NCBI GenBank assembly: GCA_003242085.1
Contig: QBML01000004.1
Location: forward strand, 62,001 to 126,000
Direction of reading: 5' to 3'
DNA length: 64,000 nt
DNA from: Pseudanabaena frigida
GTDB lineage: Bacteria > Cyanobacteriota > Cyanobacteriia > Pseudanabaenales > Pseudanabaenaceae
The notes below the pieces were generated by a model, which was not told the origin of the DNA, made no database searches, and worked only from the letters and a program-made list of their open reading frames with translations. Positions 1 to 64,000 of the stretch are shown here, piece after piece (the first letter of the stretch is position 1; every line of letters begins with the position of its first letter). Made by a program: the position numbers and the translations under genes.

Positions 1-642
1 CATCTTCGTTAATACGCGATCGCTAAAATCGTCATATTCTGGGAAATCGGGATTGCTGCTGCGGTCAGCCGATCGCTCGTAAAAGTCAGTTTTAATTGGA
101 CCTGGCTCGATGATTTTGACGCGAATATTGAAGGCTAGCAGTTCGTGCTGCAAAGATTCGGAAAAACCTTCTATAGCCCATTTGGTCGCGTGATAAAGGC
201 TATAGAGCGGGAAGGCAACGCGACCACCGATCGAGGCAACATTAACTACTACTCCACATTTTCGCTCTCGGAAATGTGGCAGTATAGCGCGAGTAGTTTC
301 CATCAAACCAAAAACATTTGTATTAAATTGGCGTTGGATTTGCTCAGACGTAGAAGCTTCAAAAGCACCTAACATGCCATAGCCTGCGTTATTCACCAAA
401 ACATCGATCGCACCAAATCGGGTAATGGTTTCTGTAACTGCTTCAGCGATTGTGCTGGGATCGGTGACATCTAGTTTTAAGAGAATTACTCGATCGAGAT
501 TTGCCAAGCCGTTGGCTTTACTGATTTCCCGATCGGGCGATCGCATTGTTGCCGCCACATTCCAGCCCTGTTTTTGGAAATATAAAGCCGTTGCTCGACC
601 AATCCCAGACGATGCACCAGTGATTAATACAGTTTTAGTCAT
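1..642 (-). CDS. Short-chain dehydrogenase/reductase (SDR), partial
   Basis: An NAD(P)-dependent oxidoreductase of the classical SDR family, substrate unknown. Read on the minus strand from ATG at 640-642, 214 codons are visible before the window edge, so the C-terminus is missing. The N-terminus has the cofactor motif TGASSGIG, followed by an NNAG motif and the catalytic YxxxK as YHATK, with a PGP segment after it, all in normal order. It starts 8 bases after the stop of the upstream reductase gene at 651-1310, so the two are probably co-transcribed. The family is clear. The reaction cannot be told from sequence alone. Confidence 0.9.
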   Translation of the reverse strand, partial: MTKTVLITGASSGIGRATALYFQKQGWNVAATMRSPDREISKANGLANLDRVILLKLDVTDPSTIAEAVTETITRFGAIDVLVNNAGYGMLGAFEASTSEQIQRQFNTNVFGLMETTRAILPHFRERKCGVVVNVASIGGRVAFPLYSLYHATKWAIEGFSESLQHELLAFNIRVKIIEPGPIKTDFYERSADRSSNPDFPEYDDFSDRVLTKM

Positions 643-650
643 ATTTCTAT

Positions 651-1310
651 TTAAGCAACTTTGGCGAACAATTCGGCAATCGGGCGATCTGGTGTATCGG
701 CTTTGGTCACGATTTCGACTAGTTTATTTTTGGCAGTATCTTCAAATAAAGCCTCTACCGTCACTTGAGCAACTTTAGTACGGGGAATACTACCCTCAAA
801 TAAAGTGTCAGCCCCAGACATTGCCAAGCCACCTTGTTTTTCATGGTTGAGCAGCCCTCCAGGGCGGACGATCGTATAAGTCAAACCACTATTTTGTAAA
901 TATTGCTCGGCTTGTTTTTTCCAGAAAAGCACTAGCCAAAAGAGATTTAAAGGATGAAACAACTTAGAGACACAGAGGGAAGAGACGATCGCCAAATGCT
1001 GAATATTTTTTACCTTGGCGGCATTTACTAAATTCTTCGTGCCGATGTAATCGACTAAATATGGCTCTAAGGCATTTAAGCTGGGTTTCGCCCCTGTTGC
1101 ACATACAACAACATCACAATCAGCGATCGCCTCAGTTAACGTATCAGCAAAAAGGACATTTCCCTTTACTAATTCCACTTCAGAGGGCAAGATTTGTCTG
1201 GCAAGTTCTAAGTTGCGGACTAAGGCTCTCACAGAAATATTCCGCTTAACTAATTCGGTGACAATATGCCGCCCAGTTTGCCCTGTGGCTCCTGCTACAA
1301 ATGCTTTCAT
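651..1310 (-). CDS. NAD(P)-binding atypical SDR protein (NmrA/Ycf39-like)
   Basis: A 219-residue Rossmann-fold protein of the atypical, NAD(P)H-binding SDR group. The nucleotide-binding motif GATGQTG lies at residues 8-14, and the later TIVRPGG segment is typical of this group. The usual YxxxK active site is not evident, as in relatives that act as redox sensors or chaperones rather than as standard dehydrogenases. It precedes the other SDR gene by 8 bases on the same strand. Cyanobacterial and plastid relatives exist, but I cannot assign a specific role. Confidence 0.85.
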   Translation of the reverse strand: MKAFVAGATGQTGRHIVTELVKRNISVRALVRNLELARQILPSEVELVKGNVLFADTLTEAIADCDVVVCATGAKPSLNALEPYLVDYIGTKNLVNAAKVKNIQHLAIVSSLCVSKLFHPLNLFWLVLFWKKQAEQYLQNSGLTYTIVRPGGLLNHEKQGGLAMSGADTLFEGSIPRTKVAQVTVEALFEDTAKNKLVEIVTKADTPDRPIAELFAKVA

Positions 1311-1337
1311 ATTTGCACTGATTTTTAACTATTTACC

Positions 1338-1372
1338 TTAGTATAGGCGGCACGAAGTGCTGCCTATACTAA
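1338..1372. repeat. Long-stem hairpin between divergent genes
   Basis: A 16-bp stem with one G-T pair and the loop GAA. The core reads GGCGGCACGAAGTGCTGCC and is nearly the same as the core at 59224-59241. It sits between the minus-strand gene starting at 1310 and plus-strand hemB, so it is downstream of neither gene and is unlikely to be a terminator. The G-T pair would be a wobble only in a plus-strand RNA. Confidence 0.75.
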
Positions 1373-1402
1373 TTCAGCGGATCATTTCGGTGCTAGTTAC
1401 TC

Positions 1403-1411
1403 TGGTATAAT
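1403..1411 (+). promoter_or_regulatory. Likely hemB promoter, extended -10
   Basis: TGG followed by the consensus -10 hexamer TATAAT at 1406-1411, about 70 bases before the hemB ATG. There is no good -35 match at the right distance, which an extended -10 would tolerate. Inferred from sequence only. Confidence 0.5.
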
Positions 1412-1472
1412 CCATAACTAAAAATATATGTTTTGAAAATGCTTTTATAGCAAATCAATTAAGAAAAGTTAA

Positions 1473-2474
<1,002 letters not shown>

Positions 2475-2515
2475 TTCTCTGGCATTTTACTTTTCCATTA
2501 ATTTTGCCCCTAATA

Positions 2516-3223
2516 ATGAACGCAAAAGAACTTCTCGAAAGTTATGCTTCGGGCGATCGCGACTTTAGTAAGCGATCGCTCATTGGACTGATGTTGACTG
2601 GAGCGAACTTATCTGGAGCAAACTTCATTGAATCAGATCTTGAAGAGATTACGCTCGATATCGCCAATTTAGAAGATGTGGAACTGAATCTTGCAAATTT
2701 AGTGAGAGCTAATTTGAGCGGTTCGATTCTGATCCAAGCAAATCTCAATGGTACGATTCTCGAACAAGCCTCATTGATTGGCGCAAATCTATCGGAAGCT
2801 TTCTTGATCGAAGCTGATTTAAGTGAAGCTATTCTTGTCGAGACTAACTTTTCCCATGCATTTCTGACTAGTGCTAACTTGACGCGATCGCGTCTATGTC
2901 GTGCAAATTTGTCAAATGCATTTTTGACTGGGGCTTGCCTGAATGGAGCCGATCTGCGAGGTGCAAATCTGACTGAGGCGGATCTTACTAGGGCAAATTT
3001 GACAGGCGCAAATCTAGCAGGCGCAGATCTTAGTCGTGCCAATCTCACTGATGCGAAGCTAAATTGGGCAAATCTAGCCAATGCCAAGCTAATTGGTGCG
3101 GATTTGACAGGAACTTACCTCTCAACGCTGAAAAGTATTGATGGCACTGATTTTACTGATGCGCGTAATGCACCAAACTCGGTCGATCTTGTTAATATGG
3201 AAGAGTTAAACCCAGAAGAATAG
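2516..3223 (+). CDS. Pentapeptide-repeat protein
   Basis: About 235 residues, made almost wholly of A(D/N)LxX pentapeptide repeats from about residue 25 to 210, predicted to form a right-handed quadrilateral beta-helix. Such proteins are abundant in cyanobacteria and their function is usually unknown. A few block DNA gyrase. ATG at 2516 is preferred to the in-frame TTG at 2504. It is 41 bases downstream of hemB and may share its transcript. A hairpin terminator begins at its stop codon. Confidence 0.9.
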   Translation: MNAKELLESYASGDRDFSKRSLIGLMLTGANLSGANFIESDLEEITLDIANLEDVELNLANLVRANLSGSILIQANLNGTILEQASLIGANLSEAFLIEADLSEAILVETNFSHAFLTSANLTRSRLCRANLSNAFLTGACLNGADLRGANLTEADLTRANLTGANLAGADLSRANLTDAKLNWANLANAKLIGADLTGTYLSTLKSIDGTDFTDARNAPNSVDLVNMEELNPEE

Positions 3224-3266
3224 AATCGTTATCATTACTTGCTTCGAGCTTAATGATAACGATTCT
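3222..3266 (+). terminator. Terminator after pentapeptide gene
   Basis: A perfect 16-bp stem (3222-3237 with 3251-3266) holding a small inner GCT/AGC hairpin, followed by a T-rich run. The last two bases of the stop codon TAG (3221-3223) are the first bases of the stem. Confidence 0.8.
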
Positions 3267-3287
3267 TTAAAGTAAATTAAAAAGCTT

Positions 3288-4385
3288 ATGAGCTTGTTTC
3301 GTTCATTAATTAGACTTACAAATCTCGCTCTAGTCATGACGATCGCAGGGGCGATCGCTATGCCACTTAATGACAGAGCCTATGCCCAAGCCAAAAAAGA
3401 TGCGACCGAATGGATCAGACAGGGGCGGCAACTCTGGCAAAAAAATGACATTTCAGGTGCGATCGCTGCTTATCAACAAGCCTCACAACTGGAACCCAAG
3501 AATTCTAAGATTTTGACTAGTTTGGGATTTTTGTTAACGCAACAAAATAATTACTCTGGTGCGATCGCGGCTTTGGATCGTGCGACTAAATTAGATGCTA
3601 ATAATGCCAGAGCCTTTAATGCCTTGGGTTTTGTCTATGTAAAAATTAAGGACTATCCCAGCGCTATTAATGCTTATCGTCGCTCAATCTCTCTAGATCG
3701 CCAAAATCTTGATGCCTATAATAGTGTCGGTTTTTTGCTAACCGAACAAAAAAACTACACAGAAGCAGCAAAAATCTATCGCCAAGCGATCTCTGCTGCC
3801 CCCAATGAAGTTAAGAGCTATCTCAATTTGGGCTATGTGCTAAAGCTCGCAGGCGATCGCAAAGGTGCGGTTGCAATTTACAATCAAGCTGATAAAATCG
3901 CCCCGTTCGATGCTGATGTATTAGTAGCGATCGGGGGCTTGTTTGCCGAGCAAAATCAAAATGAAGAGGCGATCGCTAAATATAAACGAGCGCTAGAGGT
4001 CAATCCTCGCCATCCTCAAGCCAATTTAGCTATTGCTAGGGTATTACAAAGTCAAGGAAATTATGCGGAAGCAATTTCTTCGCTTCGCCGTGCTGCTGGA
4101 GCGCGTAATATTCCCACTAATAATTTGGTCGAACTTCAAAGAGCGATCGCCGATCTCTATATTCAGCAAGGTTCTCTATCAGGGGCGATCGTTGCCTATC
4201 GCCAAATTATTGAGGCTGAACCTGAGGATGCACAGACTCATCTAGCTTTAGGAAAATTGCTCGCAACCCAGCAAAGATTTGATGAAGCTCGGAAAACGCT
4301 AGGAACTGCCGAACGCTTGTTTAATCAACAGGGCAACATTGACGGCTTAGCCCAAGCTCGTAAAGCTCTAGCGGAAATCAAATAA
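3288..4385 (+). CDS. Secreted TPR-repeat protein
   Basis: 365 residues. A hydrophobic signal peptide ends near residue 34 (AYA before Q), so the protein is likely periplasmic or membrane-anchored. It is followed by about nine tetratricopeptide repeats (for example NDISGAIAAYQQASQLEP), which bind protein partners. The gene converges on the GGDEF gene with only 19 bases between the stop codons and no obvious hairpin there. The specific role is unknown. Confidence 0.88.
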   Translation: MSLFRSLIRLTNLALVMTIAGAIAMPLNDRAYAQAKKDATEWIRQGRQLWQKNDISGAIAAYQQASQLEPKNSKILTSLGFLLTQQNNYSGAIAALDRATKLDANNARAFNALGFVYVKIKDYPSAINAYRRSISLDRQNLDAYNSVGFLLTEQKNYTEAAKIYRQAISAAPNEVKSYLNLGYVLKLAGDRKGAVAIYNQADKIAPFDADVLVAIGGLFAEQNQNEEAIAKYKRALEVNPRHPQANLAIARVLQSQGNYAEAISSLRRAAGARNIPTNNLVELQRAIADLYIQQGSLSGAIVAYRQIIEAEPEDAQTHLALGKLLATQQRFDEARKTLGTAERLFNQQGNIDGLAQARKALAEIK

Positions 4386-4404
4386 GCAAAGAGAATTTTG
4401 TGGT

Positions 4405-7400
4405 TTATGGTGCTGTCAAAACTTGATTGCGTCCTGCGGCTTTGGCGCGGTAGAGAGCGGCATCGGCGGCTTGCATTACGGCGCTACCCGTTGCTCCATG
4501 TTGAGGAAAGCTGGCGACACCGAAGGATGCGGTGAGACTGCCTAAAAGTTGAGAATTATGGGACAGTGAAACTTGGGCGATCGCCTCACGGATCTCCTCT
4601 GCTCGCATACTTACTGCTTCTAACTTTAAGTCTGGCAAAACGAGGATCATCTCTTCGCCGCCGTAGCGACAGGCAACATCGGAGCCACGCACATATTTTT
4701 TGAGCAAGGTTCCCACGGTTTGGAGCACATAGTCACCCGCATCATGTCCATAGGTATCGTTGAAGCGTTTGAAATGGTCGATGTCGATCATGATTACGCC
4801 AATCTGGTGTTGTTGACGTTGGGCGCGTGATATCTCTTGATTAAGGTTCTCTTCGAGATAGCGGCGGTTGAATAATCCTGTGAGCGGATCGCGGATGCTT
4901 TGCTGTTGCAGGGTTTCTTGTAAGCGAAGATTGGCGATCGCCATTGCTACCTGTTCGGCTAAGGTGCGCGCAAGTTGTTGCTTCACTTCTGGCAAAGCGT
5001 TGGGATTATTAGTATCAAGATAGAACATCCCTAACGTTTCCCCTTGAGCAATCATGGGAATGCAGAGAGTTGCCGAGATCGCTTCATGTGAGTGAATATG
5101 GTTGCAGCGTAACCCTGCTCGATCGGTCTCAACTACATGGATTCGACCACGCCGTAACGCCCAACAGTCTTTAGGAAGAAAGGCATCTTCAGACTGGAGG
5201 GATTCGCCCCAAGTGGAAATCAATTCAACCCGATTGCGCGAAGCACTGGTAATAAAAATGCCGCCTGCACAATTAGGGAAGAGTTTTTCTACAAGTTGGC
5301 TGAGGGTTATACAAGCTTCTTCTACGGTGAGACTAGCTTGAAGGAAGTCGCTGATTTCACTCAAGGCAAGCATTTCTGCATGGCGCTGGTTGAGATCGGT
5401 CACACGCTCTTCCAGTTGCTGATTGGCTTGCTGAATTGCCAGCTCTGACTGTTTCATAGCGGTAATATTACGGAAAGTAACCGTAAAGCCATCGCCGAGT
5501 TTCACAGCAATATTTTCAAACCAACAATCAATGCCATCATGGTTGTAATAGAACTGTTGCTGTATTGATTCCCCTGTTTCTACTACTTTTACATAGAGAT
5601 CAAATAAACCACTTTCTCGATTTCCTGGCATCTCTTCTAGCAATCGCTTGCCGATTAAATCTTTGTCTTGTCTGCCTACTATGCTTTCAGCAGTTGGATT
5701 AATTAATAACCATTCAAAGTCAATAATTACACCTTGCTCATCGCGCACTGATTGCAATGCCATGATGCCATCTAGAGAGCTGCTCAAGATTCCACTAAGT
5801 TGCATTTCTGAGATTTTGAGTGCATTTTGGATCTCAACTAGTTGAGTCATATCTAGATGACTACCAATCATCCGCGTCACAATGCCTTGCTCGTCTTTGA
5901 GGTGAATAGCACGGGAAAGTACATAAACTGTAGAGCCATTTTTATGGCGACATCGCTGGGTTGAGATAAATCGATCAACATTACCACTTTTATATTCTTC
6001 TACTAGTTTCAGGGCGGTCTCTTGATCTTCTTTCAAAAACATAGAAACCCACATATCTAAGGTGTTCTCTAGCTCGTGATCCTCATAGCCCAGTATTGCT
6101 TTCCATTGCGGTGAGAAATAGATTTCGCCAGTGACGAGATTTAAGTCCCAAAATCCTTCGGAAGATGCTTGAAGCACTAGTTCTAGCTGATTTTTAGCGA
6201 ATTTGATATCGAGTTCTGCTTGTTTGAGCTCGCTAATATCAAAGTTTACGCCAATCATGCTAATAGGATTGTCCTGAGCATCACGCACTACCACCCCATA
6301 GGCTTTTATAAATTTGATACTACAATCGGGATGAATGACTCGAAATTCAGTATCGTATTCTGCTTGTCCTAGAAAGACTTGCTGAAGTAATGTTTCTGTA
6401 TAAGTACGATCGTCAGGATGTACCGCATTTACCCAAATATCGTAGATCACAGAATCAGACTGTTTGGTAACGCCATATAGCTCATACATCCGCTCATCCC
6501 AAAGGACAATGTTTTGGTTAATATCCCATTCCCAAGAACCGATCGCCCCAGACTTCAAAGACAGTGCTAAACGTTCTGAAAGTCTCTTGAGTTCTGCTTC
6601 TGCACGTAAGCGATCGCTAATATCACGGACAACTACCAATACTTCATCGTCCCATAGGGGCGCAATCCGAGCCTCCTCAAAATAGGTTTGTCCTCGATCG
6701 ACAAATTCATACTCTTGCTTCTGAGTCTGTCTGGTTTGCAGAGCTATCTCCGCTAGTCGCATCCGTTCTTGCGCGATCGCATCTGGCATTAACTCAGTAA
6801 TCGAATGTCCTTGGATCTCTCCGTCACATTTTATGGCATGAATAGATCCTTGATTAATTACTGCCATTTGTAACCCATCGCGATTCATTCGCACTAAAAA
6901 GTCAGGAATTGCCTCAATTAATGCGCGGTTAGTGGCTTCGCTTTGTTGTAATACTAATTCGGCAAGTTTGCGATCGCTAATGTCTTGAGCCACATAGCAA
7001 AATCTTGGTCGCTGACTATCGCTAATATCAATAAACGAAACTGTAACAAGCAAGTGAAAGGTAGCCATTTCAGTTACATGTTCGTACTCAAACTGCACGG
7101 GCATCTGTATCTCTTGGCTGATGCGATAGTGATTGCACCAAAAATCGATATGTTCTGAAGGAACCCCCAGTTCGCTAGACCATTTGCCAATAATTTCATC
7201 GGGGCTTAAGTTAAAAAACTTTATGGTTGCGAGATTATCAGAAATGTGGAGAATGTCATTTTCAGATAACTCCACAACCCCCATCATCAGAGGCGCGGAA
7301 TCATAGAAACTTTGTAATGTAGCTGTTTGCTCATTGAGAATATATTCAGTTTGGCGTAGCGCAGTGACATCGCGTAAAATAGTTCGGGTAGCGACAGAAA

Positions 7401-8799
7401 TTCCATCTTCCTGACGAACGTTAATATTTCCTTCTAGAAATACTTTTTGTCCATCTTTAGCAAGAAAGATGAATTCTGCTCGATCAACAGCAAGAATTTC
7501 ACCTCTTTGCAGTTTTTGAAATAGAACCTGACAGGCTGGCATACATTCTGGAGCAAGCATCTCAAACATATTAAGGTCGGCAATTTCCTCAGGGCTATAA
7601 CCAAGAACTTCCTGCCAAGCACGATTTACAAACAAAAATCGCCCGTCTTTTAAAGACACGCTTTGAATCAGATCGCTGACATTTTCAAAGAAATCTTCGA
7701 GTTGTTCTTTGCTCTGACGTAGTTCTTTTTCCGCTTGTGTTCGTTCAGATTCAAGCCTTTTTCTACCACTAATATCTCTAGCAATTTTAGATGCTCCAAT
7801 CACTGTGCCATTTTCATCCTTAATTGGAGAAATTGTCAAAGCAACATCTAGTAACGTCCCATCTTGGTGCTTACGCTGAGTTTCGTAGGTATCTACCCGT
7901 TGACCTTGGTAGATTTTCTGACAAATAAATGTTTCTTCAAACTGTCGTTCCTGTGGGATTAACTCTGTAACATTTTTGCCGATGATTTCTTCAGCCTTAT
8001 ATCCAAATAAACTTTCTGCGGCTTGGTTCCAACTGGTAATAATCCCATCTAAGGTTTTGCTTATGATCGCATCCTGCGATGATTCGACTATCACTGCTAG
8101 CTGTGATAGTTGACTTTTATGTCGCTCCAGTTCGTTAACTTTTTGGCTGCACTCATCCATCCTTCCCAAAAGTTGCTGATTGGCTTGCTCTAGCTCAACT
8201 GTGCGCTCTGCTACTTGAGCTTCTAGATTTGCCTTTGCTGATTGCCATTGATCTAGTAATGATGCTTGATAGATCGCAATACCTATATGGAAAGCAATCT
8301 GTTGTAAACCTGAAATTTCTTCTGATTGCCATTGATGGGGGGCGCTGCAATGATGGGCAATTAACAAACCCCAAAGCTGAGATTCGCACAATAGGGGAAC
8401 GACAAGATTAGCTTTGATCTCAAAGTTGTTTAGAAAATCTGCATAGCAGGAGCTTAAGTTTGCAGTCGCAACATTTGAGATCGACGCATATTTCCCCTCC
8501 TGATAATGCTCAATCCAACAAGCTTCAAAGCAAGTATCACGCACCACTCGATCTAACAACGACCACCGAGGCTCAGAAACCGACTCAACCACCACCTGCC
8601 CACCCCAGTCTGGCGAAAACTGGTAAAGCAAAACGCGATCGCTGCCCAGCAGTTGATGCACCTCATCGGCAGTTGTTTGTAAAATTGTTGGCAGGTCTAA
8701 AGATGCCCGAATCTGTAGGGCGATCGCTGCGATCGAATTTTCCCAATTAAATCGAGATTGAGGTATGTCTGATGAATTAGATTGAGTTAAATCTTGCAT
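4405..8799 (-). CDS. Multi-PAS/GAF diguanylate cyclase
   Basis: A 1464-residue soluble sensor that would make cyclic di-GMP. Reading in order: a phytochrome-type GAF (about 25-180) with SSCYADFL at the position where bilin-binding GAFs carry their cysteine, a helical linker, roughly seven PAS/PAC units (about 230-1125), a coiled coil, a second GAF (about 1145-1285), and a C-terminal GGDEF domain. The active site reads GGEEM, an accepted variant. RGSD sits five residues before it and matches the RxxD inhibitory site, so the cyclase is probably active and product-inhibited. No EAL domain is present. The gene stands alone, between a TPR gene and a secreted hydrolase-like gene. The signal sensed is unknown. 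Confidence 0.93.
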   Translation of the reverse strand: MQDLTQSNSSDIPQSRFNWENSIAAIALQIRASLDLPTILQTTADEVHQLLGSDRVLLYQFSPDWGGQVVVESVSEPRWSLLDRVVRDTCFEACWIEHYQEGKYASISNVATANLSSCYADFLNNFEIKANLVVPLLCESQLWGLLIAHHCSAPHQWQSEEISGLQQIAFHIGIAIYQASLLDQWQSAKANLEAQVAERTVELEQANQQLLGRMDECSQKVNELERHKSQLSQLAVIVESSQDAIISKTLDGIITSWNQAAESLFGYKAEEIIGKNVTELIPQERQFEETFICQKIYQGQRVDTYETQRKHQDGTLLDVALTISPIKDENGTVIGASKIARDISGRKRLESERTQAEKELRQSKEQLEDFFENVSDLIQSVSLKDGRFLFVNRAWQEVLGYSPEEIADLNMFEMLAPECMPACQVLFQKLQRGEILAVDRAEFIFLAKDGQKVFLEGNINVRQEDGISVATRTILRDVTALRQTEYILNEQTATLQSFYDSAPLMMGVVELSENDILHISDNLATIKFFNLSPDEIIGKWSSELGVPSEHIDFWCNHYRISQEIQMPVQFEYEHVTEMATFHLLVTVSFIDISDSQRPRFCYVAQDISDRKLAELVLQQSEATNRALIEAIPDFLVRMNRDGLQMAVINQGSIHAIKCDGEIQGHSITELMPDAIAQERMRLAEIALQTRQTQKQEYEFVDRGQTYFEEARIAPLWDDEVLVVVRDISDRLRAEAELKRLSERLALSLKSGAIGSWEWDINQNIVLWDERMYELYGVTKQSDSVIYDIWVNAVHPDDRTYTETLLQQVFLGQAEYDTEFRVIHPDCSIKFIKAYGVVVRDAQDNPISMIGVNFDISELKQAELDIKFAKNQLELVLQASSEGFWDLNLVTGEIYFSPQWKAILGYEDHELENTLDMWVSMFLKEDQETALKLVEEYKSGNVDRFISTQRCRHKNGSTVYVLSRAIHLKDEQGIVTRMIGSHLDMTQLVEIQNALKISEMQLSGILSSSLDGIMALQSVRDEQGVIIDFEWLLINPTAESIVGRQDKDLIGKRLLEEMPGNRESGLFDLYVKVVETGESIQQQFYYNHDGIDCWFENIAVKLGDGFTVTFRNITAMKQSELAIQQANQQLEERVTDLNQRHAEMLALSEISDFLQASLTVEEACITLSQLVEKLFPNCAGGIFITSASRNRVELISTWGESLQSEDAFLPKDCWALRRGRIHVVETDRAGLRCNHIHSHEAISATLCIPMIAQGETLGMFYLDTNNPNALPEVKQQLARTLAEQVAMAIANLRLQETLQQQSIRDPLTGLFNRRYLEENLNQEISRAQRQQHQIGVIMIDIDHFKRFNDTYGHDAGDYVLQTVGTLLKKYVRGSDVACRYGGEEMILVLPDLKLEAVSMRAEEIREAIAQVSLSHNSQLLGSLTASFGVASFPQHGATGSAVMQAADAALYRAKAAGRNQVLTAP

Positions 8800-8875
8800 A
8801 TCGCGATTACAGCCTAAGAGCGCTTTAGACCCAGACTTTTACTATGCACCTGCTGTTATTTTATATTGTCGCAAT

Positions 8876-10456
8876 CTAGTTTGGAATAGTTGGACTTTCT
8901 AAACCTGTTGCCTTACCCGCTTTGCGAAGACGATCGCTTTCAGGTTCCATCCATGCATAGACAAAGTGACTGAAGCAATTAATTTTAGGTTCTTTAGCTC
9001 TAATTGCTTGCATTTGCTTTTCAAAACTAGGATGTCCGTCAAAGCCTTGACCCCAAGTGCCTGCTAAAACTGGACAAACTAGAGTCTCGGTGGCTGATTG
9101 GCGCACTACTTCTGTAACTTGATCGGCAACACAACTACCATCATTGCAAAGGGCATAGGTCATCGGATGGCGTTCCATATAGGCAGGAAACCGATCCCAA
9201 GGTTGCATTCTTGCCTCAAATTTACCTGACTCAGTCCGATTGCCATTGGGGAAGAAGACAGTACCAATGGGGATATTATTTTGCTTGAGAGGCGCTGTAA
9301 CTGTAGTGACAAAATTAATTACACCTTGATAGGCGTGATTAGTGGCGATATTCCAGAGTAACCCTTCAGCGATCGCGGCGGTTTCCGCAGGATTTTTAAT
9401 ATTTGTCGGTTTTACTTTAGCGGCTTCGGAAAGGCGCTTCTCAGTTTGGACAACATGTTCAGCTGTGAGATTACCATTTTGGAGATAGAGCGCCATCAAC
9501 TCTCGGACATTTCTATTGTCAATGCTATTGAGCAATGCTGTTCGCGAAGATTGTCCATGAATCCAGAGCTGCTTGACGTTATCGATCAATGCACCTGTGG
9601 AATTAGTGGGATAGCGCACATAATCAAAAACCATCCCATCGGGATTGCGTTGCATCAATGCCTTGACTACTGATGTCAGATCGGCTTTGGCGATCGGGCT
9701 ATAGGGATCGGCAAATAAATGATCGGCTTCATAGGCATCTTCGTAAAAAGCTTTTCCATTGGCGACTAGCTTGCGATCGAAATTTGTATTCGAAATACTG
9801 TTTTCGCCATTTCCATTAATGGCAACTGCCCCAGAGCGCCCCTTGATTTCGCTATAGCCATAGCCAAAATTCATCGCGAAAGACCAGCCATAAACCTTAA
9901 TGCCCCGTTCTCTGCCAATCGCGATTGCCTGTTTCCAGAGATCATAATCCGCAGGTACTTCCCCAGCTTTTACTGCTTCCTCCATTACCGATCGCCAAGG
10001 TGTCGGATTATCAGCAACAGGTAGCAAGACGCGCCCGTCATAAAAAACTTCAATAAAAACTTGGTTATAGCCACGATTGGCAACTTTATCGAAGACATCC
10101 TCTAGCACACCCGCCTTAACATCATTGGGATAGAGGCGAATCCAAGTTGCCTGAGTTTGGGGTGCAGTGCGATCGCGACAAGCTTGCAGTTCAGTCCTAT
10201 GTTTTTGGACGATTCCTTGATATTGCACCTTAACGTTTTGATCGTTTGGATTGACCAATAAAGCCGATTTGCGTAGTTCGTGTTTACGCAAAATTTCCGT
10301 AGTACTCACATCACAAGTCGGATTGCCCCACAAAATCCGTTCGGGAAGAGGTCCAGCGATCGCGCCACCAGCAAAGGCTGTGCTTAAACAAGTAAAAGAG
10401 GCGATCGACAACAAATCAAATTTATTCAGCTTTTTTAGGGCTTCGTTACATTTCAT
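8876..10456 (-). CDS. GH10-like (GHL10) putative glycoside hydrolase, secreted
   Basis: About 526 residues from ATG at 10454-10456; an upstream TTG at 10466-10468 is less likely. The N-terminal hydrophobic stretch ending in AGGAIAG looks like a signal peptide. The body has an N-terminal segment (TWIRLYP, GYNQVFIEVFYDG), a central GIKVYGWSF strand and FDYVRYP, the signature of the GHL10 group of TIM-barrel putative hydrolases. It would act on a polysaccharide in the periplasm or outside the cell. The substrate is unknown. It diverges from corA. Confidence 0.75.
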   Translation of the reverse strand: MKCNEALKKLNKFDLLSIASFTCLSTAFAGGAIAGPLPERILWGNPTCDVSTTEILRKHELRKSALLVNPNDQNVKVQYQGIVQKHRTELQACRDRTAPQTQATWIRLYPNDVKAGVLEDVFDKVANRGYNQVFIEVFYDGRVLLPVADNPTPWRSVMEEAVKAGEVPADYDLWKQAIAIGRERGIKVYGWSFAMNFGYGYSEIKGRSGAVAINGNGENSISNTNFDRKLVANGKAFYEDAYEADHLFADPYSPIAKADLTSVVKALMQRNPDGMVFDYVRYPTNSTGALIDNVKQLWIHGQSSRTALLNSIDNRNVRELMALYLQNGNLTAEHVVQTEKRLSEAAKVKPTNIKNPAETAAIAEGLLWNIATNHAYQGVINFVTTVTAPLKQNNIPIGTVFFPNGNRTESGKFEARMQPWDRFPAYMERHPMTYALCNDGSCVADQVTEVVRQSATETLVCPVLAGTWGQGFDGHPSFEKQMQAIRAKEPKINCFSHFVYAWMEPESDRLRKAGKATGLESPTIPN

Positions 10457-10563
10457 AGACTTTATCAAAAATATAAAAATATGCTGATATTGAACAGATT
10501 CGCGATTCTAAGGTTTTATAGACGTACAAGTCTTAACAATGTGGCACACTGTCAGTGTATTTC

Positions 10564-11730
10564 ATGACTCGCTCAACTATGCTTCACAACCCAACCAGAT
10601 TTAAGCCTAGTCCAATTGAAGACGATTCGGAAGAAAATGAAGAAGAGCTGGAATTCTATGACTTTAATGAACCCGAACCAGGTAGTCCGCCTGGGACATT
10701 AATCATTGACGAAGATGCGAGCATTCCGAATATTTTCTTGATTGATTACAATACTGATGAAGCGCTGGGAATTCAGCTTGCTACACCCGAAGAATGTTTT
10801 CCTTATCTTGATACGCATTCAGTCTCATGGGTGGATGTCCAAGGTTTAGGCTCTGAAGATGTATTACAGCGATTGGGGAAAGTATTTGGCCTCCATGCCC
10901 TAGTCCTTGAGGATATCGTCAATATTCCTCAACGCCCCAAGGTTGAGAGTTTTGAAGATCAAGAGTTGATTATCTTGCATATGGTGACTAGTCGAGAAGA
11001 TGGTAGAGGTTTTTATGATGAGCAGGTAAGTTTGATTTTGGGGAGAAACTATGTATTAACGGTACAAGAGGAACCTGAAAACGATGTATTTGAGCCAATT
11101 CGTCAGCGAATTCACCGCAATCGTGGCGTAATCCGCACCCAAAAATCCGATTATCTGACCTATGCCCTCATCGACGCGATCGTGGATGGATTTTTCCCTG
11201 TTCTAGAGGACTATGGCGAGCGACTCGAAGATTTACAAGATGAAGTTGTAGATAAGCCAACCCGTCAAACACTCGATAAAATCCATAAAATCAAGCGCGA
11301 ACTTTTGCTCTTACGCCGCGCTATTTGGCCGCAACGCGATGCAATTAATTCCTTAATCCGTGAAGAAAGTCCTTTGATCGACCGAGAAGTAAGGGTTTAT
11401 TTACGCGATTGTTATGACCACACCGTGCAAGTGATCGATATGGTCGAAACTTACCGCGAACTTGCCGCCAACTTGATGGATATTTATCTATCGTCTTTAA
11501 GCAATAGCACCAATGAGATCATGCGCTTTTTGACGGTGATTTCCACTGTGTTTATTCCACTCACCTTTGTGGCTGGTGTCTATGGCATGAATTTTGATAC
11601 CGAACTAGGCAATATGCCCGAATTAAAATGGCCGTTTGGTTATGCGCTCTGTTGGTTATTGATGCTGGGGATGTCTGGTGGCCTGTTATTTTACTTTTGG
11701 AAAAAAGGCTGGCTATTTAGTCCAAAATAA
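10564..11730 (+). CDS. corA: CorA-family magnesium/cobalt transporter
   Basis: About 388 residues. An acidic N-terminal cytoplasmic domain precedes a long helical stalk and two C-terminal membrane helices. The family signature GMN is present in YGMNFDTE between the two helices, so this is a pentameric inner-membrane divalent cation channel. The start could be ATG at 10564, GTG at 10555 or ATG at 10579. The stop codon lies within the left arm of a 21-bp hairpin shared with the start region of rsmE. Confidence 0.95.
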   Translation: MTRSTMLHNPTRFKPSPIEDDSEENEEELEFYDFNEPEPGSPPGTLIIDEDASIPNIFLIDYNTDEALGIQLATPEECFPYLDTHSVSWVDVQGLGSEDVLQRLGKVFGLHALVLEDIVNIPQRPKVESFEDQELIILHMVTSREDGRGFYDEQVSLILGRNYVLTVQEEPENDVFEPIRQRIHRNRGVIRTQKSDYLTYALIDAIVDGFFPVLEDYGERLEDLQDEVVDKPTRQTLDKIHKIKRELLLLRRAIWPQRDAINSLIREESPLIDREVRVYLRDCYDHTVQVIDMVETYRELAANLMDIYLSSLSNSTNEIMRFLTVISTVFIPLTFVAGVYGMNFDTELGNMPELKWPFGYALCWLLMLGMSGGLLFYFWKKGWLFSPK

Positions 11731-11770
11731 TTACAAAAGAGCGCCAAGGGCTCTTTTGTAATTATTTTGG
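11722..11770 (+). terminator. 21-bp perfect hairpin spanning corA stop and rsmE start
   Basis: Left arm 11722-11742, loop GCCAAGG, right arm 11750-11770, with no mismatch. The corA stop TAA (11728-11730) is in the left arm and the possible TTG start of rsmE (11767) is in the right arm. It is a likely terminator that would also hide the upstream rsmE start in a read-through transcript. Confidence 0.75.
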
Positions 11771-12573
11771 CAAAAACCGTGTTACTTCCCCAATCTATTT
11801 CGCAAACTAAGAGGCGCAGACTGCAAAGGGTGACATTACAATCGCATCAAGTTACTCCAGCCTTACAAATTAATAGCGCGATCGCCCTTACTTCCGAGCA
11901 AAAACACTACTTATGCAATGTACTGCGGCTAGAAATTGGTGCAGAATTTATTGCTCTCGATCGTCAGGGCGGATGGTGGTTAGCAAAGTTATCGAGTGAT
12001 GCGGATATTGCCGAAATTATGGCAAAACTAGAAAATAATTCCGAACTAACCGCTCACATTTCTCTTGGTATCGCCATGCCGAAAGGCAGCAATATTGAGT
12101 CGGTAATTCGGCAAACTACAGAGTTAGGGATACGCCAAATTGTGCCGTTATTTAGCGATCGCACAATTATCAAGTCAGGCACTGAAATTGGCAATCAAAA
12201 ACGCGATCGATGGCAACGTATCGCCGAAGAAGCCTCTGAACTTTCAATGCGTACTTATATTCCCGAAGTCAAGACACCACAAACGTTAGCCGCATGGCTT
12301 GATGATCTTGCCAAAGAGCCTTCACCAACTTTGAAATATATTTGTGCGACCCATCCTGATGCCCCACACTTGCTTACAAGTTTACAAAAAGAAGAACATG
12401 GCGGTCAAATTATTATGGCAACGGGCTGCGAGGGTGGCTGGACTGCTAGAGAGGAGGAATGGGCGATCGCCGCAGGATTTATACCTGTTTCCCTAGGCGA
12501 TCGAGTCTTGTCAGCCGTCACTGCGCCAGTGGTAGCATTGTCAATAGTTAGCGCATTTTTAGATGCTAGATAA
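11767..12573 (+). CDS. rsmE: 16S rRNA (uracil1498-N3)-methyltransferase
   Basis: A SPOUT-fold methyltransferase that modifies U1498 of 16S rRNA with S-adenosylmethionine. GIAMPKGSNIESVIRQTTELG, RWQRIAEEASELS, the ATGCEGGW loop and LGDRVLSAVTAP at the C-terminus are all as expected. The longest frame uses TTG at 11767 and gives 268 residues. Relatives are near 240-250, so the true start may be further in, for example GTG at 11779 or 11830. The stop lies in a terminator stem. Confidence 0.9.
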   Translation: MAKTVLLPQSISQTKRRRLQRVTLQSHQVTPALQINSAIALTSEQKHYLCNVLRLEIGAEFIALDRQGGWWLAKLSSDADIAEIMAKLENNSELTAHISLGIAMPKGSNIESVIRQTTELGIRQIVPLFSDRTIIKSGTEIGNQKRDRWQRIAEEASELSMRTYIPEVKTPQTLAAWLDDLAKEPSPTLKYICATHPDAPHLLTSLQKEEHGGQIIMATGCEGGWTAREEEWAIAAGFIPVSLGDRVLSAVTAPVVALSIVSAFLDAR

Positions 12574-12598
12574 AATCTTTCTGATTGAAAGAATTTTA
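12571..12598 (+). terminator. Terminator after rsmE
   Basis: An 11-bp stem (12571-12581 with 12587-12598, one bulged A) that begins with the stop TAA itself. The right arm ends in an AT-rich run. Confidence 0.6.
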
Positions 12599-12621
12599 TT
12601 AAGTCCCTTTAGAGCTTGAGA

Positions 12622-13074
12622 ATGTTTATGATCGCAAATCAACAGCAATCAGTTCAATATATGGTGCAGCAAACCATTGCCCTGCGTACCAATGGCAAGA
12701 AATTGCACAATATCACCCGCCAAGTTGAAGCCGTTCTAGCTCAATCAGGGATAAGGATGGGACTATGTAACGTCTTTTTGAGACATACATCTGCTAGGTT
12801 GATAATTCAAGAAAATGCCGATCCCGATGTACTCGCAGATTTAGAAACTTTTTTTGCCAAACTGATTCCTGAAGATTCAAGCCAATATCGTCATATCTCT
12901 GAGGGAATTGACGATATGCCCTCCCATATTCGGAGTACGCTTACCAAAACCTCAGAAACAATTCCGATCGCTAATGGTAAACTTGCCCTCGGTACTTGGC
13001 AAGGAATTTTTGTTTGGGAACATCGTAATGTGGGGCATACCCGCGAAGTGCTGATACATATTACAGGATGCTAG
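12622..13074 (+). CDS. YjbQ/UPF0047 family protein
   Basis: About 150 residues of the YjbQ family, a single-domain beta-barrel. Some members have been reported to have weak thiamine-phosphate synthase activity, but the physiological role is unsettled. The conserved RHTSA segment, QENADPDV and the C-terminal GHTREVLI are present. ATG at 12622 and 12628 and TTG at 12616 are all possible starts. The stop is directly followed by the ATG of yvcK without a gap, so the two are probably translationally coupled. Confidence 0.87.
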   Translation: MFMIANQQQSVQYMVQQTIALRTNGKKLHNITRQVEAVLAQSGIRMGLCNVFLRHTSARLIIQENADPDVLADLETFFAKLIPEDSSQYRHISEGIDDMPSHIRSTLTKTSETIPIANGKLALGTWQGIFVWEHRNVGHTREVLIHITGC

Positions 13075-14418
13075 ATGAAGCCCTCAAAAAAACCACCCGC
13101 TAATCGATATCGTCCAACAGCTAAACAGAGAAAGTGGCTGAGAGGATTTCAGTGGTTTTTGCCAGGATTATTAGTAAAGCGATGGTTACTGGTTAGTATC
13201 ATCGGGATCTTTTTAATTGTGTTGGGTATTGCAATTTCGGCAAGGCTGACCCCAATTTTATTTCTGTCACGGTTGATTGGGAATACCCTTGATACTTTAG
13301 TCGCGATCTTACCAAGGCATATGAGCGGTCCGATCGCCTTGTTGATCGGGATTGGACTATTGTGGTTTGGGCAAAAACGGGCGCTCGGTTCGATTACCCA
13401 AGTCTTAATGCCCAATCAAGATAAAGAGCTACTAGAATTACTAGTTTCCCATCGTAAGCTCAATCGCGGCCCAAAAATCGTCACAGTTGGCGGTGGTACT
13501 GGCTTATCAAACTTATTGCGCGGTCTCAAACAATATAGTGCCAATATTACGGCGATCGTCACCGTTGCCGATGATGGCGGCTCTTCTGGGAGATTACGTC
13601 GGGAGCATGGTGTGCTGCCCCCAGGTGACATTCGTAACTGTCTCGCCGCCCTTGCCGATGAAGAAAAGTTAGTTACGGAATTATTTCAATATCGCTTTAA
13701 AACAGGGGAAGGACTATCTGGTCATAGCTTTGGGAATTTATTTCTCACGGCAATGAGTGAGGTAACGGGCGATCTAGAAAAGGCGATCGCGGCTAGTTCT
13801 CAAGTTTTGGCAGTGCGGGGACGTGTACTTCCCGCAACCCTCGATCATATGGTGCTATGGGCTGAGTTTGAAGATGGTCGTTATGTAGAAGGTGAGTCAA
13901 ATATTCCTGAGGCCAAAGGTAAGATTAAACATATTGGCTGTACTCCCGATTCTCCGAAGGGTTTGCCACAGGCTGTTGAAGATATTAGTGAAGCTGACTT
14001 GATCGTCATCGGGCCTGGAAGCTTGTATACCAGCATTATTCCGAACCTACTCGTTCCCGATATTTTACAAGCGTTGATCGATCGCAGTGTACCATCGATC
14101 TATCTTTGTAATATCATGAGTCAGGTAGGAGAAACCGATGAGTATTCAGTATCTGACTATGTAAGAGTTTTAGATGAATTAGCTGGTGTGCGATTGTTTG
14201 ATGTGGTTTTAGTTCAAAAACATCCACCGTCTGAGCGATCGCTTCAACACTATGCTTCCTTCGGATCGCACTTTACACATTTAGATAGAGAAAATCTCGC
14301 CGCAATGGGTTGCCCTGTATTAATTGCAAATATAATGCGAGAAAAAAATAATGGAACTGTTTGTCACGACTCAGAAAAACTTGCAGGTGTCCTAATGCGT
14401 TGGTATAACCGTCAATGA
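13075..14418 (+). CDS. yvcK: Gluconeogenesis factor YvcK (CofD-like)
   Basis: 447 residues. Two N-terminal hydrophobic segments (about 25-60 and 85-105) precede a CofD/YvcK domain with the phosphate-binding [13 protein letters not shown] and a [12 protein letters not shown] segment. In Bacillus the homologue binds UDP-sugars and is needed for growth on gluconeogenic carbon and for cell-wall balance. The N-terminal membrane extension is absent from the shorter firmicute form. It abuts the YjbQ-family gene. Confidence 0.93.
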
Positions 14419-14484
14419 TTTTGGGATTTTGCCCGATCTCATGTTAATGTGAAAACCAAAAAATCAATATAAATAAGGTTATCT

Positions 14485-14515
14485 ATTCTTGGTTTGCTCT
14501 AGGTAAATCAAGAAT
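14485..14515 (+). other. Hairpin in the gap after yvcK
   Basis: A 12-bp stem (14485-14496 with 14504-14515) including two G-T pairs that favour a plus-strand RNA, with the loop CTCTAGG. No T-run follows, so it may be a leader structure of the next gene rather than a terminator. Confidence 0.35.
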
Positions 14516-14556
14516 CCCATAGAAATTCAATCTCAAAACGCTAGATCAAACCGTCA

Positions 14557-15012
14557 GTGCTACAGCAGTATCATATCCAAGTTAACAGTGATATTTATGC
14601 TCTTGCTAAGTTGCAAGGGTGGTTTCATCAGTTTCAAAATTTATTGCCAAAGTCCACTTGGATGCAATGCAATTTGGTTTTAGTTGAAGTATTCACCAAT
14701 GTCGTCTCCTACGCCCATGAAGGAATGGCTCAGGAAACACCGATTGATATTGAAATTACGCTCGATAAAACTGAAAAATTTTTGGAGTTACGAATTTGGG
14801 ACTATGGCAAGCCTTTTGATTTTCAGGCTGAAATCGAACGTGCTACCAGAGCGGCTCATATGAATAAAGACTTTGAAAATATTGAAGATATCCCCACTGG
14901 TGGTAGAGGTTTGATTATTGCCAAAACGATCGCTGATGATATTAAGTACGAGGCTATGGATGATGGTCGAAATTGTTTTGTGATGACTAAAGGTTTTTCT
15001 CGCGTTGAATGA
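14557..15012 (+). CDS. RsbW-like anti-sigma factor / serine kinase
   Basis: 151 residues with a single HATPase_c (GHKL) domain. The N box (VLVEVFTNVVSYAHEG), G1 box (WDYGKPFD) and G2 box (TGGRGLIIAKT) are all present. Such proteins phosphorylate STAS-domain anti-anti-sigma factors or bind sigma factors in partner-switching circuits. No STAS partner is encoded nearby. The chosen start is GTG at 14557. The gene converges on a small membrane-protein gene across a 34-bp hairpin. Confidence 0.85.
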   Translation: MLQQYHIQVNSDIYALAKLQGWFHQFQNLLPKSTWMQCNLVLVEVFTNVVSYAHEGMAQETPIDIEITLDKTEKFLELRIWDYGKPFDFQAEIERATRAAHMNKDFENIEDIPTGGRGLIIAKTIADDIKYEAMDDGRNCFVMTKGFSRVE

Positions 15013-15023
15013 TAAAGGCGCTC

Positions 15024-15094
15024 AAACCCAAACCAAGAAAAATTTTAAAAGCGTTGCTTTGCAACGCTTTTAAAATTTTTCTTGGTTTGGGTTT
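15024..15094. terminator. 34-bp perfect hairpin, bidirectional terminator
   Basis: Left arm 15024-15057, loop TTT, right arm 15061-15094, without a single mismatch. This is the longest stem seen in the window. It lies between converging genes, with an AAACCC/GGGTTT outer end and T-runs for plus-strand transcripts. A stem this long exceeds what termination needs. Confidence 0.85.
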
Positions 15095-15100
15095 TTTGTT

Positions 15101-15304
15101 TTAGCGTTTCAACCATAAAACAAAAGCAAATAACGCCACTGGGAATGTAATTGTGGAGATTGCAATTACATTCATTTCATCTGCTGTCAAACCATTTAAT
15201 AATGACAAATTAGGCATGACATACTTGATGACAGCCGAAGCAATCGCTGAATAGACGAGCAACTGCAAGATAAATAAAAATTGTGAAAAGATTTTTAGAG
15301 CCAT
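15101..15304 (-). CDS. Small two-helix membrane protein
   Basis: 67 residues from ATG at 15302-15304; a longer frame starting at 15334 runs into the upstream hairpin. Two hydrophobic segments, about residues 5-28 and 44-65, and a short positive tail (WLKR) suggest a small integral membrane protein. I do not recognise the family. It lies downstream of the penicillin-binding protein gene on the same strand, separated from it by a terminator-like hairpin. Confidence 0.65.
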   Translation of the reverse strand: MALKIFSQFLFILQLLVYSAIASAVIKYVMPNLSLLNGLTADEMNVIAISTITFPVALFAFVLWLKR

Positions 15305-15313
15305 AACGTTAAG

Positions 15314-15344
15314 ATTAAAAAGGTTGAGAAGCAACCTTTTTAAT
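15314..15344 (-). terminator. Terminator after the penicillin-binding protein gene
   Basis: A perfect 13-bp stem (15314-15326 with 15332-15344) and a five-base loop. It starts at the last base of the stop codon when read on the minus strand. Confidence 0.65.
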
Positions 15345-17275
15345 TAGTTTTTCTTTTTGCCACCTTCTTTTTCTTGAATCTCAGCTGGTACGGGGAATTG
15401 CTCAATTGGCTGTCCAGCTAACGCTCTTTCCATAAACTTGCGCCAAATTGGAACCACATACACTCCACCTGTCACGCCATTTGCCATTGGTGAATAATCA
15501 TCATTACCAATCCAAATAGCCACAGCTAGCTGTGGTACATACCCGACAAACCAAGCATCGCGGAAATCAGAGGTTGTCCCAGTTTTACCTGCAACTGGTC
15601 TTCCGTCACTCATCTGTGCTTCCGTTGCTGTGCCATTAGTAACCACACCACGTAAGGCATCAGTTAAGTACGAGACAGCGATCGGATCGAGAATCAGTTC
15701 AGGTTTTGGCGTATTGTCCAAAACCAGATTGCCATTGCGATCGGTTACGCGGGCGATAAGTGTTGTCTTCGATTTATATCCACCACTGGCAAATACCGCG
15801 TAAGCTCCCGCCACTTCCATTGGCGTGACATCTGCTGCCCCAAGAGGTAAAGAAACAACAGGCTTAAGCGGACTATTGATTCCCAACTTGCGACAAATCG
15901 CAATTATATTCTCCGCACCAACCTCGATTCCTAACTTAATCGCGGGAATATTTCGAGAAACGGCGATCGCCTGACGAATACTGATCGGTCCCGAAAACTT
16001 ATTGTCATAGTTGCGAGGTACATAGGGTTCATCGCCATCGGGGATAGTCATTGCACTATCGTCTATCACTGAGTCTGGCGTATAGTTACCAGTTGCAAAT
16101 GCTGCATAGTAAACAAAAGGTTTAAACGAAGATCCTAATTGTCGTCTTGCGAGAACTGCACGGTTAAATTGATTTTTGTCAAAATCGCCGACACCACCTA
16201 CTAACGCCTTCACAAAGCCAGTGCGAGGATCGACTGCTACTAGAGCTAATTGATCGGCATAGGCTCCGCGATCTACTAAATCTTTATGCCCCTCGGCGGC
16301 AACCTCTTCCGCAATGCGTTGCAACTTTAGATCGATTGTGGTCTGGACGCGCAATCCACCTTGCAAAACAACATCTTTACCGAATTTTTCCTCTAACTCG
16401 GCAGTTACAGCCTGTGATACATAAGGAACGCGACTAGCCTCGTAGGAGATCCCTTGCTTGCGAATGACAATTTTCTGAGCTTTAGCAGCTTTGATTTCGG
16501 CAGGTGTTGCCCATCCCAGCTCTGCTAGACGATCCAGGACCAAACCTTGGCGCTTCTTTGCTTCTGAATAATTATCAACAGGATTGAATACTGAAGGAGC
16601 TTGAATTGTTCCTGCTAACATTGCTGCTTCTCCAAGAGTCAAGTCAGCGGCAGATTTGCCAAAATAATTCTGAGAAGCTGTTTCTGCACCGTTAGTGTTT
16701 TTCCCCCAAAATACCTGATTAAGGTACATCTCCAGAATTTGTTCTTTGGTAAATACCTGCTCGACTCTCATTGCTAAGACAGCTTCGGCAACCTTACGAT
16801 TCAGGCTACGTTCGTTAGATAAAAATAAGTTTTTGACTAACTGTTGTGTAAGGGTCGATCCACCTTCAACGGTTCCGCCTGCATTAAAGTTAGCTAAAAT
16901 GGCGCGACCTATACCACTGGGATCGATGCCTTTGTGGGTGTAGAAGTAGGCATCTTCCATAGCCAGAACCGATCGCTTTAGATGTGGTGAGATGCGATCG
17001 AGGGTGACAACTTCACGGTTGACATCACCATGCAAGCGAGCAATTAATTCACCATTAATATCGTAAATGTAAGTGGTTTCAACAGGTACATAACCCTTAA
17101 GGACTCTAACGTCTGGGAGATCGCGAAAGCTGAGTGCTAAGCCGACCAGTCCACCTGCTACTGCTGCACCACCGATCATGATAATGCCAAGTAAAGTGCC
17201 ACCAACAGCTTTGAGTGTGCCTTTTAAAATACTGCCTGTAAGAGACTGAGAACGCTCTACACTATTCGATGCCAC
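15344..17275 (-). CDS. Class A penicillin-binding protein (PBP1A type)
   Basis: 643 residues. A bifunctional peptidoglycan synthase anchored by one N-terminal membrane helix (about 25-50). The GT51 transglycosylase domain shows EDAYFYTHKGID with the catalytic glutamate and GGSTLTQQLVKN. The transpeptidase domain has the three penicillin-binding motifs: SSFK, SRN and KTGT. Length and order match PBP1A. A short C-terminal lysine-rich tail follows. It would act in septal or lateral wall growth. The gene is monocistronic, framed by hairpins. Confidence 0.95.
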   Translation of the reverse strand: MASNSVERSQSLTGSILKGTLKAVGGTLLGIIMIGGAAVAGGLVGLALSFRDLPDVRVLKGYVPVETTYIYDINGELIARLHGDVNREVVTLDRISPHLKRSVLAMEDAYFYTHKGIDPSGIGRAILANFNAGGTVEGGSTLTQQLVKNLFLSNERSLNRKVAEAVLAMRVEQVFTKEQILEMYLNQVFWGKNTNGAETASQNYFGKSAADLTLGEAAMLAGTIQAPSVFNPVDNYSEAKKRQGLVLDRLAELGWATPAEIKAAKAQKIVIRKQGISYEASRVPYVSQAVTAELEEKFGKDVVLQGGLRVQTTIDLKLQRIAEEVAAEGHKDLVDRGAYADQLALVAVDPRTGFVKALVGGVGDFDKNQFNRAVLARRQLGSSFKPFVYYAAFATGNYTPDSVIDDSAMTIPDGDEPYVPRNYDNKFSGPISIRQAIAVSRNIPAIKLGIEVGAENIIAICRKLGINSPLKPVVSLPLGAADVTPMEVAGAYAVFASGGYKSKTTLIARVTDRNGNLVLDNTPKPELILDPIAVSYLTDALRGVVTNGTATEAQMSDGRPVAGKTGTTSDFRDAWFVGYVPQLAVAIWIGNDDYSPMANGVTGGVYVVPIWRKFMERALAGQPIEQFPVPAEIQEKEGGKKKN

Positions 17276-17331
17276 AGTAATCTACCCTTTGTAACTCATG
17301 AGTAATCTTACTTCATTAATAAGTATTTCGT

Positions 17332-17382
17332 GCTAAAACCGAATTGAAAAACTGCAAAGCAGCTTTTCAATTCGGTTTTAGC
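17332..17382 (-). terminator. Terminator overlapping the hisE stop
   Basis: A 24-bp stem with loop AAA. The single non-Watson-Crick position is A-C on the plus strand but G-U in the minus-strand RNA, which agrees with transcription of hisE on the minus strand. The hisE stop codon (17378-17380) lies inside the stem. Confidence 0.8.
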
Positions 17383-17656
17383 GTCTTTGGGCAAGTTTGT
17401 CGTATACCAATTGCAGATCGACGTGGTGATGTGCGATCGCCACAAGGGTGTGATAAAACAAATCTGCTACTTCTGAAGCGATCGCATCGGGGTCGTCGTC
17501 TTTACAAGCCATCACTACTTCGGCAGACTCTTCACCAATTTTTTTTAATATCTTGTTATCGCCACCCGCAAATAGCTTGCATGTGTAAGAGCTTTCTTGT
17601 GGATGCTCGCGGCGATCGACAATAACTGTAAATAATTCTGATAAGGGATCGTTCAT
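17378..17656 (-). CDS. hisE: Phosphoribosyl-ATP pyrophosphatase, stand-alone
   Basis: 92 residues. Hydrolyses phosphoribosyl-ATP to phosphoribosyl-AMP, the second step of histidine synthesis. The alpha-helical MazG-like core shows KKIGEESAEVVMACK and the metal-binding EVADLFYH. In many cyanobacteria this domain is the C-terminal half of a HisIE fusion. Here the ATG stands alone with no HisI part upstream, so hisI must be elsewhere. It is downstream of rplL on the same strand but separated from it by a strong hairpin. Confidence 0.92.
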   Translation of the reverse strand: MNDPLSELFTVIVDRREHPQESSYTCKLFAGGDNKILKKIGEESAEVVMACKDDDPDAIASEVADLFYHTLVAIAHHHVDLQLVYDKLAQRR

Positions 17657-17680
17657 GTTCTAAAACCCATTTTTTATAGA

Positions 17681-17740
17681 TATAGCCAAAACCCAAAAAC
17701 TAGAGTCGGCGCGAAGCGCCGACTCTAGTTTTTGGGTTTT
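17681..17740 (-). terminator. 25-bp perfect hairpin after rplL
   Basis: Left arm 17688-17712, loop GAA, right arm 17716-17740, perfect. It has AAAACCC/GGGTTTT ends and the core GGCGCGAAGCGCC. It is preceded at 17681 by TATAGCCA, shared with the elements at 53141 and 54393. Probable terminator of the rplJ-rplL transcript. Confidence 0.8.
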
Positions 17741-17772
17741 AGTATTTGTTCACGCAAAGCGTTAAGAAATAA

Positions 17773-18162
17773 CTACTTAATGGAAACCTTACCGCCAGCT
17801 TCTTCGATTTGCTTCTTAGCAGCTTCAGCATCAGCCTTAGCCATAGCTTCCTTAACTGTCTTAGGAGCAGACTCAACTAGATCCTTCGCATCTTTTAGAC
17901 CTAAGCCAGTGATTTCACGAACGATCTTAAGAACAGCAATCTTCTTGTCAGCAGGAACTTCGTCAAGTACCAAGTCAAAAGCAGTCTTTTCTTCAACTTC
18001 TTCAACGGCAGCAGCAGCACCAGGGGCAGCCATCATCATGCCACCAACAGGAGCAGCAGCAGAAACGCCGAAGGTTTCTTCGATCGCTTTAACCAATTCA
18101 GAAGCTTCAAGAAGGCTCAAAGACTTTAGTTCTTCAATAATGCTATCGATTTTTGCAGACAT
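17773..18162 (-). CDS. rplL: 50S ribosomal protein L7/L12
   Basis: 129 residues, the usual size. The N-terminal dimerisation helix region ([16 protein letters not shown]), an alanine-rich hinge, and the C-terminal factor-binding domain with KTAFDLVL and [12 protein letters not shown] are present. It forms the ribosome stalk with L10 and recruits elongation factors. It follows rplJ with 84 bases between, a gap that holds three tandem 14-bp repeats. Confidence 0.97.
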
Positions 18163-18192
18163 AGTTTTTCTCTTTAGTTAGTTTAGATTAGG

Positions 18193-18234
18193 TTGATAAT
18201 TCGTAATTGATAATTCGTAATTGATAATTCGTAA
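18193..18234. repeat. Three tandem 14-bp repeats between rplJ and rplL
   Basis: Three perfect copies of TTGATAATTCGTAA at 18193, 18207 and 18221, followed by a partial TTAGCAATT unit. Each unit is two heptamers, reminiscent of cyanobacterial short tandemly repeated (STRR) heptamers. A related AATTCGT array lies between rpsK and rpoA. Confidence 0.8.
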
Positions 18235-18246
18235 TTAGCAATTGTT

Positions 18247-18774
18247 CTAAGCAGCTTCTTTTTCGGAAACAGCCTTGATTGCTCTGCCCAGAGATTGGGG
18301 AACCTCTTTGATACCGATCGCGATCTTGGCGGTAACCGCATTGATTGCGCCAGCAATTTGAGCAATAAGTACTTCCTTAGAAGGCAGATCGGCGATCGCC
18401 TGCAAGTCTTTTGCAGTAAGAGCACGACCCTCTAAGACACCGCCACGTAATTCGGTTTTCTTAGATTCCTTTTGGAAAGCTTGGTATGCCTTAACAGCAC
18501 CACCAATGTCTTCTTTGACAAACAAACAAGCAGAAGGCCCAACTAGAAAAGATTCAAGAGGCTTCCATTCAGGAGTTTCTGAAATTGCTTGCTTGAGCAA
18601 GGTGTTTTTGGTGGTTCTGCACACCGTTCCTGTAGGACGTAGTGAGCGACGGAGCTTGGTAATCTCTGCCACTGACAAAGTCGAAAAGTCAATCACCATG
18701 ACCATTTGAGTTCCTTCAAACTCTTTGGTCATTTCTCCGACTAAAAATTTCTTCTGGTCTAGGGTCTTACCCAT
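18247..18774 (-). CDS. rplJ: 50S ribosomal protein L10
   Basis: 175 residues. Anchors L7/L12 to the ribosome and in many bacteria represses its own operon by binding the mRNA leader. The N-terminal GKTLDQKKFLVGEM and VIDFSTLSVAEITKLRR segments and the helical C-terminal stalk base are typical. A leader of about 280 bases with a terminator-like hairpin precedes it, fitting L10-leader control. Confidence 0.97.
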   Translation of the reverse strand: MGKTLDQKKFLVGEMTKEFEGTQMVMVIDFSTLSVAEITKLRRSLRPTGTVCRTTKNTLLKQAISETPEWKPLESFLVGPSACLFVKEDIGGAVKAYQAFQKESKKTELRGGVLEGRALTAKDLQAIADLPSKEVLIAQIAGAINAVTAKIAIGIKEVPQSLGRAIKAVSEKEAA

Positions 18775-18857
18775 ATATTTCTCACCTCCTGTGTTTTGGC
18801 GTTAGGAATAATGCTGCAAAGAACTACTATTCTTAACTGTGAATCTTTAAAGTCATC

Positions 18858-18889
18858 AAAAAAGCCTCGTCATTTCACAGACCGAGGCT
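18858..18889 (-). promoter_or_regulatory. Terminator-like hairpin in the rplJ leader
   Basis: On the minus strand AGCCTCG pairs with CGAGGCT (18883-18889 with 18863-18869), extendable by a GTC/GAC pair across a bulge, followed by six U residues (18863 down to 18858). It lies about 85 bases before the rplJ ATG, in the usual place of the L10 leader. It may end transcripts from rplK-rplA and act as an attenuator for rplJ-rplL. Confidence 0.6.
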
Positions 18890-19052
18890 CAAAAAACTAT
18901 TCCAAGATTGGAATCTTTTTCAAATCACCTCGGCAGGAAATTAAGCCATTAGCACCTGCTGTCTATGGAGCTATTCAGTTGTAGAAATTTTGTTCTAGGC
19001 TTATTACAACAATTAGACTTAGATTTTTGATTTTTCTTGTAAAGAATTTGAA

Positions 19053-19766
19053 TTATGCTTCTGCGAGTTTGAGATCGCGCAATGCAGAAACATCAACTTC
19101 GATCGCAGGTCCCATGGTTGCAGATACATAGAGCGATCTCCAATATCTACCCTTTGCGCCAGAAGGACGATTGCGATCGATCGTTTCTTGCAAAGCCTTG
19201 AGGTTCGACAATAGGTCTTCTGCGGGAAATGCTGCCTTGCCAAACAGGATGTGCACAATGCCAGTACGATCGGCACGGAATTCAAGCTTACCAGCTTTGA
19301 ATGCGTTGATTGCGCCACCCAAATCAGTAGTTACCGTACCACCTTTAGGTGAAGGCATCAAGCCTCTTGGACCCAGCAACTTACCGAGTTTGGCAACTTG
19401 AGGCATCATATCAGGTGTAGCAATCAGCAAATCAAAATCCATTCTGCCCTTGCTGATTTCATCAATTAGCTCTTCAGAACCAGCAATGTCTGCACCTGCG
19501 GCAGTTGCTTCAGCAACCTTTTCACCACGAGCAATAACTGCTACACGAATTGTTTGTCCTGTTCCCTTCGGTAAAGTAACCGTTGTCCGTAGTTGTTGAT
19601 CTGCATATTTAGGATCGATTCCTAACCTTACATGCGCTTCTACAGATTCGGGAAACTTAGCGGTTGCAGTTGCCTTTACTAGTTCCAGAGCTTCTATAGG
19701 AGAATAGGGACGCTCTTCCACTTTGCTGAGAGCTTCTCTCAGACGCTTTGATACTTTCTTTGCCAT
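19053..19766 (-). CDS. rplA: 50S ribosomal protein L1
   Basis: 237 residues. An rRNA-binding protein of the L1 stalk and E site. The family signature region [17 protein letters not shown] and [15 protein letters not shown] are clear. In other bacteria L1 also represses the L11-L1 message. It follows rplK in the conserved secE-nusG-rplK-rplA-rplJ-rplL order. Confidence 0.97.
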
Positions 19767-19864
19767 GATTACTCCTTTGGGGTGCGATCGGAAAAATTAA
19801 TTCCCTCCCCCAGCTAAAATTTACTTTTACTTAATTCCGATATAAATATCAGAAGAGCTAGAAA

Positions 19865-20290
19865 CTAAGCGCTAATAGTAACGCCCATGTTCTTTGCTGT
19901 ACCTTCAATAATCTTCATTGCTGCATCAATGTCATTTGCATTGATATCAGGCATCTTTGTCTCCGCAATTTGGCGAAGTTGGTCTCTAGAAATGGAACCA
20001 ACCTTTTTACGGTTGGGTTCAGCAGATCCAGATGTAATACCAGCCGCTTTTTGAATGAGAACTGATGCAGGAGGTGTTTTCAGAACGAAAGTAAAGCTGC
20101 GATCTTCATATACTGATATTTCTACAGGAATGACCATGCCTGCTTGATCGGCAGTACGGGCGTTATATTCCTTACAAAACATCATGATATTTACACCATG
20201 TTGCCCCAGAGCAGGACCAACTGGTGGTGTTGGACTTGCCTTGCCAGCATTGAGCGCTAGCTTGATAACTGCTGTAACTTTCTTAGCCAT
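19865..20290 (-). CDS. rplK: 50S ribosomal protein L11
   Basis: 141 residues, the standard length. It binds the GTPase centre of 23S rRNA. The proline-rich [17 protein letters not shown] and C-terminal [16 protein letters not shown] rRNA-binding segments are present. It lies 85 bases downstream of nusG on the same strand. Confidence 0.97.
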
Positions 20291-20375
20291 TTGCTTTCTT
20301 AGCCACTTTAATAATAGCCGTTAAAAAATTTACTAAAAGCTCCGCAAACCTAGGTTTGTGTGAATTAATTTCGGA

Positions 20376-21020
20376 TTAATTTTGCTTTTGAACCTGATTG
20401 AACTCTAGTTCTACGGGCGTGTCTCTTCCAAAAATTGAAAGAAGGGCTTTCAGTTTACTGCGCTCTGGGCTAACTTCCACCACTTCACCTTCAAAGTCTT
20501 TGAAAGGTCCAGTAAGCACTTTGATCTTGTCGCCTTGAGCCATATCAATCTTAAGAACGGGCTCTTGTTCGACTGTGACGCGGAAGATTCTTTCGACTTC
20601 TTTTTCTGTCAGAGGACGAGGTTTAACATGTCCGCGACCACGACCATAGTGTCTTTTTTGTTCTGTTCCGACGAAGTTAATTACATGGGGGGTGCTTTTC
20701 ACAGCAAGCCATGCGTCGTCATCAACTTCTAACTGTCCGATTTCATTCCTGACAGTTTTTATCTGAATCAGAACATATCCAGGAAATATTTTTTCCTCAG
20801 AAGTAAGCCGACTACCATCTTTTCTTAGTTTGACTGTCGGTGTCTGCGGAATTTCAATTTGCTTGATCCTATCTTCAACATCAAGGGTTTTGATGCGTTG
20901 TTCTAGGCTTGACTTGACCTTTTTTTCGCAACCTGAAGCAATCTGTACGGCATACCATTGAAACAGTACGTCTGATTCTTCTTGATTACTAGATGAGTGG
21001 TCGATGTCCTCGGTAAACAT
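20376..21020 (-). CDS. nusG: Transcription termination/antitermination factor NusG
   Basis: 214 residues. Binds RNA polymerase and couples it to translation or Rho. The NGN domain (WYAVQIASGCEKKV) and C-terminal KOW domain (DKIKVLTGPFKDFEGEV) are complete. The N-terminal tail of about 20 acidic and serine residues is longer than in E. coli. Its ATG shares one base with the secE stop (TAATG), so the two are translationally coupled. Confidence 0.97.
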   Translation of the reverse strand: MFTEDIDHSSSNQEESDVLFQWYAVQIASGCEKKVKSSLEQRIKTLDVEDRIKQIEIPQTPTVKLRKDGSRLTSEEKIFPGYVLIQIKTVRNEIGQLEVDDDAWLAVKSTPHVINFVGTEQKRHYGRGRGHVKPRPLTEKEVERIFRVTVEQEPVLKIDMAQGDKIKVLTGPFKDFEGEVVEVSPERSKLKALLSIFGRDTPVELEFNQVQKQN

Positions 21021-21271
21021 TATTGAAACACCTGCAATGCGATCGCCTTAAACAAAGCATCAATCAAATAAACAAAGGTTGCAACGGCAACGATCATCAA
21101 AAGAACAGACGCAGACTCACTAATAAGTTGCTGGCGTGTGGGCCAAACAATCTTGCCGAATTCGGCTTTGGAATCTGCAAAAAGTTTAAATATGCTAGAA
21201 GATTCAGATGATGAATCTGATTCAGCTTTTGATACTTCTTTTGGTTGCTCTTTTAGTTCGTTTTTCGTCAT
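21020..21271 (-). CDS. secE: Preprotein translocase subunit SecE
   Basis: 83 residues. The short single-span form typical of most bacteria: an acidic, serine-rich N-terminus, then the conserved amphipathic EFGKIVWPTRQQLISES helix and one membrane helix (about 55-77). It clamps SecY in the translocon. It overlaps nusG by one base. Confidence 0.95.
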   Translation of the reverse strand: MTKNELKEQPKEVSKAESDSSSESSSIFKLFADSKAEFGKIVWPTRQQLISESASVLLMIVAVATFVYLIDALFKAIALQVFQ

Positions 21272-21360
21272 AGCGGCAACTCTTGCGATCCCTTTACAAT
21301 CTTTGTAAATGCGGTTTGTCTAAATACAATCTTGTAAACAATCTTGTAAAAGTGGTGAAG

Positions 21361-21433
21361 CGCGCCCTGGAGGACTCGAACCTCCGACATCAGGTTTTGG
21401 AGACCTGCGTTCTACCAACTGAACTAAGGACGC
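21361..21433 (-). tRNA. trnW: tRNA-Trp (CCA)
   Basis: A 73-base cloverleaf on the minus strand. Acceptor GCGTCCT pairs with AGGGCGC (one G-T) and the discriminator is G. The anticodon arm CAGGT-CTCCAAA-ACCTG gives anticodon CCA. The T arm GGAGG-TTCGAGT-CCTCC is perfect. The 3' CCA is not encoded. It stands just upstream of secE, a frequent position for tRNA-Trp. Confidence 0.96.
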
Positions 21434-21521
21434 ACGTAGTAAAAACACAATTTTGATACGTAACCAGCTATATCAAATGTATCAAAATAGTATTTGATAC
21501 CTAGTATAACTTTAGATGGCT

Positions 21522-21884
21522 CTATAGTGGTCGATCAAATCGTTGTTTAAGACGAGTTGCTTTACCAACAAGGTCACGTAAGTAGTAGAGCTTGGCACGA
21601 CGAACTTTACCACGACGAATCACTTTGATGCTTTCAATTTGTGGAGAGTGCAGCAAGAAGGCTCGCTCAACTCCAATGCCTTGAAATACTCGACGTACTG
21701 TAATGACAGAGTTAATGCCAGAACCACGTCTCGCGATGATTACGCCTTCGTAAGGTTGAGTGCGTTCTTTGCCGCCCTCTTTGATCCTAACTCCAACCTT
21801 AACAGTATCCCCTACATAAATTGTAGGTAGATCCGTTTTGATATATTCCGCTTCAATTGAGCGGATGATTTCAGAAGCGTTCAT
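21522..21884 (-). CDS. rplS: 50S ribosomal protein L19
   Basis: 120 residues from ATG at 21882-21884; the frame extends to 21911 but the family starts here ([15 protein letters not shown]). The signature [21 protein letters not shown] is at the C-terminus. L19 sits at the 30S-50S interface. It lies upstream of tRNA-Trp on the same strand. Confidence 0.96.
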
Positions 21885-21954
21885 GAGGAATGCCAAAAAA
21901 GTCGCGATCATCTATGTTAGAGCATGAATGATCTAATGTCTATAAGTTTTGCAA

Positions 21955-21999
21955 AAAAAAGTTTAGATATAGCGTGAAGCAATATATCTAAACTTTTTT
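21955..21999 (-). terminator. Terminator overlapping the mnmD stop
   Basis: A perfect 17-bp stem (21955-21971 with 21983-21999) with an 11-base loop. The mnmD stop codon (21988-21990) is inside one arm, and six U residues end the minus-strand transcript. Confidence 0.8.
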
Positions 22000-22839
22000 A
22001 CGTAGGCTAGAGCTTGGTGGAAGTTGGCTATTTTTTTGTTCGTTTTGGCGGATTTCAATAATTTCTGAGGCTGTGGCTTGTAAGGTGCGATCGCGATAGG
22101 GAATAGCCGCACGAGTCTTGAGAAAGGCTGCCTCAGTGTCAGAGATAGGTGGTAGTGGTGTGGGCGGTAAAGCGGCGATCGTGCTGGGGGATTTACGTCC
22201 GACAGGGGCGATCGCCCCAATTTGTAATCCAGCCATCAGCATGGCAGCACGAACAGCGGCGGATGAGGAATAAGTAACGAGATAGCCGTCGGGTTTGAGG
22301 CGGTTGGCTAAATGTTGGATAAATTCTACTGTCCAGAGTTGGGGACAATGGGGCGGCGAGAAGGGATCGAGAAAAATAGCATCTGCCCATTTGGGCGGAA
22401 CTTGGCTAATAGTTTGCCTTGCATCACCAATAAACAGGTGTAAAGATAAATCTTCAGTTTCGACGAATTGACTTTCGGCTGCGGTTTTGAGGATTTGGGC
22501 GATCGCTGTTTGCCAAATATCTACTAGTCCAGTAGCGATCGCTTTTTGTGGGACTTCGAGATTGTTTTCGAGGGCGATGATGTGGAGATTGGCAATGCGA
22601 TTTTGTAATTCTGATACAGAGGCGATCGCGGCGGCGCTGTTATAACCTAAGCCATAACAAACATCAAGGATGTTGAGTTGAGTTTGAGATTTGGCTTTTT
22701 CGGCAATTTTGGCAGGAATAACAAATTTAGCTTCGGCTTCGTGTTTTGCGCCATGAGAGCTATGAAATGTTTCTTGAAAGGCTTCTGACCAAAAAGTGAC
22801 AGATCCATCTTTGGTAGGGAAAAGTGAAAGTGTATCCAT
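21988..22839 (-). CDS. mnmD: MnmD-type tRNA (mnm5s2U34)-methyltransferase
   Basis: 283 residues. SAM-dependent methyltransferase homologous to the MnmC2 half of MnmC, which completes the wobble-uridine modification of some tRNAs. The MTA domain shows DVCYGLGYNSAAA (SAM loop) and the catalytic-region motif DPFSPPHCPQLWT. There is no FAD-oxidase domain, so it is the stand-alone form known from cyanobacteria and plants. The start follows the conserved opening TKDGSVTFWSEAFQETFHS. Confidence 0.9.
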   Translation of the reverse strand: MDTLSLFPTKDGSVTFWSEAFQETFHSSHGAKHEAEAKFVIPAKIAEKAKSQTQLNILDVCYGLGYNSAAAIASVSELQNRIANLHIIALENNLEVPQKAIATGLVDIWQTAIAQILKTAAESQFVETEDLSLHLFIGDARQTISQVPPKWADAIFLDPFSPPHCPQLWTVEFIQHLANRLKPDGYLVTYSSSAAVRAAMLMAGLQIGAIAPVGRKSPSTIAALPPTPLPPISDTEAAFLKTRAAIPYRDRTLQATASEIIEIRQNEQKNSQLPPSSSLRKKV

Positions 22840-22853
22840 AAGCCATTTGTGAT

Positions 22854-22902
22854 ATTCAAAGCGATATTTTCAGCACTTAGTGCTGAAAATATCGCTTTGA
22901 AT
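22854..22902 (-). terminator. 23-bp perfect hairpin between ilvD and mnmD
   Basis: Perfect stem with loop TTA (left arm 22854-22876, right arm 22880-22902), ten bases after the ilvD stop on the minus strand and 15 bases before the mnmD start. It probably ends ilvD transcription. Confidence 0.75.
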
Positions 22903-22911
22903 TATAGCGAT

Positions 22912-24597
22912 CTAAAACAGATCTAAATCAGTTACAGCACCTTTGCTGCTGGTCGAAACAAGCTTGGCATATTTTGCCAAAACCCCCTTGGTGTAGCGAG
23001 GTGTAGGAGCCTTCCAATTTGCACGACGACTGGCTAGTTCCTCGTCGCTGACATTGAGTTGAATCAAGCGCTGATGAGCATCAATCGTGATCGAGTCACC
23101 TTCATTTACTAAGGCGATCGTACCACCCACAAAAGCTTCAGGGGCGACGTGTCCGACTACCATGCCATAGGTTCCACCAGAGAAGCGTCCATCGGTGATT
23201 AAGCCCACGGAGTCACCTAAACCAGCACCGATAATGGCACTGGTTGGCGCTAGCATTTCGCGCATCCCAGGACCTCCCTTGGGTCCTTCGTAGCGAATGA
23301 CGAGAATATCACCTGCATTGATCTTGTTATCGAGAATGGCGGCAAGGGAATCTTCTTCTGATTCAAAAACACGAGCGGGACCAGTGATAATCGGATTTTT
23401 GACACCAGAGATTTTTGCCACTGCACCTTCTTCAGCAAGGTTTCCTCTAAGGACGGCGAGATGTCCTTGCTTGTACATGGGGCGATCCCAAGGACGGATC
23501 ACGTTTTGATCGGCACGAGGCTCGGCAGGAATATCTTTTAGCACTTCTTCAATGGTTTGACCAGTAATCGTGATGCAGTCACCATGTAATAAGCCATGAA
23601 CTAAAAGCATCTTCATCACTTGAGGAATGCCACCTGCTTTATGAAGATCGGTTGCTACATACTTTCCTGATGGCTTGAGGTCACAGAGTACGGGAACACG
23701 CTCGCGGATACGCTCGAAATCATCAAGATTCCATTCGACTTCTGCGGAATGGGCGATCGCCAAAAAGTGTAAGACTGCATTTGTCGAACCACCAACAGCC
23801 ATCACAACCGAAATTGCATTTTCGATGGACTTACGGGTGATGATGTCGCGAGGCAACAAATTATTACGAATTGCATTTACTAAAACAGTGCCAGCCAATT
23901 CAGTATTAGCTGCTTTTTCGGGAGCAACCGCAGACATTGTAGAGGAATACATCAAGCTCATGCCCATCGCTTCAAATGCCGATGACATCGTGTTTGCTGT
24001 GTACATTCCTCCGCAAGAACCTGCTGTCGGGCAAGCATTGCGCTCAACTGCATTTAGTCTGGCTTCATCAATTTTGCCAGCGCTAAATTGACCAACCGCT
24101 TCAAAGGAACTAACTACGGTTAAATCTTCGCCATCAAGATGCCCGGGCTCGATTGTGCCACCATAGACAAAAATCGCGGGAATGTTCATGCGTGCCATCG
24201 CGATCATCGCTCCAGGCATATTCTTATCGCACCCGCCGATCGCTAAAACGCCATCCATGCTCTGACCAGTACAGGCAGTTTCGATAGAGTCTGCAATTAC
24301 GTCACGTGAGACGAGAGAATATTTCATTCCCTCGGTTCCCATAGAGATCCCATCGCTAATTGTGATCGTGCCAAAAACTTGAGGCATCCCATTAGCCGCA
24401 CGAATCCCTGCTTCAGCACGGATGGCTAGAGGCGCAATGCCCATATTACAAGGGGTGATCGTACTGTGAGCGCTTGCTACACCAACAATAGGTTTAGTAA
24501 AATCTGAGTCTTCGAAACCAACTGCGCGTAACATGGCGCGGTTTGGCGATCGCTGCACACCTTCGGTAATTGCACGACTGCGGCGATTATCGGACAT
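22912..24597 (-). CDS. ilvD: Dihydroxy-acid dehydratase
   Basis: 561 residues, the full family length. It dehydrates dihydroxy acids in isoleucine and valine synthesis using an iron-sulfur cluster. Cluster-binding cysteines lie in [16 protein letters not shown] and [15 protein letters not shown], and DGRFSGGT is near the C-terminus. The gene is monocistronic and ends at a hairpin. Confidence 0.97.
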
Positions 24598-24686
24598 AGT
24601 TCAAAATCTCTTGAGTTAGCTTAACTAAAACATTTTAGAATTTTTAGACCCTAGCATAATAAATTTGGACTATCGACAATTACCAG

Positions 24687-25112
24687 ATGCAATTACCCAA
24701 TCGTTTTGACCGATACGCTTTTCTCAGTGTCACTGCAGTGACCATGGGGCTTTTACTATATGGCTGTGGTGAAAGTAAGGTTTCTCAATGTAACAAAGTT
24801 GTTACTGTTGCTAATAAGACTAAAACTTTAGCAGTTCCCAAGGATGTAACGGGTTTTGTGTCACTTGCTGAAAATATCGATCAAATTCGTATAGAAGTAC
24901 AGGCAGTAGCAGTGCAAGACTCGAAACTCAAGGAATTGCAAGTGCAGTTATTAGGTATGTACGGGGATGTTTCCCAAGCTCTGAAGGCTAAGGCTAAGGC
25001 GACGGAGGCTAAAGATAAAAATGCCTTGGACAAGGCTAAGCAAGATTTAGAAACTTCAGTGGGGAAAGAAAACGATATCGTTGATCGCCTTAACGCCTTG
25101 TGTACCAAATAG
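24687..25112 (+). CDS. Putative lipoprotein, helical
   Basis: 141 residues. The signal sequence ends in a lipobox LLYGC with the cysteine near residue 27, so it is likely lipid-anchored. The mature part is alpha-helical and lysine/alanine-rich (KAKAKATEAKDKN), probably coiled coil, with two further cysteines, one early and one near the C-terminus (NALCTK). I do not recognise the family. It converges on tadA across a hairpin that contains both stop codons. Confidence 0.75.
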   Translation: MQLPNRFDRYAFLSVTAVTMGLLLYGCGESKVSQCNKVVTVANKTKTLAVPKDVTGFVSLAENIDQIRIEVQAVAVQDSKLKELQVQLLGMYGDVSQALKAKAKATEAKDKNALDKAKQDLETSVGKENDIVDRLNALCTK

Positions 25113-25143
25113 ATAAGAATGAGGCTTTACGCCATTCTTATCT
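25111..25143. terminator. Shared terminator holding two stop codons
   Basis: A perfect 11-bp stem (25111-25121 with 25133-25143). The lipoprotein stop TAG (25110-25112) opens the left arm and the tadA stop (25138-25140) is in the right arm, so a single hairpin serves both converging genes. Confidence 0.75.
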
Positions 25144-25605
25144 TCTGAGATTTTTGAACCAAGACTGTAATAATTCTTGACATTTATGTTCGCGTATTCC
25201 TGCAATCGCTTCCAGCTTATGAAAAGACACAGGACTATCGGGTAAATTTGCCACAGTCCTAATCGATCCTGATTTCGGATCGTCTGCGCCATAGACTAAA
25301 GTACTAATCCGTGCCTGCAAGATAGCTCCCGCACACATTGGACAAGGCTCCAAGGTGACATAGAGCGTACTGCCAGTCAGGTGCCAATCTTGTAATACTC
25401 GCGCCGCCTCACGAATCGCCACAATTTCAGCATGGGCAGTGGGATCTCGTTCTCGTTCTTTGCGATTTACACCAGTCGAGATCTCCTCCCCCAAACGATT
25501 TACAATCACTGCACCCACGGGAATTTCTCCCATAGATCCTGCTTCTTTTGCTAAAGCGATCGCTCGATCCATCCAAATTTGATGGATTGCTAGATTTTCA
25601 ATCAT
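25138..25605 (-). CDS. tadA: tRNA-specific adenosine deaminase
   Basis: About 155 residues from ATG at 25603-25605; an upstream TTG at 25624-25626 is less likely. Converts A34 to inosine in tRNA-Arg. The zinc-binding deaminase motifs are intact: AHAEI with the proton-shuttling glutamate and EPCPMCAGAI with both cysteines. Confidence 0.94.
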   Translation of the reverse strand: MIENLAIHQIWMDRAIALAKEAGSMGEIPVGAVIVNRLGEEISTGVNRKERERDPTAHAEIVAIREAARVLQDWHLTGSTLYVTLEPCPMCAGAILQARISTLVYGADDPKSGSIRTVANLPDSPVSFHKLEAIAGIREHKCQELLQSWFKNLRR

Positions 25606-25652
25606 TTTTTCTATCTCAGATCCCAAAATTATTAAGGGTTCAGCAATTCAAT

Positions 25653-25707
25653 AAATAACTGATTTTTGATGGTGCGGCTTTGCCGCGCCATCAAAAATCA
25701 GTTATTT
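25653..25707. repeat. 26-bp hairpin between divergent tadA and metG
   Basis: Left arm 25653-25678, loop TTT, right arm 25682-25707, one G-T pair. It lies upstream of both flanking genes, so it cannot be their terminator. Core GGTGCGGC/GCCGCGCC. Either a fold-back element or a metG leader structure, since the wobble favours a plus-strand RNA. Confidence 0.8.
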
Positions 25708-25805
25708 GCCCTAAGCTGTGAAGCCTAGTTAATAATTTTTGGGCTTAATGTTACATTTCCCGCCATTTTTTTGCAAAATGGTATTAGTCCTGAATTGAGT
25801 CTTCT

Positions 25806-27377
25806 ATGTCCCTAGAACCGATCGCTTTAACTACACCACTTTTTTATGTCAACGATCGCCCACATATTGGTAGCGCTTACCCCACGATCGCTGCCGATGC
25901 TTTTGCACGGTTCTATCGGCTCAAAGGACATCCAGTCATGTTTGTAACTGGTACAGATGAACACGGACAAAAAATTCAGCGCACTGCCGAAAAAAATCAT
26001 CTATCGCCCCAAGAACATTGCGATCGTACCGTCGCCGAATTTTATTCACTCTGGGAAAAATTTAATATTCGTTTTGATCGGTTTACGCGGACTACTGCCC
26101 CGAAGCATCAAGCGATCGTAAATGAATTTTTTCAACGGGTTTATGATGCGGGTGATATTTACTTAAATCAGCAAAAGGGCTGGTACTGCGTCGCTTGCGA
26201 AGAATTTAAAGAAGAGCGCGAACTCCCCGAAAGCCATCATTGCCCAATCCATACTAACGTCGTCTGTGAATGGCGCGACGAACCAAATTATTTCTTTCGT
26301 CTTTCGAAATATCAAGATGCACTAGATGCATTTCACGAAGCTCATCCTGACTTCATTCAACCCGAAAGCCGTCGTAACGAAGTTCTTGGCTTTATGAAAC
26401 AAGGCTTACAGGATTTTTCGATTTCCCGCGTTAACCTTGATTGGGGTTTTCCGATTCCCACCGATCCCACCCATACGATCTACGTGTGGTTCGATGCTTT
26501 GTTGGGCTATGTCACAGCACTACTAGATCCTGACGATGAACCGACTCTAGAAAATGCCCTTAAAAAGTGGTATCCCTTCAATCTGCACATTATCGGTAAA
26601 GATATATTAAGATTTCATGCGATTTATTGGCCAGCGATGCTCATGTCTGCTGGACTGGCTTTACCAAAGCGGGTGTTTGGTCATGGTTTGTTAACAAAAG
26701 ATGGCTTGAAAATGGGTAAAACTTTGGGCAATACCATCGATCCCTATGAGCTAGTCGATCGCTTTGGAGCCGATCCAATTCGCTATTACTTCTTAAAAGA
26801 AATTGAATTTGGTAAAGATGGGGACTTTAACGAAGATAGATTTATTGCGATCGTTAATGCCGATCTCGCTAATAGTCTGGGTAATTTGCTAAATCGCACC
26901 CTTGGAATGGTTAGTAAATATTGCCAACAAACCATACCCTCATACGATCCCCACGATCCCAGTGAGGTGTCGGAATTAATTCGTCCAGTTATCAAACAAG
27001 CTACATCTTTAGGCGATCGCGTTGCTCTCGATTACGAGAATCTCAACTTTCGTGAAGCTTGCGAGAAAATCTTAGAACTGATCTGGAATTGCAACAAATT
27101 AATTGACGAAACCACACCTTGGAAGCAATTTAAAGCAGGCAAACAGCAAGAAGTTAATGAAACTTTGTATACCTTACTAGAAGCGGTAAGAATCTCTGTT
27201 TACCTCCTGTCGCCAATTATGCCAAAACTAAGCATTGCGGCGTATAAACAATTAGCCCTAGCTTTTAGTGAAACAGATCCCCCTGATTGGAGTCATACAA
27301 ATTGGGGAATACTAAAATCAGGTCAAGTCTTAGATTCCCCAACTCCGATTTTTCAACGCATTGAAAATAATAATTAA
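25806..27377 (+). CDS. metG: Methionine-tRNA ligase
   Basis: 523 residues. Class I synthetase that charges tRNA-Met. The HIGH-type motif reads PHIGSAY, the zinc/connective region has CVACEEF and HHCPIH, and the KMSKS loop is KMGKT. It lacks the C-terminal tRNA-binding (Trbp111-like) domain found in E. coli. The anticodon-binding helical domain follows the KMGKT loop. Confidence 0.96.
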   Translation: MSLEPIALTTPLFYVNDRPHIGSAYPTIAADAFARFYRLKGHPVMFVTGTDEHGQKIQRTAEKNHLSPQEHCDRTVAEFYSLWEKFNIRFDRFTRTTAPKHQAIVNEFFQRVYDAGDIYLNQQKGWYCVACEEFKEERELPESHHCPIHTNVVCEWRDEPNYFFRLSKYQDALDAFHEAHPDFIQPESRRNEVLGFMKQGLQDFSISRVNLDWGFPIPTDPTHTIYVWFDALLGYVTALLDPDDEPTLENALKKWYPFNLHIIGKDILRFHAIYWPAMLMSAGLALPKRVFGHGLLTKDGLKMGKTLGNTIDPYELVDRFGADPIRYYFLKEIEFGKDGDFNEDRFIAIVNADLANSLGNLLNRTLGMVSKYCQQTIPSYDPHDPSEVSELIRPVIKQATSLGDRVALDYENLNFREACEKILELIWNCNKLIDETTPWKQFKAGKQQEVNETLYTLLEAVRISVYLLSPIMPKLSIAAYKQLALAFSETDPPDWSHTNWGILKSGQVLDSPTPIFQRIENNN

Positions 27378-27745
27378 TTGCATAAATTTTTTAACAGTTG
27401 AGTTTCTTGAATTTAATGCTTAAACTCATATGACCATAAGTAGATCTACTTCTCTGAGTATATTTACTTATGGTGTATAATCAAGAATAAGTTATAAAAG
27501 TGGTTTACCTGTTTTTATAAACTTTGCATAAAAAATCGTTTTTAATTTTAAAATCACTTTAAATTTATTTTTTAATAATTTTTTAATAGTCTTGGGATAA
27601 GACTTAATTACTTTGTTAAGAGTTACTTTTAACGTCCGATGCTAATTCTGAATGAACTATGCGTCAGTTTATTAAAAAGTTTTAAGAGGTTTCTCTGAAT
27701 TAGGTAAACGAATTAGATAAACAATTAGGACGGTTTTAAGTACCA
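27378..27745. other. AT-rich 368-base gap before the LabA-like gene
   Basis: No open frame of note. It holds an inverted repeat ACCATAAGTA/TACTTATGGT (27433-27442 and 27465-27474) about 55 bases after the metG stop, which might be a weak terminator or an operator. It also holds two tandem 13-bp copies of GAATTAGRTAAAC (27697-27722) just before the next gene. No strong promoter is evident to me. Confidence 0.5.
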
Positions 27746-28435
27746 ATGCTAATACCCAAGCTTCATCCCACAGCACTAGATAATAAACGTTTTATAGGCA
27801 AAAGTATGTTACCTTTCGAGCAGGATTCTGGTTTCAAGCCAGACCAAATTTTAGAAAATCGAGGGCGAGTTGCCATCTTCATCGATGGCTCAAATCTTTT
27901 CTACGCAGCTTTGCAATTAGGCATTGAAATCGACTACACCAAGTTGCTTTTATGTCTTACCGATGGTTCGCGCTTACTACGGGCTTTTTTCTATACAGGC
28001 GTCGATCGTACTAATGAGAAGCAACAGGGCTTTTTATTATGGATGCGCCGCAATGGTTATCGAGTTATTTCTAAGGAACTCGTACAACTGCCAGATGGTT
28101 CTAAAAAGGCCAACCTTGATGTCGAAATCGCTGTAGACATGATGGCTTTGATCGGTTCCTATGATACGGCGGTACTGGTCAGCGGTGATGGGGATCTTGC
28201 TTATGCTGTTGATGCAGCTAGCTATCGCGGAGTGCGCGTTGAGGTTGTCAGCTTGAGATCGATGACCAGCGATCATCTAATTAATGTTGCCGATCGTTAT
28301 GTCGATCTTGAAGCAATTAAAGAGGATATTATGAAAATATCGCGTCCTCAAGCTTCATCAACCCCATCTATTGCTAGCTATACATACAGACCAATCTCTG
28401 GGATTGCGGCTCTAGATAATGATAGCAATGCTTAG
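27746..28435 (+). CDS. LabA-like NYN-domain protein
   Basis: 229 residues. The NYN (PIN-like) domain spans about residues 40-200, with the acidic residues FIDGSN, LDVEIAVDMM and SGDGDL expected for a metal-dependent RNase fold. In Synechococcus, LabA of this family affects circadian gene output. Most members are uncharacterised. An internal ATG at 27806 is a possible alternative start. The C-terminal 30 residues are serine/threonine-rich. Confidence 0.87.
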   Translation: MLIPKLHPTALDNKRFIGKSMLPFEQDSGFKPDQILENRGRVAIFIDGSNLFYAALQLGIEIDYTKLLLCLTDGSRLLRAFFYTGVDRTNEKQQGFLLWMRRNGYRVISKELVQLPDGSKKANLDVEIAVDMMALIGSYDTAVLVSGDGDLAYAVDAASYRGVRVEVVSLRSMTSDHLINVADRYVDLEAIKEDIMKISRPQASSTPSIASYTYRPISGIAALDNDSNA

Positions 28436-28494
28436 TAACCAACTTTAGATAACAGCTATTGTTGGGATTCTATAGAAAACTAATTTCAAAAACA

Positions 28495-28523
28495 TTGACA
28501 GAAGTTGCCATTGTCAATATATT
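28495..28523 (+). promoter_or_regulatory. Likely promoter of the rpsM operon
   Basis: Consensus TTGACA (28495-28500), a 17-base spacer and TATATT (28518-28523). It is about 190 bases before rpsM, which leaves a long leader. An inverted repeat ATTGACA/TGTCAAT overlaps the -35 and spacer. Confidence 0.6.
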
Positions 28524-28715
28524 ATAGAGTTCGCTGTAAAATATGCCGTCTTCGTAATTTGCTCCTGCTGATTGTAGCTAACCCACTGCATAGGACGCAC
28601 GCTCTCGCGAAGATTGTTGTTTTGTACAGCTACCTGTCCATCCAAAAGATTCCTCAAAACGGGCTTTTAGGGAGAACACAAAATTGAAAACTGACAACAA
28701 ATTGGGAGACTTATA

Positions 28716-29099
28716 GTGGCTCGCATTGCAGGAGTTGACCTTCCTCGTGACAAGCGCATCGAAATAGGACTAACGTACATATACGGAATCGGTCTAACTA
28801 GCGCCAAAAAAATCTTAGCAGCTACCAAAATAAACCCTGATACAAGGGTAAAAGAGCTTACTGATCCTGAAGTAACGACTTTACGCCAAGAGGTAGAATC
28901 TAACTTTCAAGTAGAAGGCGATCTGCGTCGTCTCGAAGGTTTAAGCATCAAACGTCTAGTAGACATTGGTTGCTATAGAGGTCGTAGACATCGTATGGGT
29001 CTTCCTGTTCGCGGACAGCGTACTCGCACCAATGCCCGTACTCGCCGTGGCGGTCGTCGTACAGTCGCAGGTAAGAAGAAGGCTCCAGGTAAGAAGTAA
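28716..29099 (+). CDS. rpsM: 30S ribosomal protein S13
   Basis: 127 residues, GTG start with GGGAG about 9 bases upstream. It contacts the 50S subunit and P-site tRNA. The opening [14 protein letters not shown] and the basic C-terminal [18 protein letters not shown] are typical. First gene of an rpsM-rpsK-rpoA-rplQ-truA-rplM-rpsI series. rpmJ, which usually precedes it in cyanobacteria, is not intact here. Confidence 0.97.
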
Positions 29100-29119
29100 G
29101 TAAGGATTAATACGAAACA

Positions 29120-29515
29120 ATGGCTCGTCAAACAACCCGTAGAACTGGCGCACGCAAAAATAAGCGCAATGTCCCTAATGGAGTCGCTTATATCCAGTCT
29201 ACTTTTAACAACACAATCGTCACGATCGCCGACACTGTTGGCGATGTGATTTCTTGGTCTTCGGCTGGTGCTAGTGGATTTAAGGGCGCGAAGAAGGGCA
29301 CTCCATTTGCAGCGCAAACTGCGGCAGAATCTGCTGCGAGAAGAGCGATAGAGCAAGGAATGCGTCAAGTTGAAGTGATGGTAACAGGTCCTGGATCTGG
29401 CCGTGAAACTGCGGTAAGAGCTTTACAAGCTGCTGGTTTGGAAATCACTTTGATCCGTGACATTACTCCAATTCCTCATAATGGCTGCCGTCCTCCTAAG
29501 CGTAGACGTGTTTAA
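29120..29515 (+). CDS. rpsK: 30S ribosomal protein S11
   Basis: 131 residues. Part of the 30S platform. [18 protein letters not shown], the [14 protein letters not shown] segment and the C-terminal [13 protein letters not shown] are as expected. It is 20 bases after rpsM. A long gap of 184 bases with AATTCGT repeats separates it from rpoA. Confidence 0.97.
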
Positions 29516-29580
29516 TTGAATTACGAATTAGCAATTGCGAATTAAAAAATATCAATTCGTAATTCGTAATTCGTAATTAA
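29512..29580. repeat. AATTCGT heptamer array forming an imperfect hairpin
   Basis: AATTCGT is repeated three times at 29554-29574 and closed by AATTAA. The inverse motif TTACGAATTA occurs at 29521, so the gap folds into a large imperfect hairpin that includes the rpsK stop. It resembles the rplJ-rplL repeats and cyanobacterial STRR heptamers. Confidence 0.7.
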
Positions 29581-29699
29581 CCCAAGTATTTACCATTGAT
29601 AGCCTAATTGCGATCGTTGGTAAAACTTAAATTCTAACTTTTTAATTCTCCCAGTCCCTTTGATTTTCGTTTACTCTTGCAGACTAAGTCGGTACAAAT

Positions 29700-30653
29700 A
29701 TGGCACAGTTTCAGGTTGAGTGCGTTGCATCCCATACAGAAAAAGACAATAGCCAGTACAGCCAATTCGTACTGGAACCACTAGATCGGGGGCAAGGCAT
29801 TACCATTGGAAATGCGCTCAGACGAGTATTGCTCTCCAATCTTGAGGGTGCGGCCGTCACAGCTGTTCGCATTGCTGGGGTCAACCATGAGTTCGCGACG
29901 ATTCCAGGCGTGCGGGAAGACGTTTTGGATTTGATGCTCAATCTTAAAGAACTGGTGTTGAAGTCTTATAGCTCGGCACCACAGATCATTCGTTTGGTAG
30001 AGCGCGGTCCAAAGCTAGTTATGGCTACTAGTTTCCATTCTTTGCCATCGGACATTGAAATCGTTAATCCTAACCAATACATTGCAACTCTTAGTGAAGG
30101 CGCAACTTTGGAAATGGAGTTAACGATCGAGCGTGGCAAAGGCTATCGTTCGGTAGATCGTTCTAAAGAAGATCATAATTCTCCGATTGATACTCTCAAG
30201 ATTGATGCTGTGTTTATGCCTGTGCGTAAAGTCAAGTATGAGATTAAGGACGCTCGGATCGGTGATGCGATTAACAAAGAGAGTCTGCAAATCGATATTT
30301 GGACAAACGGCAGCATTACACCTCAAGAAGCGCTTAGCCAAGCTGCTAGTGTGCTAGTGAATTTGTTCTCGCCCTTGCAAGAAATTACCCTTGCGCCTTC
30401 TCTGCCTCAAGAGCGAGATGAGCAAGATGAAACCAAGCAAATTCATATTGAAGAATTGCAACTGTCAGTCAGAGCTTACAACTGTCTCAAACGTGCACAG
30501 ATTAATACTGTTGCCGATTTGTTGGAATACACCCAAGACGATTTACTGGAAATCAAAAACTTTGGTCAAAAGTCGGCTGAGGAAGTTATGGATGCCCTCA
30601 AACAGCATCTGGGCTTAACCTTAACTGAATCCAAAGCTTCTAAAGCTCTGTAA
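29700..30653 (+). CDS. rpoA: RNA polymerase alpha subunit
   Basis: 317 residues. The N-terminal dimerisation/assembly domain (QGITIGNALRRVLLSNLEGAA) and the C-terminal DNA-binding domain (LSVRAYNCLKRAQINTVADLL and KNFGQKSAEEVMDAL) are complete. Normal cyanobacterial length. rplQ follows after 33 bases. Confidence 0.97.
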   Translation: MAQFQVECVASHTEKDNSQYSQFVLEPLDRGQGITIGNALRRVLLSNLEGAAVTAVRIAGVNHEFATIPGVREDVLDLMLNLKELVLKSYSSAPQIIRLVERGPKLVMATSFHSLPSDIEIVNPNQYIATLSEGATLEMELTIERGKGYRSVDRSKEDHNSPIDTLKIDAVFMPVRKVKYEIKDARIGDAINKESLQIDIWTNGSITPQEALSQAASVLVNLFSPLQEITLAPSLPQERDEQDETKQIHIEELQLSVRAYNCLKRAQINTVADLLEYTQDDLLEIKNFGQKSAEEVMDALKQHLGLTLTESKASKAL

Positions 30654-30686
30654 AAAGTTCCTCTCATATCCATCTAGTACACACCT

Positions 30687-31121
30687 ATGCGTCATCGTTG
30701 TAAAACTCCCCAGCTTAATAAAGCTGCCGATCAGCGCAAAGCTCTTCTACGTGCTTTGACGACTGAGCTAATCCTCAGAGGCGAAATCAAGACCACTAGA
30801 GCAAAAGCTGATGCTGTTCGCACCACTGCGGATCACATGATCACGCTTGCTAAGGATGGTTCTTTGCATGCTCGCCGTCAAGCGATCGCCTACCTATACG
30901 ACATCTCAGTTAAGGATGGCGAACCTGTTAGCGATCGCCCTATGACTAAAACCAAGCAAGAACAGTTACCTGAAGAAGAGCGTGTGACTAGCTTAGTTGA
31001 CCTACTGTTTAGCCAAGCTAAAGAACGCTATGCCGATCGCAATGGTGGCTATACACGTATTGTTCGCACGGTCAGCCGTCGCGGTGACAATGCTGAAATG
31101 GCGATCTTGCAACTCGTATAA
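30687..31121 (+). CDS. rplQ: 50S ribosomal protein L17 with an insertion
   Basis: 144 residues, whereas L17 is about 116-120 in most bacteria. The conserved N-terminus ([22 protein letters not shown]) and C-terminus ([21 protein letters not shown]) flank an extra segment of roughly 28 residues (about 73-102). This segment is rich in K, E, D and P and contains a HIP1 site in its DNA (around 30930). The insertion lies where other L17 proteins have a short loop. truA follows at 19 bases. Confidence 0.95.
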
Positions 31122-31139
31122 ACTTCAAAATACCTGAAG

Positions 31140-31979
31140 ATGTTCTCTGCTGATTCTGAGTCTTCTCACCGTGTTGCTTTAGTTATTCAATACTTAGGTA
31201 CACACTTCTATGGGTGGCAAAGACAGCCAAATCATCCCAGTGTGCAACAAACGATTGAAGAAGCGATCACTAAGATTTGTGGAAAAGCAACCGTTTTGCA
31301 TAGTGCAGGTAGGACTGATACAGGAGTTCATGCTGCGGCTCAAGTAGCGCATTTTGATACGTCAAGCATGATCCCTCCCCAACGTTGGGCAAAGGTACTT
31401 AATAGTTATTTGCCTGAAGGTATCTTGATCTGTGGATCGACAGAAGTTGCCCACGACTGGCACGCAAGATTTTCGGCAACATGGCGGCGTTATCGTTACA
31501 CGATTTACACCGCAGCAATCCCGAATCTGTTTGTAAAGCCTTTTAGTTGGCACTACTACCACAATCTCCTTGATGAAAAGCTGATCCATCAAGCCTTGCA
31601 ACCGATGTTAGGCGAGCAGGACATGGCAGCATTTCAAAGAGCAGGTTCGAGCCGTCCCCATAGTCGTCTTGAGCTTCAAGAATCGATATGTTGGCGGAAT
31701 GGTGATTTTGTCCATGTGGAAGTTCAAGCAAGTGGCTTTTTGTACGGCATGATCCGTTTGTTAGTAGGGCAATTAGTCGATGTAGGGTGTTCGCGCCTGA
31801 GTGTCGAAGCCTTTACGAGCATATGGCAAGAAAAACGCCGTATCGAGGTTAAGTATGCTGCTCCACCGCAAGGACTGTGCTTATTGGCGATCGGCTATGC
31901 TGATAACCCATTCGCTGAATTCGCATCGCGCAAGCAAACGTTAGGTTTAAATGATAATCAAGTACTTACCTTGGTTTGA
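31140..31979 (+). CDS. truA: tRNA pseudouridine(38-40) synthase
   Basis: 279 residues. Makes pseudouridine at positions 38-40 in the anticodon arm. The catalytic aspartate is in SAGRTDTGVHA, with YLGTHFYGWQRQP near the start and SGFLYGMIRLLVGQL later. Its place between rplQ and rplM is conserved in cyanobacteria. Confidence 0.96.
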   Translation: MFSADSESSHRVALVIQYLGTHFYGWQRQPNHPSVQQTIEEAITKICGKATVLHSAGRTDTGVHAAAQVAHFDTSSMIPPQRWAKVLNSYLPEGILICGSTEVAHDWHARFSATWRRYRYTIYTAAIPNLFVKPFSWHYYHNLLDEKLIHQALQPMLGEQDMAAFQRAGSSRPHSRLELQESICWRNGDFVHVEVQASGFLYGMIRLLVGQLVDVGCSRLSVEAFTSIWQEKRRIEVKYAAPPQGLCLLAIGYADNPFAEFASRKQTLGLNDNQVLTLV

Positions 31980-32041
31980 AATTTGCAAAGGCGTTTCCAA
32001 AATAAAAATTTCATAGATAAATTTCGCTTGTAGAGAAACTA

Positions 32042-32509
32042 ATGACTACAACTACACTTACTCCTAATAAAAGCTACTTACCAAAAGATCCAGATCGTAA
32101 ATGGTACGTTATCGATGCGGAAGGTCAGCGTCTTGGACGGCTTGCTAGTGCGATCGCGGTAATCCTACGCGGCAAAAATAAGCCCATCTATACGCCCCAC
32201 TTAGATACTGGTGATTTCGTCGTTGTGATCAACGCCGAAAAAATTGCCGTAACTGGTAAAAAATCTACCCAAAAGCTATACAGAAGACATTCTGGTCGCC
32301 CAGGTGGGATGAAGGAAGAGACCTTTGACAAGGTAATCGCTCGCGTCCCCGAGCGCGTTCTCGAACATGCGATTAAAGGTATGTTGCCAAAGAATACCCT
32401 CGGTCGTCAGCTTTTCACCAAGCTCAAGGTTTATAAGGGTGCTAGCCATCCCCATGAGGCTCAACAGCCCGAAACCTTGGTCATCAATACCATTCCATCG
32501 CTGAAGTAG
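32042..32509 (+). CDS. rplM: 50S ribosomal protein L13
   Basis: 155 residues. An early-assembly 50S protein. [15 protein letters not shown] opening and the [11 protein letters not shown] signature are present. Twelve bases separate it from rpsI. Confidence 0.97.
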
Positions 32510-32521
32510 GAGAAATCACAG

Positions 32522-32935
32522 ATGTCAGATACCGAACGTTCTAATCGTGCTGTTTACTGGGGAACTGGTCGTCGTAAGACCGCGATCGCCCGCGTACGCC
32601 TCGTCCCAGGTGAAGGCAAAATCGTAATCAACGGCAAACCAGGTGATCTGTATTTGCAGTTCAACCCTAGCTACATCTCAGGTGTAAAGGCTCCTTTAGA
32701 AACCTTGGGCTTGGAAAATGAGTACGATGTTTTGGTCAACGCTCATGGTGGCGGTGTAACTGGTCAAGCTGATGCGATTCGCTTGGGTGTTGCTCGTGCA
32801 TTGTGCGAACTTGCTCCTGAAAATCGTAAGCCTCTCAAAGTTGAAGGCTACATGACTCGAGATCCTCGTTGTAAGGAACGTAAGAAGTATGGGCTTAAGA
32901 AAGCTCGTAAAGCTCCTCAATACTCGAAGCGGTAA
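32522..32935 (+). CDS. rpsI: 30S ribosomal protein S9
   Basis: 137 residues. Its basic tail reaches P-site tRNA and ends in YSKR as expected. [14 protein letters not shown] opens the fold and [19 protein letters not shown] is the signature region. It ends the cluster. rpmE and prfA, which often follow in cyanobacteria, are not here. Confidence 0.97.
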
Positions 32936-32938
32936 TAA

Positions 32939-32971
32939 AAAAGAGAGATGGTATATATTCATCTCTCTTTT
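32939..32971 (+). terminator. rpsI terminator
   Basis: A 12-bp perfect stem (32939-32950 with 32960-32971) with a T-run four bases after the rpsI stop. It is immediately followed by a second, longer hairpin. Confidence 0.8.
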
Positions 32972-32972
32972 C

Positions 32973-33027
32973 AAAGCCCAAATAAATAGAGGCGGCGCTT
33001 AGCGCCGCCTCTATTTATTTGGGCTTT
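32973..33027. terminator. 26-bp perfect hairpin between rpsI and porin
   Basis: Left arm 32973-32998, loop TTA, right arm 33002-33027. Core GGCGGCGC/GCGCCGCC and AAAGCCC/GGGCTTT ends. It lies between converging genes. Since rpsI already has its own terminator, this one may chiefly serve the porin or be an inserted element. Confidence 0.8.
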
Positions 33028-33053
33028 ATATCTAACCTGCTAGCAAAGACTTC

Positions 33054-34748
33054 CTAGAAAGAGAAAGTAGTACGAATTACGCCAACAGTTGCAGTACCGT
33101 TACGGGAATCGCTACCTTGGTTAAACACAAAGAATACCCCAGGGGTAATGCTGATGTTCTTGGTGACAGAGAAGCGGTAAAAAGTTTCGAGTTGGTAAGG
33201 AGTAGTAGGACTAGTTAAGCTAACAAAATTTGGAATTACACCCAAAACTGCTCCACTGGCACTTGAGGTAAAGAGAGGTTGACCAAAGCTAATAGCTGCC
33301 AAGTCTCCCTCAGCAAACAAGTCCTTGCCAGAGATAGAAGCTAACCAACTAGTGTTAGTTGTGGAAAGCTGCGAAACACTAGCGACTTTGCCGTCAATAA
33401 ATGTTGCAGAACCCCAAAGATTGAAAGTGAATTTCTTGGTGACATCCCAAATCAAACTACCAACAATTGTATTACTGTTGAACTCAGAATTTGAAAACCC
33501 AGGAGTGGTGCTTGAATTTAAGCCTGCTCCGAGACTACCACCTGTAGTAAAAGCGTTAGCATAGGTGATACCAAAAGTCAGGGTTTCAGCAGGCTTCAAG
33601 ACTAACTGAGCGATAATCTTGGTGTCACCACCAGTGACTCCACCTCGACCAGTTACAAGAGCGGCATTGGATGCGCTATAGGCGGCTTGGAAGCTAACTT
33701 TGTCAGAAATCTTCCAGTCAAAACCTGCGACGGCTGGATTTCCACTCGATGCAATACGAATCGCAGGATTGAATCGTCCAAAGCGAGAAATTGTTCCTTG
33801 GCTATCGCTTTCAAGCGGATTAAGGGGATTGATGATATCTTCTGTTTGACCAATTGGAGCTATGTAAGCCGTGAAAGAATCACCAATTGGGAATTTGTAA
33901 TACAGACGGTTAATTTCAAATGTATTGTTGGGAGTACCGCTTTCAAAAGACAAACGGCTGGCATTGGGAACACCTAAGGCATCGCCGAGGTTAGGCGTAT
34001 TGCTCGCTTGCAAACGAGTTCTCAACAAATCTTTGCCAGTGAAACTGGTATCAAGGTTCAATCGTACACGGTAGCTGAAGATAGTATTAGTTCTATCAGC
34101 TCCGCCAGGAGGTAGTAGTGTACCATTTGAACCAGAAACACCATCAGAAGCCGCAGCCAGACCAAAGATTGCTTCGCCGCGTAGTTTGGTGGTGGTAGAA
34201 AACTGTTGTGCTTCGAGCTTAGCGGTCTTAGCATCAAGGGCATCGACGCGACCGCGAAGAGTTGCTAGTTCAGCTGCAAATTCTTCTTGAAGTTTTTGTA
34301 AAGTAGCAAGATCTTCTTTGCTGACTTTATCAGCTAAGCCTGCGGAGATAATTTCGTTGATTTTGTCCAAACAAGCATTCAAACCTGCGGCAAATTCATA
34401 GCGGCTGGCTGCTTGTTTGCCACGGAAAGTGCGATCGGGGTAACCAGCGATACAACCGTAGCGCTCTACCAACGATTGCAATGCGGTGAAAGCCCAATCA
34501 GTAGGCTTGACATCGCTGAGTTGAGATACTGAGGTAACGTTTTGAGAAACAGCGTTTGGACGTAACTGTTCTTGTTCGATAAGCGTGTCATTACCAACAG
34601 AGTTGATAATTTCCGATGTATTTGTATTACTGTCACTTTTAAGAGAAGCTTGTGTTTCGGCGTTAGCAACGCCCCCCATGAGAGCAACAGCAGCAGAAAT
34701 TACGACTGGAGTAATTAAACTATAATTTTTCTTTGAAATATTAGTCAT
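33054..34748 (-). CDS. SLH-domain OprB-type outer-membrane porin
   Basis: About 564 residues from ATG at 34746-34748. An upstream ATG at 34758-34760 would place the ribosome site directly against the start. A signal peptide (ends VANA) is followed by a single SLH domain (KPTDWAFTALQSLVERYGC...GYPDRTF), a coiled coil (about 145-190), and a beta-barrel ending in phenylalanine (TFSF), as in cyanobacterial SomA/Slr1841-type porins. These tether the outer membrane to peptidoglycan and pass ions or small solutes. Confidence 0.93.
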   Translation of the reverse strand: MTNISKKNYSLITPVVISAAVALMGGVANAETQASLKSDSNTNTSEIINSVGNDTLIEQEQLRPNAVSQNVTSVSQLSDVKPTDWAFTALQSLVERYGCIAGYPDRTFRGKQAASRYEFAAGLNACLDKINEIISAGLADKVSKEDLATLQKLQEEFAAELATLRGRVDALDAKTAKLEAQQFSTTTKLRGEAIFGLAAASDGVSGSNGTLLPPGGADRTNTIFSYRVRLNLDTSFTGKDLLRTRLQASNTPNLGDALGVPNASRLSFESGTPNNTFEINRLYYKFPIGDSFTAYIAPIGQTEDIINPLNPLESDSQGTISRFGRFNPAIRIASSGNPAVAGFDWKISDKVSFQAAYSASNAALVTGRGGVTGGDTKIIAQLVLKPAETLTFGITYANAFTTGGSLGAGLNSSTTPGFSNSEFNSNTIVGSLIWDVTKKFTFNLWGSATFIDGKVASVSQLSTTNTSWLASISGKDLFAEGDLAAISFGQPLFTSSASGAVLGVIPNFVSLTSPTTPYQLETFYRFSVTKNISITPGVFFVFNQGSDSRNGTATVGVIRTTFSF

Positions 34749-34760
34749 TGAAAATATCAT

Positions 34761-34768
34761 TCCTCACA
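34761..34768 (-). promoter_or_regulatory. Possible Yfr1 sRNA pairing site at the porin start
   Basis: The porin mRNA reads UGUGAGGA here, exactly complementary to UCCUCACA within the conserved unpaired core ACUCCUCACAC of the cyanobacterial sRNA Yfr1. It includes the likely Shine-Dalgarno GAGGA. Yfr1 is known to repress outer-membrane porin mRNAs in Prochlorococcus. The site here is an inference. Confidence 0.45.
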
Positions 34769-35187
34769 ACGTAGACAGTGTTGCATTTAATTTGGGGAAA
34801 TGTAACACTAATTACGTTTTTCAATTAAGGTTTGGTATACCCATTAATTATGTGTATGCGACCTATAGAGAAAAGTCTTTACTAATCATGTATAAGATTG
34901 TTGACAAGCTTTTTAGTATTAACTCATTCAACCCTAACGATTAGTTTTGTCGATTAAAATTTTTTGTTTTTAATATTGGCAAGAATGAAAAACTAAGAGA
35001 TCGCAATGCTGTCAAGTATTTCTACGATGCGCCACATTTTATCTAGTTATCTCTATGATTTAACAACAAAGCCCCGTATAACGGGGCTTTGTTGTTAAAT
35101 ATATGTTTTTATCAGCAAAAAATTTGAATCTGTGAGTATTTGGAGTCAGTTCGCAAACTCTAAAACATAATAATTAGTAATAATTAT
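34769..35187. other. Porin upstream region
   Basis: About 420 bases without a plausible gene. It is AT-rich and holds the minus-strand leader of the porin and a strong hairpin (35058-35100) that belongs to the gene upstream. I could not pick a convincing promoter pair. Confidence 0.5.
35058..35100 (-). terminator. 20-bp perfect hairpin
   Basis: Left arm 35058-35077, loop ATA, right arm 35081-35100, with a GCCCCGT/ACGGGGC core. About 88 bases past the stop of the secreted-protein gene on the minus strand. Likely its terminator. Confidence 0.7.
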
Positions 35188-35730
35188 TTAGTCTGCTTTA
35201 ATTCTCTCGATGCCACGATCGAGGACTTGATAATAAAGTGGCAAATATCCAGATTTTATGCCACCTTCTTCTTTTGCTTTCTCTAAATTACCTTTTAGAG
35301 TGTGACTATTGTGAACGCTATAGATCTCGTAATGATCGCCAACAAATACATAGTCAGCCACATCGGTAAACTCTTCGCCTTTGAGTAGCTGCCAAAGATC
35401 GTTCGCATAAACAAAGTGATAATCTGCTAAATCTGGACTTGAGGAGGGACGTTCTACTGCGGCAGAGATCTCTGCGGTGTAATGGGGATTGGTATTTGAG
35501 GGAGGAACAATTTTGCTGGTGACGTTGCGATAGAAACAGCTTTCGTTATAACAAAACCTCAATTTTGCCATTTTGTTTTTGATTGTTTCAAAACGATCGA
35601 CGATTTGAATTGAAGTAGGTTCAGATGCCTCAGATACATTGCCGCCAAAAGAGTTTGTAAAGGTTATGCCAAGGCAAATTACACAAATCAAAAATATGCT
35701 GGCAAGCGATCGCCATTGTTTAATCGTCAT
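35188..35730 (-). CDS. Secreted protein of unknown function
   Basis: 180 residues. The N-terminal hydrophobic segment (about 9-28) after positive residues is a signal peptide or anchor. The mature part has two close cysteines (RFCYNESCFYR), possibly a disulfide, and a conserved-looking YHFVYANDLWQLLKGEE region. I do not recognise the family. It lies downstream of the ABC1-kinase gene on the same strand with an 86-base gap. Confidence 0.7.
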   Translation of the reverse strand: MTIKQWRSLASIFLICVICLGITFTNSFGGNVSEASEPTSIQIVDRFETIKNKMAKLRFCYNESCFYRNVTSKIVPPSNTNPHYTAEISAAVERPSSSPDLADYHFVYANDLWQLLKGEEFTDVADYVFVGDHYEIYSVHNSHTLKGNLEKAKEEGGIKSGYLPLYYQVLDRGIERIKAD

Positions 35731-35816
35731 AAGATTCTTGGTTACTATTAAGATGCCAGTAGAAGAATGCTTTGCGTGTCTCTAAATAAATAGTTCGAAT
35801 ATTAATAGTTCAAATA

Positions 35817-37514
35817 TTAGTTATTGATATTTTGGAAAGCGGCAAAGGGGAGGGCAGCAGCGATCGCTTTAGGTACAGATCCAGCCAAAGCTCTTACCGC
35901 CATACCCCATAACTTAGCGGGGTCTAAATCAGGGCTGAGCATTTGCCAGATTCGCATTAGTTCTTCCGTATGTAAACGATTGTCTTCGGTGAGCGCTAAC
36001 AGAATGCGACGGCGGATATATTCGCCATCTTTGGAAGTCAAGAATTTAAAGCCCATACTGGCGGTCGGAATAATGTCAAACTGACCATCGGATTTGGCGA
36101 TCGCTAAGAGATTTTCTAAGCGAGACCATTGGAACTTATCATCTTTGAAGAGAACTTCTAATAATCTCGAACGCAGGCTTTCAGACTCATCGGTGAGCAA
36201 TCGACGTGCAACATAGGGATAAGCAACCTGCACGATCTGAAATTCGGGATTGAGGCTCAGAGCTACGCCTTCTTGGGTGATTACAGATCGGATGATTAAG
36301 GCAAATTTGGCAGGTAAACAGAAAGGATAGTCATACATCACTTTTGAGAAGCGATCGGTGACGACTTTAAAGTTAAAGTCCTTGACTTTCTCGGACATGA
36401 TATCGCCGAGTACCGATTCCAGTGCATTCACAATCGGCTTCATCTCGATGTCAGGTTGCAAGAATCCGAGCCGCACATAGTCTTGCCCTAGTTCATCGTA
36501 ATCCTTATTCAGCAAATGCACGACTGAATCGACTAGCTGCTCTTTGGTTTGTAGATCTAGTTGATCCATCATCCCAAAATCGATATACGCCATCTTTCCG
36601 TCATACGTGGCGAAGAGATTGCCGGGATGAGGATCGGCATGGAAAAAGCCAAATTCTAACAGTTGGCGCAATCCAGACATTACGCCAATTCGGACGAGGT
36701 TATCGGTATTTAGACCTGCGGTTTTGATTTGCTCGATTTCATTGAGTTTTATGCCATCGATCCATTCCAAGGTGAGGACGCGATGGGTGCTGTAATGACG
36801 ATATATCGATGGAACTTTGACATCAGGGTCGTTTTTGAAATAACTAGCAAAACGCTCTGCATTAGTAGCTTCATGGGCATAGTCGATTTCTTCAAATAAT
36901 TTCAATCCGAATTCATCAACGATCGCTACTAGGCTATTACCTAAATTGAGCGGTAAAAGTGGGCCAAGCCAGCCTGCAATCCAACGCATGAGATATAAAT
37001 CAAGGGTCAGCGTCGGAATTAAAGTGGGGCGTTGGACTTTGACGGCTACTTCTTCACCTGAATAGAGAGTCGCTCTGTAAACCTGACCTAAACTTGCCGC
37101 CGCGACAGGATCTTCGGAAATAGTACGATAAATTTTACTGACGGGCTTGCCTAGCTCTGACTCAATAATCTCAAAGGCTTGCTCATTGGAAAATGGTGGC
37201 AATTGGTCTTGAAGTTTGGTTAATTCTTCTAAGAAATCTACACGCACTAAGTCTGGTCTAGTCGATAGCGCTTGTCCGACTTTGATATAAGTAGGTCCAA
37301 GGGTGGTAATGATGCGCCGTAACTGTTCAGCTAATTTTGGTTGACTAACAGTGTTACCAGTCAGAACATCCCAACCAAAGGCTAAGCCAAAGCTCAAAGC
37401 AAAATAAATTATTTTTAAAATCCGACTAATCGCTAACCAAGGGCGACGACCGTAGTATTCGGCATTGGCTTTGGCATCGTAGCGATTTAGCTGCTCAAGA
37501 GGATGCTGACTCAC
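35817..37514 (-). CDS. ABC1/AarF/UbiB-family atypical kinase
   Basis: 565 residues. An atypical protein-kinase-like ATPase. The KxGQ motif (YIKVGQALSTRPD), the alanine-rich loop (AAASLGQVYRA), VAVKVQRP with the lysine, and HADPHPGN and YIDFGMMD for metal and ATP are present. Hydrophobic segments are weak, with one possible at the C-terminus. Relatives support quinone or plastoquinone metabolism and stress tolerance in cyanobacteria and plastids. The precise role here is unknown. Confidence 0.9.
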   Translation of the reverse strand: MSQHPLEQLNRYDAKANAEYYGRRPWLAISRILKIIYFALSFGLAFGWDVLTGNTVSQPKLAEQLRRIITTLGPTYIKVGQALSTRPDLVRVDFLEELTKLQDQLPPFSNEQAFEIIESELGKPVSKIYRTISEDPVAAASLGQVYRATLYSGEEVAVKVQRPTLIPTLTLDLYLMRWIAGWLGPLLPLNLGNSLVAIVDEFGLKLFEEIDYAHEATNAERFASYFKNDPDVKVPSIYRHYSTHRVLTLEWIDGIKLNEIEQIKTAGLNTDNLVRIGVMSGLRQLLEFGFFHADPHPGNLFATYDGKMAYIDFGMMDQLDLQTKEQLVDSVVHLLNKDYDELGQDYVRLGFLQPDIEMKPIVNALESVLGDIMSEKVKDFNFKVVTDRFSKVMYDYPFCLPAKFALIIRSVITQEGVALSLNPEFQIVQVAYPYVARRLLTDESESLRSRLLEVLFKDDKFQWSRLENLLAIAKSDGQFDIIPTASMGFKFLTSKDGEYIRRRILLALTEDNRLHTEELMRIWQMLSPDLDPAKLWGMAVRALAGSVPKAIAAALPFAAFQNINN

Positions 37515-37602
37515 GCTGGTAAATACCTTTTTTTATATTCAGTTCAACTTATCAGTATACAAAAATACATATTATAGTTGTAACAATTTTTTAATCACAA
37601 TC

Positions 37603-38691
37603 ATGAGTAATTCTCTCAAACGCACTCCTCTCTACGATCTTCATGTTAGCGCAGGAGCAAGGCTAGTGGAATTTGGTGGTTGGGAGATGCCCGTCCAATA
37701 CAAAGGGCTTGTCGCCGAACATAATGCTGTGCGAACGCAGGTGGGGATGTTTGATGTGTCGCACATGGGCAAGTTTGCGATCTCTGGGGAAGGTGTTCTC
37801 GAAACCTTGAACAAACTTGTCCCATCCAACTTAGGACGCTTAAAAGTGGGGCAGGCACTATATACAGTTTTGCTAAATGAGCAAGCAGGCATCATTGACG
37901 ATGTAATTTTTTATCGTCATGAGTCTGATGGCGACCGCGAAAACTGGACGGTAATCGTTAATGCTTCGACTACTGATAAAGACAAAGAATGGTTGCAACA
38001 ACATTTAGGCGATCGCCTGATCGATCGCTCTACCGAACAAACTCTAATTGCAGTACAGGGTAAAACCGCGATCGCCACTCTACAGCAGTTAGTTACGGAG
38101 GATTTATCGAAACTGCCTCGTTTACGGTTTGGGCATACGCGCACCGAGATTTTAGGAGCTTCTAGTTTTATTGCACGGACTGGTTATACAGGCGAAGATG
38201 GTTGTGAAATCATGACTGATATCGAAACTGGTAGAGCGCTTTGGCAAAAACTACTCGATCTTGGGGTTGTGCCCTGTGGTTTAGGTTGTCGCGATACGCT
38301 GCGTCTTGAAGCAGGAATGCATCTCTATGGACAGGATATGAACGATACGATCACACCTCTTGAAGCCGATCTTATGTGGATTGTTCATCTCAAAGAGAAG
38401 GGTGATTTTATTGGGCGCTCAGTTTTGGAAGATCAGAAACAGAATGGAGTTACGCGGAAATTAATCGGTTTGGAATTGGAAGGTCGCAATATTGCGCGTC
38501 ATGATTATCCAATTCGCTATGAAGGTGAAACGGTGGGAATTGTCACGAGTGGAACGATGTCGCCAACTCTGGGCAAGGCGATCGCCTTTGGCTATGTTCC
38601 GACTCACCTTGCTAAGAATGGACAAATAGTCCAAGTCCAAATTCGCAATAAGGAATTTCCTGCCAAAGTTACTAAGCGTAACTTCTTGTAA
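37603..38691 (+). CDS. gcvT: Glycine cleavage system T protein (aminomethyltransferase)
   Basis: 362 residues, full length. Transfers the methylene group to tetrahydrofolate, important for photorespiratory glycine. PLYDLHVSAGARLVEFGGWEMPVQY, the catalytic-region DVSHMGK, and TGYTGEDGCEI are clear. The gcvH and gcvP partners are not in the window, and no glycine riboswitch is visible upstream. Confidence 0.96.
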   Translation: MSNSLKRTPLYDLHVSAGARLVEFGGWEMPVQYKGLVAEHNAVRTQVGMFDVSHMGKFAISGEGVLETLNKLVPSNLGRLKVGQALYTVLLNEQAGIIDDVIFYRHESDGDRENWTVIVNASTTDKDKEWLQQHLGDRLIDRSTEQTLIAVQGKTAIATLQQLVTEDLSKLPRLRFGHTRTEILGASSFIARTGYTGEDGCEIMTDIETGRALWQKLLDLGVVPCGLGCRDTLRLEAGMHLYGQDMNDTITPLEADLMWIVHLKEKGDFIGRSVLEDQKQNGVTRKLIGLELEGRNIARHDYPIRYEGETVGIVTSGTMSPTLGKAIAFGYVPTHLAKNGQIVQVQIRNKEFPAKVTKRNFL

Positions 38692-38707
38692 GCCTTTTTG
38701 TGATGTT

Positions 38708-38750
38708 GCGATCGCCTAAATCAATGATCTCGAATTGGGAAGGCGATCGC
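38708..38750 (+). other. Inverted HIP1 pair after gcvT
   Basis: GCGATCGCC and GGCGATCGC form a 9-bp stem with a 25-base loop between the converging gcvT and DUF262 genes. This may be a weak terminator or just two HIP1 sites. Confidence 0.3.
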
Positions 38751-38790
38751 TATAGGCTATTTGAAATAGTCTAAGTATTCACCATATGAA

Positions 38791-40773
38791 TTATGATTTC
38801 ACTGTATCAACATACCAATCTTGAATAGAAAATTCCGCTATCTCTACTGAACGCAAACACAGGCTATAAATATATTTGGCTGACAAATTGGTTTCAATAA
38901 ATGCACCATTTTTTAATTTTCTAGTACTGCGAAAACTTTTTTCGTCAGAACCGACTAACCGAGGAAATTGCTCCATAATTTCTTTGAAATGCACTGGTTC
39001 AACATCGGCAATAGTATTTAGAGTGATTTCCAAAACATCTCGCCAGCTTTTGACAGGATATTCTTCTCCAAGCATAAATAGTGATTTGGGGATTTTTCCA
39101 GTTAATCCGCTAGGCTCAGTTGTTTCCAAAGATTCATCCCCAAAATAGCTCCAAATCTCAATGATACGATTTGCTAAATACTCGGCTCTGGCTTCAATAT
39201 TTTCTCTTTTCCATTCATCGATCTGATAGAAATATTTATTTAATTCAAGATGGCTTTTTTGGTATTCATTACGTTTCGCAATAAAATCACAATTAGAAAG
39301 CTCAGAGTTATAGGCTGTCAGAGTTAGATTCCCCAAAGAATGAACGAACAAATCATAGGTGATTGCCCAATTTTCGCCTAGATGCCCTTTCCACCAATCA
39401 TTAAGTGTTTGTGGCATGATATGTTCGATAGTAACTTTACTGAGGTCTACTTTCTCTTTATGCTTAAACGATTCTTCAAGAGATTCCAATATTAATTTTG
39501 CTTTTTCTGTGCGATTACTTCCATACAACTTAACATCTAACAATCTTTCTTTAAACAAACTATCTTTTGGATAATCTTTAGACTGAAGGGCAGTTTTAAG
39601 ACGTTCAACAAATGAACCAGATGTAATATTAGGATCTTTTGTTATTTGAGAATATAACAAGGCAAAAATCCTGTTTAAACCCCTTGTTTGGACATCGCAG
39701 ACAAAACGGCGCAATATAAAGTTTTCAAGCGTTTGAAAAATAGCAATGAACTCTTCTTCAGATATTTTGCTCTGTATCCATTCGTTATAGCAATTCAATA
39801 GGAATGGATAGACTGTTGCAACTTCTAGGCGATCAATGCGTTTTAGATGTTTACGAATTTTTACATTATTTTCTAGTTCTGGATTCAATAGTCGTGAATA
39901 GTAATCTGCAAATTTATGTAGATCCTGAAGATGAGGCAATGCGTCATCCTGTTTGATTTTCTCTTTGATTTGTAAATAAATTTCGTTTTGCTTAACGTCT
40001 ACAGTATCTTTGGTTAGATAATGCCGAATAAATTCAGTTAAACCTGAACCTAAAAGTGTTTCCATTGGTTCCCAATATTTCTTATAGATTGATTCTTGGT
40101 TATCTGAATGGATTCGCATGAAAAAGTAGTTGCGAATCAGATCTGCTTGAGTTAAAGCCCGACCTTTGGCATTGAGACTCTCAAAAACAAGATAGGGATC
40201 GTCTTCAGTACTCAGTACTACACTAACAATGGAAAGGTTATTGCAAATTATTTTATGGATTTTATAGATATCCGCGAGATTTTGTCTGATTTTTTTCAGA
40301 AAGAAACTATAGCACTCTAGTATCTCAGAAGGATTAACATCGGATTCTACTCTAATTAGCTTGTGAAAGACCTCACGATCTATTTGTGTTGGCTGCAATT
40401 TGTAATAATCCAATCCTTTTTTGTATGGATTAACTAAGATTGTATTGTTGATTTCTGCTACAAGTTCGTCATTTTCAGTTTCTTTTGCGCGATCGCGAAT
40501 AGCACAAAGCAAAATAAAAATAGTTGTCAAACGTTGCTGTCCATCAATCAACAGGTACTTACTTACGCCTTCAGGAATTGAAGTTGTAGGGATTGTGACT
40601 ATCGAACCCATAAAGTGAGTGCGTGGATTGTCAGACTCACTAAGTTCTATGAGGTCGTCCCATAGCATTTGCCACTCAGATTTTTTCCAACTATAAGGGC
40701 GCTGAAACAAGGGTACAACATACTGTTTAGTGCCCTCGATAATTTGTTGTAATTTTGTTTCAGATGCCTGCAT
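38791..40773 (-). CDS. GmrSD-like DUF262/DUF1524 protein
   Basis: 660 residues. The N-terminal DUF262 domain shows FQRPYSWK (about 23-30) and the NTP-linked IDGQQR motif (76-81). The C-terminal DUF1524 HNH-type nuclease domain shows EHIMPQ and HSLGNLTLTAYN. An extra domain of about 100 residues follows (GLTGKIPKSLF onward). This order matches fused GmrSD type IV restriction enzymes, which cut modified phage DNA, and the related BrxU. It stands beside antitoxin and toxin remnants, so a defence role is likely but not shown. The coding strand is visibly AT-richer than its neighbours. Confidence 0.85.
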   Translation of the reverse strand: MQASETKLQQIIEGTKQYVVPLFQRPYSWKKSEWQMLWDDLIELSESDNPRTHFMGSIVTIPTTSIPEGVSKYLLIDGQQRLTTIFILLCAIRDRAKETENDELVAEINNTILVNPYKKGLDYYKLQPTQIDREVFHKLIRVESDVNPSEILECYSFFLKKIRQNLADIYKIHKIICNNLSIVSVVLSTEDDPYLVFESLNAKGRALTQADLIRNYFFMRIHSDNQESIYKKYWEPMETLLGSGLTEFIRHYLTKDTVDVKQNEIYLQIKEKIKQDDALPHLQDLHKFADYYSRLLNPELENNVKIRKHLKRIDRLEVATVYPFLLNCYNEWIQSKISEEEFIAIFQTLENFILRRFVCDVQTRGLNRIFALLYSQITKDPNITSGSFVERLKTALQSKDYPKDSLFKERLLDVKLYGSNRTEKAKLILESLEESFKHKEKVDLSKVTIEHIMPQTLNDWWKGHLGENWAITYDLFVHSLGNLTLTAYNSELSNCDFIAKRNEYQKSHLELNKYFYQIDEWKRENIEARAEYLANRIIEIWSYFGDESLETTEPSGLTGKIPKSLFMLGEEYPVKSWRDVLEITLNTIADVEPVHFKEIMEQFPRLVGSDEKSFRSTRKLKNGAFIETNLSAKYIYSLCLRSVEIAEFSIQDWYVDTVKS

Positions 40774-40899
40774 CAGTTAGTTCCCCTTAAATTTATTCAG
40801 GTTTAGCTATTAATTGTCAAAATTTACTTGATCAACAAGAAATTTTAATATAAAAATCTGATTTTTTCTAGCTTACAATTAAAACTACATGCACAAACG

Positions 40900-40965
40900 A
40901 TGGAATTAGAGTTGCCAGAAATCGCTAAGATTCCAGTAGAACAAAAACGAGGACAAAAACTATGA
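40900..40965 (+). CDS. 21-codon ORF overlapping the antitoxin start
   Basis: ATG at 40900, stop TGA at 40963-40965. It overlaps the antitoxin ATG in the form ATGA, the same overlap used between antitoxin and toxin. The open frame extends back without a stop to about 40849. It could be a leader peptide or the tail of a lost gene. There is no family evidence. Confidence 0.3.
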   Translation: MELELPEIAKIPVEQKRGQKL

Positions 40966-41240
40966 TTTGGAAAATTGAAGAAGCACAGCAGCAGTTCTCA
41001 GAAATTATTAAGGCATCTGGTGCAACCCCTCAAGTGATTTATCAAAGCGATCACCCATTTGTCGCTGTAATTAGAGCCGATCTATTTCAAGAATTTCTAA
41101 AATGGCAACAAAAACAACAACCAACCTCTCTTGTAGCAGCCTTTGAGGAATTACATCAGATTTGTATTGAAGAAAATTATACTTTTGAGATGCCAACTCG
41201 TAGCGATCGCCCTAATCCATTCATGGAGAGCTTGGCATGA
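40962..41240 (+). CDS. Phd/YefM-type antitoxin
   Basis: 92 residues. The N-terminal WKIEEAQQQFSEIIKAS and PQVIYQSDHPFVAVIRADLF match the DNA-binding Phd/YefM fold, and the remaining C-terminus would wrap the toxin. It overlaps the downstream PIN-toxin gene by four bases (ATGA), the usual antitoxin-toxin coupling. It is intact even though the toxin gene has an internal stop. Confidence 0.85.
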   Translation: MIWKIEEAQQQFSEIIKASGATPQVIYQSDHPFVAVIRADLFQEFLKWQQKQQPTSLVAAFEELHQICIEENYTFEMPTRSDRPNPFMESLA

Positions 41241-41635
41241 GTTATCTTTGCGATACAAACATAATTAGCGAACTATCTAGACCACAGACGAATTTTGGTG
41301 TGATTGCATGGAGTGTCAATGTTACGACCATTACCTTAAGCGTCATTACCATTGAAGAAATTACTTTCGGGCTTACCGCAAAGCCTAACCCGCGTATCCA
41401 AACATGGTTTCAGAATTTTCTGAGCAATAATTGTCAAATAATTCCCATTACCCCTGAAATTGCCAAACTTGCTTGAGAAATGCGGGGAAGATTTAGGAGT
41501 CAAGGAATCACGCGATCTCAGGCAGATATTCTCATTGGGGCAACGGCAGCAGTCCATCAACTAACCTTAGTAACACGCAATATTCGAGATTTTGAAGGTT
41601 GTGGAATTTTATTACTTAATCCATTTAATGAATGA
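41237..41635 (+). pseudogene. vapC: PIN-domain toxin (VapC/FitB type) with in-frame TGA
   Basis: The frame starts SYLCDTNIISELSRP with the first PIN aspartate. It keeps the glutamate in TIEEITFG, then meets TGA at 41474-41476 (codon 80). The same frame continues without a shift as EMRGRFRSQGITRSQADILIG..., restoring the third acidic residue and ending NPFNE-stop at 41635, the normal length of about 132 codons. One nonsense substitution explains this. The truncated product lacks the last active-site aspartate and is likely inactive unless the stop is read through. Confidence 0.87.
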
Positions 41636-41666
41636 AGTTATTTGATTTTAGAGAGAGGTTATAACC

Positions 41667-41864
41667 ATGGAATGTATTTATTGCAAAGGTCACATGGAGC
41701 AAAAGACAGCACCATTTAGCATTCAGAAAAATGTTTACTACTTACATTGAGATGCAATTCCCGCTTTTGTCTGCAATCAGTGTGGTTAGGCATATTTTGC
41801 TGAACATGCAGTCGATGTCATTCAAGCTGCGATCTCAGAAAGTGAAATATATAGTTGTTTTTGA
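41667..41864 (+). pseudogene. YgiT-type zinc-finger protein with two in-frame stops
   Basis: The frame encodes CIYC near its start and CNQCG later, the two CxxC halves of the YgiT-type zinc finger found in antitoxins. TGA at 41748-41750 and TAG at 41787-41789 interrupt it, but the frame is otherwise intact to TGA at 41862-41864 (66 codons) and keeps the AYFAEHAVDVIQAAI helix of the family. No partner toxin gene is adjacent. It looks like a recently decayed toxin-antitoxin remnant. Confidence 0.8.
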
Positions 41865-41891
41865 TATGAAGATTTTGATCTATTTGCAAAG

Positions 41892-43082
41892 TCAAGATGT
41901 CTTTTGACGGCTATCTGTCAGATCGCACAAAACTAGAATCGCAGTGAGATTGTCATGACCATTGACGTTGTTTCCTAACTCAATCAGATTATCTAAACCA
42001 GTTTGGAGATCGACTTCTTTATTTAAAATTGGTAATAGATGCGTCTGCCAATTCTCCTCGATCGCATTGTTATCACACAAACCATCAGAACATAGAAGAA
42101 ACAAAGTTGGCTCAGTTAGTGAAAAAAACTCAATCGAAGGATCGAGGCGATCGCTAGGATTTGGCCCCAGAGCTTGAGTTAATTGATGAGCATCAGGTCT
42201 AGCGATCGCAGTCTCAAGGTCAATGCCAAGATCGAGTAATTGATTGAGAACTTCGTGATCGCGGGTTATCTGTTCCAACTTTGGGGAACTAGACTCTAAA
42301 GAGATTTCTCTTTGGGGGGATGGACTACCTGTAACCTTATAGATACGGCTATCGCCAACATGAGCAATGACCACCTCCAGATCGTGAATCGCTAGCATTA
42401 TAAGCGTAGTTCCCATTCTGCTTAGAGCTTGTCGTTTTTCGCTCTCATTTTTGGCAAAAATAGCCTGATTTGTGCTCCCTATAATCTCATTTAGTTTTTT
42501 TGCCCCCGGAAGTGTATCGATCCAAAATGGTCGAAACTGATCGGAAATAGAATTAACCGCGATCGCACTCGCTACCTCGCCGCCCTCATGTCCGCCCATG
42601 CCATCGCATAATACAAATAAGCCACGATGGCTGCGATCGCTAATTTGGCTCTTTCCATTAATGCTGCGAGTTTGGAAAATTGTTGCAAAATCATCTTCAT
42701 TGCGATCGCGTTGTCTGCCAACGTCAGTTTTACCCGCATAGGTTATATCCCTTAAGTGCATTGAGGAAGATACAACCATTAAGGTTTCTAGATTGTCTGA
42801 AAATTTTTCTGGACTTACTTCTGAGTTTAATTCTAAGAATAATTCTTCTGGTAATCCCTCTGTATCGCTCGCTACTTGAGAAGATGTAAAGTTATCTACC
42901 TGAATCTTTAGCTCTCCTAGCATACCTTCTAAATTTAGAGGTCGAGTCGGCACAGAAGAAGGTTTTATAGCTTCTTCTTCAAGAATATTTACAAGGAAAT
43001 CCACAGAAATTTTAGCACCACAAAATTGACAAAATTGGTGGCTATCAGGATTTTCGGTTTTGCAGCTAGGACAGATACTCAT
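41892..43082 (-). CDS. PP2C-type Ser/Thr phosphatase with N-terminal zinc ribbon
   Basis: About 396 residues from ATG at 43080-43082; a TTG at 43098-43100 is a less likely start. A zinc ribbon (CPSCKTENPDSHQFCQFCG) occupies residues 4-22. A linker and then the PP2C domain follow, with the metal-binding aspartates in DVGRQRDRNEDDF, CDGMGGHEGGE, HVGDSRIY and CSDGLCDN. It reverses serine/threonine phosphorylation, and a kinase partner is not in the window. It diverges from fbp. Confidence 0.92.
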   Translation of the reverse strand: MSICPSCKTENPDSHQFCQFCGAKISVDFLVNILEEEAIKPSSVPTRPLNLEGMLGELKIQVDNFTSSQVASDTEGLPEELFLELNSEVSPEKFSDNLETLMVVSSSMHLRDITYAGKTDVGRQRDRNEDDFATIFQTRSINGKSQISDRSHRGLFVLCDGMGGHEGGEVASAIAVNSISDQFRPFWIDTLPGAKKLNEIIGSTNQAIFAKNESEKRQALSRMGTTLIMLAIHDLEVVIAHVGDSRIYKVTGSPSPQREISLESSSPKLEQITRDHEVLNQLLDLGIDLETAIARPDAHQLTQALGPNPSDRLDPSIEFFSLTEPTLFLLCSDGLCDNNAIEENWQTHLLPILNKEVDLQTGLDNLIELGNNVNGHDNLTAILVLCDLTDSRQKTS

Positions 43083-43151
43083 AATTGTTCCTACGCTCAA
43101 TACAATAAATTAGATTCATAATGGGAGAAAAGAATTAAGGTAAGCGCAACC

Positions 43152-44186
43152 ATGACCGATTCTACCAGACTCAATCCCGCCGAAGAGATTGTTCTCGGAC
43201 GAGACTTTATGACTCTTTCGCAGCATGTTCTTTCACAGATTGGGACATTCTCTGCTGAAGCATACGATCTGAGCGCTCTGATGGGGCGGATTGGACTTGC
43301 AGGTAAAACGATCGCGAGGCATCTTAGCCGCGCGGGTTTAGTAGAAAACGTACTTGGCGTAACAGGCGAAGTAAATGTCCAAGGTGAAGCTGTCAAAAAT
43401 ATGGATCGCTATGCCAACCGAGTCTTTCTACGTGCTTTTGAGCAAAGTGGTCTAGTCTGTCGCCTTGCCTCCGAAGAAATGGAAAAGCCTTACTATATTC
43501 CTGAAAATTGTCCCATAGGGCGTTACACATTGCTTTACGATCCGATTGATGGTTCTAGCAATATTGATGTAAATTTAGCGATCGGTTCGATCTTTTCGAT
43601 TCGCCAACAAGAAGGAATTGACGAATCAGGAGAAGCCCTAGATTTATTGCAATCTGGACGCAAGCAAATTGGTGCAGGCTATATCCTTTATGGTACGAGC
43701 ACGATGTTTGTTTATTCCCTTGGCAAAGGTGTTCATGCTTTTACTCTCGATCCTAGTATTGGCGAATTTATTCTATCTCAAGAGAATATTCGCGTTCCTG
43801 CTAAAGGAGCTACCTACAGTATTAACGAAGGTAATTTCTGTCAATGGGAAGAACCAATGCGTGAATATATAAGATATATCCATCGCCAAGAAGGATATAG
43901 TGCGCGTTATTCAGGGGCTTTGGTTGCTGATATTCATCGCATTCTCTTTCAAGGTGGTGTGTTCCTTTATCCAGGAATGGTTGGACATAAGGATGGTAAA
44001 CTGCGATTACTCTATGAAGCTGCTCCATTAGCATTTCTGATCGAACAAGCTGGCGGTCTTGCTTCTAATGGTACTCAAGCGATTCTAGATGTTATTCCTG
44101 AAAAGATTCATAGTCGCACACCTCTAATTATCGGAAGTGCGGAAGACGTAAAACTAGTAGAGTCTTTCTTAACGAAACCTAATTAA
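43152..44186 (+). CDS. fbp: Class I fructose-1,6-bisphosphatase
   Basis: 344 residues. Hydrolyses fructose-1,6-bisphosphate in gluconeogenesis and, with the dual-function class II enzyme found elsewhere in cyanobacteria, in carbon metabolism. The active-site [14 protein letters not shown], the substrate loop [15 protein letters not shown] and [10 protein letters not shown] are intact. A MITE-like relic and a hairpin lie downstream. Confidence 0.95.
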
Positions 44187-44201
44187 ATTCAAAAACAAAA
44201 G

Positions 44202-44290
44202 TAGGACTCACGCAAAAATGACGTGAAACCTGCATTTCATCGTAGGAGTAATTCATGAATTGCCCCTATATTGTGTTCTTTTGTGTAAGT
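44202..44290. mobile_element. MITE-like inverted-repeat relic
   Basis: Ends ACTCACGCAAAA (44206-44217) and TTTTGTGTAAGT (44279-44290) are inverted copies matching at 10 of 12. The centre (44243-44268) is a near-palindrome around AATTCATGAATT, flanked by TAGG and CCCTA. No transposase is encoded. Similar TAGGACTTACGCA ends and GGGGCAATTCATGAATTGCCCC cores recur in cyanobacterial genomes as I remember them. Confidence 0.55.
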
Positions 44291-44318
44291 AACTGGACGC
44301 AATTAAATATAAAACCCA

Positions 44319-44357
44319 AAAACCTGTAGCGCACGCTGCGCGTGCGCTACAGGTTTT
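44319..44357 (+). terminator. 18-bp perfect hairpin after fbp
   Basis: AAAACCTG-type left arm 44319-44336, loop TGC, right arm 44340-44357, followed by a T-rich tract. AAAACCC precedes the stem, as in other members of this hairpin family. Confidence 0.65.
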
Positions 44358-44511
44358 GACTCTGTTTTTAATTATGCCTAGCTACTTAAGTCATAAAAAA
44401 GTGTTGCTTTGCGTCGCCTTTTCTTTTTGAATTTGATGGCGATGATTTAGGACTATAATTTAATTTTACAAAACAAGTAGGAATCAACATCTACGCAAGG
44501 ACATCACAATT

Positions 44512-45831
44512 ATGGGAATGACACTCACCGAAAAGATTTTGGCAAAAGCGTCAGGCAAAAGCTACGTTAGCCCTGGCGAAAATATCTGGGTGAATGCTGA
44601 CCTGCTGATGACCCATGATGTTTGTGGCCCAGGCACAATTGGTGTATTCAAACGTGAATTCGGTAGTGACGCTAAAGTTTGGGACAAAGAAAAAATCGTA
44701 TTGATCCCAGATCACTATATTTTCACTAAAGATGCAAGGGCTAATCGCAATATTGATATTTTGCGGGACTTTGCTAAAGAGCAAGACATTAAATATTTCT
44801 ACGACATTACCGATCTCTCAGACTTTAAAGCTAATCCTGATTACAAAGGCGTTTGCCATATTGCCCTTGCCCAAGAAGGTCATACTAGACCGGGTGAGGT
44901 ACTGTTTGGAACTGACTCACATACTTGTAATGCTGGTGCATTTGGACAATTTGCCACAGGGATTGGCAATACCGATGCTGCATTTGTGATGGGTACTGGT
45001 AAATTACTGCTGAAAGTTCCTGCCTCGATGAAGTTTGTCTTTGATGGTGAAATGCCTCCTTACCTATTGGCTAAGGATTTAATCTTGCAGGTAATCGGCG
45101 ATATTAGCGTCAGTGGTGCAAACTATCGCTCCTTGCAACTTGGCGGTGAGGCGATCGCCAAAATGACGATGGAAGAGCGGATGACTCTTTGTAATATGGC
45201 GATCGAAGCGGGTGGTAAAAACGCGGTGATTGCTCCCGACCAAACTACCTATGACTATGTGAGAGCTCGAACCGATAAGCCTTTTGAGTCTCTCTACGCT
45301 GATGATGATGCCGAATACTATTACGTTAAGCATTACGATGTCTCGAAACTCGAACCAGTTGTCGCTAAGCCACACTCTCCCGATAATCGAGCATTAGTTA
45401 GCGAAGTTAAGGATGTCAAGATCGATCGCGTTTACATTGGCTCTTGCACTGGTGGTAAAACTGAAGACTTCTATCATGCCGCGCAGTTAATTAAAGGGCA
45501 ACAAGTTAAGGTTCCTACCTATCTTGTGCCCGCAACTCAGAAGGTTTACAACGATCTATTTAGCTACAAGATTGATGGTTTGACACTTTCAGAGATTTTC
45601 TTGCAAGCGGGTTGTATCGAACCAGCTTCGCCATCATGTGCTGGTTGCTTAGGTGGACCTCAAGATACCTTTGGGCGTGTCAATGAGGCAGAAGTATGTG
45701 TATCAACAACAAATCGCAATTTCCCTGGACGGATGGGTAATAAGCAGGCGCAAATTTATCTTGCCTCGCCATTTACAGCTGCCGCTTCGGCTCTGACGGG
45801 ACATATAACCGATCCTCGCGATTTTATGTGA
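44512..45831 (+). CDS. leuC: 3-isopropylmalate dehydratase large subunit family (LeuC/HacA type)
   Basis: 439 residues of the aconitase superfamily. Iron-sulfur ligands are in GSCTGGKTEDF and SCAGCLGG; substrate-site DSHTCNAGAFG is present. The opening MGMTLTEKILAKASGK and the length fit the shorter LeuC/HacA (type 2) group rather than the classic form of about 467 residues found in many cyanobacteria. It would need a separate small subunit, which is not adjacent. Leucine synthesis is the likely pathway, but a homoaconitase-like substrate is possible. Confidence 0.85.
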   Translation: MGMTLTEKILAKASGKSYVSPGENIWVNADLLMTHDVCGPGTIGVFKREFGSDAKVWDKEKIVLIPDHYIFTKDARANRNIDILRDFAKEQDIKYFYDITDLSDFKANPDYKGVCHIALAQEGHTRPGEVLFGTDSHTCNAGAFGQFATGIGNTDAAFVMGTGKLLLKVPASMKFVFDGEMPPYLLAKDLILQVIGDISVSGANYRSLQLGGEAIAKMTMEERMTLCNMAIEAGGKNAVIAPDQTTYDYVRARTDKPFESLYADDDAEYYYVKHYDVSKLEPVVAKPHSPDNRALVSEVKDVKIDRVYIGSCTGGKTEDFYHAAQLIKGQQVKVPTYLVPATQKVYNDLFSYKIDGLTLSEIFLQAGCIEPASPSCAGCLGGPQDTFGRVNEAEVCVSTTNRNFPGRMGNKQAQIYLASPFTAAASALTGHITDPRDFM

Positions 45832-45862
45832 TTCTTGAGAATCGCTTAGCGAATTCAAAACC

Positions 45863-45899
45863 GAAAGAAGAGAGAATACTCGATATTCTCTCTTCTTTC
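45863..45899 (+). terminator. Terminator after the leuC-family gene
   Basis: A perfect 16-bp stem (45863-45878 with 45884-45899), loop CTCGA, 32 bases past the stop. Confidence 0.75.
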
Positions 45900-46016
45900 T
45901 AATCTAATTGTTAATGCTATTATTGGAATTCTGAAAAAATGCCAAATGTGATTGTTCATAAGATTCATTTGGTGAACTTCAAAATTCCTTCTAAGGCAAG
46001 TGCGGCAGGATTATGA

Positions 46017-46688
46017 ATGTGTTCAGATAGTATAAGTATTAATAGTGCGATCGCCCAAAAAGTCGCTGAATGCTATAGATCTCAGGGATATGAAGTTATT
46101 CATCGACCAACTAGTAGTCAGCTACCTTTTGACTTAGATAGTTACCAGCCTGATTTTTTGGTCAAAATATCAGAAAGTCAAGGATTTTTCATTGAGCTTG
46201 AGGATTTAGCTACCAATTTATCAGTCGATCGCTATTGTGGACTTGCTAAAGTCGTTGCCGAACATCTTGGCTGGCGATTTCTGTTAATTACTGGAGAAGA
46301 TGCCACACCGATCGCTGAAGAAGATATTGCCGATCATCGACTCACGCGATCGCAAATTTTGCATCGTAAAGAACGTATTGCCAAGCTAATTTCAATTGGA
46401 GAACATGAGGCGGCTTTTTTATCGCTTTGGATCTTTGCAGAAATTTTGATGCGAAGACATGCAAGGCAGTCCTTAATTCCCATTGATCGATTGCCAACTA
46501 TTTTGATGATTGGGCATCTTTATGCTCAATCAGAGATTTCACTCGATCAATTTGAGCGTGTAATTACGTTGAATGAGATTAGAAATCGAGTTGCTCATGG
46601 ATTTCCTGTTAAGTCCATAAATCTCAATCAAGCGATCGAAAATCTCTTGAATTTAGTCGATGAATTTATCGCTATGGAAAAAAACTAG
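46017..46688 (+). CDS. Nuclease-like / HEPN-like protein of unknown function
   Basis: 223 residues. The N-terminal half (residues 15-95) looks like a restriction-endonuclease-type fold of the AHJR-like kind: GYEVIHRP, then PD at 45-46, then a strand ending ELE at 60-62, where active members have ExK. The C-terminal half is helical and carries RNRVAHG at 189-195, which fits the Rx4H motif of HEPN domains. AGGA lies six bases before the ATG. The loss of the lysine argues against DNA cleavage by the first domain. Function unknown. Confidence 0.6.
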   Translation: MCSDSISINSAIAQKVAECYRSQGYEVIHRPTSSQLPFDLDSYQPDFLVKISESQGFFIELEDLATNLSVDRYCGLAKVVAEHLGWRFLLITGEDATPIAEEDIADHRLTRSQILHRKERIAKLISIGEHEAAFLSLWIFAEILMRRHARQSLIPIDRLPTILMIGHLYAQSEISLDQFERVITLNEIRNRVAHGFPVKSINLNQAIENLLNLVDEFIAMEKN

Positions 46689-46709
46689 AAGCTATATTTT
46701 TTGCTTCTA
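46686..46709 (+). terminator. Short hairpin at the stop of the nuclease-like gene
   Basis: TAGAAGC/GCTTCTA, 7 bp, with a 10-base T-rich loop. The stop TAG forms the first three bases of the stem. It is weak on its own and is followed at once by a stronger hairpin. Confidence 0.4.
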
Positions 46710-46763
46710 AAACCCAAAATGAGTGGGCGGTACTTCGCATCACCCACTCATTTTGGGCTTTAG
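46707..46763 (-). terminator. Hairpin overlapping the malic enzyme stop
   Basis: CTAAAACCCAAAATGAGTGGG pairs with its distal copy. The two imperfect positions are A-C on the plus strand but G-U in minus-strand RNA, pointing to malic enzyme transcription. The stop codon (46760-46762) is within the stem. Confidence 0.7.
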
Positions 46764-48151
46764 GCGTTTGCTAGTCCTTGCTGACGGGCGACGGCATGGA
46801 CGGCGGCAGCAACGGCATGGGAAACGCGGGGATCGAAGACAGAAGGAATAATGAAATCAGGTGCAAGATCGCTGCTACTGACTAGAGAGGAGATCGCCTG
46901 AGCTGCACCTAGATTCATTTGCGTTGTAATTTGAGTAACCCTTGCATCAAGAGCACCTCGGAAGATACCTGGAAATGCAAGTACATTATTGATTTGGTTG
47001 GCATAGTCACTACGACCCGTGGCAATTACGGCAACATCGTTTTCCACCAGCTCTGGTTGAATTTCAGGATTTGGATTTGCCATAGCAAAAACGATCGGTG
47101 CAGGAGCCATACTTCTCACCATTTCGGGAGTGAGCGCACCCTTGACGCTCAGACCGACAAACATATCGGCTCCCTTGATTACATCTGCCAGAGAACCAGA
47201 GCGATCGCTAGCAAACTCTAGTTTTTCGGGAGTGAGATCGGGACGATCTTTGCTAATGCATCCTCTAGAGTCACACATCTCTATTCGCTTTACACCTGCT
47301 TCACGTAGCAGTCTTGCTACGGCGATCCCCGAAGCCCCTGCACCATTCATAACGATGCGAACAGAATCAATTGGTTTGCCGACAACTTTTAGAGCGTTGA
47401 TCGTAGCTGCTACAACGACGATCGCCGTACCATGTTGGTCATCATGATAGACAGGAATGTCCAGTTCTGCCTTGAGTCTTTTTTCAATTTCAAAGCATCG
47501 GGGTGCACTAATATCTTCAAGATTCACGCCACCGAATGCTGGTGAAATGCGTTTGACGGTTTCGACAATTTCATCAACGTCTTTGGTATTCAGACAAATT
47601 GGGAATGCATCAAGTCCTGCAAATTGTTTAAAAAGCATTGCCTTGCCTTCCATAACGGGCATAGCAGCTTCAGGTCCAATATCACCTAGTCCTAGAACGG
47701 CTGTGCCATCGGTGACAACAGCGATGGTATTGCATTTGATCGTGTAGTCATAAACTTTACGCTTGTCTTCGGCGATCGCCATGCAGACTCTCCCCACGCC
47801 TGGGGTATAGACCATTGCTAGATCGTCTTGTCCTTTGACAGCAACTTTGGATTCGAGATGGATTTTGCCACCTTTATGAACTTGGAAAGTGCGATCGTAA
47901 ACATCAAGAACGCGAATTTCGGGGACTGCCTTGACGACAGCAATCAATTTGTCCATATGCTCAGCGCTATAAGCATTTACCGTAATGTCGCGTACAGAAA
48001 TTTTGCGAGTCTGCTGAATTAGGTCAATCTGTCCTAGATTTCCGCCTGCTTCAGCTAGAGCGCCAATAACTGAAGACAGCATTCCCGCGCGGTTGAGGAG
48101 TTGCACGCGGATGGTCAAGCTAAAGCTGGGGTTAGGTGTTAATTGTTGCAT
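46760..48151 (-). CDS. NAD(P)-dependent malic enzyme with ACT domain
   Basis: 463 residues from ATG at 48149-48151; a TTG at 48164-48166 also opens the frame. Converts malate to pyruvate and CO2. The ACT domain (about 10-85, LLNRAGMLSSVIGALAEAGG) suggests amino-acid or ligand control. The catalytic domain has VYTPGVGRVC, the KCNTIAVVTDGTAVLGLGD region, and metal-binding EDISAPR and YHDDQHGT. The NAD-binding GAGASG follows. A common arrangement in cyanobacteria. Confidence 0.93.
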   Translation of the reverse strand: MQQLTPNPSFSLTIRVQLLNRAGMLSSVIGALAEAGGNLGQIDLIQQTRKISVRDITVNAYSAEHMDKLIAVVKAVPEIRVLDVYDRTFQVHKGGKIHLESKVAVKGQDDLAMVYTPGVGRVCMAIAEDKRKVYDYTIKCNTIAVVTDGTAVLGLGDIGPEAAMPVMEGKAMLFKQFAGLDAFPICLNTKDVDEIVETVKRISPAFGGVNLEDISAPRCFEIEKRLKAELDIPVYHDDQHGTAIVVVAATINALKVVGKPIDSVRIVMNGAGASGIAVARLLREAGVKRIEMCDSRGCISKDRPDLTPEKLEFASDRSGSLADVIKGADMFVGLSVKGALTPEMVRSMAPAPIVFAMANPNPEIQPELVENDVAVIATGRSDYANQINNVLAFPGIFRGALDARVTQITTQMNLGAAQAISSLVSSSDLAPDFIIPSVFDPRVSHAVAAAVHAVARQQGLANA

Positions 48152-48173
48152 CGTGAGGAGTGTCAAGAAAGTT

Positions 48174-48220
48174 CATGAACAGCAAGGAATAAGGTTTTGC
48201 CTTATTCCTTGCTGTTCATG
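48174..48220. repeat. 21-bp perfect hairpin upstream of malic enzyme
   Basis: Left arm 48174-48194, loop TTTTG, right arm 48200-48220, only 22 bases before the malic enzyme ATG on the minus strand. A second hairpin 44 bases further up already ends the MFS gene, so this one may act as a leader structure. Confidence 0.65.
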
Positions 48221-48263
48221 CAATATTATCTGATTGTTTGTAGGCTTTGCGTTACAAATAACA

Positions 48264-48314
48264 CGAATCATAAAAGCAGAAGGTCGCTTAGCGACCTTCT
48301 GCTTTTATGATTCG
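48264..48314 (-). terminator. 24-bp perfect hairpin overlapping the MFS stop
   Basis: Left arm 48264-48287, loop TTA, right arm 48291-48314. The MFS stop codon (48305-48307) lies inside the right arm. Confidence 0.8.
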
Positions 48315-49669
48315 ACTAATTGACGGGCGATGTACCAAGTGAGAATGCCTGTAGCAAGGGCGATCGCACTTAGCGCAAAAATCACCTTCTGCAATCCAAA
48401 ATAGGACTCAGCGATTCCTGCGACTGATAAAGGCAAACTGAGGGCAATATTCACGGCATTATTTTGTAAGCCAAAGACTTTACCGCGCACATCTTCAGGG
48501 GTTTCCTCTTGAATCACCGTTTGCATCGGAATTACACATAATCCCGCAAAAATCCCCGTACCCGCGATCGCAATTAGCCCTAATCCAAAGCGATCGCTAA
48601 AAACTGCTAACATCGCCAAAAATATAGACATTCCTGCTGAGCCAACTAGAGCAAGAGTTTGACGACTGCAAATATGTCCCAACTTAGCAACGAGCACTGC
48701 ACCAATTGCCATTCCTAAACTTGCTACTGCCAATAGGAACCCAAACTGCTCGGATTTAATTTCGGGCATGACTTCTGCTAAACGTACGGCAAGTACGGTC
48801 AGCGCTGCAATGATCGAAAAGGTACAAATTAATTGGATTAGCGCCGATAGAGAAGTCTTTTTGTGATTGAGATATTGCAAACCCTCTTTAATGTCATTCC
48901 AGAGATGAAAACTATCACGGTGTAAGTTCTCTTTAGTTTCGCCAGTTTTCAATACAAGTAAAATGATCCCTGCCAGTAAATAACTGCCACCAACGAGAAT
49001 TTCTTGACCAACATGGTGCCAAAGACGATCGGACAATGCTAAGAGTGGTTCGCCAAGGGCAAATCCTAAAATCAATGCCGCCATGATCGTCGTCGTGTAG
49101 AGAGAATTGGCGGCTAATAATTTGGGCTTTTCGACGACCAGTGCGATCGCAGATTGTTCGGCGGGGGTGAAAAATTGCGTAAAGGTTGAGACGAGAAACG
49201 TGATGCATAGTAAGCCCCAAAAACCAGTCGGTGCACCCCAAGGTAACACGCTATTTTTAGTAACCCAGAGCAACAGGGGAATACTGAGTACTAAAACTCC
49301 GCGCAGGATATTTGAGCTAACTAAAACTGTTTTTTTCTTCCAGCGATCGACATATACACCAGCGATCGACCCAAATAAAATCGCAGGAATTGTGAATGAC
49401 ACCATGACTGCGGAGACCCAACCGCTAATCGTTTCGCCCTCCTGCTGAAATTGTGTAGAAACGATCGCAATCACAAGTACTAAAAAAATCTTGTCAGCAA
49501 TCTGCGAAAAGACTTGCCCACTCCAAAGCGATAAAAAATTGGGATTACGAAGGACAGATTTGGAATCGTCTGGTAAATCTATAGCTTCTAATGGTTCGCT
49601 GTGGTCAGTGTGCTTAGTATCTCGATTTTCTGGCAGATTTGGTGTGGGTGGATCGAATAAATGGGTCAT
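48305..49669 (-). CDS. Major facilitator superfamily transporter
   Basis: 454 residues. A soluble N-terminus of about 40 residues precedes about twelve membrane helices. The MFS loop motif appears as GVYVDRWKKKTVL after the second helix. It resembles the MFS_3/enterobactin-exporter-like group, whose substrates are mostly unknown. Its ATG overlaps the recO stop by four bases (ATGA), so the two are translationally coupled. Confidence 0.85.
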   Translation of the reverse strand: MTHLFDPPTPNLPENRDTKHTDHSEPLEAIDLPDDSKSVLRNPNFLSLWSGQVFSQIADKIFLVLVIAIVSTQFQQEGETISGWVSAVMVSFTIPAILFGSIAGVYVDRWKKKTVLVSSNILRGVLVLSIPLLLWVTKNSVLPWGAPTGFWGLLCITFLVSTFTQFFTPAEQSAIALVVEKPKLLAANSLYTTTIMAALILGFALGEPLLALSDRLWHHVGQEILVGGSYLLAGIILLVLKTGETKENLHRDSFHLWNDIKEGLQYLNHKKTSLSALIQLICTFSIIAALTVLAVRLAEVMPEIKSEQFGFLLAVASLGMAIGAVLVAKLGHICSRQTLALVGSAGMSIFLAMLAVFSDRFGLGLIAIAGTGIFAGLCVIPMQTVIQEETPEDVRGKVFGLQNNAVNIALSLPLSVAGIAESYFGLQKVIFALSAIALATGILTWYIARQLVES

Positions 49670-50487
49670 ATATTAAAAAAACAGTTGTCAATCAGAGCCG
49701 AAGACTGGATTGGTCTATCAAAATGATACTGTGCATAGGCTCGTAACAATCTTTCAACTGCGAGCCAATCTGCTGTACGAGTTTCTAAAATATTATCTGC
49801 TAAATCCGTTTGGGCTAGTTCTTGCATTGCCAATAGCTCAAGTGCTGTGAGGTAGTGACTGATGCGGTTATGGATAGCATCATTGCTTGCTTCAGCACCG
49901 ATCGCTATGGTCGGATTACCGTCATTCTCGAGGTCGATTACCCCACCACCGACGATGCTAAATCCAGCTTTCCATTTCTGGGTTTCCAGATTTGCGATCA
50001 CAGGTCTCTGGGTAATACAACAGCTATGTACTTGTGGGGCAAATCCAGCGATCGCTAGTAAATGATATGTACCATGGGCTAAATGGGCTAAAACATATTG
50101 ACTATCAGCATTTTGAATCCGATTTAGATGCTCGACTAGCACCAAAAATAGTTCTTCCTGTGGTTGTGCTGATAATGCTTGCATCAGGGCAAGTTCTGAT
50201 AAGTATTGAGCGGCGGTAAGCTTAGCCAGAGTTTTCCCCAAACCCACAAAAGATTGCAACACCTCGGCATTTTTAATCCGATCCATGTTGCGCCCTACAG
50301 AAATTTGTAAATCGTTCACCACAAACAAGCCCGATCGCCCTGCCATTGCCGAACGATGCTTGCGTGCTCCTGCTGCCACGGCTCGGATTAAGCCATGCTC
50401 TTTGGTGAGGATCGTCAATAGGCGATCGTTTTCACCCAATGGCATTCCCTTGAGATTAATTCCTGTAGCTCGATATTCTTTGGGCAA
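49666..50487 (-). CDS. recO: DNA repair protein RecO
   Basis: 273 residues. Mediates RecA loading and strand annealing in the RecFOR pathway. The OB-fold opening YRATGINLKGMPLGENDRLLTI and the helical C-terminal part are typical. The zinc motif is reduced to one CC pair (VHSCC), as in some relatives. It overlaps the MFS gene by four bases. Confidence 0.93.
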   Translation of the reverse strand: MPKEYRATGINLKGMPLGENDRLLTILTKEHGLIRAVAAGARKHRSAMAGRSGLFVVNDLQISVGRNMDRIKNAEVLQSFVGLGKTLAKLTAAQYLSELALMQALSAQPQEELFLVLVEHLNRIQNADSQYVLAHLAHGTYHLLAIAGFAPQVHSCCITQRPVIANLETQKWKAGFSIVGGGVIDLENDGNPTIAIGAEASNDAIHNRISHYLTALELLAMQELAQTDLADNILETRTADWLAVERLLRAYAQYHFDRPIQSSALIDNCFFNI

Positions 50488-50758
50488 GTTTGAACTCGTT
50501 AATTTAATTAAATTGGCTTAAATTTAAGTATAAAACCTATTTAAATCTAGAAATTTAGATGAGCATTTTCGCGGCTACTTGTAATTCTTCGATTTCAGAC
50601 AGATATTGCCATATGTCACCCACACAAGTTTAAAATTAAGAAGTAGTTCGTAGTTGATTGACCGCAACAGTTATCGATCGTTTTGGCTAAAATGCGAACA
50701 AGAGCGATCGCTGATTTGTTTGTTCCAATGTTTTACAGATTGAGTATCTATTGCAATA

Positions 50759-51262
50759 ATGATGAATTCTTCCAAGCGTGGTTTGAGTGAAGTTTTATCT
50801 CGGATTACCAATAAATTACAACAAGACTCTCTAGTAAATGACGCATTACACGAGCTAAGAAAGATACTGAATGTCGATCGCGTGGTTTTATACTATTTTT
50901 ACGCGCAATGGAAAGGGCAGGTAACCTTTGAATCTTTAAGCGATCGCAAATACTCAATTATTGGCTCAACTGGCCCAGAGGAATGTTTCAATCTTGAATA
51001 TGCGGAACTGTACTTAGCTGGACGCATAAAACTTACTGATGATATCGAAAGTGCCACAATCTCTGATTGTCATCGCGATTTTTTGAGAAGCCTGCAAGTG
51101 CGATCTAATTTAGTAGCGCCAGTTTTGACTAATGGAAAGTTATGGGGATTACTGGTTGCTCATCAATGTAACGACGTAAAAACGTGGCAGATTTCAGATG
51201 TCGATTCGATCCGTCAATATTCTCACAATTTATCTGCTGCACCATCAATTAGTGAATTGTGA
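50759..51262 (+). CDS. Phytochrome-type GAF domain protein, possible cyanobacteriochrome
   Basis: 167 residues and almost wholly one GAF domain of the bilin-binding type: DRVVLYYF, WKGQVTFES, then DCHRDFLRSLQVRSNLVAPVL and LWGLLVAHQC. C104-H105 sits where cyanobacteriochromes carry the bilin-binding cysteine followed by histidine. No output domain is present, and the last helix is cut short compared with relatives, so it may be a small photoreceptor or the remnant of a longer sensor. Chromophore binding is an inference. Confidence 0.75.
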   Translation: MMNSSKRGLSEVLSRITNKLQQDSLVNDALHELRKILNVDRVVLYYFYAQWKGQVTFESLSDRKYSIIGSTGPEECFNLEYAELYLAGRIKLTDDIESATISDCHRDFLRSLQVRSNLVAPVLTNGKLWGLLVAHQCNDVKTWQISDVDSIRQYSHNLSAAPSISEL

Positions 51263-51344
51263 TCTCATAGTTTCAGCATATTGGCGATCGCGCAGATTCT
51301 CATTCTATCGAAACGAGCTACTGAGAAGTTTAGCCATTAAATTC

Positions 51345-52139
51345 ATGCAACTTAGATATGTACTTCGCGTTACCAGCACATTATTTTCAACTTACTATGC
51401 CTATATGCTCGAATATCGGGCAGAGTTGTTTATTTGGGTTCTATCTAACTCCTTGCCATTTATTTTGATGGGAGCTTGGCTCAAAGCTTCAGAAAATGGC
51501 GCTTTTGGCATAACTTCATTAGAGTTTATCCGCTACTTCTTGGCTGTATTTATAGTGCGCCAATTTAATATTGTTTGGGTGATTTGGGACTTTGAACGAG
51601 AACTCATTTCAGGACAACTTTCCCATCGACTTTTGCAGCCAGTCGATCCATTTTGGCACCATTTTATTAGTCACATTGCCGAGCGTTGGGCTAGACTGCC
51701 GCTACTTGTAGTTTTAATCGCGCTCTTTTTTATTCTTTATCCACAATCGTTTTGGTTTCCTTCGTTAGCTACAGCTTTGATTACGACACTGATTGTCGCG
51801 ATCGCTTTTGTTTTAAGATTTTTAATTCAATATAATTTTGGAATGCTCTCATTTTGGACAGAGCGAGCTAGCGCGATCGAGCAACTTTGGTTTTTGGCAT
51901 ATATATTTCTATCAGGCATAATTGCCCCATTAGAAGTATTTCCACCATTGGTACGAGACTTAGTTATGTGGACTCCATTCCCTTATATGGTTTACTTTCC
52001 TGCGGCAATTTTGGTTGGTAAGACGGTAGCTATTTGGCAGGGGATCGGTGTGATGTCTGGATGGATGGGAGTCTCTTTTGTTATAAACCGTTGGCTATGG
52101 CGTAAGGGAATTAAGCAATATTCTGGTATGGGTGCTTAA
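51345..52139 (+). CDS. ABC-2 type transporter permease
   Basis: 264 residues from ATG at 51345, which matches the family opening (LRYVLRVTSTLFSTYYAYMLEYRAELFIW); the frame is open further up but overlaps the GAF gene. Six membrane helices. FERELISGQLSHRLLQPVDPFW resembles the loop of the ABC-2 family (DUF990-like). The ATPase and second permease partners are not adjacent. Substrate unknown. Confidence 0.82.
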   Translation: MQLRYVLRVTSTLFSTYYAYMLEYRAELFIWVLSNSLPFILMGAWLKASENGAFGITSLEFIRYFLAVFIVRQFNIVWVIWDFERELISGQLSHRLLQPVDPFWHHFISHIAERWARLPLLVVLIALFFILYPQSFWFPSLATALITTLIVAIAFVLRFLIQYNFGMLSFWTERASAIEQLWFLAYIFLSGIIAPLEVFPPLVRDLVMWTPFPYMVYFPAAILVGKTVAIWQGIGVMSGWMGVSFVINRWLWRKGIKQYSGMGA

Positions 52140-52240
52140 TTCGCAAGAAAGTAAAGATTTTAAAAAATTATTTGGTTTTAGGTAGAGCTTAAAGGGGTAT
52201 ATTCACAAACAATAAAGCGGCATACAACAGGGTTAGCAAT

Positions 52241-53119
52241 ATGAAATGGGATGAAATGCGCCAGAGCGACAATGTAGAAGATGAGCGTGATGGCTCGTCT
52301 TCGTCCAGCTCATCTCCAGTTGGAATGCTGGGAGGGCTGGGGGCTGGCGGCATTGCGATCGCGGTGATTGCTGGTCTGATTTTCAAGGTCGATCCGTCTC
52401 AAATTTTAGCATTTCTGTCGAATAACAACAAAGTAGCACCTGCGCCACAAAGTCTAGTCAAAAAGCCGAGCAACGATCGCGACTCTGCCTTTGTTAAATC
52501 AATCCTCGGCGATACTGAGGATACTTGGGCAAAAATCTTTAAGCAACAGCTAAACACTAACTATCAAGCTCCTAAATTAGTCCTATTTGCTGGCTCGGTT
52601 AACTCAGCCTGTGGTTCGGCGCAAACTTCATCGGGCCCGTTCTATTGTCCTGCGGATAAGAAAGTATATCTAGATATGGGGTTCTTTAAATATCTAGAAG
52701 CAACGGCTGGTAATGATTCTGACTTTGCTAGAGCCTATGCGATCGCCCATGAGGTCGGTCATCATATCCAAAATTTGCGCGGTACATCAGGCAAGGTGAG
52801 GCAGTTGAAATCTAGCTCAAATAAAACTAAAGCAAATGAGCTATCGGTACGTCAAGAACTCCAAGCTGATTGTCTGGCAGGAGTTTGGGGGCATTTCACC
52901 GCCCAGCGTGGCTTGATTACCGATCGGGATATAACTAAGGCTCTTAACACGGCTACCCAGATTGGTGATGATTACTTACAAAAGCAATCTAGAGGTGGTC
53001 ATGTAGTTCCAGAATCTTTTACCCATGGTACTTCTCAACAGAGAGTCACTTGGTTTAAGCGTGGTCTGGATAGTGGAGATATCGAGCAATGTGATACCTT
53101 TGCCAACAATCAGTTGTAG
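52241..53119 (+). CDS. YpfJ-family putative neutral zinc metallopeptidase
   Basis: 292 residues. A serine-rich acidic N-terminus, one membrane helix (about 30-50), and a periplasmic domain with the zinc-binding HEVGHHIQ and a downstream ELQADCLAG glutamate. The domain matches the YpfJ/KPN_02809 family. Its substrate is unknown. A 27-bp hairpin separates it from a converging CDF gene. Confidence 0.88.
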   Translation: MKWDEMRQSDNVEDERDGSSSSSSSPVGMLGGLGAGGIAIAVIAGLIFKVDPSQILAFLSNNNKVAPAPQSLVKKPSNDRDSAFVKSILGDTEDTWAKIFKQQLNTNYQAPKLVLFAGSVNSACGSAQTSSGPFYCPADKKVYLDMGFFKYLEATAGNDSDFARAYAIAHEVGHHIQNLRGTSGKVRQLKSSSNKTKANELSVRQELQADCLAGVWGHFTAQRGLITDRDITKALNTATQIGDDYLQKQSRGGHVVPESFTHGTSQQRVTWFKRGLDSGDIEQCDTFANNQL

Positions 53120-53140
53120 TCAGAAGGCGGCGATTTCGCT

Positions 53141-53197
53141 TATAGCCACCAAAATAAAAAGGGGTGCTTCGCACCCCTTTTTATTTTGGTGGCTATA
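53141..53197. terminator. 27-bp perfect hairpin with TATAGCCA ends
   Basis: Left arm 53141-53167, loop TTC, right arm 53171-53197, no mismatch. The ends are TATAGCCA and TGGCTATA, shared with elements at 17681 and 54393. It lies between converging genes, and the CDF stop codon (53193-53195) is inside the right arm. Confidence 0.85.
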
Positions 53198-54086
53198 GTT
53201 CCTGATCTGTCCATGATTTTGGGTCTTCTAATGGTTCCAAATGCGTGAGAACATTCATGTTTGGTAAAGCCTTACAGATTGCTGACTCAATTTCTTCGCA
53301 TAAGTCATGCCCCTTTTGCACAGTCCATGACCCAGGAACTAAAATGTGAAAAGTTACAAACCTTCTTGTACCTGCCATTCTGGTACGTATTGCATGAAAT
53401 TGGACTTGATAGCGATCGTAAGGAGATAGAATTTCATCAATCATTTGTCTCTCTTCTAGTGGAATAGCAGCATCTAAAAGTGCCGAACCACTTTCCTGTA
53501 TCAGCTTAACGCCAGTCCAAACGATATTGGCTGCCACCAATAGGGCAATCAAGGGATCGAGAATTAACCATCCTGTTACAGAAACTAATAATAATCCGAG
53601 GATTACACCAACCGAAGTCCATACATCAGTTAGTAAATGGTGAGCATCAGCACGTAAAGTAATCGAGTGCAGTCTTTTTCCTGCTCTAAGTAAGATAAAA
53701 GCAACGCCTCCATTGACTGCTGCTGCAACTAATGAAAGAACTAGTCCGATACTAAGCTGCTCTAGTTCCTGTGGATGCATTAGTCTCGGGATCGCTGCGA
53801 TCGCAATCCCCAGAGCCGCCACTAAAATCAATCCTCCTTCAAATCCACTAGAAAAATATTCTGCTTTAGAATGTCCAAATGCATGTTCTTCATCGGGTGG
53901 TTTCGCGGCGTAGGTTATTGCCCACACTGCCCCGATCGCTGCCACTAAATTAACTCCCGACTCAAGGGCATCGGACAGAAAGCCAACAGAATTAGTTAAA
54001 AGATAAGCACCTAATTTCAAAGCGATCGTTATGATTGCGGCTGCGATCGAGAGGAAAGCGTAATAACGAGCAGATTTATTTTGCAT
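53193..54086 (-). CDS. Cation diffusion facilitator (CDF) transporter
   Basis: 297 residues. Six membrane helices and a C-terminal cytoplasmic dimer domain. Metal-binding residues appear in [10 protein letters not shown] (helix 2) and [10 protein letters not shown] (helix 5). [13 protein letters not shown] follows helix 2. It exports zinc, iron or related divalent cations with proton exchange. The metal cannot be told from sequence. Confidence 0.92.
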
Positions 54087-54499
54087 ACGAGACTTGGTGA
54101 AAATAGGTGGTTATGCCAAAGAGTGAAAAACAACAAGCCGCTAATTATGCAGTGATTCACTTGAGGTAAATTGAAAAATTGTCTAACGAAGTTATTTTAC
54201 CGATGATATGGCGATCGCTATGCCACTAAAGATAAATTAAAACTTAGCAATAATTAACTGTAGGCTACGCTCCATGAGTCTAGTCATTTAGGTATAGCAG
54301 TAGCCAGTTATGTTAGGACAAAAGAAAACCCAGAAGAGAGTTGCGGCGCTTCGCGCCGCAACTCTCTTCTGGGTTTTATGTCTTAACTTACTTGGCTATA
54401 GCTATATTTGTAATGCATCACCTTGATTAAATTTTTAGATACTGTGAACGTTTTATCGAGTATAAGAGTCTAAACCCACTAACCATTGACGTAACTTTC
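54087..54499. other. Divergent gap between CDF and efflux operon
   Basis: 413 bases without a gene. It contains the fold-back element at 54293-54406. The rest is AT-rich and holds the promoters of both divergent genes, which I could not define with confidence. Confidence 0.5.
54293..54406. repeat. Fold-back element with a 25-bp perfect core
   Basis: The core is a perfect 25-bp hairpin (54325-54349 and 54353-54377, loop TTC) with AAAACCC/GGGTTTT ends. Outside it, 54293-54320 and 54379-54406 are also inverted copies matching at 22 of 28, with AGTAGCCA and TGGCTATA. It lies between divergent genes, so it is not a terminator of either. Confidence 0.8.
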
Positions 54500-55915
54500 A
54501 TGCAATCAGAAAAACAGCTAGAACCAAAGGAAGTGGATATTCCCGATGATCTATCCGATTTCCCCGATGAGCTTGATCGCCCTAAAAAAACGTTTATGGG
54601 AAAATGGAGGTGGCGTATTGCCATCGTCTTAATCCTTTTAGCTGTTGGCGGTGGTAGTTATTATGCCTATACCCAACTGATCGCGCCTGCTAATAATCAA
54701 TCAACCCGTAGACGCGATCGCGTAGTTTCGATTAAGCGCGCAGATTTGCCAATCATCGTCACAGCTAACGGCACCATTCAACCTGAAAAGTCGATTAATG
54801 TCAGTCCAAAAAGTCAAGGTAGGCTCAAGAGCTTACTAGTCAAAGAAGGTCAAACTGTAACGACGGGGCAAATCCTTGCCTATATGGATGAGTCGAATAC
54901 GCTAGGGCAAATCACGCAGGCTGATGGACAACTAGCCGCAGCTCAAGCTAGTTTAGACTTGTTGAGAGCAGGTAATCGTTCTCAAGATATTGCTCAAGCG
55001 CAGGCAAATTTGACCAATGCACAGGCTACGCTCGAACAGTCACAGATCGTATTTCGCCAAAATCAACAGCTTTTTAAAGAAGGAGCGATCGCTTCACGGG
55101 ATCTTGACGCATCAAGGACGACAATGGAAGCGAATCTCGCTAAAGTTACCCAAGCCAGAGAAGCTCTATCTTTGCAACAAGCAGGATCGCGACCTGAAGA
55201 AATCGATCGTGCACAGGCGCAAGTTGTGGCAGCAGCAGGCACTTTGCAAAGTGTGCAAGCTGACTTGGAAGATACAATTATTCGTGCTCCATTTGATGGC
55301 GTGGTGGTTAGGAAATATGCCGATCCCGGTTCCTTTGTTTCACCTGCGACATCGGGGAGTGCTGTTAGTTCTGCAACTTCTTCTTCCATCTTGGCACTAG
55401 CAAGCAATAACCAAGTGGTAGCAAATGTTGCCGAGGCGAATATTGCTCAGATTGCCGTCGGTCAAGAGGTAACTTTGCAAGTTGATGCTTATCCCAATAA
55501 AAAGTTTGTCGGTCGGGTGGTGTCGATCTCACCACAGGCGATCGTTACCCAAAATGTCACCAGCTTTGAAGTGAAAGCCGAAATCACTTCTAAAGATAAG
55601 CAAATGTTGCGATCGGGTATGAATGCTAGCCTAGAGTTTAAAGCTGGGCAGTTAAAAAATGCGTTAGTTGTCCCAACTGTGGCGATCGTTCGGCAACAGG
55701 GCAGTACGGGTGTATATGTTAAGACCGATCAGAGCGAAACTCCTGTATTTACAGTAATTGAAACAGGCATTACCGTTGACGATAAAACGGAAGTTAAGTC
55801 TGGCTTGACAGGTAACGAGAAGATCTTTGTATCTTTCCCTGAAGGTTCGCGTCCGAAGACCGAGCCTAGAGGTATTCCTGGATTAACACCTTCAACGCAG
55901 CAGCGTCGTGGCTAG
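54500..55915 (+). CDS. HlyD/MacA-type membrane fusion protein
   Basis: 471 residues. One membrane helix (about 38-56), then a biotinyl-lipoyl-like strand domain (ANGTIQPEKSINVSPKSQGRL), a helical hairpin (about 130-240, alanine/glutamine-rich coiled coil), the second lipoyl half (IRAPFDGVVV) and a beta-barrel. It links an ABC permease to an outer-membrane channel. It heads a likely MacAB-type efflux set with the next two genes. Confidence 0.9.
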   Translation: MQSEKQLEPKEVDIPDDLSDFPDELDRPKKTFMGKWRWRIAIVLILLAVGGGSYYAYTQLIAPANNQSTRRRDRVVSIKRADLPIIVTANGTIQPEKSINVSPKSQGRLKSLLVKEGQTVTTGQILAYMDESNTLGQITQADGQLAAAQASLDLLRAGNRSQDIAQAQANLTNAQATLEQSQIVFRQNQQLFKEGAIASRDLDASRTTMEANLAKVTQAREALSLQQAGSRPEEIDRAQAQVVAAAGTLQSVQADLEDTIIRAPFDGVVVRKYADPGSFVSPATSGSAVSSATSSSILALASNNQVVANVAEANIAQIAVGQEVTLQVDAYPNKKFVGRVVSISPQAIVTQNVTSFEVKAEITSKDKQMLRSGMNASLEFKAGQLKNALVVPTVAIVRQQGSTGVYVKTDQSETPVFTVIETGITVDDKTEVKSGLTGNEKIFVSFPEGSRPKTEPRGIPGLTPSTQQRRG

Positions 55916-55917
55916 GC

Positions 55918-55976
55918 AAAAAACAGATTTTTGTTGAGAGGATGCTTTGCTCTCTCTCAACAAAAATCTGTTTTTT
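55918..55976 (+). terminator. 23-bp perfect hairpin within the efflux set
   Basis: Left arm 55918-55940, right arm 55954-55976, flanked by A and T runs. It lies three bases after the fusion protein stop, inside the operon, so it may set the ratio of fusion protein to permease. Confidence 0.75.
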
Positions 55977-56044
55977 GATTCAATGCAAAGAAAGTCTTTT
56001 TAAAATTATTTGTAAAATGCTCATTGGAAAAATGCTCTAAACCC

Positions 56045-57337
56045 ATGCAACTATTAAAGCCACTAGTACCAGCAAAACCAATAGTAAAGCCTCGGATTCA
56101 AGTTGCCAAAGTTCCCTTTGCAGAGATTCTGACGATGGCGGCGGAATCTCTGTGGAATAATCGTCTGCGAACGGCATTGACGATGCTGGGTGTAGTCATT
56201 GGCATTGCGGCAGTGATTGCGATTACATCAATTGGGCAGGGTATTCAAAAGTCAACGGAAAATCAACTACAAGCCCTTGGCACAAATTCGATTAATGTGC
56301 TGACGGGTTCTGCGCGTACAGGTGGGATCAGTCAGGGTGGAGGTTCTGCATCTACTTTAACCTTAGAAGACGCTCAGGCAGTTGCTAAAGCGCCAGCAGT
56401 GAAGTTGGTTTCAGCCTATTTACAACGGACTCGTCAGGTTTCCTATGGTAATCAGAATACTTCTACAACGGTCTTAGGTACGGATGTTAACTATTCGCCG
56501 ATTAGGAATACTTTTCCAACTGAAGGAAGGTATTTTGAACAGGAGGATATTGATAATGCAAAATCTTTGGTGGTACTAGGATCGAAGGTGAAATCTGATT
56601 TGTTTGGTAATAGTACGGTGATCGGTGAGCGGATTCGTATTCAAGGAGAACAGTATCAAGTAATCGGCGTAATGGAGACTAAAGGTGCTTCTGGTGGAGC
56701 CGATCAGGACGATCGCGTATATATTCCTCTCAAAAATATGTCTGCCCGTCAAGTCGGTAATAATGCCTTGCAAGGTATTTCTGTAAATGGATTTTGGGTG
56801 CAAGCCATTGATGAATCAGAAATTGAGGCAGCCCAATTCCAATTAACTAATCTTTTGCGACTGCGACATAAGATTTATCCACCACAGCCCGATGATTTTC
56901 GGATTGTTAATCAGACCGATATTGTTAGTGCTTTTACTAACATTGTCGGTTTACTGACGCTTATGGTCGGTGCGATCGCTGCTATATCCCTGATCGTTGG
57001 CGGGATCGGCATTGCTAATATTATGCTGGTTTCGGTAGTGGAACGCACTCGCGAAATTGGTGTTCGTAAAGCATTAGGAGCAACCCGATCGGCGATTCTT
57101 AACCAGTTTCTAACCGAGGCAATTCTCGTGTCTGGGCTTGGGGGGATTGTGGGTATCGGTTTGGGCGTAGCGATCGCCTACGGTTCCGCCACGATTTTTG
57201 GATTTCCTTTTCTTGTCTCGATCTGGGCAGTTGCCGCAGGTTTTGGTTTGTCGATGATTGTTGGTCTAGTGGCAGGCGTGATTCCTGCACGAAGTGCCGC
57301 GAAGTTAGATCCCATTCAAGCGCTCAGAAGTGACTAG
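56045..57337 (+). CDS. MacB-type ABC transporter permease
   Basis: About 430 residues from ATG at 56045; a TTG at 56024 is an alternative. MacB topology: the first helix (TALTMLGVVIGIAAVIAI), a large periplasmic domain (about 65-285), and three helices with the FtsX signature ERTREIGVRKALGATRSAI. No ATPase domain is fused; it is encoded next. Possible substrates are lipids, peptides or antibiotics; DevC of heterocyst lipid export is a relative. Confidence 0.88.
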   Translation: MQLLKPLVPAKPIVKPRIQVAKVPFAEILTMAAESLWNNRLRTALTMLGVVIGIAAVIAITSIGQGIQKSTENQLQALGTNSINVLTGSARTGGISQGGGSASTLTLEDAQAVAKAPAVKLVSAYLQRTRQVSYGNQNTSTTVLGTDVNYSPIRNTFPTEGRYFEQEDIDNAKSLVVLGSKVKSDLFGNSTVIGERIRIQGEQYQVIGVMETKGASGGADQDDRVYIPLKNMSARQVGNNALQGISVNGFWVQAIDESEIEAAQFQLTNLLRLRHKIYPPQPDDFRIVNQTDIVSAFTNIVGLLTLMVGAIAAISLIVGGIGIANIMLVSVVERTREIGVRKALGATRSAILNQFLTEAILVSGLGGIVGIGLGVAIAYGSATIFGFPFLVSIWAVAAGFGLSMIVGLVAGVIPARSAAKLDPIQALRSD

Positions 57338-57372
57338 CAAAAGCTGCATCTGAACTTTTAGTGAGAAATATT

Positions 57373-58035
57373 ATGATTCGTTTGGAAAATATCCGTAAAG
57401 CTTATCGACTTGGTGAAGTCAATGTTCCCGTTCTCAAAGGCATCGATCTAGATATTCAGTCAGGCGAATATGCGGCAATTATGGGCATGTCGGGTTCGGG
57501 TAAATCGACGCTGATGAATATTATTGGCTGCCTCGATCGCCCTTCTTCGGGTAAGTACTATCTCGAAAATCGCGAGCTGACGACCTATAACGATGATGAA
57601 CTAGCCTTTATTCGCAATCGCCGCATTGGGTTTGTTTTCCAGCAGTTCAATCTCCTATCACGCTCAACGGCGATGGAGAATGTAATGCTGCCAATGATCT
57701 ATTCCAACATTCCTAAAGAAAAACGTCGTCGCCTTGCTATCGAAGCACTGACTAAAGTTGGGCTCAAAGATCGCATGTCCAATCGTCCTAATCAGCTATC
57801 TGGTGGACAACAACAACGAGTAGCGATCGCCCGCGCTTTAGCTAATCGTCCTGCGCTAATTCTTGCTGATGAGCCGACGGGAGCATTGGACACGCAGACA
57901 TCCCATGATGTGATGAATTTACTAGCTGACTTGAATGCTCAAGGGATTACGATTGTGCTAGTTACCCATGAACCAGACGTTGCGGAGAGAACTCGGCGAA
58001 TAATTCGCATTCAGGATGGATTGATATCAAGTTAG
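57373..58035 (+). CDS. MacB/LolD-type ABC transporter ATPase
   Basis: 220 residues from ATG at 57373; GTG at 57361 also opens the frame. Walker [10 protein letters not shown], signature LSGGQQQR, Walker [14 protein letters not shown] and the switch histidine (VTHEPD) are intact. It is the energy-coupling partner of the preceding permease, whose stop is 36 bases upstream. Confidence 0.95.
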
Positions 58036-58046
58036 AGGTATCCATT

Positions 58047-59180
58047 TTAATCCTTTGATACTGGTGAGTATGGCACAAATTTTAAATGTCGTTCAACACG
58101 TTCTTCGATCGCAATATCAGGATGATTGTATTTGACATATTTTTTCAGAAGATTGAGATCTGACCATTCCCAAACATAAAGACTCTTTGAAAGATATTGT
58201 GAAATGTAAGGTTGTAAATTGATAAAAAATGAATCTCTAAAAATTAACGCTTTCGGCATCTCAGAACGGCATTCTGTGACAAAGCTAGCCTTCTTGGGAT
58301 CTTCAGTTTTTTCTTCTAGAATATATTTTTTACACAACGGAAGTGTCTTTTGCAGTTTAGGAACCATCTCCTTCAATAAGTAAGAGATATTTAGCATGTT
58401 CGCAATATCCCCCGACCTAAATTCAGTCATCGCAAAATCTTCGGGGCTATAACTAATTGGGGAAATATTGGGATGATATTTTTGAATAGTTCGCATAATC
58501 TCATATTGAGCGATCGCTGCGCCAAAATCATTCCAATGCGTATCAGTTTTATAAAATAGCTGTCCTTGTTTCTTTGCTTGAATTAATGCTGGTCTTAAAT
58601 CAAGAATTGGCACTTCAGAATCCTGCATGAACTCTAGCAGTTGATCGAGACGGGTTTGTTTCCCAACTTGACGAATATGCGAAGGCATATATTCTGGGTA
58701 AATCGAATATTTATCAGGTACGACAACAAAAAAATACTGAATACCCTGTGCCTTGAGCCACAGATATTTCTCTTCTAAGGAGGATTTCCAGTTTCTGAGT
58801 TCCTCAGTTGTTAATGGATCGTTTCTTCGATAATCTTCAAGGCTATTCCCTTCTGTGGGGTTAACATAAAACAACCAATCATCCAGTCCAATCAATACTT
58901 TGGGATTGAATGAACTCCTCAACATGAAACTGTATAACGCATAAACCTGAGTCAGTTGATCTCGCAGTCCAAAATGATCGTTAAAAAATGCTTCAAATTG
59001 TGATGGAAATGCGATCGCTGCTTTTTGATTCCACTTTAGTTCGGGAAATGCGGCAAGTCTGCGTTTTTCGATCGATGATTCATCACGATTATGGGTCAAA
59101 GCCAAAGGCAAAAATAGACCGAGGATAAATGTCAAAATTAACAAATTATCAAATATGCGTAGTGCTCTCTCTTTTTGCAT
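58047..59180 (-). CDS. AlgX/DHHW-like SGNH-family O-acetyltransferase component
   Basis: 377 residues. One N-terminal membrane helix (about 10-30) and a periplasmic SGNH-like domain. YKTDTHWNDFGA contains the conserved D-x-H pair of the AlgX/AlgJ group and IFRDSFF is the expected serine-bearing strand. It would transfer acetyl groups to an exported polysaccharide. It lies downstream of an AlgI-like gene on the same strand. The polysaccharide is unknown. Confidence 0.85.
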   Translation of the reverse strand: MQKERALRIFDNLLILTFILGLFLPLALTHNRDESSIEKRRLAAFPELKWNQKAAIAFPSQFEAFFNDHFGLRDQLTQVYALYSFMLRSSFNPKVLIGLDDWLFYVNPTEGNSLEDYRRNDPLTTEELRNWKSSLEEKYLWLKAQGIQYFFVVVPDKYSIYPEYMPSHIRQVGKQTRLDQLLEFMQDSEVPILDLRPALIQAKKQGQLFYKTDTHWNDFGAAIAQYEIMRTIQKYHPNISPISYSPEDFAMTEFRSGDIANMLNISYLLKEMVPKLQKTLPLCKKYILEEKTEDPKKASFVTECRSEMPKALIFRDSFFINLQPYISQYLSKSLYVWEWSDLNLLKKYVKYNHPDIAIEERVERHLKFVPYSPVSKD

Positions 59181-59213
59181 TGACCGAAATATCTGTTAAG
59201 TTTAGGTGATGAT

Positions 59214-59250
59214 TAGAGGATAGGTGGCGCGAAGCGCTGCCTATCCTCTA
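59214..59250. repeat. 17-bp hairpin between the acetylation genes
   Basis: Left arm 59214-59230, loop GAA, right arm 59234-59250, with two G-T pairs that would be wobbles only in a plus-strand RNA although both neighbouring genes are on the minus strand. Its core GGTGGCGCGAAGCGCTGCC almost equals that at 1347-1365. This fits an element better than a terminator. Confidence 0.65.
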
Positions 59251-59253
59251 GAT

Positions 59254-60717
59254 CTAAAAGCGGTAATAGATAAATGGATTGTAAGTTCCTGCGGCTAAAC
59301 TGGATGCTGAAAGCAGAAAAAGGCTAACCGTCAGCAAATAATACCCAGCATAAACAATAGACTGAAAATGACTGAATTTTGGTTGAGAAATTCTATTCTG
59401 TAATTGTGACCCTGCCCACTTTGCTAATGGCGTTGCTAATATACTTCCAACGATCAAAAGCACTAAAACTTTGAAGTCAAAATACAATAACGCATAGTAT
59501 TTTATGCCATCAGCATGGGTAATTCCCAACATACTTGCCAAATATTGGATAGCGTGACTTAGGGATTCCGAGCGAAAAAATACCCATGCAATCATTACTA
59601 ACAGTAATGTATAGAGATGGCGCAATGGCAACCATAAGCGATCGAGATATTTTTGCCATCCAATTCTTTCGATTGCTAAGTACGCTCCATGTAAGGCTCC
59701 CCAGATCGCAAAATTCCAACTCGCGCCATGCCACAGTCCACACAATAGAAATACAATCCATAGATTCAAATATGTTCGCAATGCAGAGCCCCGATTGCCG
59801 CCTAAAGGAATATACAAATAATCGCGAAACCAATTTGACAATGAAATATGCCATCTGCGCCAAAATTCGCGCATCGATTGGGCTATGTAAGGATAATTAA
59901 AATTTTCGAGAAATTCAAATCCAAATAGCCGCGCCAATCCAATCGCCATATCTGAATAGCCTGAAAAATCAAAATAAATTTGTAATGTATAGCAGGCAAT
60001 TCCCAGCCATGCCATTGCTGTTGTGACATCGCCGACGGGAACAGCAAATATTTTGTCTGCGACTTCTCCCAATGGATTGGCAAGTAGCGTTTTTTTAGCT
60101 AATCCAAAAATAAATCTTTGGATTCCTGAAGAAAACTGATGCCTAGTTACAGTGCGGGATACAAGTTGTTTCGCGATGTCATGATACCTAACGATCGGCC
60201 CCGCAATAAGTTGAGGAAATAAAGTTAGATATAATCCGCATCGGATTGGATTTAACTGGACTTCAGTCTCTTGACGATAGACATCAATTACATATGAAAT
60301 TGCATGAAAAGTAAAAAAAGATATGCCTAGTGGTAATGATATTTGCGAATAGACAATTGGTTTTATTTCTAAGCGATCGAGAATAATATTGAGATTACTC
60401 ATGAAAAAGTTCGCGTATTTAAAATAAAATAACAATCCTAAATTGGCGATAATTGAAGCAATAAGTATGCTTTTTTCCGTGAGCAGATTAATCCTTTTTT
60501 TGCGGTGTAAATAGATTAGTGCTCCTGTCGCATAGTTCATTAAAATTGAACTAATCATAAGAAAAACATAGACTGGCTCTCCCCACGTATAAAAGATCAA
60601 GCTCATCACCAGCAAAAAAATATTTTGCAGATTTAGGTGCTTTGCCCCGATTAGAAAATATCCTGCTAATGTTAGCGGCAAGAATAAGAATAGAAATAAT
60701 GACGATGCAAATATCAT
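59254..60717 (-). CDS. MBOAT-family O-acyltransferase (AlgI-like)
   Basis: 487 residues. A multi-helix membrane protein with ISFFTFHAISYVIDVYR, WRRWHISLSNWFRDYLYIPLGGNRG and the catalytic histidine in LCGLWHGASWNF. AlgI-type proteins pass acetyl groups across the membrane to a periplasmic transferase, here probably the AlgX-like protein encoded downstream. Together the two suggest O-acetylation of an extracellular polysaccharide. Confidence 0.93.
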   Translation of the reverse strand: MIFASSLFLFLFLPLTLAGYFLIGAKHLNLQNIFLLVMSLIFYTWGEPVYVFLMISSILMNYATGALIYLHRKKRINLLTEKSILIASIIANLGLLFYFKYANFFMSNLNIILDRLEIKPIVYSQISLPLGISFFTFHAISYVIDVYRQETEVQLNPIRCGLYLTLFPQLIAGPIVRYHDIAKQLVSRTVTRHQFSSGIQRFIFGLAKKTLLANPLGEVADKIFAVPVGDVTTAMAWLGIACYTLQIYFDFSGYSDMAIGLARLFGFEFLENFNYPYIAQSMREFWRRWHISLSNWFRDYLYIPLGGNRGSALRTYLNLWIVFLLCGLWHGASWNFAIWGALHGAYLAIERIGWQKYLDRLWLPLRHLYTLLLVMIAWVFFRSESLSHAIQYLASMLGITHADGIKYYALLYFDFKVLVLLIVGSILATPLAKWAGSQLQNRISQPKFSHFQSIVYAGYYLLTVSLFLLSASSLAAGTYNPFIYYRF

Positions 60718-60754
60718 GTTTTCCTGTAATTAACAAAGCATATTGCTAACCTGT

Positions 60755-60819
60755 AGTAACGCTCAGCATAAGTGTGTGTCGCTTGCTAGGCGGGCGACAC
60801 ACACTTATGCTGAGCTACT
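60755..60819. repeat. 22-bp hairpin between divergent genes
   Basis: Left arm 60761-60782, 11-base loop, right arm 60794-60815, perfect. The stem extends by AGTA/TACT across a two-base bulge. It lies upstream of both the MBOAT and sulfurtransferase genes. Confidence 0.75.
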
Positions 60820-60878
60820 TACTGAGTAATTGAGGATTTAATTTTAAACATTATGATGTTCGCGATAAAATTTGGATT

Positions 60879-61694
60879 ATGAATAATCTTCACATTGTCT
60901 CAGCTAACTGGCTGCAAAATCATCTCCACGAGCCGCAAGTTATTGTGGTGGATTGCCGATTTTCGCTGATGGATAAAGAACTTGGACGTAAGCAATACCA
61001 AGAAAGCCACATTGAAGGCGCGTATTATTTAGATCTCAGTCTTGATTTATCTAGTCCCGTCCAAAAGCACGGTGGTAGACATCCATTACCAGATATCGCC
61101 CAACTAGCTGCTAAGCTTTCGCAAATTGGGGTAAATTCTGGCGAAACAATGGTCGTAGTTTATGACGATTCGCGTTTTGCTTTTGCCTCAAGGTTGTGGT
61201 GGTTATTGCGCTACATGGGACACGAGCAAGTAGCGGTGTTAGATGGTGGTTTTGGTGGATGGCAAGCTCAAAACTATTCCATTAGCTCAGAAATTCCTCC
61301 ACTAAGAGTCAGGAAGTTTATCCCCCAATTACAAACCGAATGGGTTGTTGATATCGAAACGGTCAAAGCAAGAAAAGATTTGCCAGAAGTAGTTTTAGTG
61401 GATTCACGAGAAGGCGATCGCTATCGGGGTGAGCGCGAACCCATCGATCCGATCGCTGGTCATATCGAAGGTGCAGTTAATTATCCTTGGATGGAAGTTA
61501 CTAACGAGCAAGGTTTTGTGATTGCCAATCAAGGCGATCGCTGGCAGAATGTGAAAAATGCTCGAGAAGTAATTGTGTATTGTGGTTCGGGTGTAACCGC
61601 TTGCGTGAATTTGCTATCGCTGAAATTGGCTGGAATTGAGACAGGAAAGCTCTACGCAGGTAGTTGGAGTGACTGGTGTTCGTATTTAGTCTAA
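60879..61694 (+). CDS. Sulfurtransferase (rhodanese/3-mercaptopyruvate type)
   Basis: 271 residues with two rhodanese domains. The first is inactive; the second has the catalytic loop CGSGVTA, where the GVTA ending fits mercaptopyruvate sulfurtransferases rather than classical rhodanese (CRxGxT). DSREGDRYRGEREPIDPIAGHIEGA precedes it. It probably moves sulfane sulfur to cyanide or thiol acceptors in the cytoplasm. Confidence 0.92.
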   Translation: MNNLHIVSANWLQNHLHEPQVIVVDCRFSLMDKELGRKQYQESHIEGAYYLDLSLDLSSPVQKHGGRHPLPDIAQLAAKLSQIGVNSGETMVVVYDDSRFAFASRLWWLLRYMGHEQVAVLDGGFGGWQAQNYSISSEIPPLRVRKFIPQLQTEWVVDIETVKARKDLPEVVLVDSREGDRYRGEREPIDPIAGHIEGAVNYPWMEVTNEQGFVIANQGDRWQNVKNAREVIVYCGSGVTACVNLLSLKLAGIETGKLYAGSWSDWCSYLV

Positions 61695-61762
61695 GTTGGA
61701 GACTATAATCAGCAATCGGTTAACCTAAGAATAGCGATCGCCAAAACTTTAAAACGAGCATC

Positions 61763-64000
61763 ATGACTTCAATCGAACAAACCCACCCCACATTTTTACT
61801 CGTTGACGGACATTCCCTTGCGTTTCGTGCATTTTATGCCTTTGGTAAACATCCAGAAGGCGGCTTGCGAACCTCGACAGGAATCCCCACTAGCATTTGT
61901 TTTGGCTTCTTGAAAGCATTAATAGAGATGCTTGATCGCGAAAAACCCACTGCCGTAGCGATCGCTTTTGACCTCGCTACACCGACATTTCGCCATGAGA
62001 TTGACGATACTTACAAGGCAAATCGTTCGGAAACCCCTGAAAGTTTTATTCCCGATATCCAGAACTTACAGAAAGTATTAGCTGCGATGAATCTGCCAGC
62101 GATTACTCAGGCTGGTTTTGAGGCGGATGATGTGTTGGGGACGTTATCTCAGGCGGCGAGTGCTGAGGGTTACACGGTGAAGATTTTAAGCGGCGATCGC
62201 GATTTATTTCAGCTAATTGATGCAGATAAGCGAATTTCGGTGTTGAACATCGGACAAAAAGACAAGATTGTTGAATATCACGCCGATCAGGTAAAAGAGA
62301 GATTGGGGGTATTGCCTACACAAGTAGTAGACTATAAGGCACTCTGCGGTGATGCTTCGGATAATATTCCTGGGGTGCGCGGTATTGGTGAGAAGACCGC
62401 AATTAAACTAATAGAAGAATATGGCAACTTAGAGAATGTTTTAGCAGCATTGCCGAAAATGAAGGGAGCCGTTAAAACTAAACTGGAGCAGGGGATTGAA
62501 GCTGCTAGACATTCTCAGTTTATGGCGACAATTAAAACTGATGTACCGCTTCCGATCGCGATCGCTGATTGTCAATTAACAGGTTTTGATACCACAGAGT
62601 TAATTCCTTTATTGGAAGAGCTTGAGCTTAAAGCTTTTGTGAATAGGGTTGATCAGATTCAGGCAAAGTTGTCAGGGAATTATGAGAAGAAGCCCTCACC
62701 CCCAGCCCCTCTCCCAAAGGGCGAGGGGAGCAAGATGTCGGCTCAGAATGTAGAAGACGAGGAGTTGTGGTTTGATTTTGCTAAGCAGGAAACTGATCAG
62801 GCGATCGCAGCGACCGCTTCGTTAAAACTGGATGTGCAGATTATCGACACGATCACCAAATTAGAAAAGTTGTGCGAAACTCTTAGTAGCAAACAACCGA
62901 CGGCTTGGGATACGGAAACATCGGCACTAAATCCCTTTGAAGCGGAATTAGTGGGAATTGGTTGCTGTTGGGGTGACTCGATTAGTGAGATTGCTTATAT
63001 CCCTTTGAGTCATAATTCAGGACAAAATCTGCAATGGGAAGAGGTGAGAGAAATTCTTAAGCCTATTCTTGAAGATGCTAGTTATCCGAAATACTTACAG
63101 AATGCTAAGTTCGATCGCTTAATGTTTAAGGCGGCAGGAATTGAACTTGCAGGTGTGGTATTCGATACGATGATTGCTAGTTATGCGATCGATCCAGAGG
63201 CAAGTCATAAACTGGATGATTTGGCGATGGAATTGCTACAAATTCGTACTGTCAGTTATAAAACGCTAGTTGGTAAGCGCAAATCGATCGCCGAAGTTGA
63301 GATTCCATTGGTAGCTCAGTATTGCGGTATGGATACCTATATCACCTATCACATTAGACCGATTTTACAAGAGCAATTAACTGCGGTTCCCGAACTTTGG
63401 GATTTGTTCCACAATGTGGAGATGCCTTTAGAACCAATCCTTGCGGAAATGGAATGGCGTGGTATTAGGATCGATAAAGAATATTTAAGTATTTTCTCGC
63501 AGGAATTAGAAAAAGATTTAGATGCTTTAGAGATTGCTGCCCATCAACAAGCAGGAAAGAAATTTAATCTTAATTCACCTAAGCAGTTGAGTGAAATTTT
63601 AGAAGAAAAGCTCGGCAAAAAATTTACTGATAAATCACGCAAAAGCAAGACAGGCTATTCTACTGATGTTACTGTTCTTAACAAATTGGAAGGTGAAGAT
63701 CCTCTGATTGACACGATCCTCGAAAACCGTACCCTTGCGAAGCTTAAGTCTACTTATGTTGATGCTTTACCATCGCTGATTCAGCCTAAGACTGGGCGCG
63801 TGCATACTGATTTTAATCAAACTGTCGCTTCGACTGGGCGTTTGAGTAGTTCTAATCCTAACTTGCAAAATATTCCCATTCGGACAGCATTTAGTAAGCG
63901 CATTAGAGCAGGTTTCTTACCTGAAGAAGGTTGGATACTGATGGCGGCTGATTATTCGCAAATTGAACTGCGAATTCTTGCCCACTTGAGCCAAGAGCCT
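61763..64000 (+). CDS. polA: DNA polymerase I, partial at the window end
   Basis: 746 codons are visible. The N-terminal 5'-3' exonuclease (VDGHSLAFRAFYAF, EADDVLGTL, GDASDNIPGVRGIG) is followed by a linker carrying a repeat-encoded peptide. A 3'-5' exonuclease domain keeps its acidic residues (DTET, NAKFD, YCGMD), so proofreading is probable. The polymerase domain runs to motif A (DYSQIELRILAHLSQEP), where the window stops. Used in repair and Okazaki-fragment processing. Confidence 0.96.
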   Translation, partial: MTSIEQTHPTFLLVDGHSLAFRAFYAFGKHPEGGLRTSTGIPTSICFGFLKALIEMLDREKPTAVAIAFDLATPTFRHEIDDTYKANRSETPESFIPDIQNLQKVLAAMNLPAITQAGFEADDVLGTLSQAASAEGYTVKILSGDRDLFQLIDADKRISVLNIGQKDKIVEYHADQVKERLGVLPTQVVDYKALCGDASDNIPGVRGIGEKTAIKLIEEYGNLENVLAALPKMKGAVKTKLEQGIEAARHSQFMATIKTDVPLPIAIADCQLTGFDTTELIPLLEELELKAFVNRVDQIQAKLSGNYEKKPSPPAPLPKGEGSKMSAQNVEDEELWFDFAKQETDQAIAATASLKLDVQIIDTITKLEKLCETLSSKQPTAWDTETSALNPFEAELVGIGCCWGDSISEIAYIPLSHNSGQNLQWEEVREILKPILEDASYPKYLQNAKFDRLMFKAAGIELAGVVFDTMIASYAIDPEASHKLDDLAMELLQIRTVSYKTLVGKRKSIAEVEIPLVAQYCGMDTYITYHIRPILQEQLTAVPELWDLFHNVEMPLEPILAEMEWRGIRIDKEYLSIFSQELEKDLDALEIAAHQQAGKKFNLNSPKQLSEILEEKLGKKFTDKSRKSKTGYSTDVTVLNKLEGEDPLIDTILENRTLAKLKSTYVDALPSLIQPKTGRVHTDFNQTVASTGRLSSSNPNLQNIPIRTAFSKRIRAGFLPEEGWILMAADYSQIELRILAHLSQEP
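62693..62728. repeat. Palindromic repeat inside polA
   Basis: CCCTCACCCCCAGCCCCTC and the following bases form a C-rich then G-rich near-palindrome (62706-62715 with 62719-62728, loop AAA, one mismatch). In frame it encodes the PSPPAPLPKGEG stretch in the linker between the two exonuclease domains. This sequence type is, from memory, a widespread dispersed repeat in bacteria, often found between genes. Confidence 0.8.

Follow-up and report, generated by a model that had tools for sequence, protein, structure and literature searches.

The polA gene of Pseudanabaena frigida found at the end of the 64,000-nucleotide stretch analysed here (the window, taken from a 5.39 Mb genome) carries a near-palindromic DNA sequence within its reading frame, which raises the question of whether the encoded peptide arose as a protein linker or was brought in as a dispersed DNA repeat. 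The open reading frame and its Pfam matches identify the gene (positions 61763-64000, forward strand, cut by the window end) as DNA polymerase I, with the domains 5_3_exonuc_N, 5_3_exonuc, DNA_pol_A_exo1 and DNA_pol_A. The original prediction had placed a near-palindrome at 62693-62728, where it is indeed present, and the element proper runs from 62693 to 62734. Its 14 codons are translated in frame as PSPPAPLPKGEGSK and correspond to PolA residues 311-324, between 5_3_exonuc (residues 184-277) and the 3'-5' exonuclease domain DNA_pol_A_exo1 (residues 359-539), so that the Pfam borders agree with the predicted location of this low-complexity peptide in the linker between the two exonuclease domains.

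The element reads CCCTCACCCCCAGCCCCTCTCCC-AAA-GGGCGAGGGGAGCAAG on the forward strand and has three parts. The outer end, CCCTCACCCCCAG (62693-62705), lies outside the hairpin stem. The hairpin itself (62706-62728) has 10-bp arms, CCCCTCTCCC on the left (62706-62715) and GGGCGAGGGG on the right (62719-62728), which differ by a single T.C mismatch and enclose the loop AAA (62716-62718); the tail AGCAAG follows (62729-62734). Two bases are diagnostic, position 62703, which is C in the polA element and T in a sister subfamily described below, and position 62730, which is G in the polA element and A in the sister subfamily. As an RNA hairpin the sequence was not unusually stable (z = -0.47, with 57 of 200 shuffles of the same composition at least as stable), and the evidence for an in-frame palindromic element, here a half element of the CAG form, is therefore its repetition and comparison among genomes, not its fold.

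Within the window, the 36-mer of the polA element had one match with up to 3 mismatches, and none was expected from 100 shuffles. When the whole genome was searched with a 20-mer core, 11 copies with at most 1 mismatch were retrieved, compared to none for a reversed-pattern control, and these were found inside as well as outside long ORFs, which bore out the expectation that further copies would exist. Of the 10 exact copies, the 5 with the polA form all fell inside long ORFs and the 5 with the other form all fell outside them, according to the ORF criterion given below, and the eleventh copy, of the polA form with one mismatch (L012), lay within an ORF of 685 aa. The same core, again with up to 1 mismatch, was present in 26 of 26 Pseudanabaena genomes at 3 to 103 copies per genome (control, 0). 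One ORF of the source genome, encoding an nSTAND protein (L164), combined a full element with what appears to be another repeat family (SPPAPLKKGGEELNQVPLFKGDAEGRG).

Homologues of polA were detected in all 26 genomes of the genus, and inspection of the codon alignment by eye classed the element as intact in 14, decayed in 5 (G003, G005, G012, G039 and G040), reduced to a trace in 3 (G008, G010 and G016) and absent in 4 (G007, G011, G017 and G038). The comparison of close relatives with and without the insertion, as had been proposed, thus showed the element or its remains in 22 of the 26 genes; the insertion stands, although not as something special to this strain. Three of the genomes that lack the element, G007, G011 and G038, group in a single clade with strong support. 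A single early gain of the element in polA followed by losses is favoured, but not proved, because the root within the genus tree is not settled. No clear relation was apparent by eye between the number of potential donor copies and the presence of an intact polA copy. Two of the 26 polA copies (G001 and G009) carried a T at the diagnostic site, and the loop AAA was replaced by several different trinucleotides in other polA genes of the genus. Reverse-complement loop pairs do exist among these copies (AGT/ACT, ACA/TGT and AGA/TCT), but sister species did not consistently differ by inversion, so that pure loop inversion is a doubtful source of the variants. The intact element in polA of G015 (L053) harbours a further 24 nt, CCCTTCGACAGGCTCAGGGCAACG, nested in frame inside it. 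Outside the genus, the element was found in none of the 26 polA linkers shown from the 55 outgroup genomes searched, and these linkers likewise vary in length and composition; in another cyanobacterium, G030 (L145), the polA linker is expanded by a Ser/Pro/Gly-rich stretch, in an open frame of 1096 aa.

Whether the sequence is conserved as DNA or only as peptide was addressed by comparing four-fold degenerate third positions in the element with those in the rest of polA, using sets of 17 (picked by the peptide alone), 22 and 26 genomes. In the 17-genome set, third-position identity was 0.853 (1037/1216) in the element, as opposed to 0.515 elsewhere in polA; in 135 of 136 genome pairs the element scored higher than the remaining gene, and 1 of 624 other 13-codon windows equalled it. 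The 22-genome set yielded 0.825 vs 0.516, with 5 of 660 windows as high. The two best of these contain the site GCGATCGC, which we take to be HIP1, itself a DNA-level repeat, and the remaining windows ranking above that of the element start at codons 47-49. With all 26 genomes the contrast was weaker (0.779 vs 0.494; 11 of 672 windows as high). Conservation of the outer end, outside the stem, was about equal to that of the stem. A linker shared by all relatives but written in unrelated codons had been named in advance as the sign of a protein-level origin, and the opposite was observed, as relatives share the codons and not the peptide alone. Since the third positions of the element are far more conserved than those in the rest of polA, the polA insert originates at the DNA level, not at the protein level. 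Together with the other copies, these shared codons support the original prediction that polA has taken up a dispersed palindromic repeat, in frame, at a linker that tolerates extra residues.

We then classified 161 exact copies from the fetched genus loci, scoring a copy as genic, independently of any gene caller, when it lay within an ORF of 200 aa or more that extended at least 25 aa beyond it in both directions. Copies with CCCCAG, the form found in polA, formed part of the reading frame of a long ORF in 85 of 94 cases, compared to 11 of 67 for copies with CCCTAG, the sister subfamily (Fisher p = 1.5e-22). The general expectation that repeats of this type usually lie between genes is therefore reversed for the CAG subfamily in this genus. 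The TAG sample is dominated by G022 (38 of 67), with 5 copies from G000 and the rest being first matches or neighbours of other copies, whereas the CAG sample comprises 59 of the 60 places of G002, G003, G007, G012, G013, G017, G021 and G040 (the G013 polA copy was omitted), 6 in G001, 5 in G000, at least 17 in G022 and first matches elsewhere. The split held in G022 alone (genic CAG 14/17 vs TAG 4/38) and without G022 (71/77 vs 7/29). Exact CAG copies numbered from 3 to at least 17 per genome in the 11 genomes counted. The two forms also differed in the bases following the hairpin. In CAG copies these were AG 73 times and AA once, and in TAG copies AA 48 times and never AG, a tally that omits 20 CAG and 19 TAG copies with other or unreadable tails. 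Upstream of the element, the TAG copies had further bases in common, and the CAG copies far fewer. CAG copies occurred in both orientations and the genic ones used five of the six frames, GRGAGGEG being the commonest reading (45/85). Stop codons do not account for the scarcity of the CCCTAG form in genes, given that 4 of its 6 frames are open vs 5 of 6 for the CCCCAG form. As the sister form is nearly as open, survivorship alone cannot produce 85/94 vs 11/67.

The 96 genic copies grouped into 36 host clusters, 30 of which contained the CAG form, and all 30 were scanned against Pfam or NCBIfam. Eight of the 30 were repair genes, encoding UvrA, Mfd (a fragment, below the curated cut-off), MutL, LigA, RecJ, UvrC, a UvrD-like helicase and PolA. 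Another seven were restriction or putative methylase genes, namely a Type ISP enzyme, MmeI, four Eco57I-type enzymes and a DUF1156 protein, presumably a methylase, so that repair or DNA-modification genes together made up 15 of the 30 clusters. The others included MnmE, CobB, STAND, CHAT and NACHT proteins, a CoaBC-like protein, GH94, a glycosyltransferase, a GTPase, a helicase and a P-type ATPase, and three hosts (L233, L201 and L212) lacked any Pfam or NCBIfam match. Among the clusters with only the TAG form, five of the six were scanned and yielded neither repair nor restriction or methylase genes, one being without a match. The chance of finding 8 repair hosts in 30 was 1.0e-7, 2.1e-6 or 8.5e-5 for an assumed background share of 2, 3 or 5%, respectively; on such an assumed share, repair and methylase genes look over-represented among the hosts.

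Comparison of the host genes revealed that a full element contains two hairpins and that polA retains one half. From left to right end, most small elements spanned 89 to 120 nt (L163, 180) and most DUF559-containing inserts 435 to 632 nt, with borders set by pattern, for which the remainder of the lengths by three is inexact. Terminal inverted repeats are present, as in L149, which starts with CCTCACCCCCCAGCCCCC and finishes with GGGGCTGGGGGTGAGGG. Ends of the same kind border the small full elements and the DUF559 inserts, and in both the right end is mostly read as GRGAGGEG. In mutL, detected in 26 of 26 genomes, we recognized by eye the full two-hairpin element (G005, G013, G015, G017 and G022), the half element (G012, G018 and G019), degraded versions in other genomes and the empty site (G000, G006 and G016). 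The DUF1156 gene offered a similar series at one site, where 12 loci comprised 3 empty alleles (G060, G135 and G159), 1 with the hairpin only (G036), 4 bearing DUF559 (G022, G027, G041 and G057), 1 with a longer repeat-rich stretch (G123) and 3 in which the anchor was not located. No clear target-site duplication was visible by eye between empty and occupied mutL and DUF1156 sites, and the mutL target can hold CCCT. The ligA gene, detected in 25 of 26 genomes (L324-L348), carries a different, AT-richer in-frame palindrome of the type AATCAGGCAGATTTTGC-nnn-GCAAAATCTGCCTGAT in about 12 of the 25 genes, with a GAA loop in some species and TTC in others; by eye, this palindrome was not seen in G001, G002, G017, G021, G038, G039 and G040, and its left arm gives way to the C-rich element in G012, G015 and G022. 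Across polA, mutL and ligA, the element was lost or decayed in several species.

The DUF559 domain found between element ends is, we assume, a Vsr-like member of the PD-(D/E)XK nuclease fold class, and to our knowledge it is not a known transposase. Its identity as a nuclease is by homology only, a search of solved structures giving a single relative, an 'Endonuclease-Like Protein' (3hrl, E = 6.3e-17). DUF559 domains were encoded in 24 of 26 genomes of the genus and in 68 of 116 genomes of the class. The flanks of the best-scoring loci, 30 from the genus and 26 further ones from the class, were inspected after dropping 5 cut loci from each group. In ORFs of at least 500 aa, DUF559 had hairpin words to its left and to its right, no more than 200 bp away, in 11 of 17 genus loci and 7 of 8 class loci; in 18 of 25 loci the in-frame DUF559 insert was thus flanked by element ends, although in few distinct hosts. 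By eye, the 11 genus loci come from about 4 host genes and are therefore few as independent cases, and two of these hosts recur among the class loci. The density of hairpin words was 11.9 (genus) and 17.8 (class) per kb near DUF559 vs 0.56 and 0.88 per kb far from it. Among loci with shorter ORFs, such words flanked both sides in just 1 of 8 from the genus and 2 of 13 from the class, indicating that DUF559 is not tied to these ends. Among the 17 long-ORF genus loci, 5 lacked hairpin words on either side and 1 had them on one side only; four of those 5 were read, and in these another C-rich repeat flanks DUF559. At L278, L279, L281 and L296, DUF559 is embedded in long ORFs and flanked by a different C-rich repeat, with peptides like SPSLKGGGQELGGG. 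The MmeI gene contained one small element in G012 and G013 vs four elements plus DUF559 in G002, where DUF559 lies between complete elements. One trait of homing elements, an insert with DUF559, a nuclease by homology only, together with empty alleles, is present in the DUF1156 gene.

The explanation that we prefer, with a probability of about 0.6, is that a mobile palindromic element open to translation entered polA and that its surviving half became part of the polymerase. The complete element would have two hairpin ends and about 90-120 bp, open to translation in its genic frame, and would insert in frame and join the host protein. DUF559 lies between the hairpins in larger relatives that have these ends in common; by their appearance, small full elements would have arisen from such relatives through internal deletion, and half elements in turn from small full elements. 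The polA copy was probably gained early in the history of the genus, in the loop that separates the 5'-3' from the 3'-5' exonuclease domain, and would have been kept by most species, some half elements persisting as long as the genus; it may now be a neutral or mildly useful linker. Movement driven by DUF559 through cutting of the target DNA, at present or in the past, is an inference, as is the cause of the host bias. Tentatively, and with more doubt than confidence, hairpin-ended DUF559 nucleases might constitute a class of mobile elements built for translation, which enter genes in frame without splicing, prefer DNA repair and DNA modification genes and leave small palindromes as a lasting component of essential enzymes, PolA, UvrA, MutL and LigA among them.

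Other readings have to be weighed against this one. A conventional non-autonomous repeat of the MITE or REP type, mobilized by an unrelated transposase, could insert anywhere and be noticed where it survives in frame, DUF559 then being a captured passenger. The inverted-repeat ends and the many small copies fit such an element, as do the DUF559 domains found without hairpins or with other repeats and the one located between complete elements in the G002 MmeI gene, but it would be hard to reconcile with a sister subfamily that avoids genes in the same genomes though open in 4 of 6 frames, and with hosts in which repair and methylase genes look over-represented, on the assumed background share; we consider it unlikely, though still a serious competitor. 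Selection might instead have kept the genic copies for a function at the DNA level, such as an uptake-like sequence or a recombination or processing signal. Uptake sequences are frequent in genome-maintenance genes, and 8 of the 30 host clusters here are repair genes; moreover, third positions in polA are conserved, the HIP1 site behaves alike and the outer end is about as conserved as the stem it does not belong to. Against this, exact CAG copies are few (3 to at least 17 per genome in 11 genomes), they occur in both orientations and five reading frames, and in polA, mutL and ligA several species have lost the element or retain a decayed version, which makes a signal of this kind improbable. 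That the palindrome is a by-product of Pro and Gly codons in a proline-rich linker of protein-level origin is very improbable: low complexity, and outgroup linkers that vary in length and composition, speak for such a linker, but the same DNA is read in five frames, on both strands and in unrelated genes, its third positions are conserved, and empty alleles occur in other hosts.

Among known systems, the preferred reading of a translated mobile element is reminiscent of the Rickettsia palindromic elements (RPE), which the cited excerpt describes as palindromic mobile DNA found in frame in many unrelated protein genes and translated with the host (PMC10969869). The likeness lies in the in-frame palindrome within ORFs of unrelated genes, here 85 of 94 CAG copies in 30 host clusters. 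The differences, judged by description and not by sequence, are the cyanobacterial host, a sister subfamily that mostly avoids genes, a unit of about 40 nt (half) or about 90-120 nt instead of RPE families of about 150 bp, ends shared with DUF559 inserts, and a host list of which half are repair or DNA-modification clusters. The enterobacterial RU-1, RU-2 and RU-3 are, in the abstract of their description, small MITE-like repeats with open frames located in multiple intergenic regions and in some genes, and that abstract presents no nuclease-bearing form (PMC2759123). REPINs likewise combine two hairpins in inverted order into one unit with many copies. REPs, however, are extragenic by name and, in the excerpt cited, mostly belong to GTAG- or CGTC-tagged groups (PMC3733652), whereas the polA form is mostly genic (85/94) and the polA element contains neither the GTAG nor the CGTC word. 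Inteins, which according to an excerpt are found preferentially in proteins of replication, repair and recombination (PMC5874633), show a host bias similar to that seen here. Inteins and homing endonuclease genes also resemble the DUF559 inserts in being nuclease-bearing and in frame in conserved genes. Unlike inteins, the insert remains in the protein, its ends are palindromic repeats and small nuclease-less copies abound; no self-splicing (Hint) domain was listed in the host proteins scanned, and the polA insert has only 14 codons.

The titles and abstract openings among the literature matches listed contained nothing describing the Pseudanabaena repeat or DUF559 mobility, and by title none of the listed matches to the core words of the element dealt with bacterial repeats. 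In IMG/VR, the exact 21-mer was present in 27 contig stretches (L414-L440), and 11 of its 28 copies were within ORFs of at least 200 aa. These stretches have 48-70% G+C and few HIP1 sites, which suggests that the element family is not confined to cyanobacteria.

In-frame mobile palindromes are best known from Rickettsia, and here they are found in a free-living cyanobacterial genus, with an unexpected list of hosts that includes uvrA, uvrC, mfd, mutL, ligA, recJ, polA, a UvrD-like helicase gene and restriction enzymes. Since a mostly genic and a mostly non-genic sister subfamily coexist in the same genomes, the question of what determines the landing place of such elements becomes directly testable, and the link to DUF559 offers a candidate engine for their movement.
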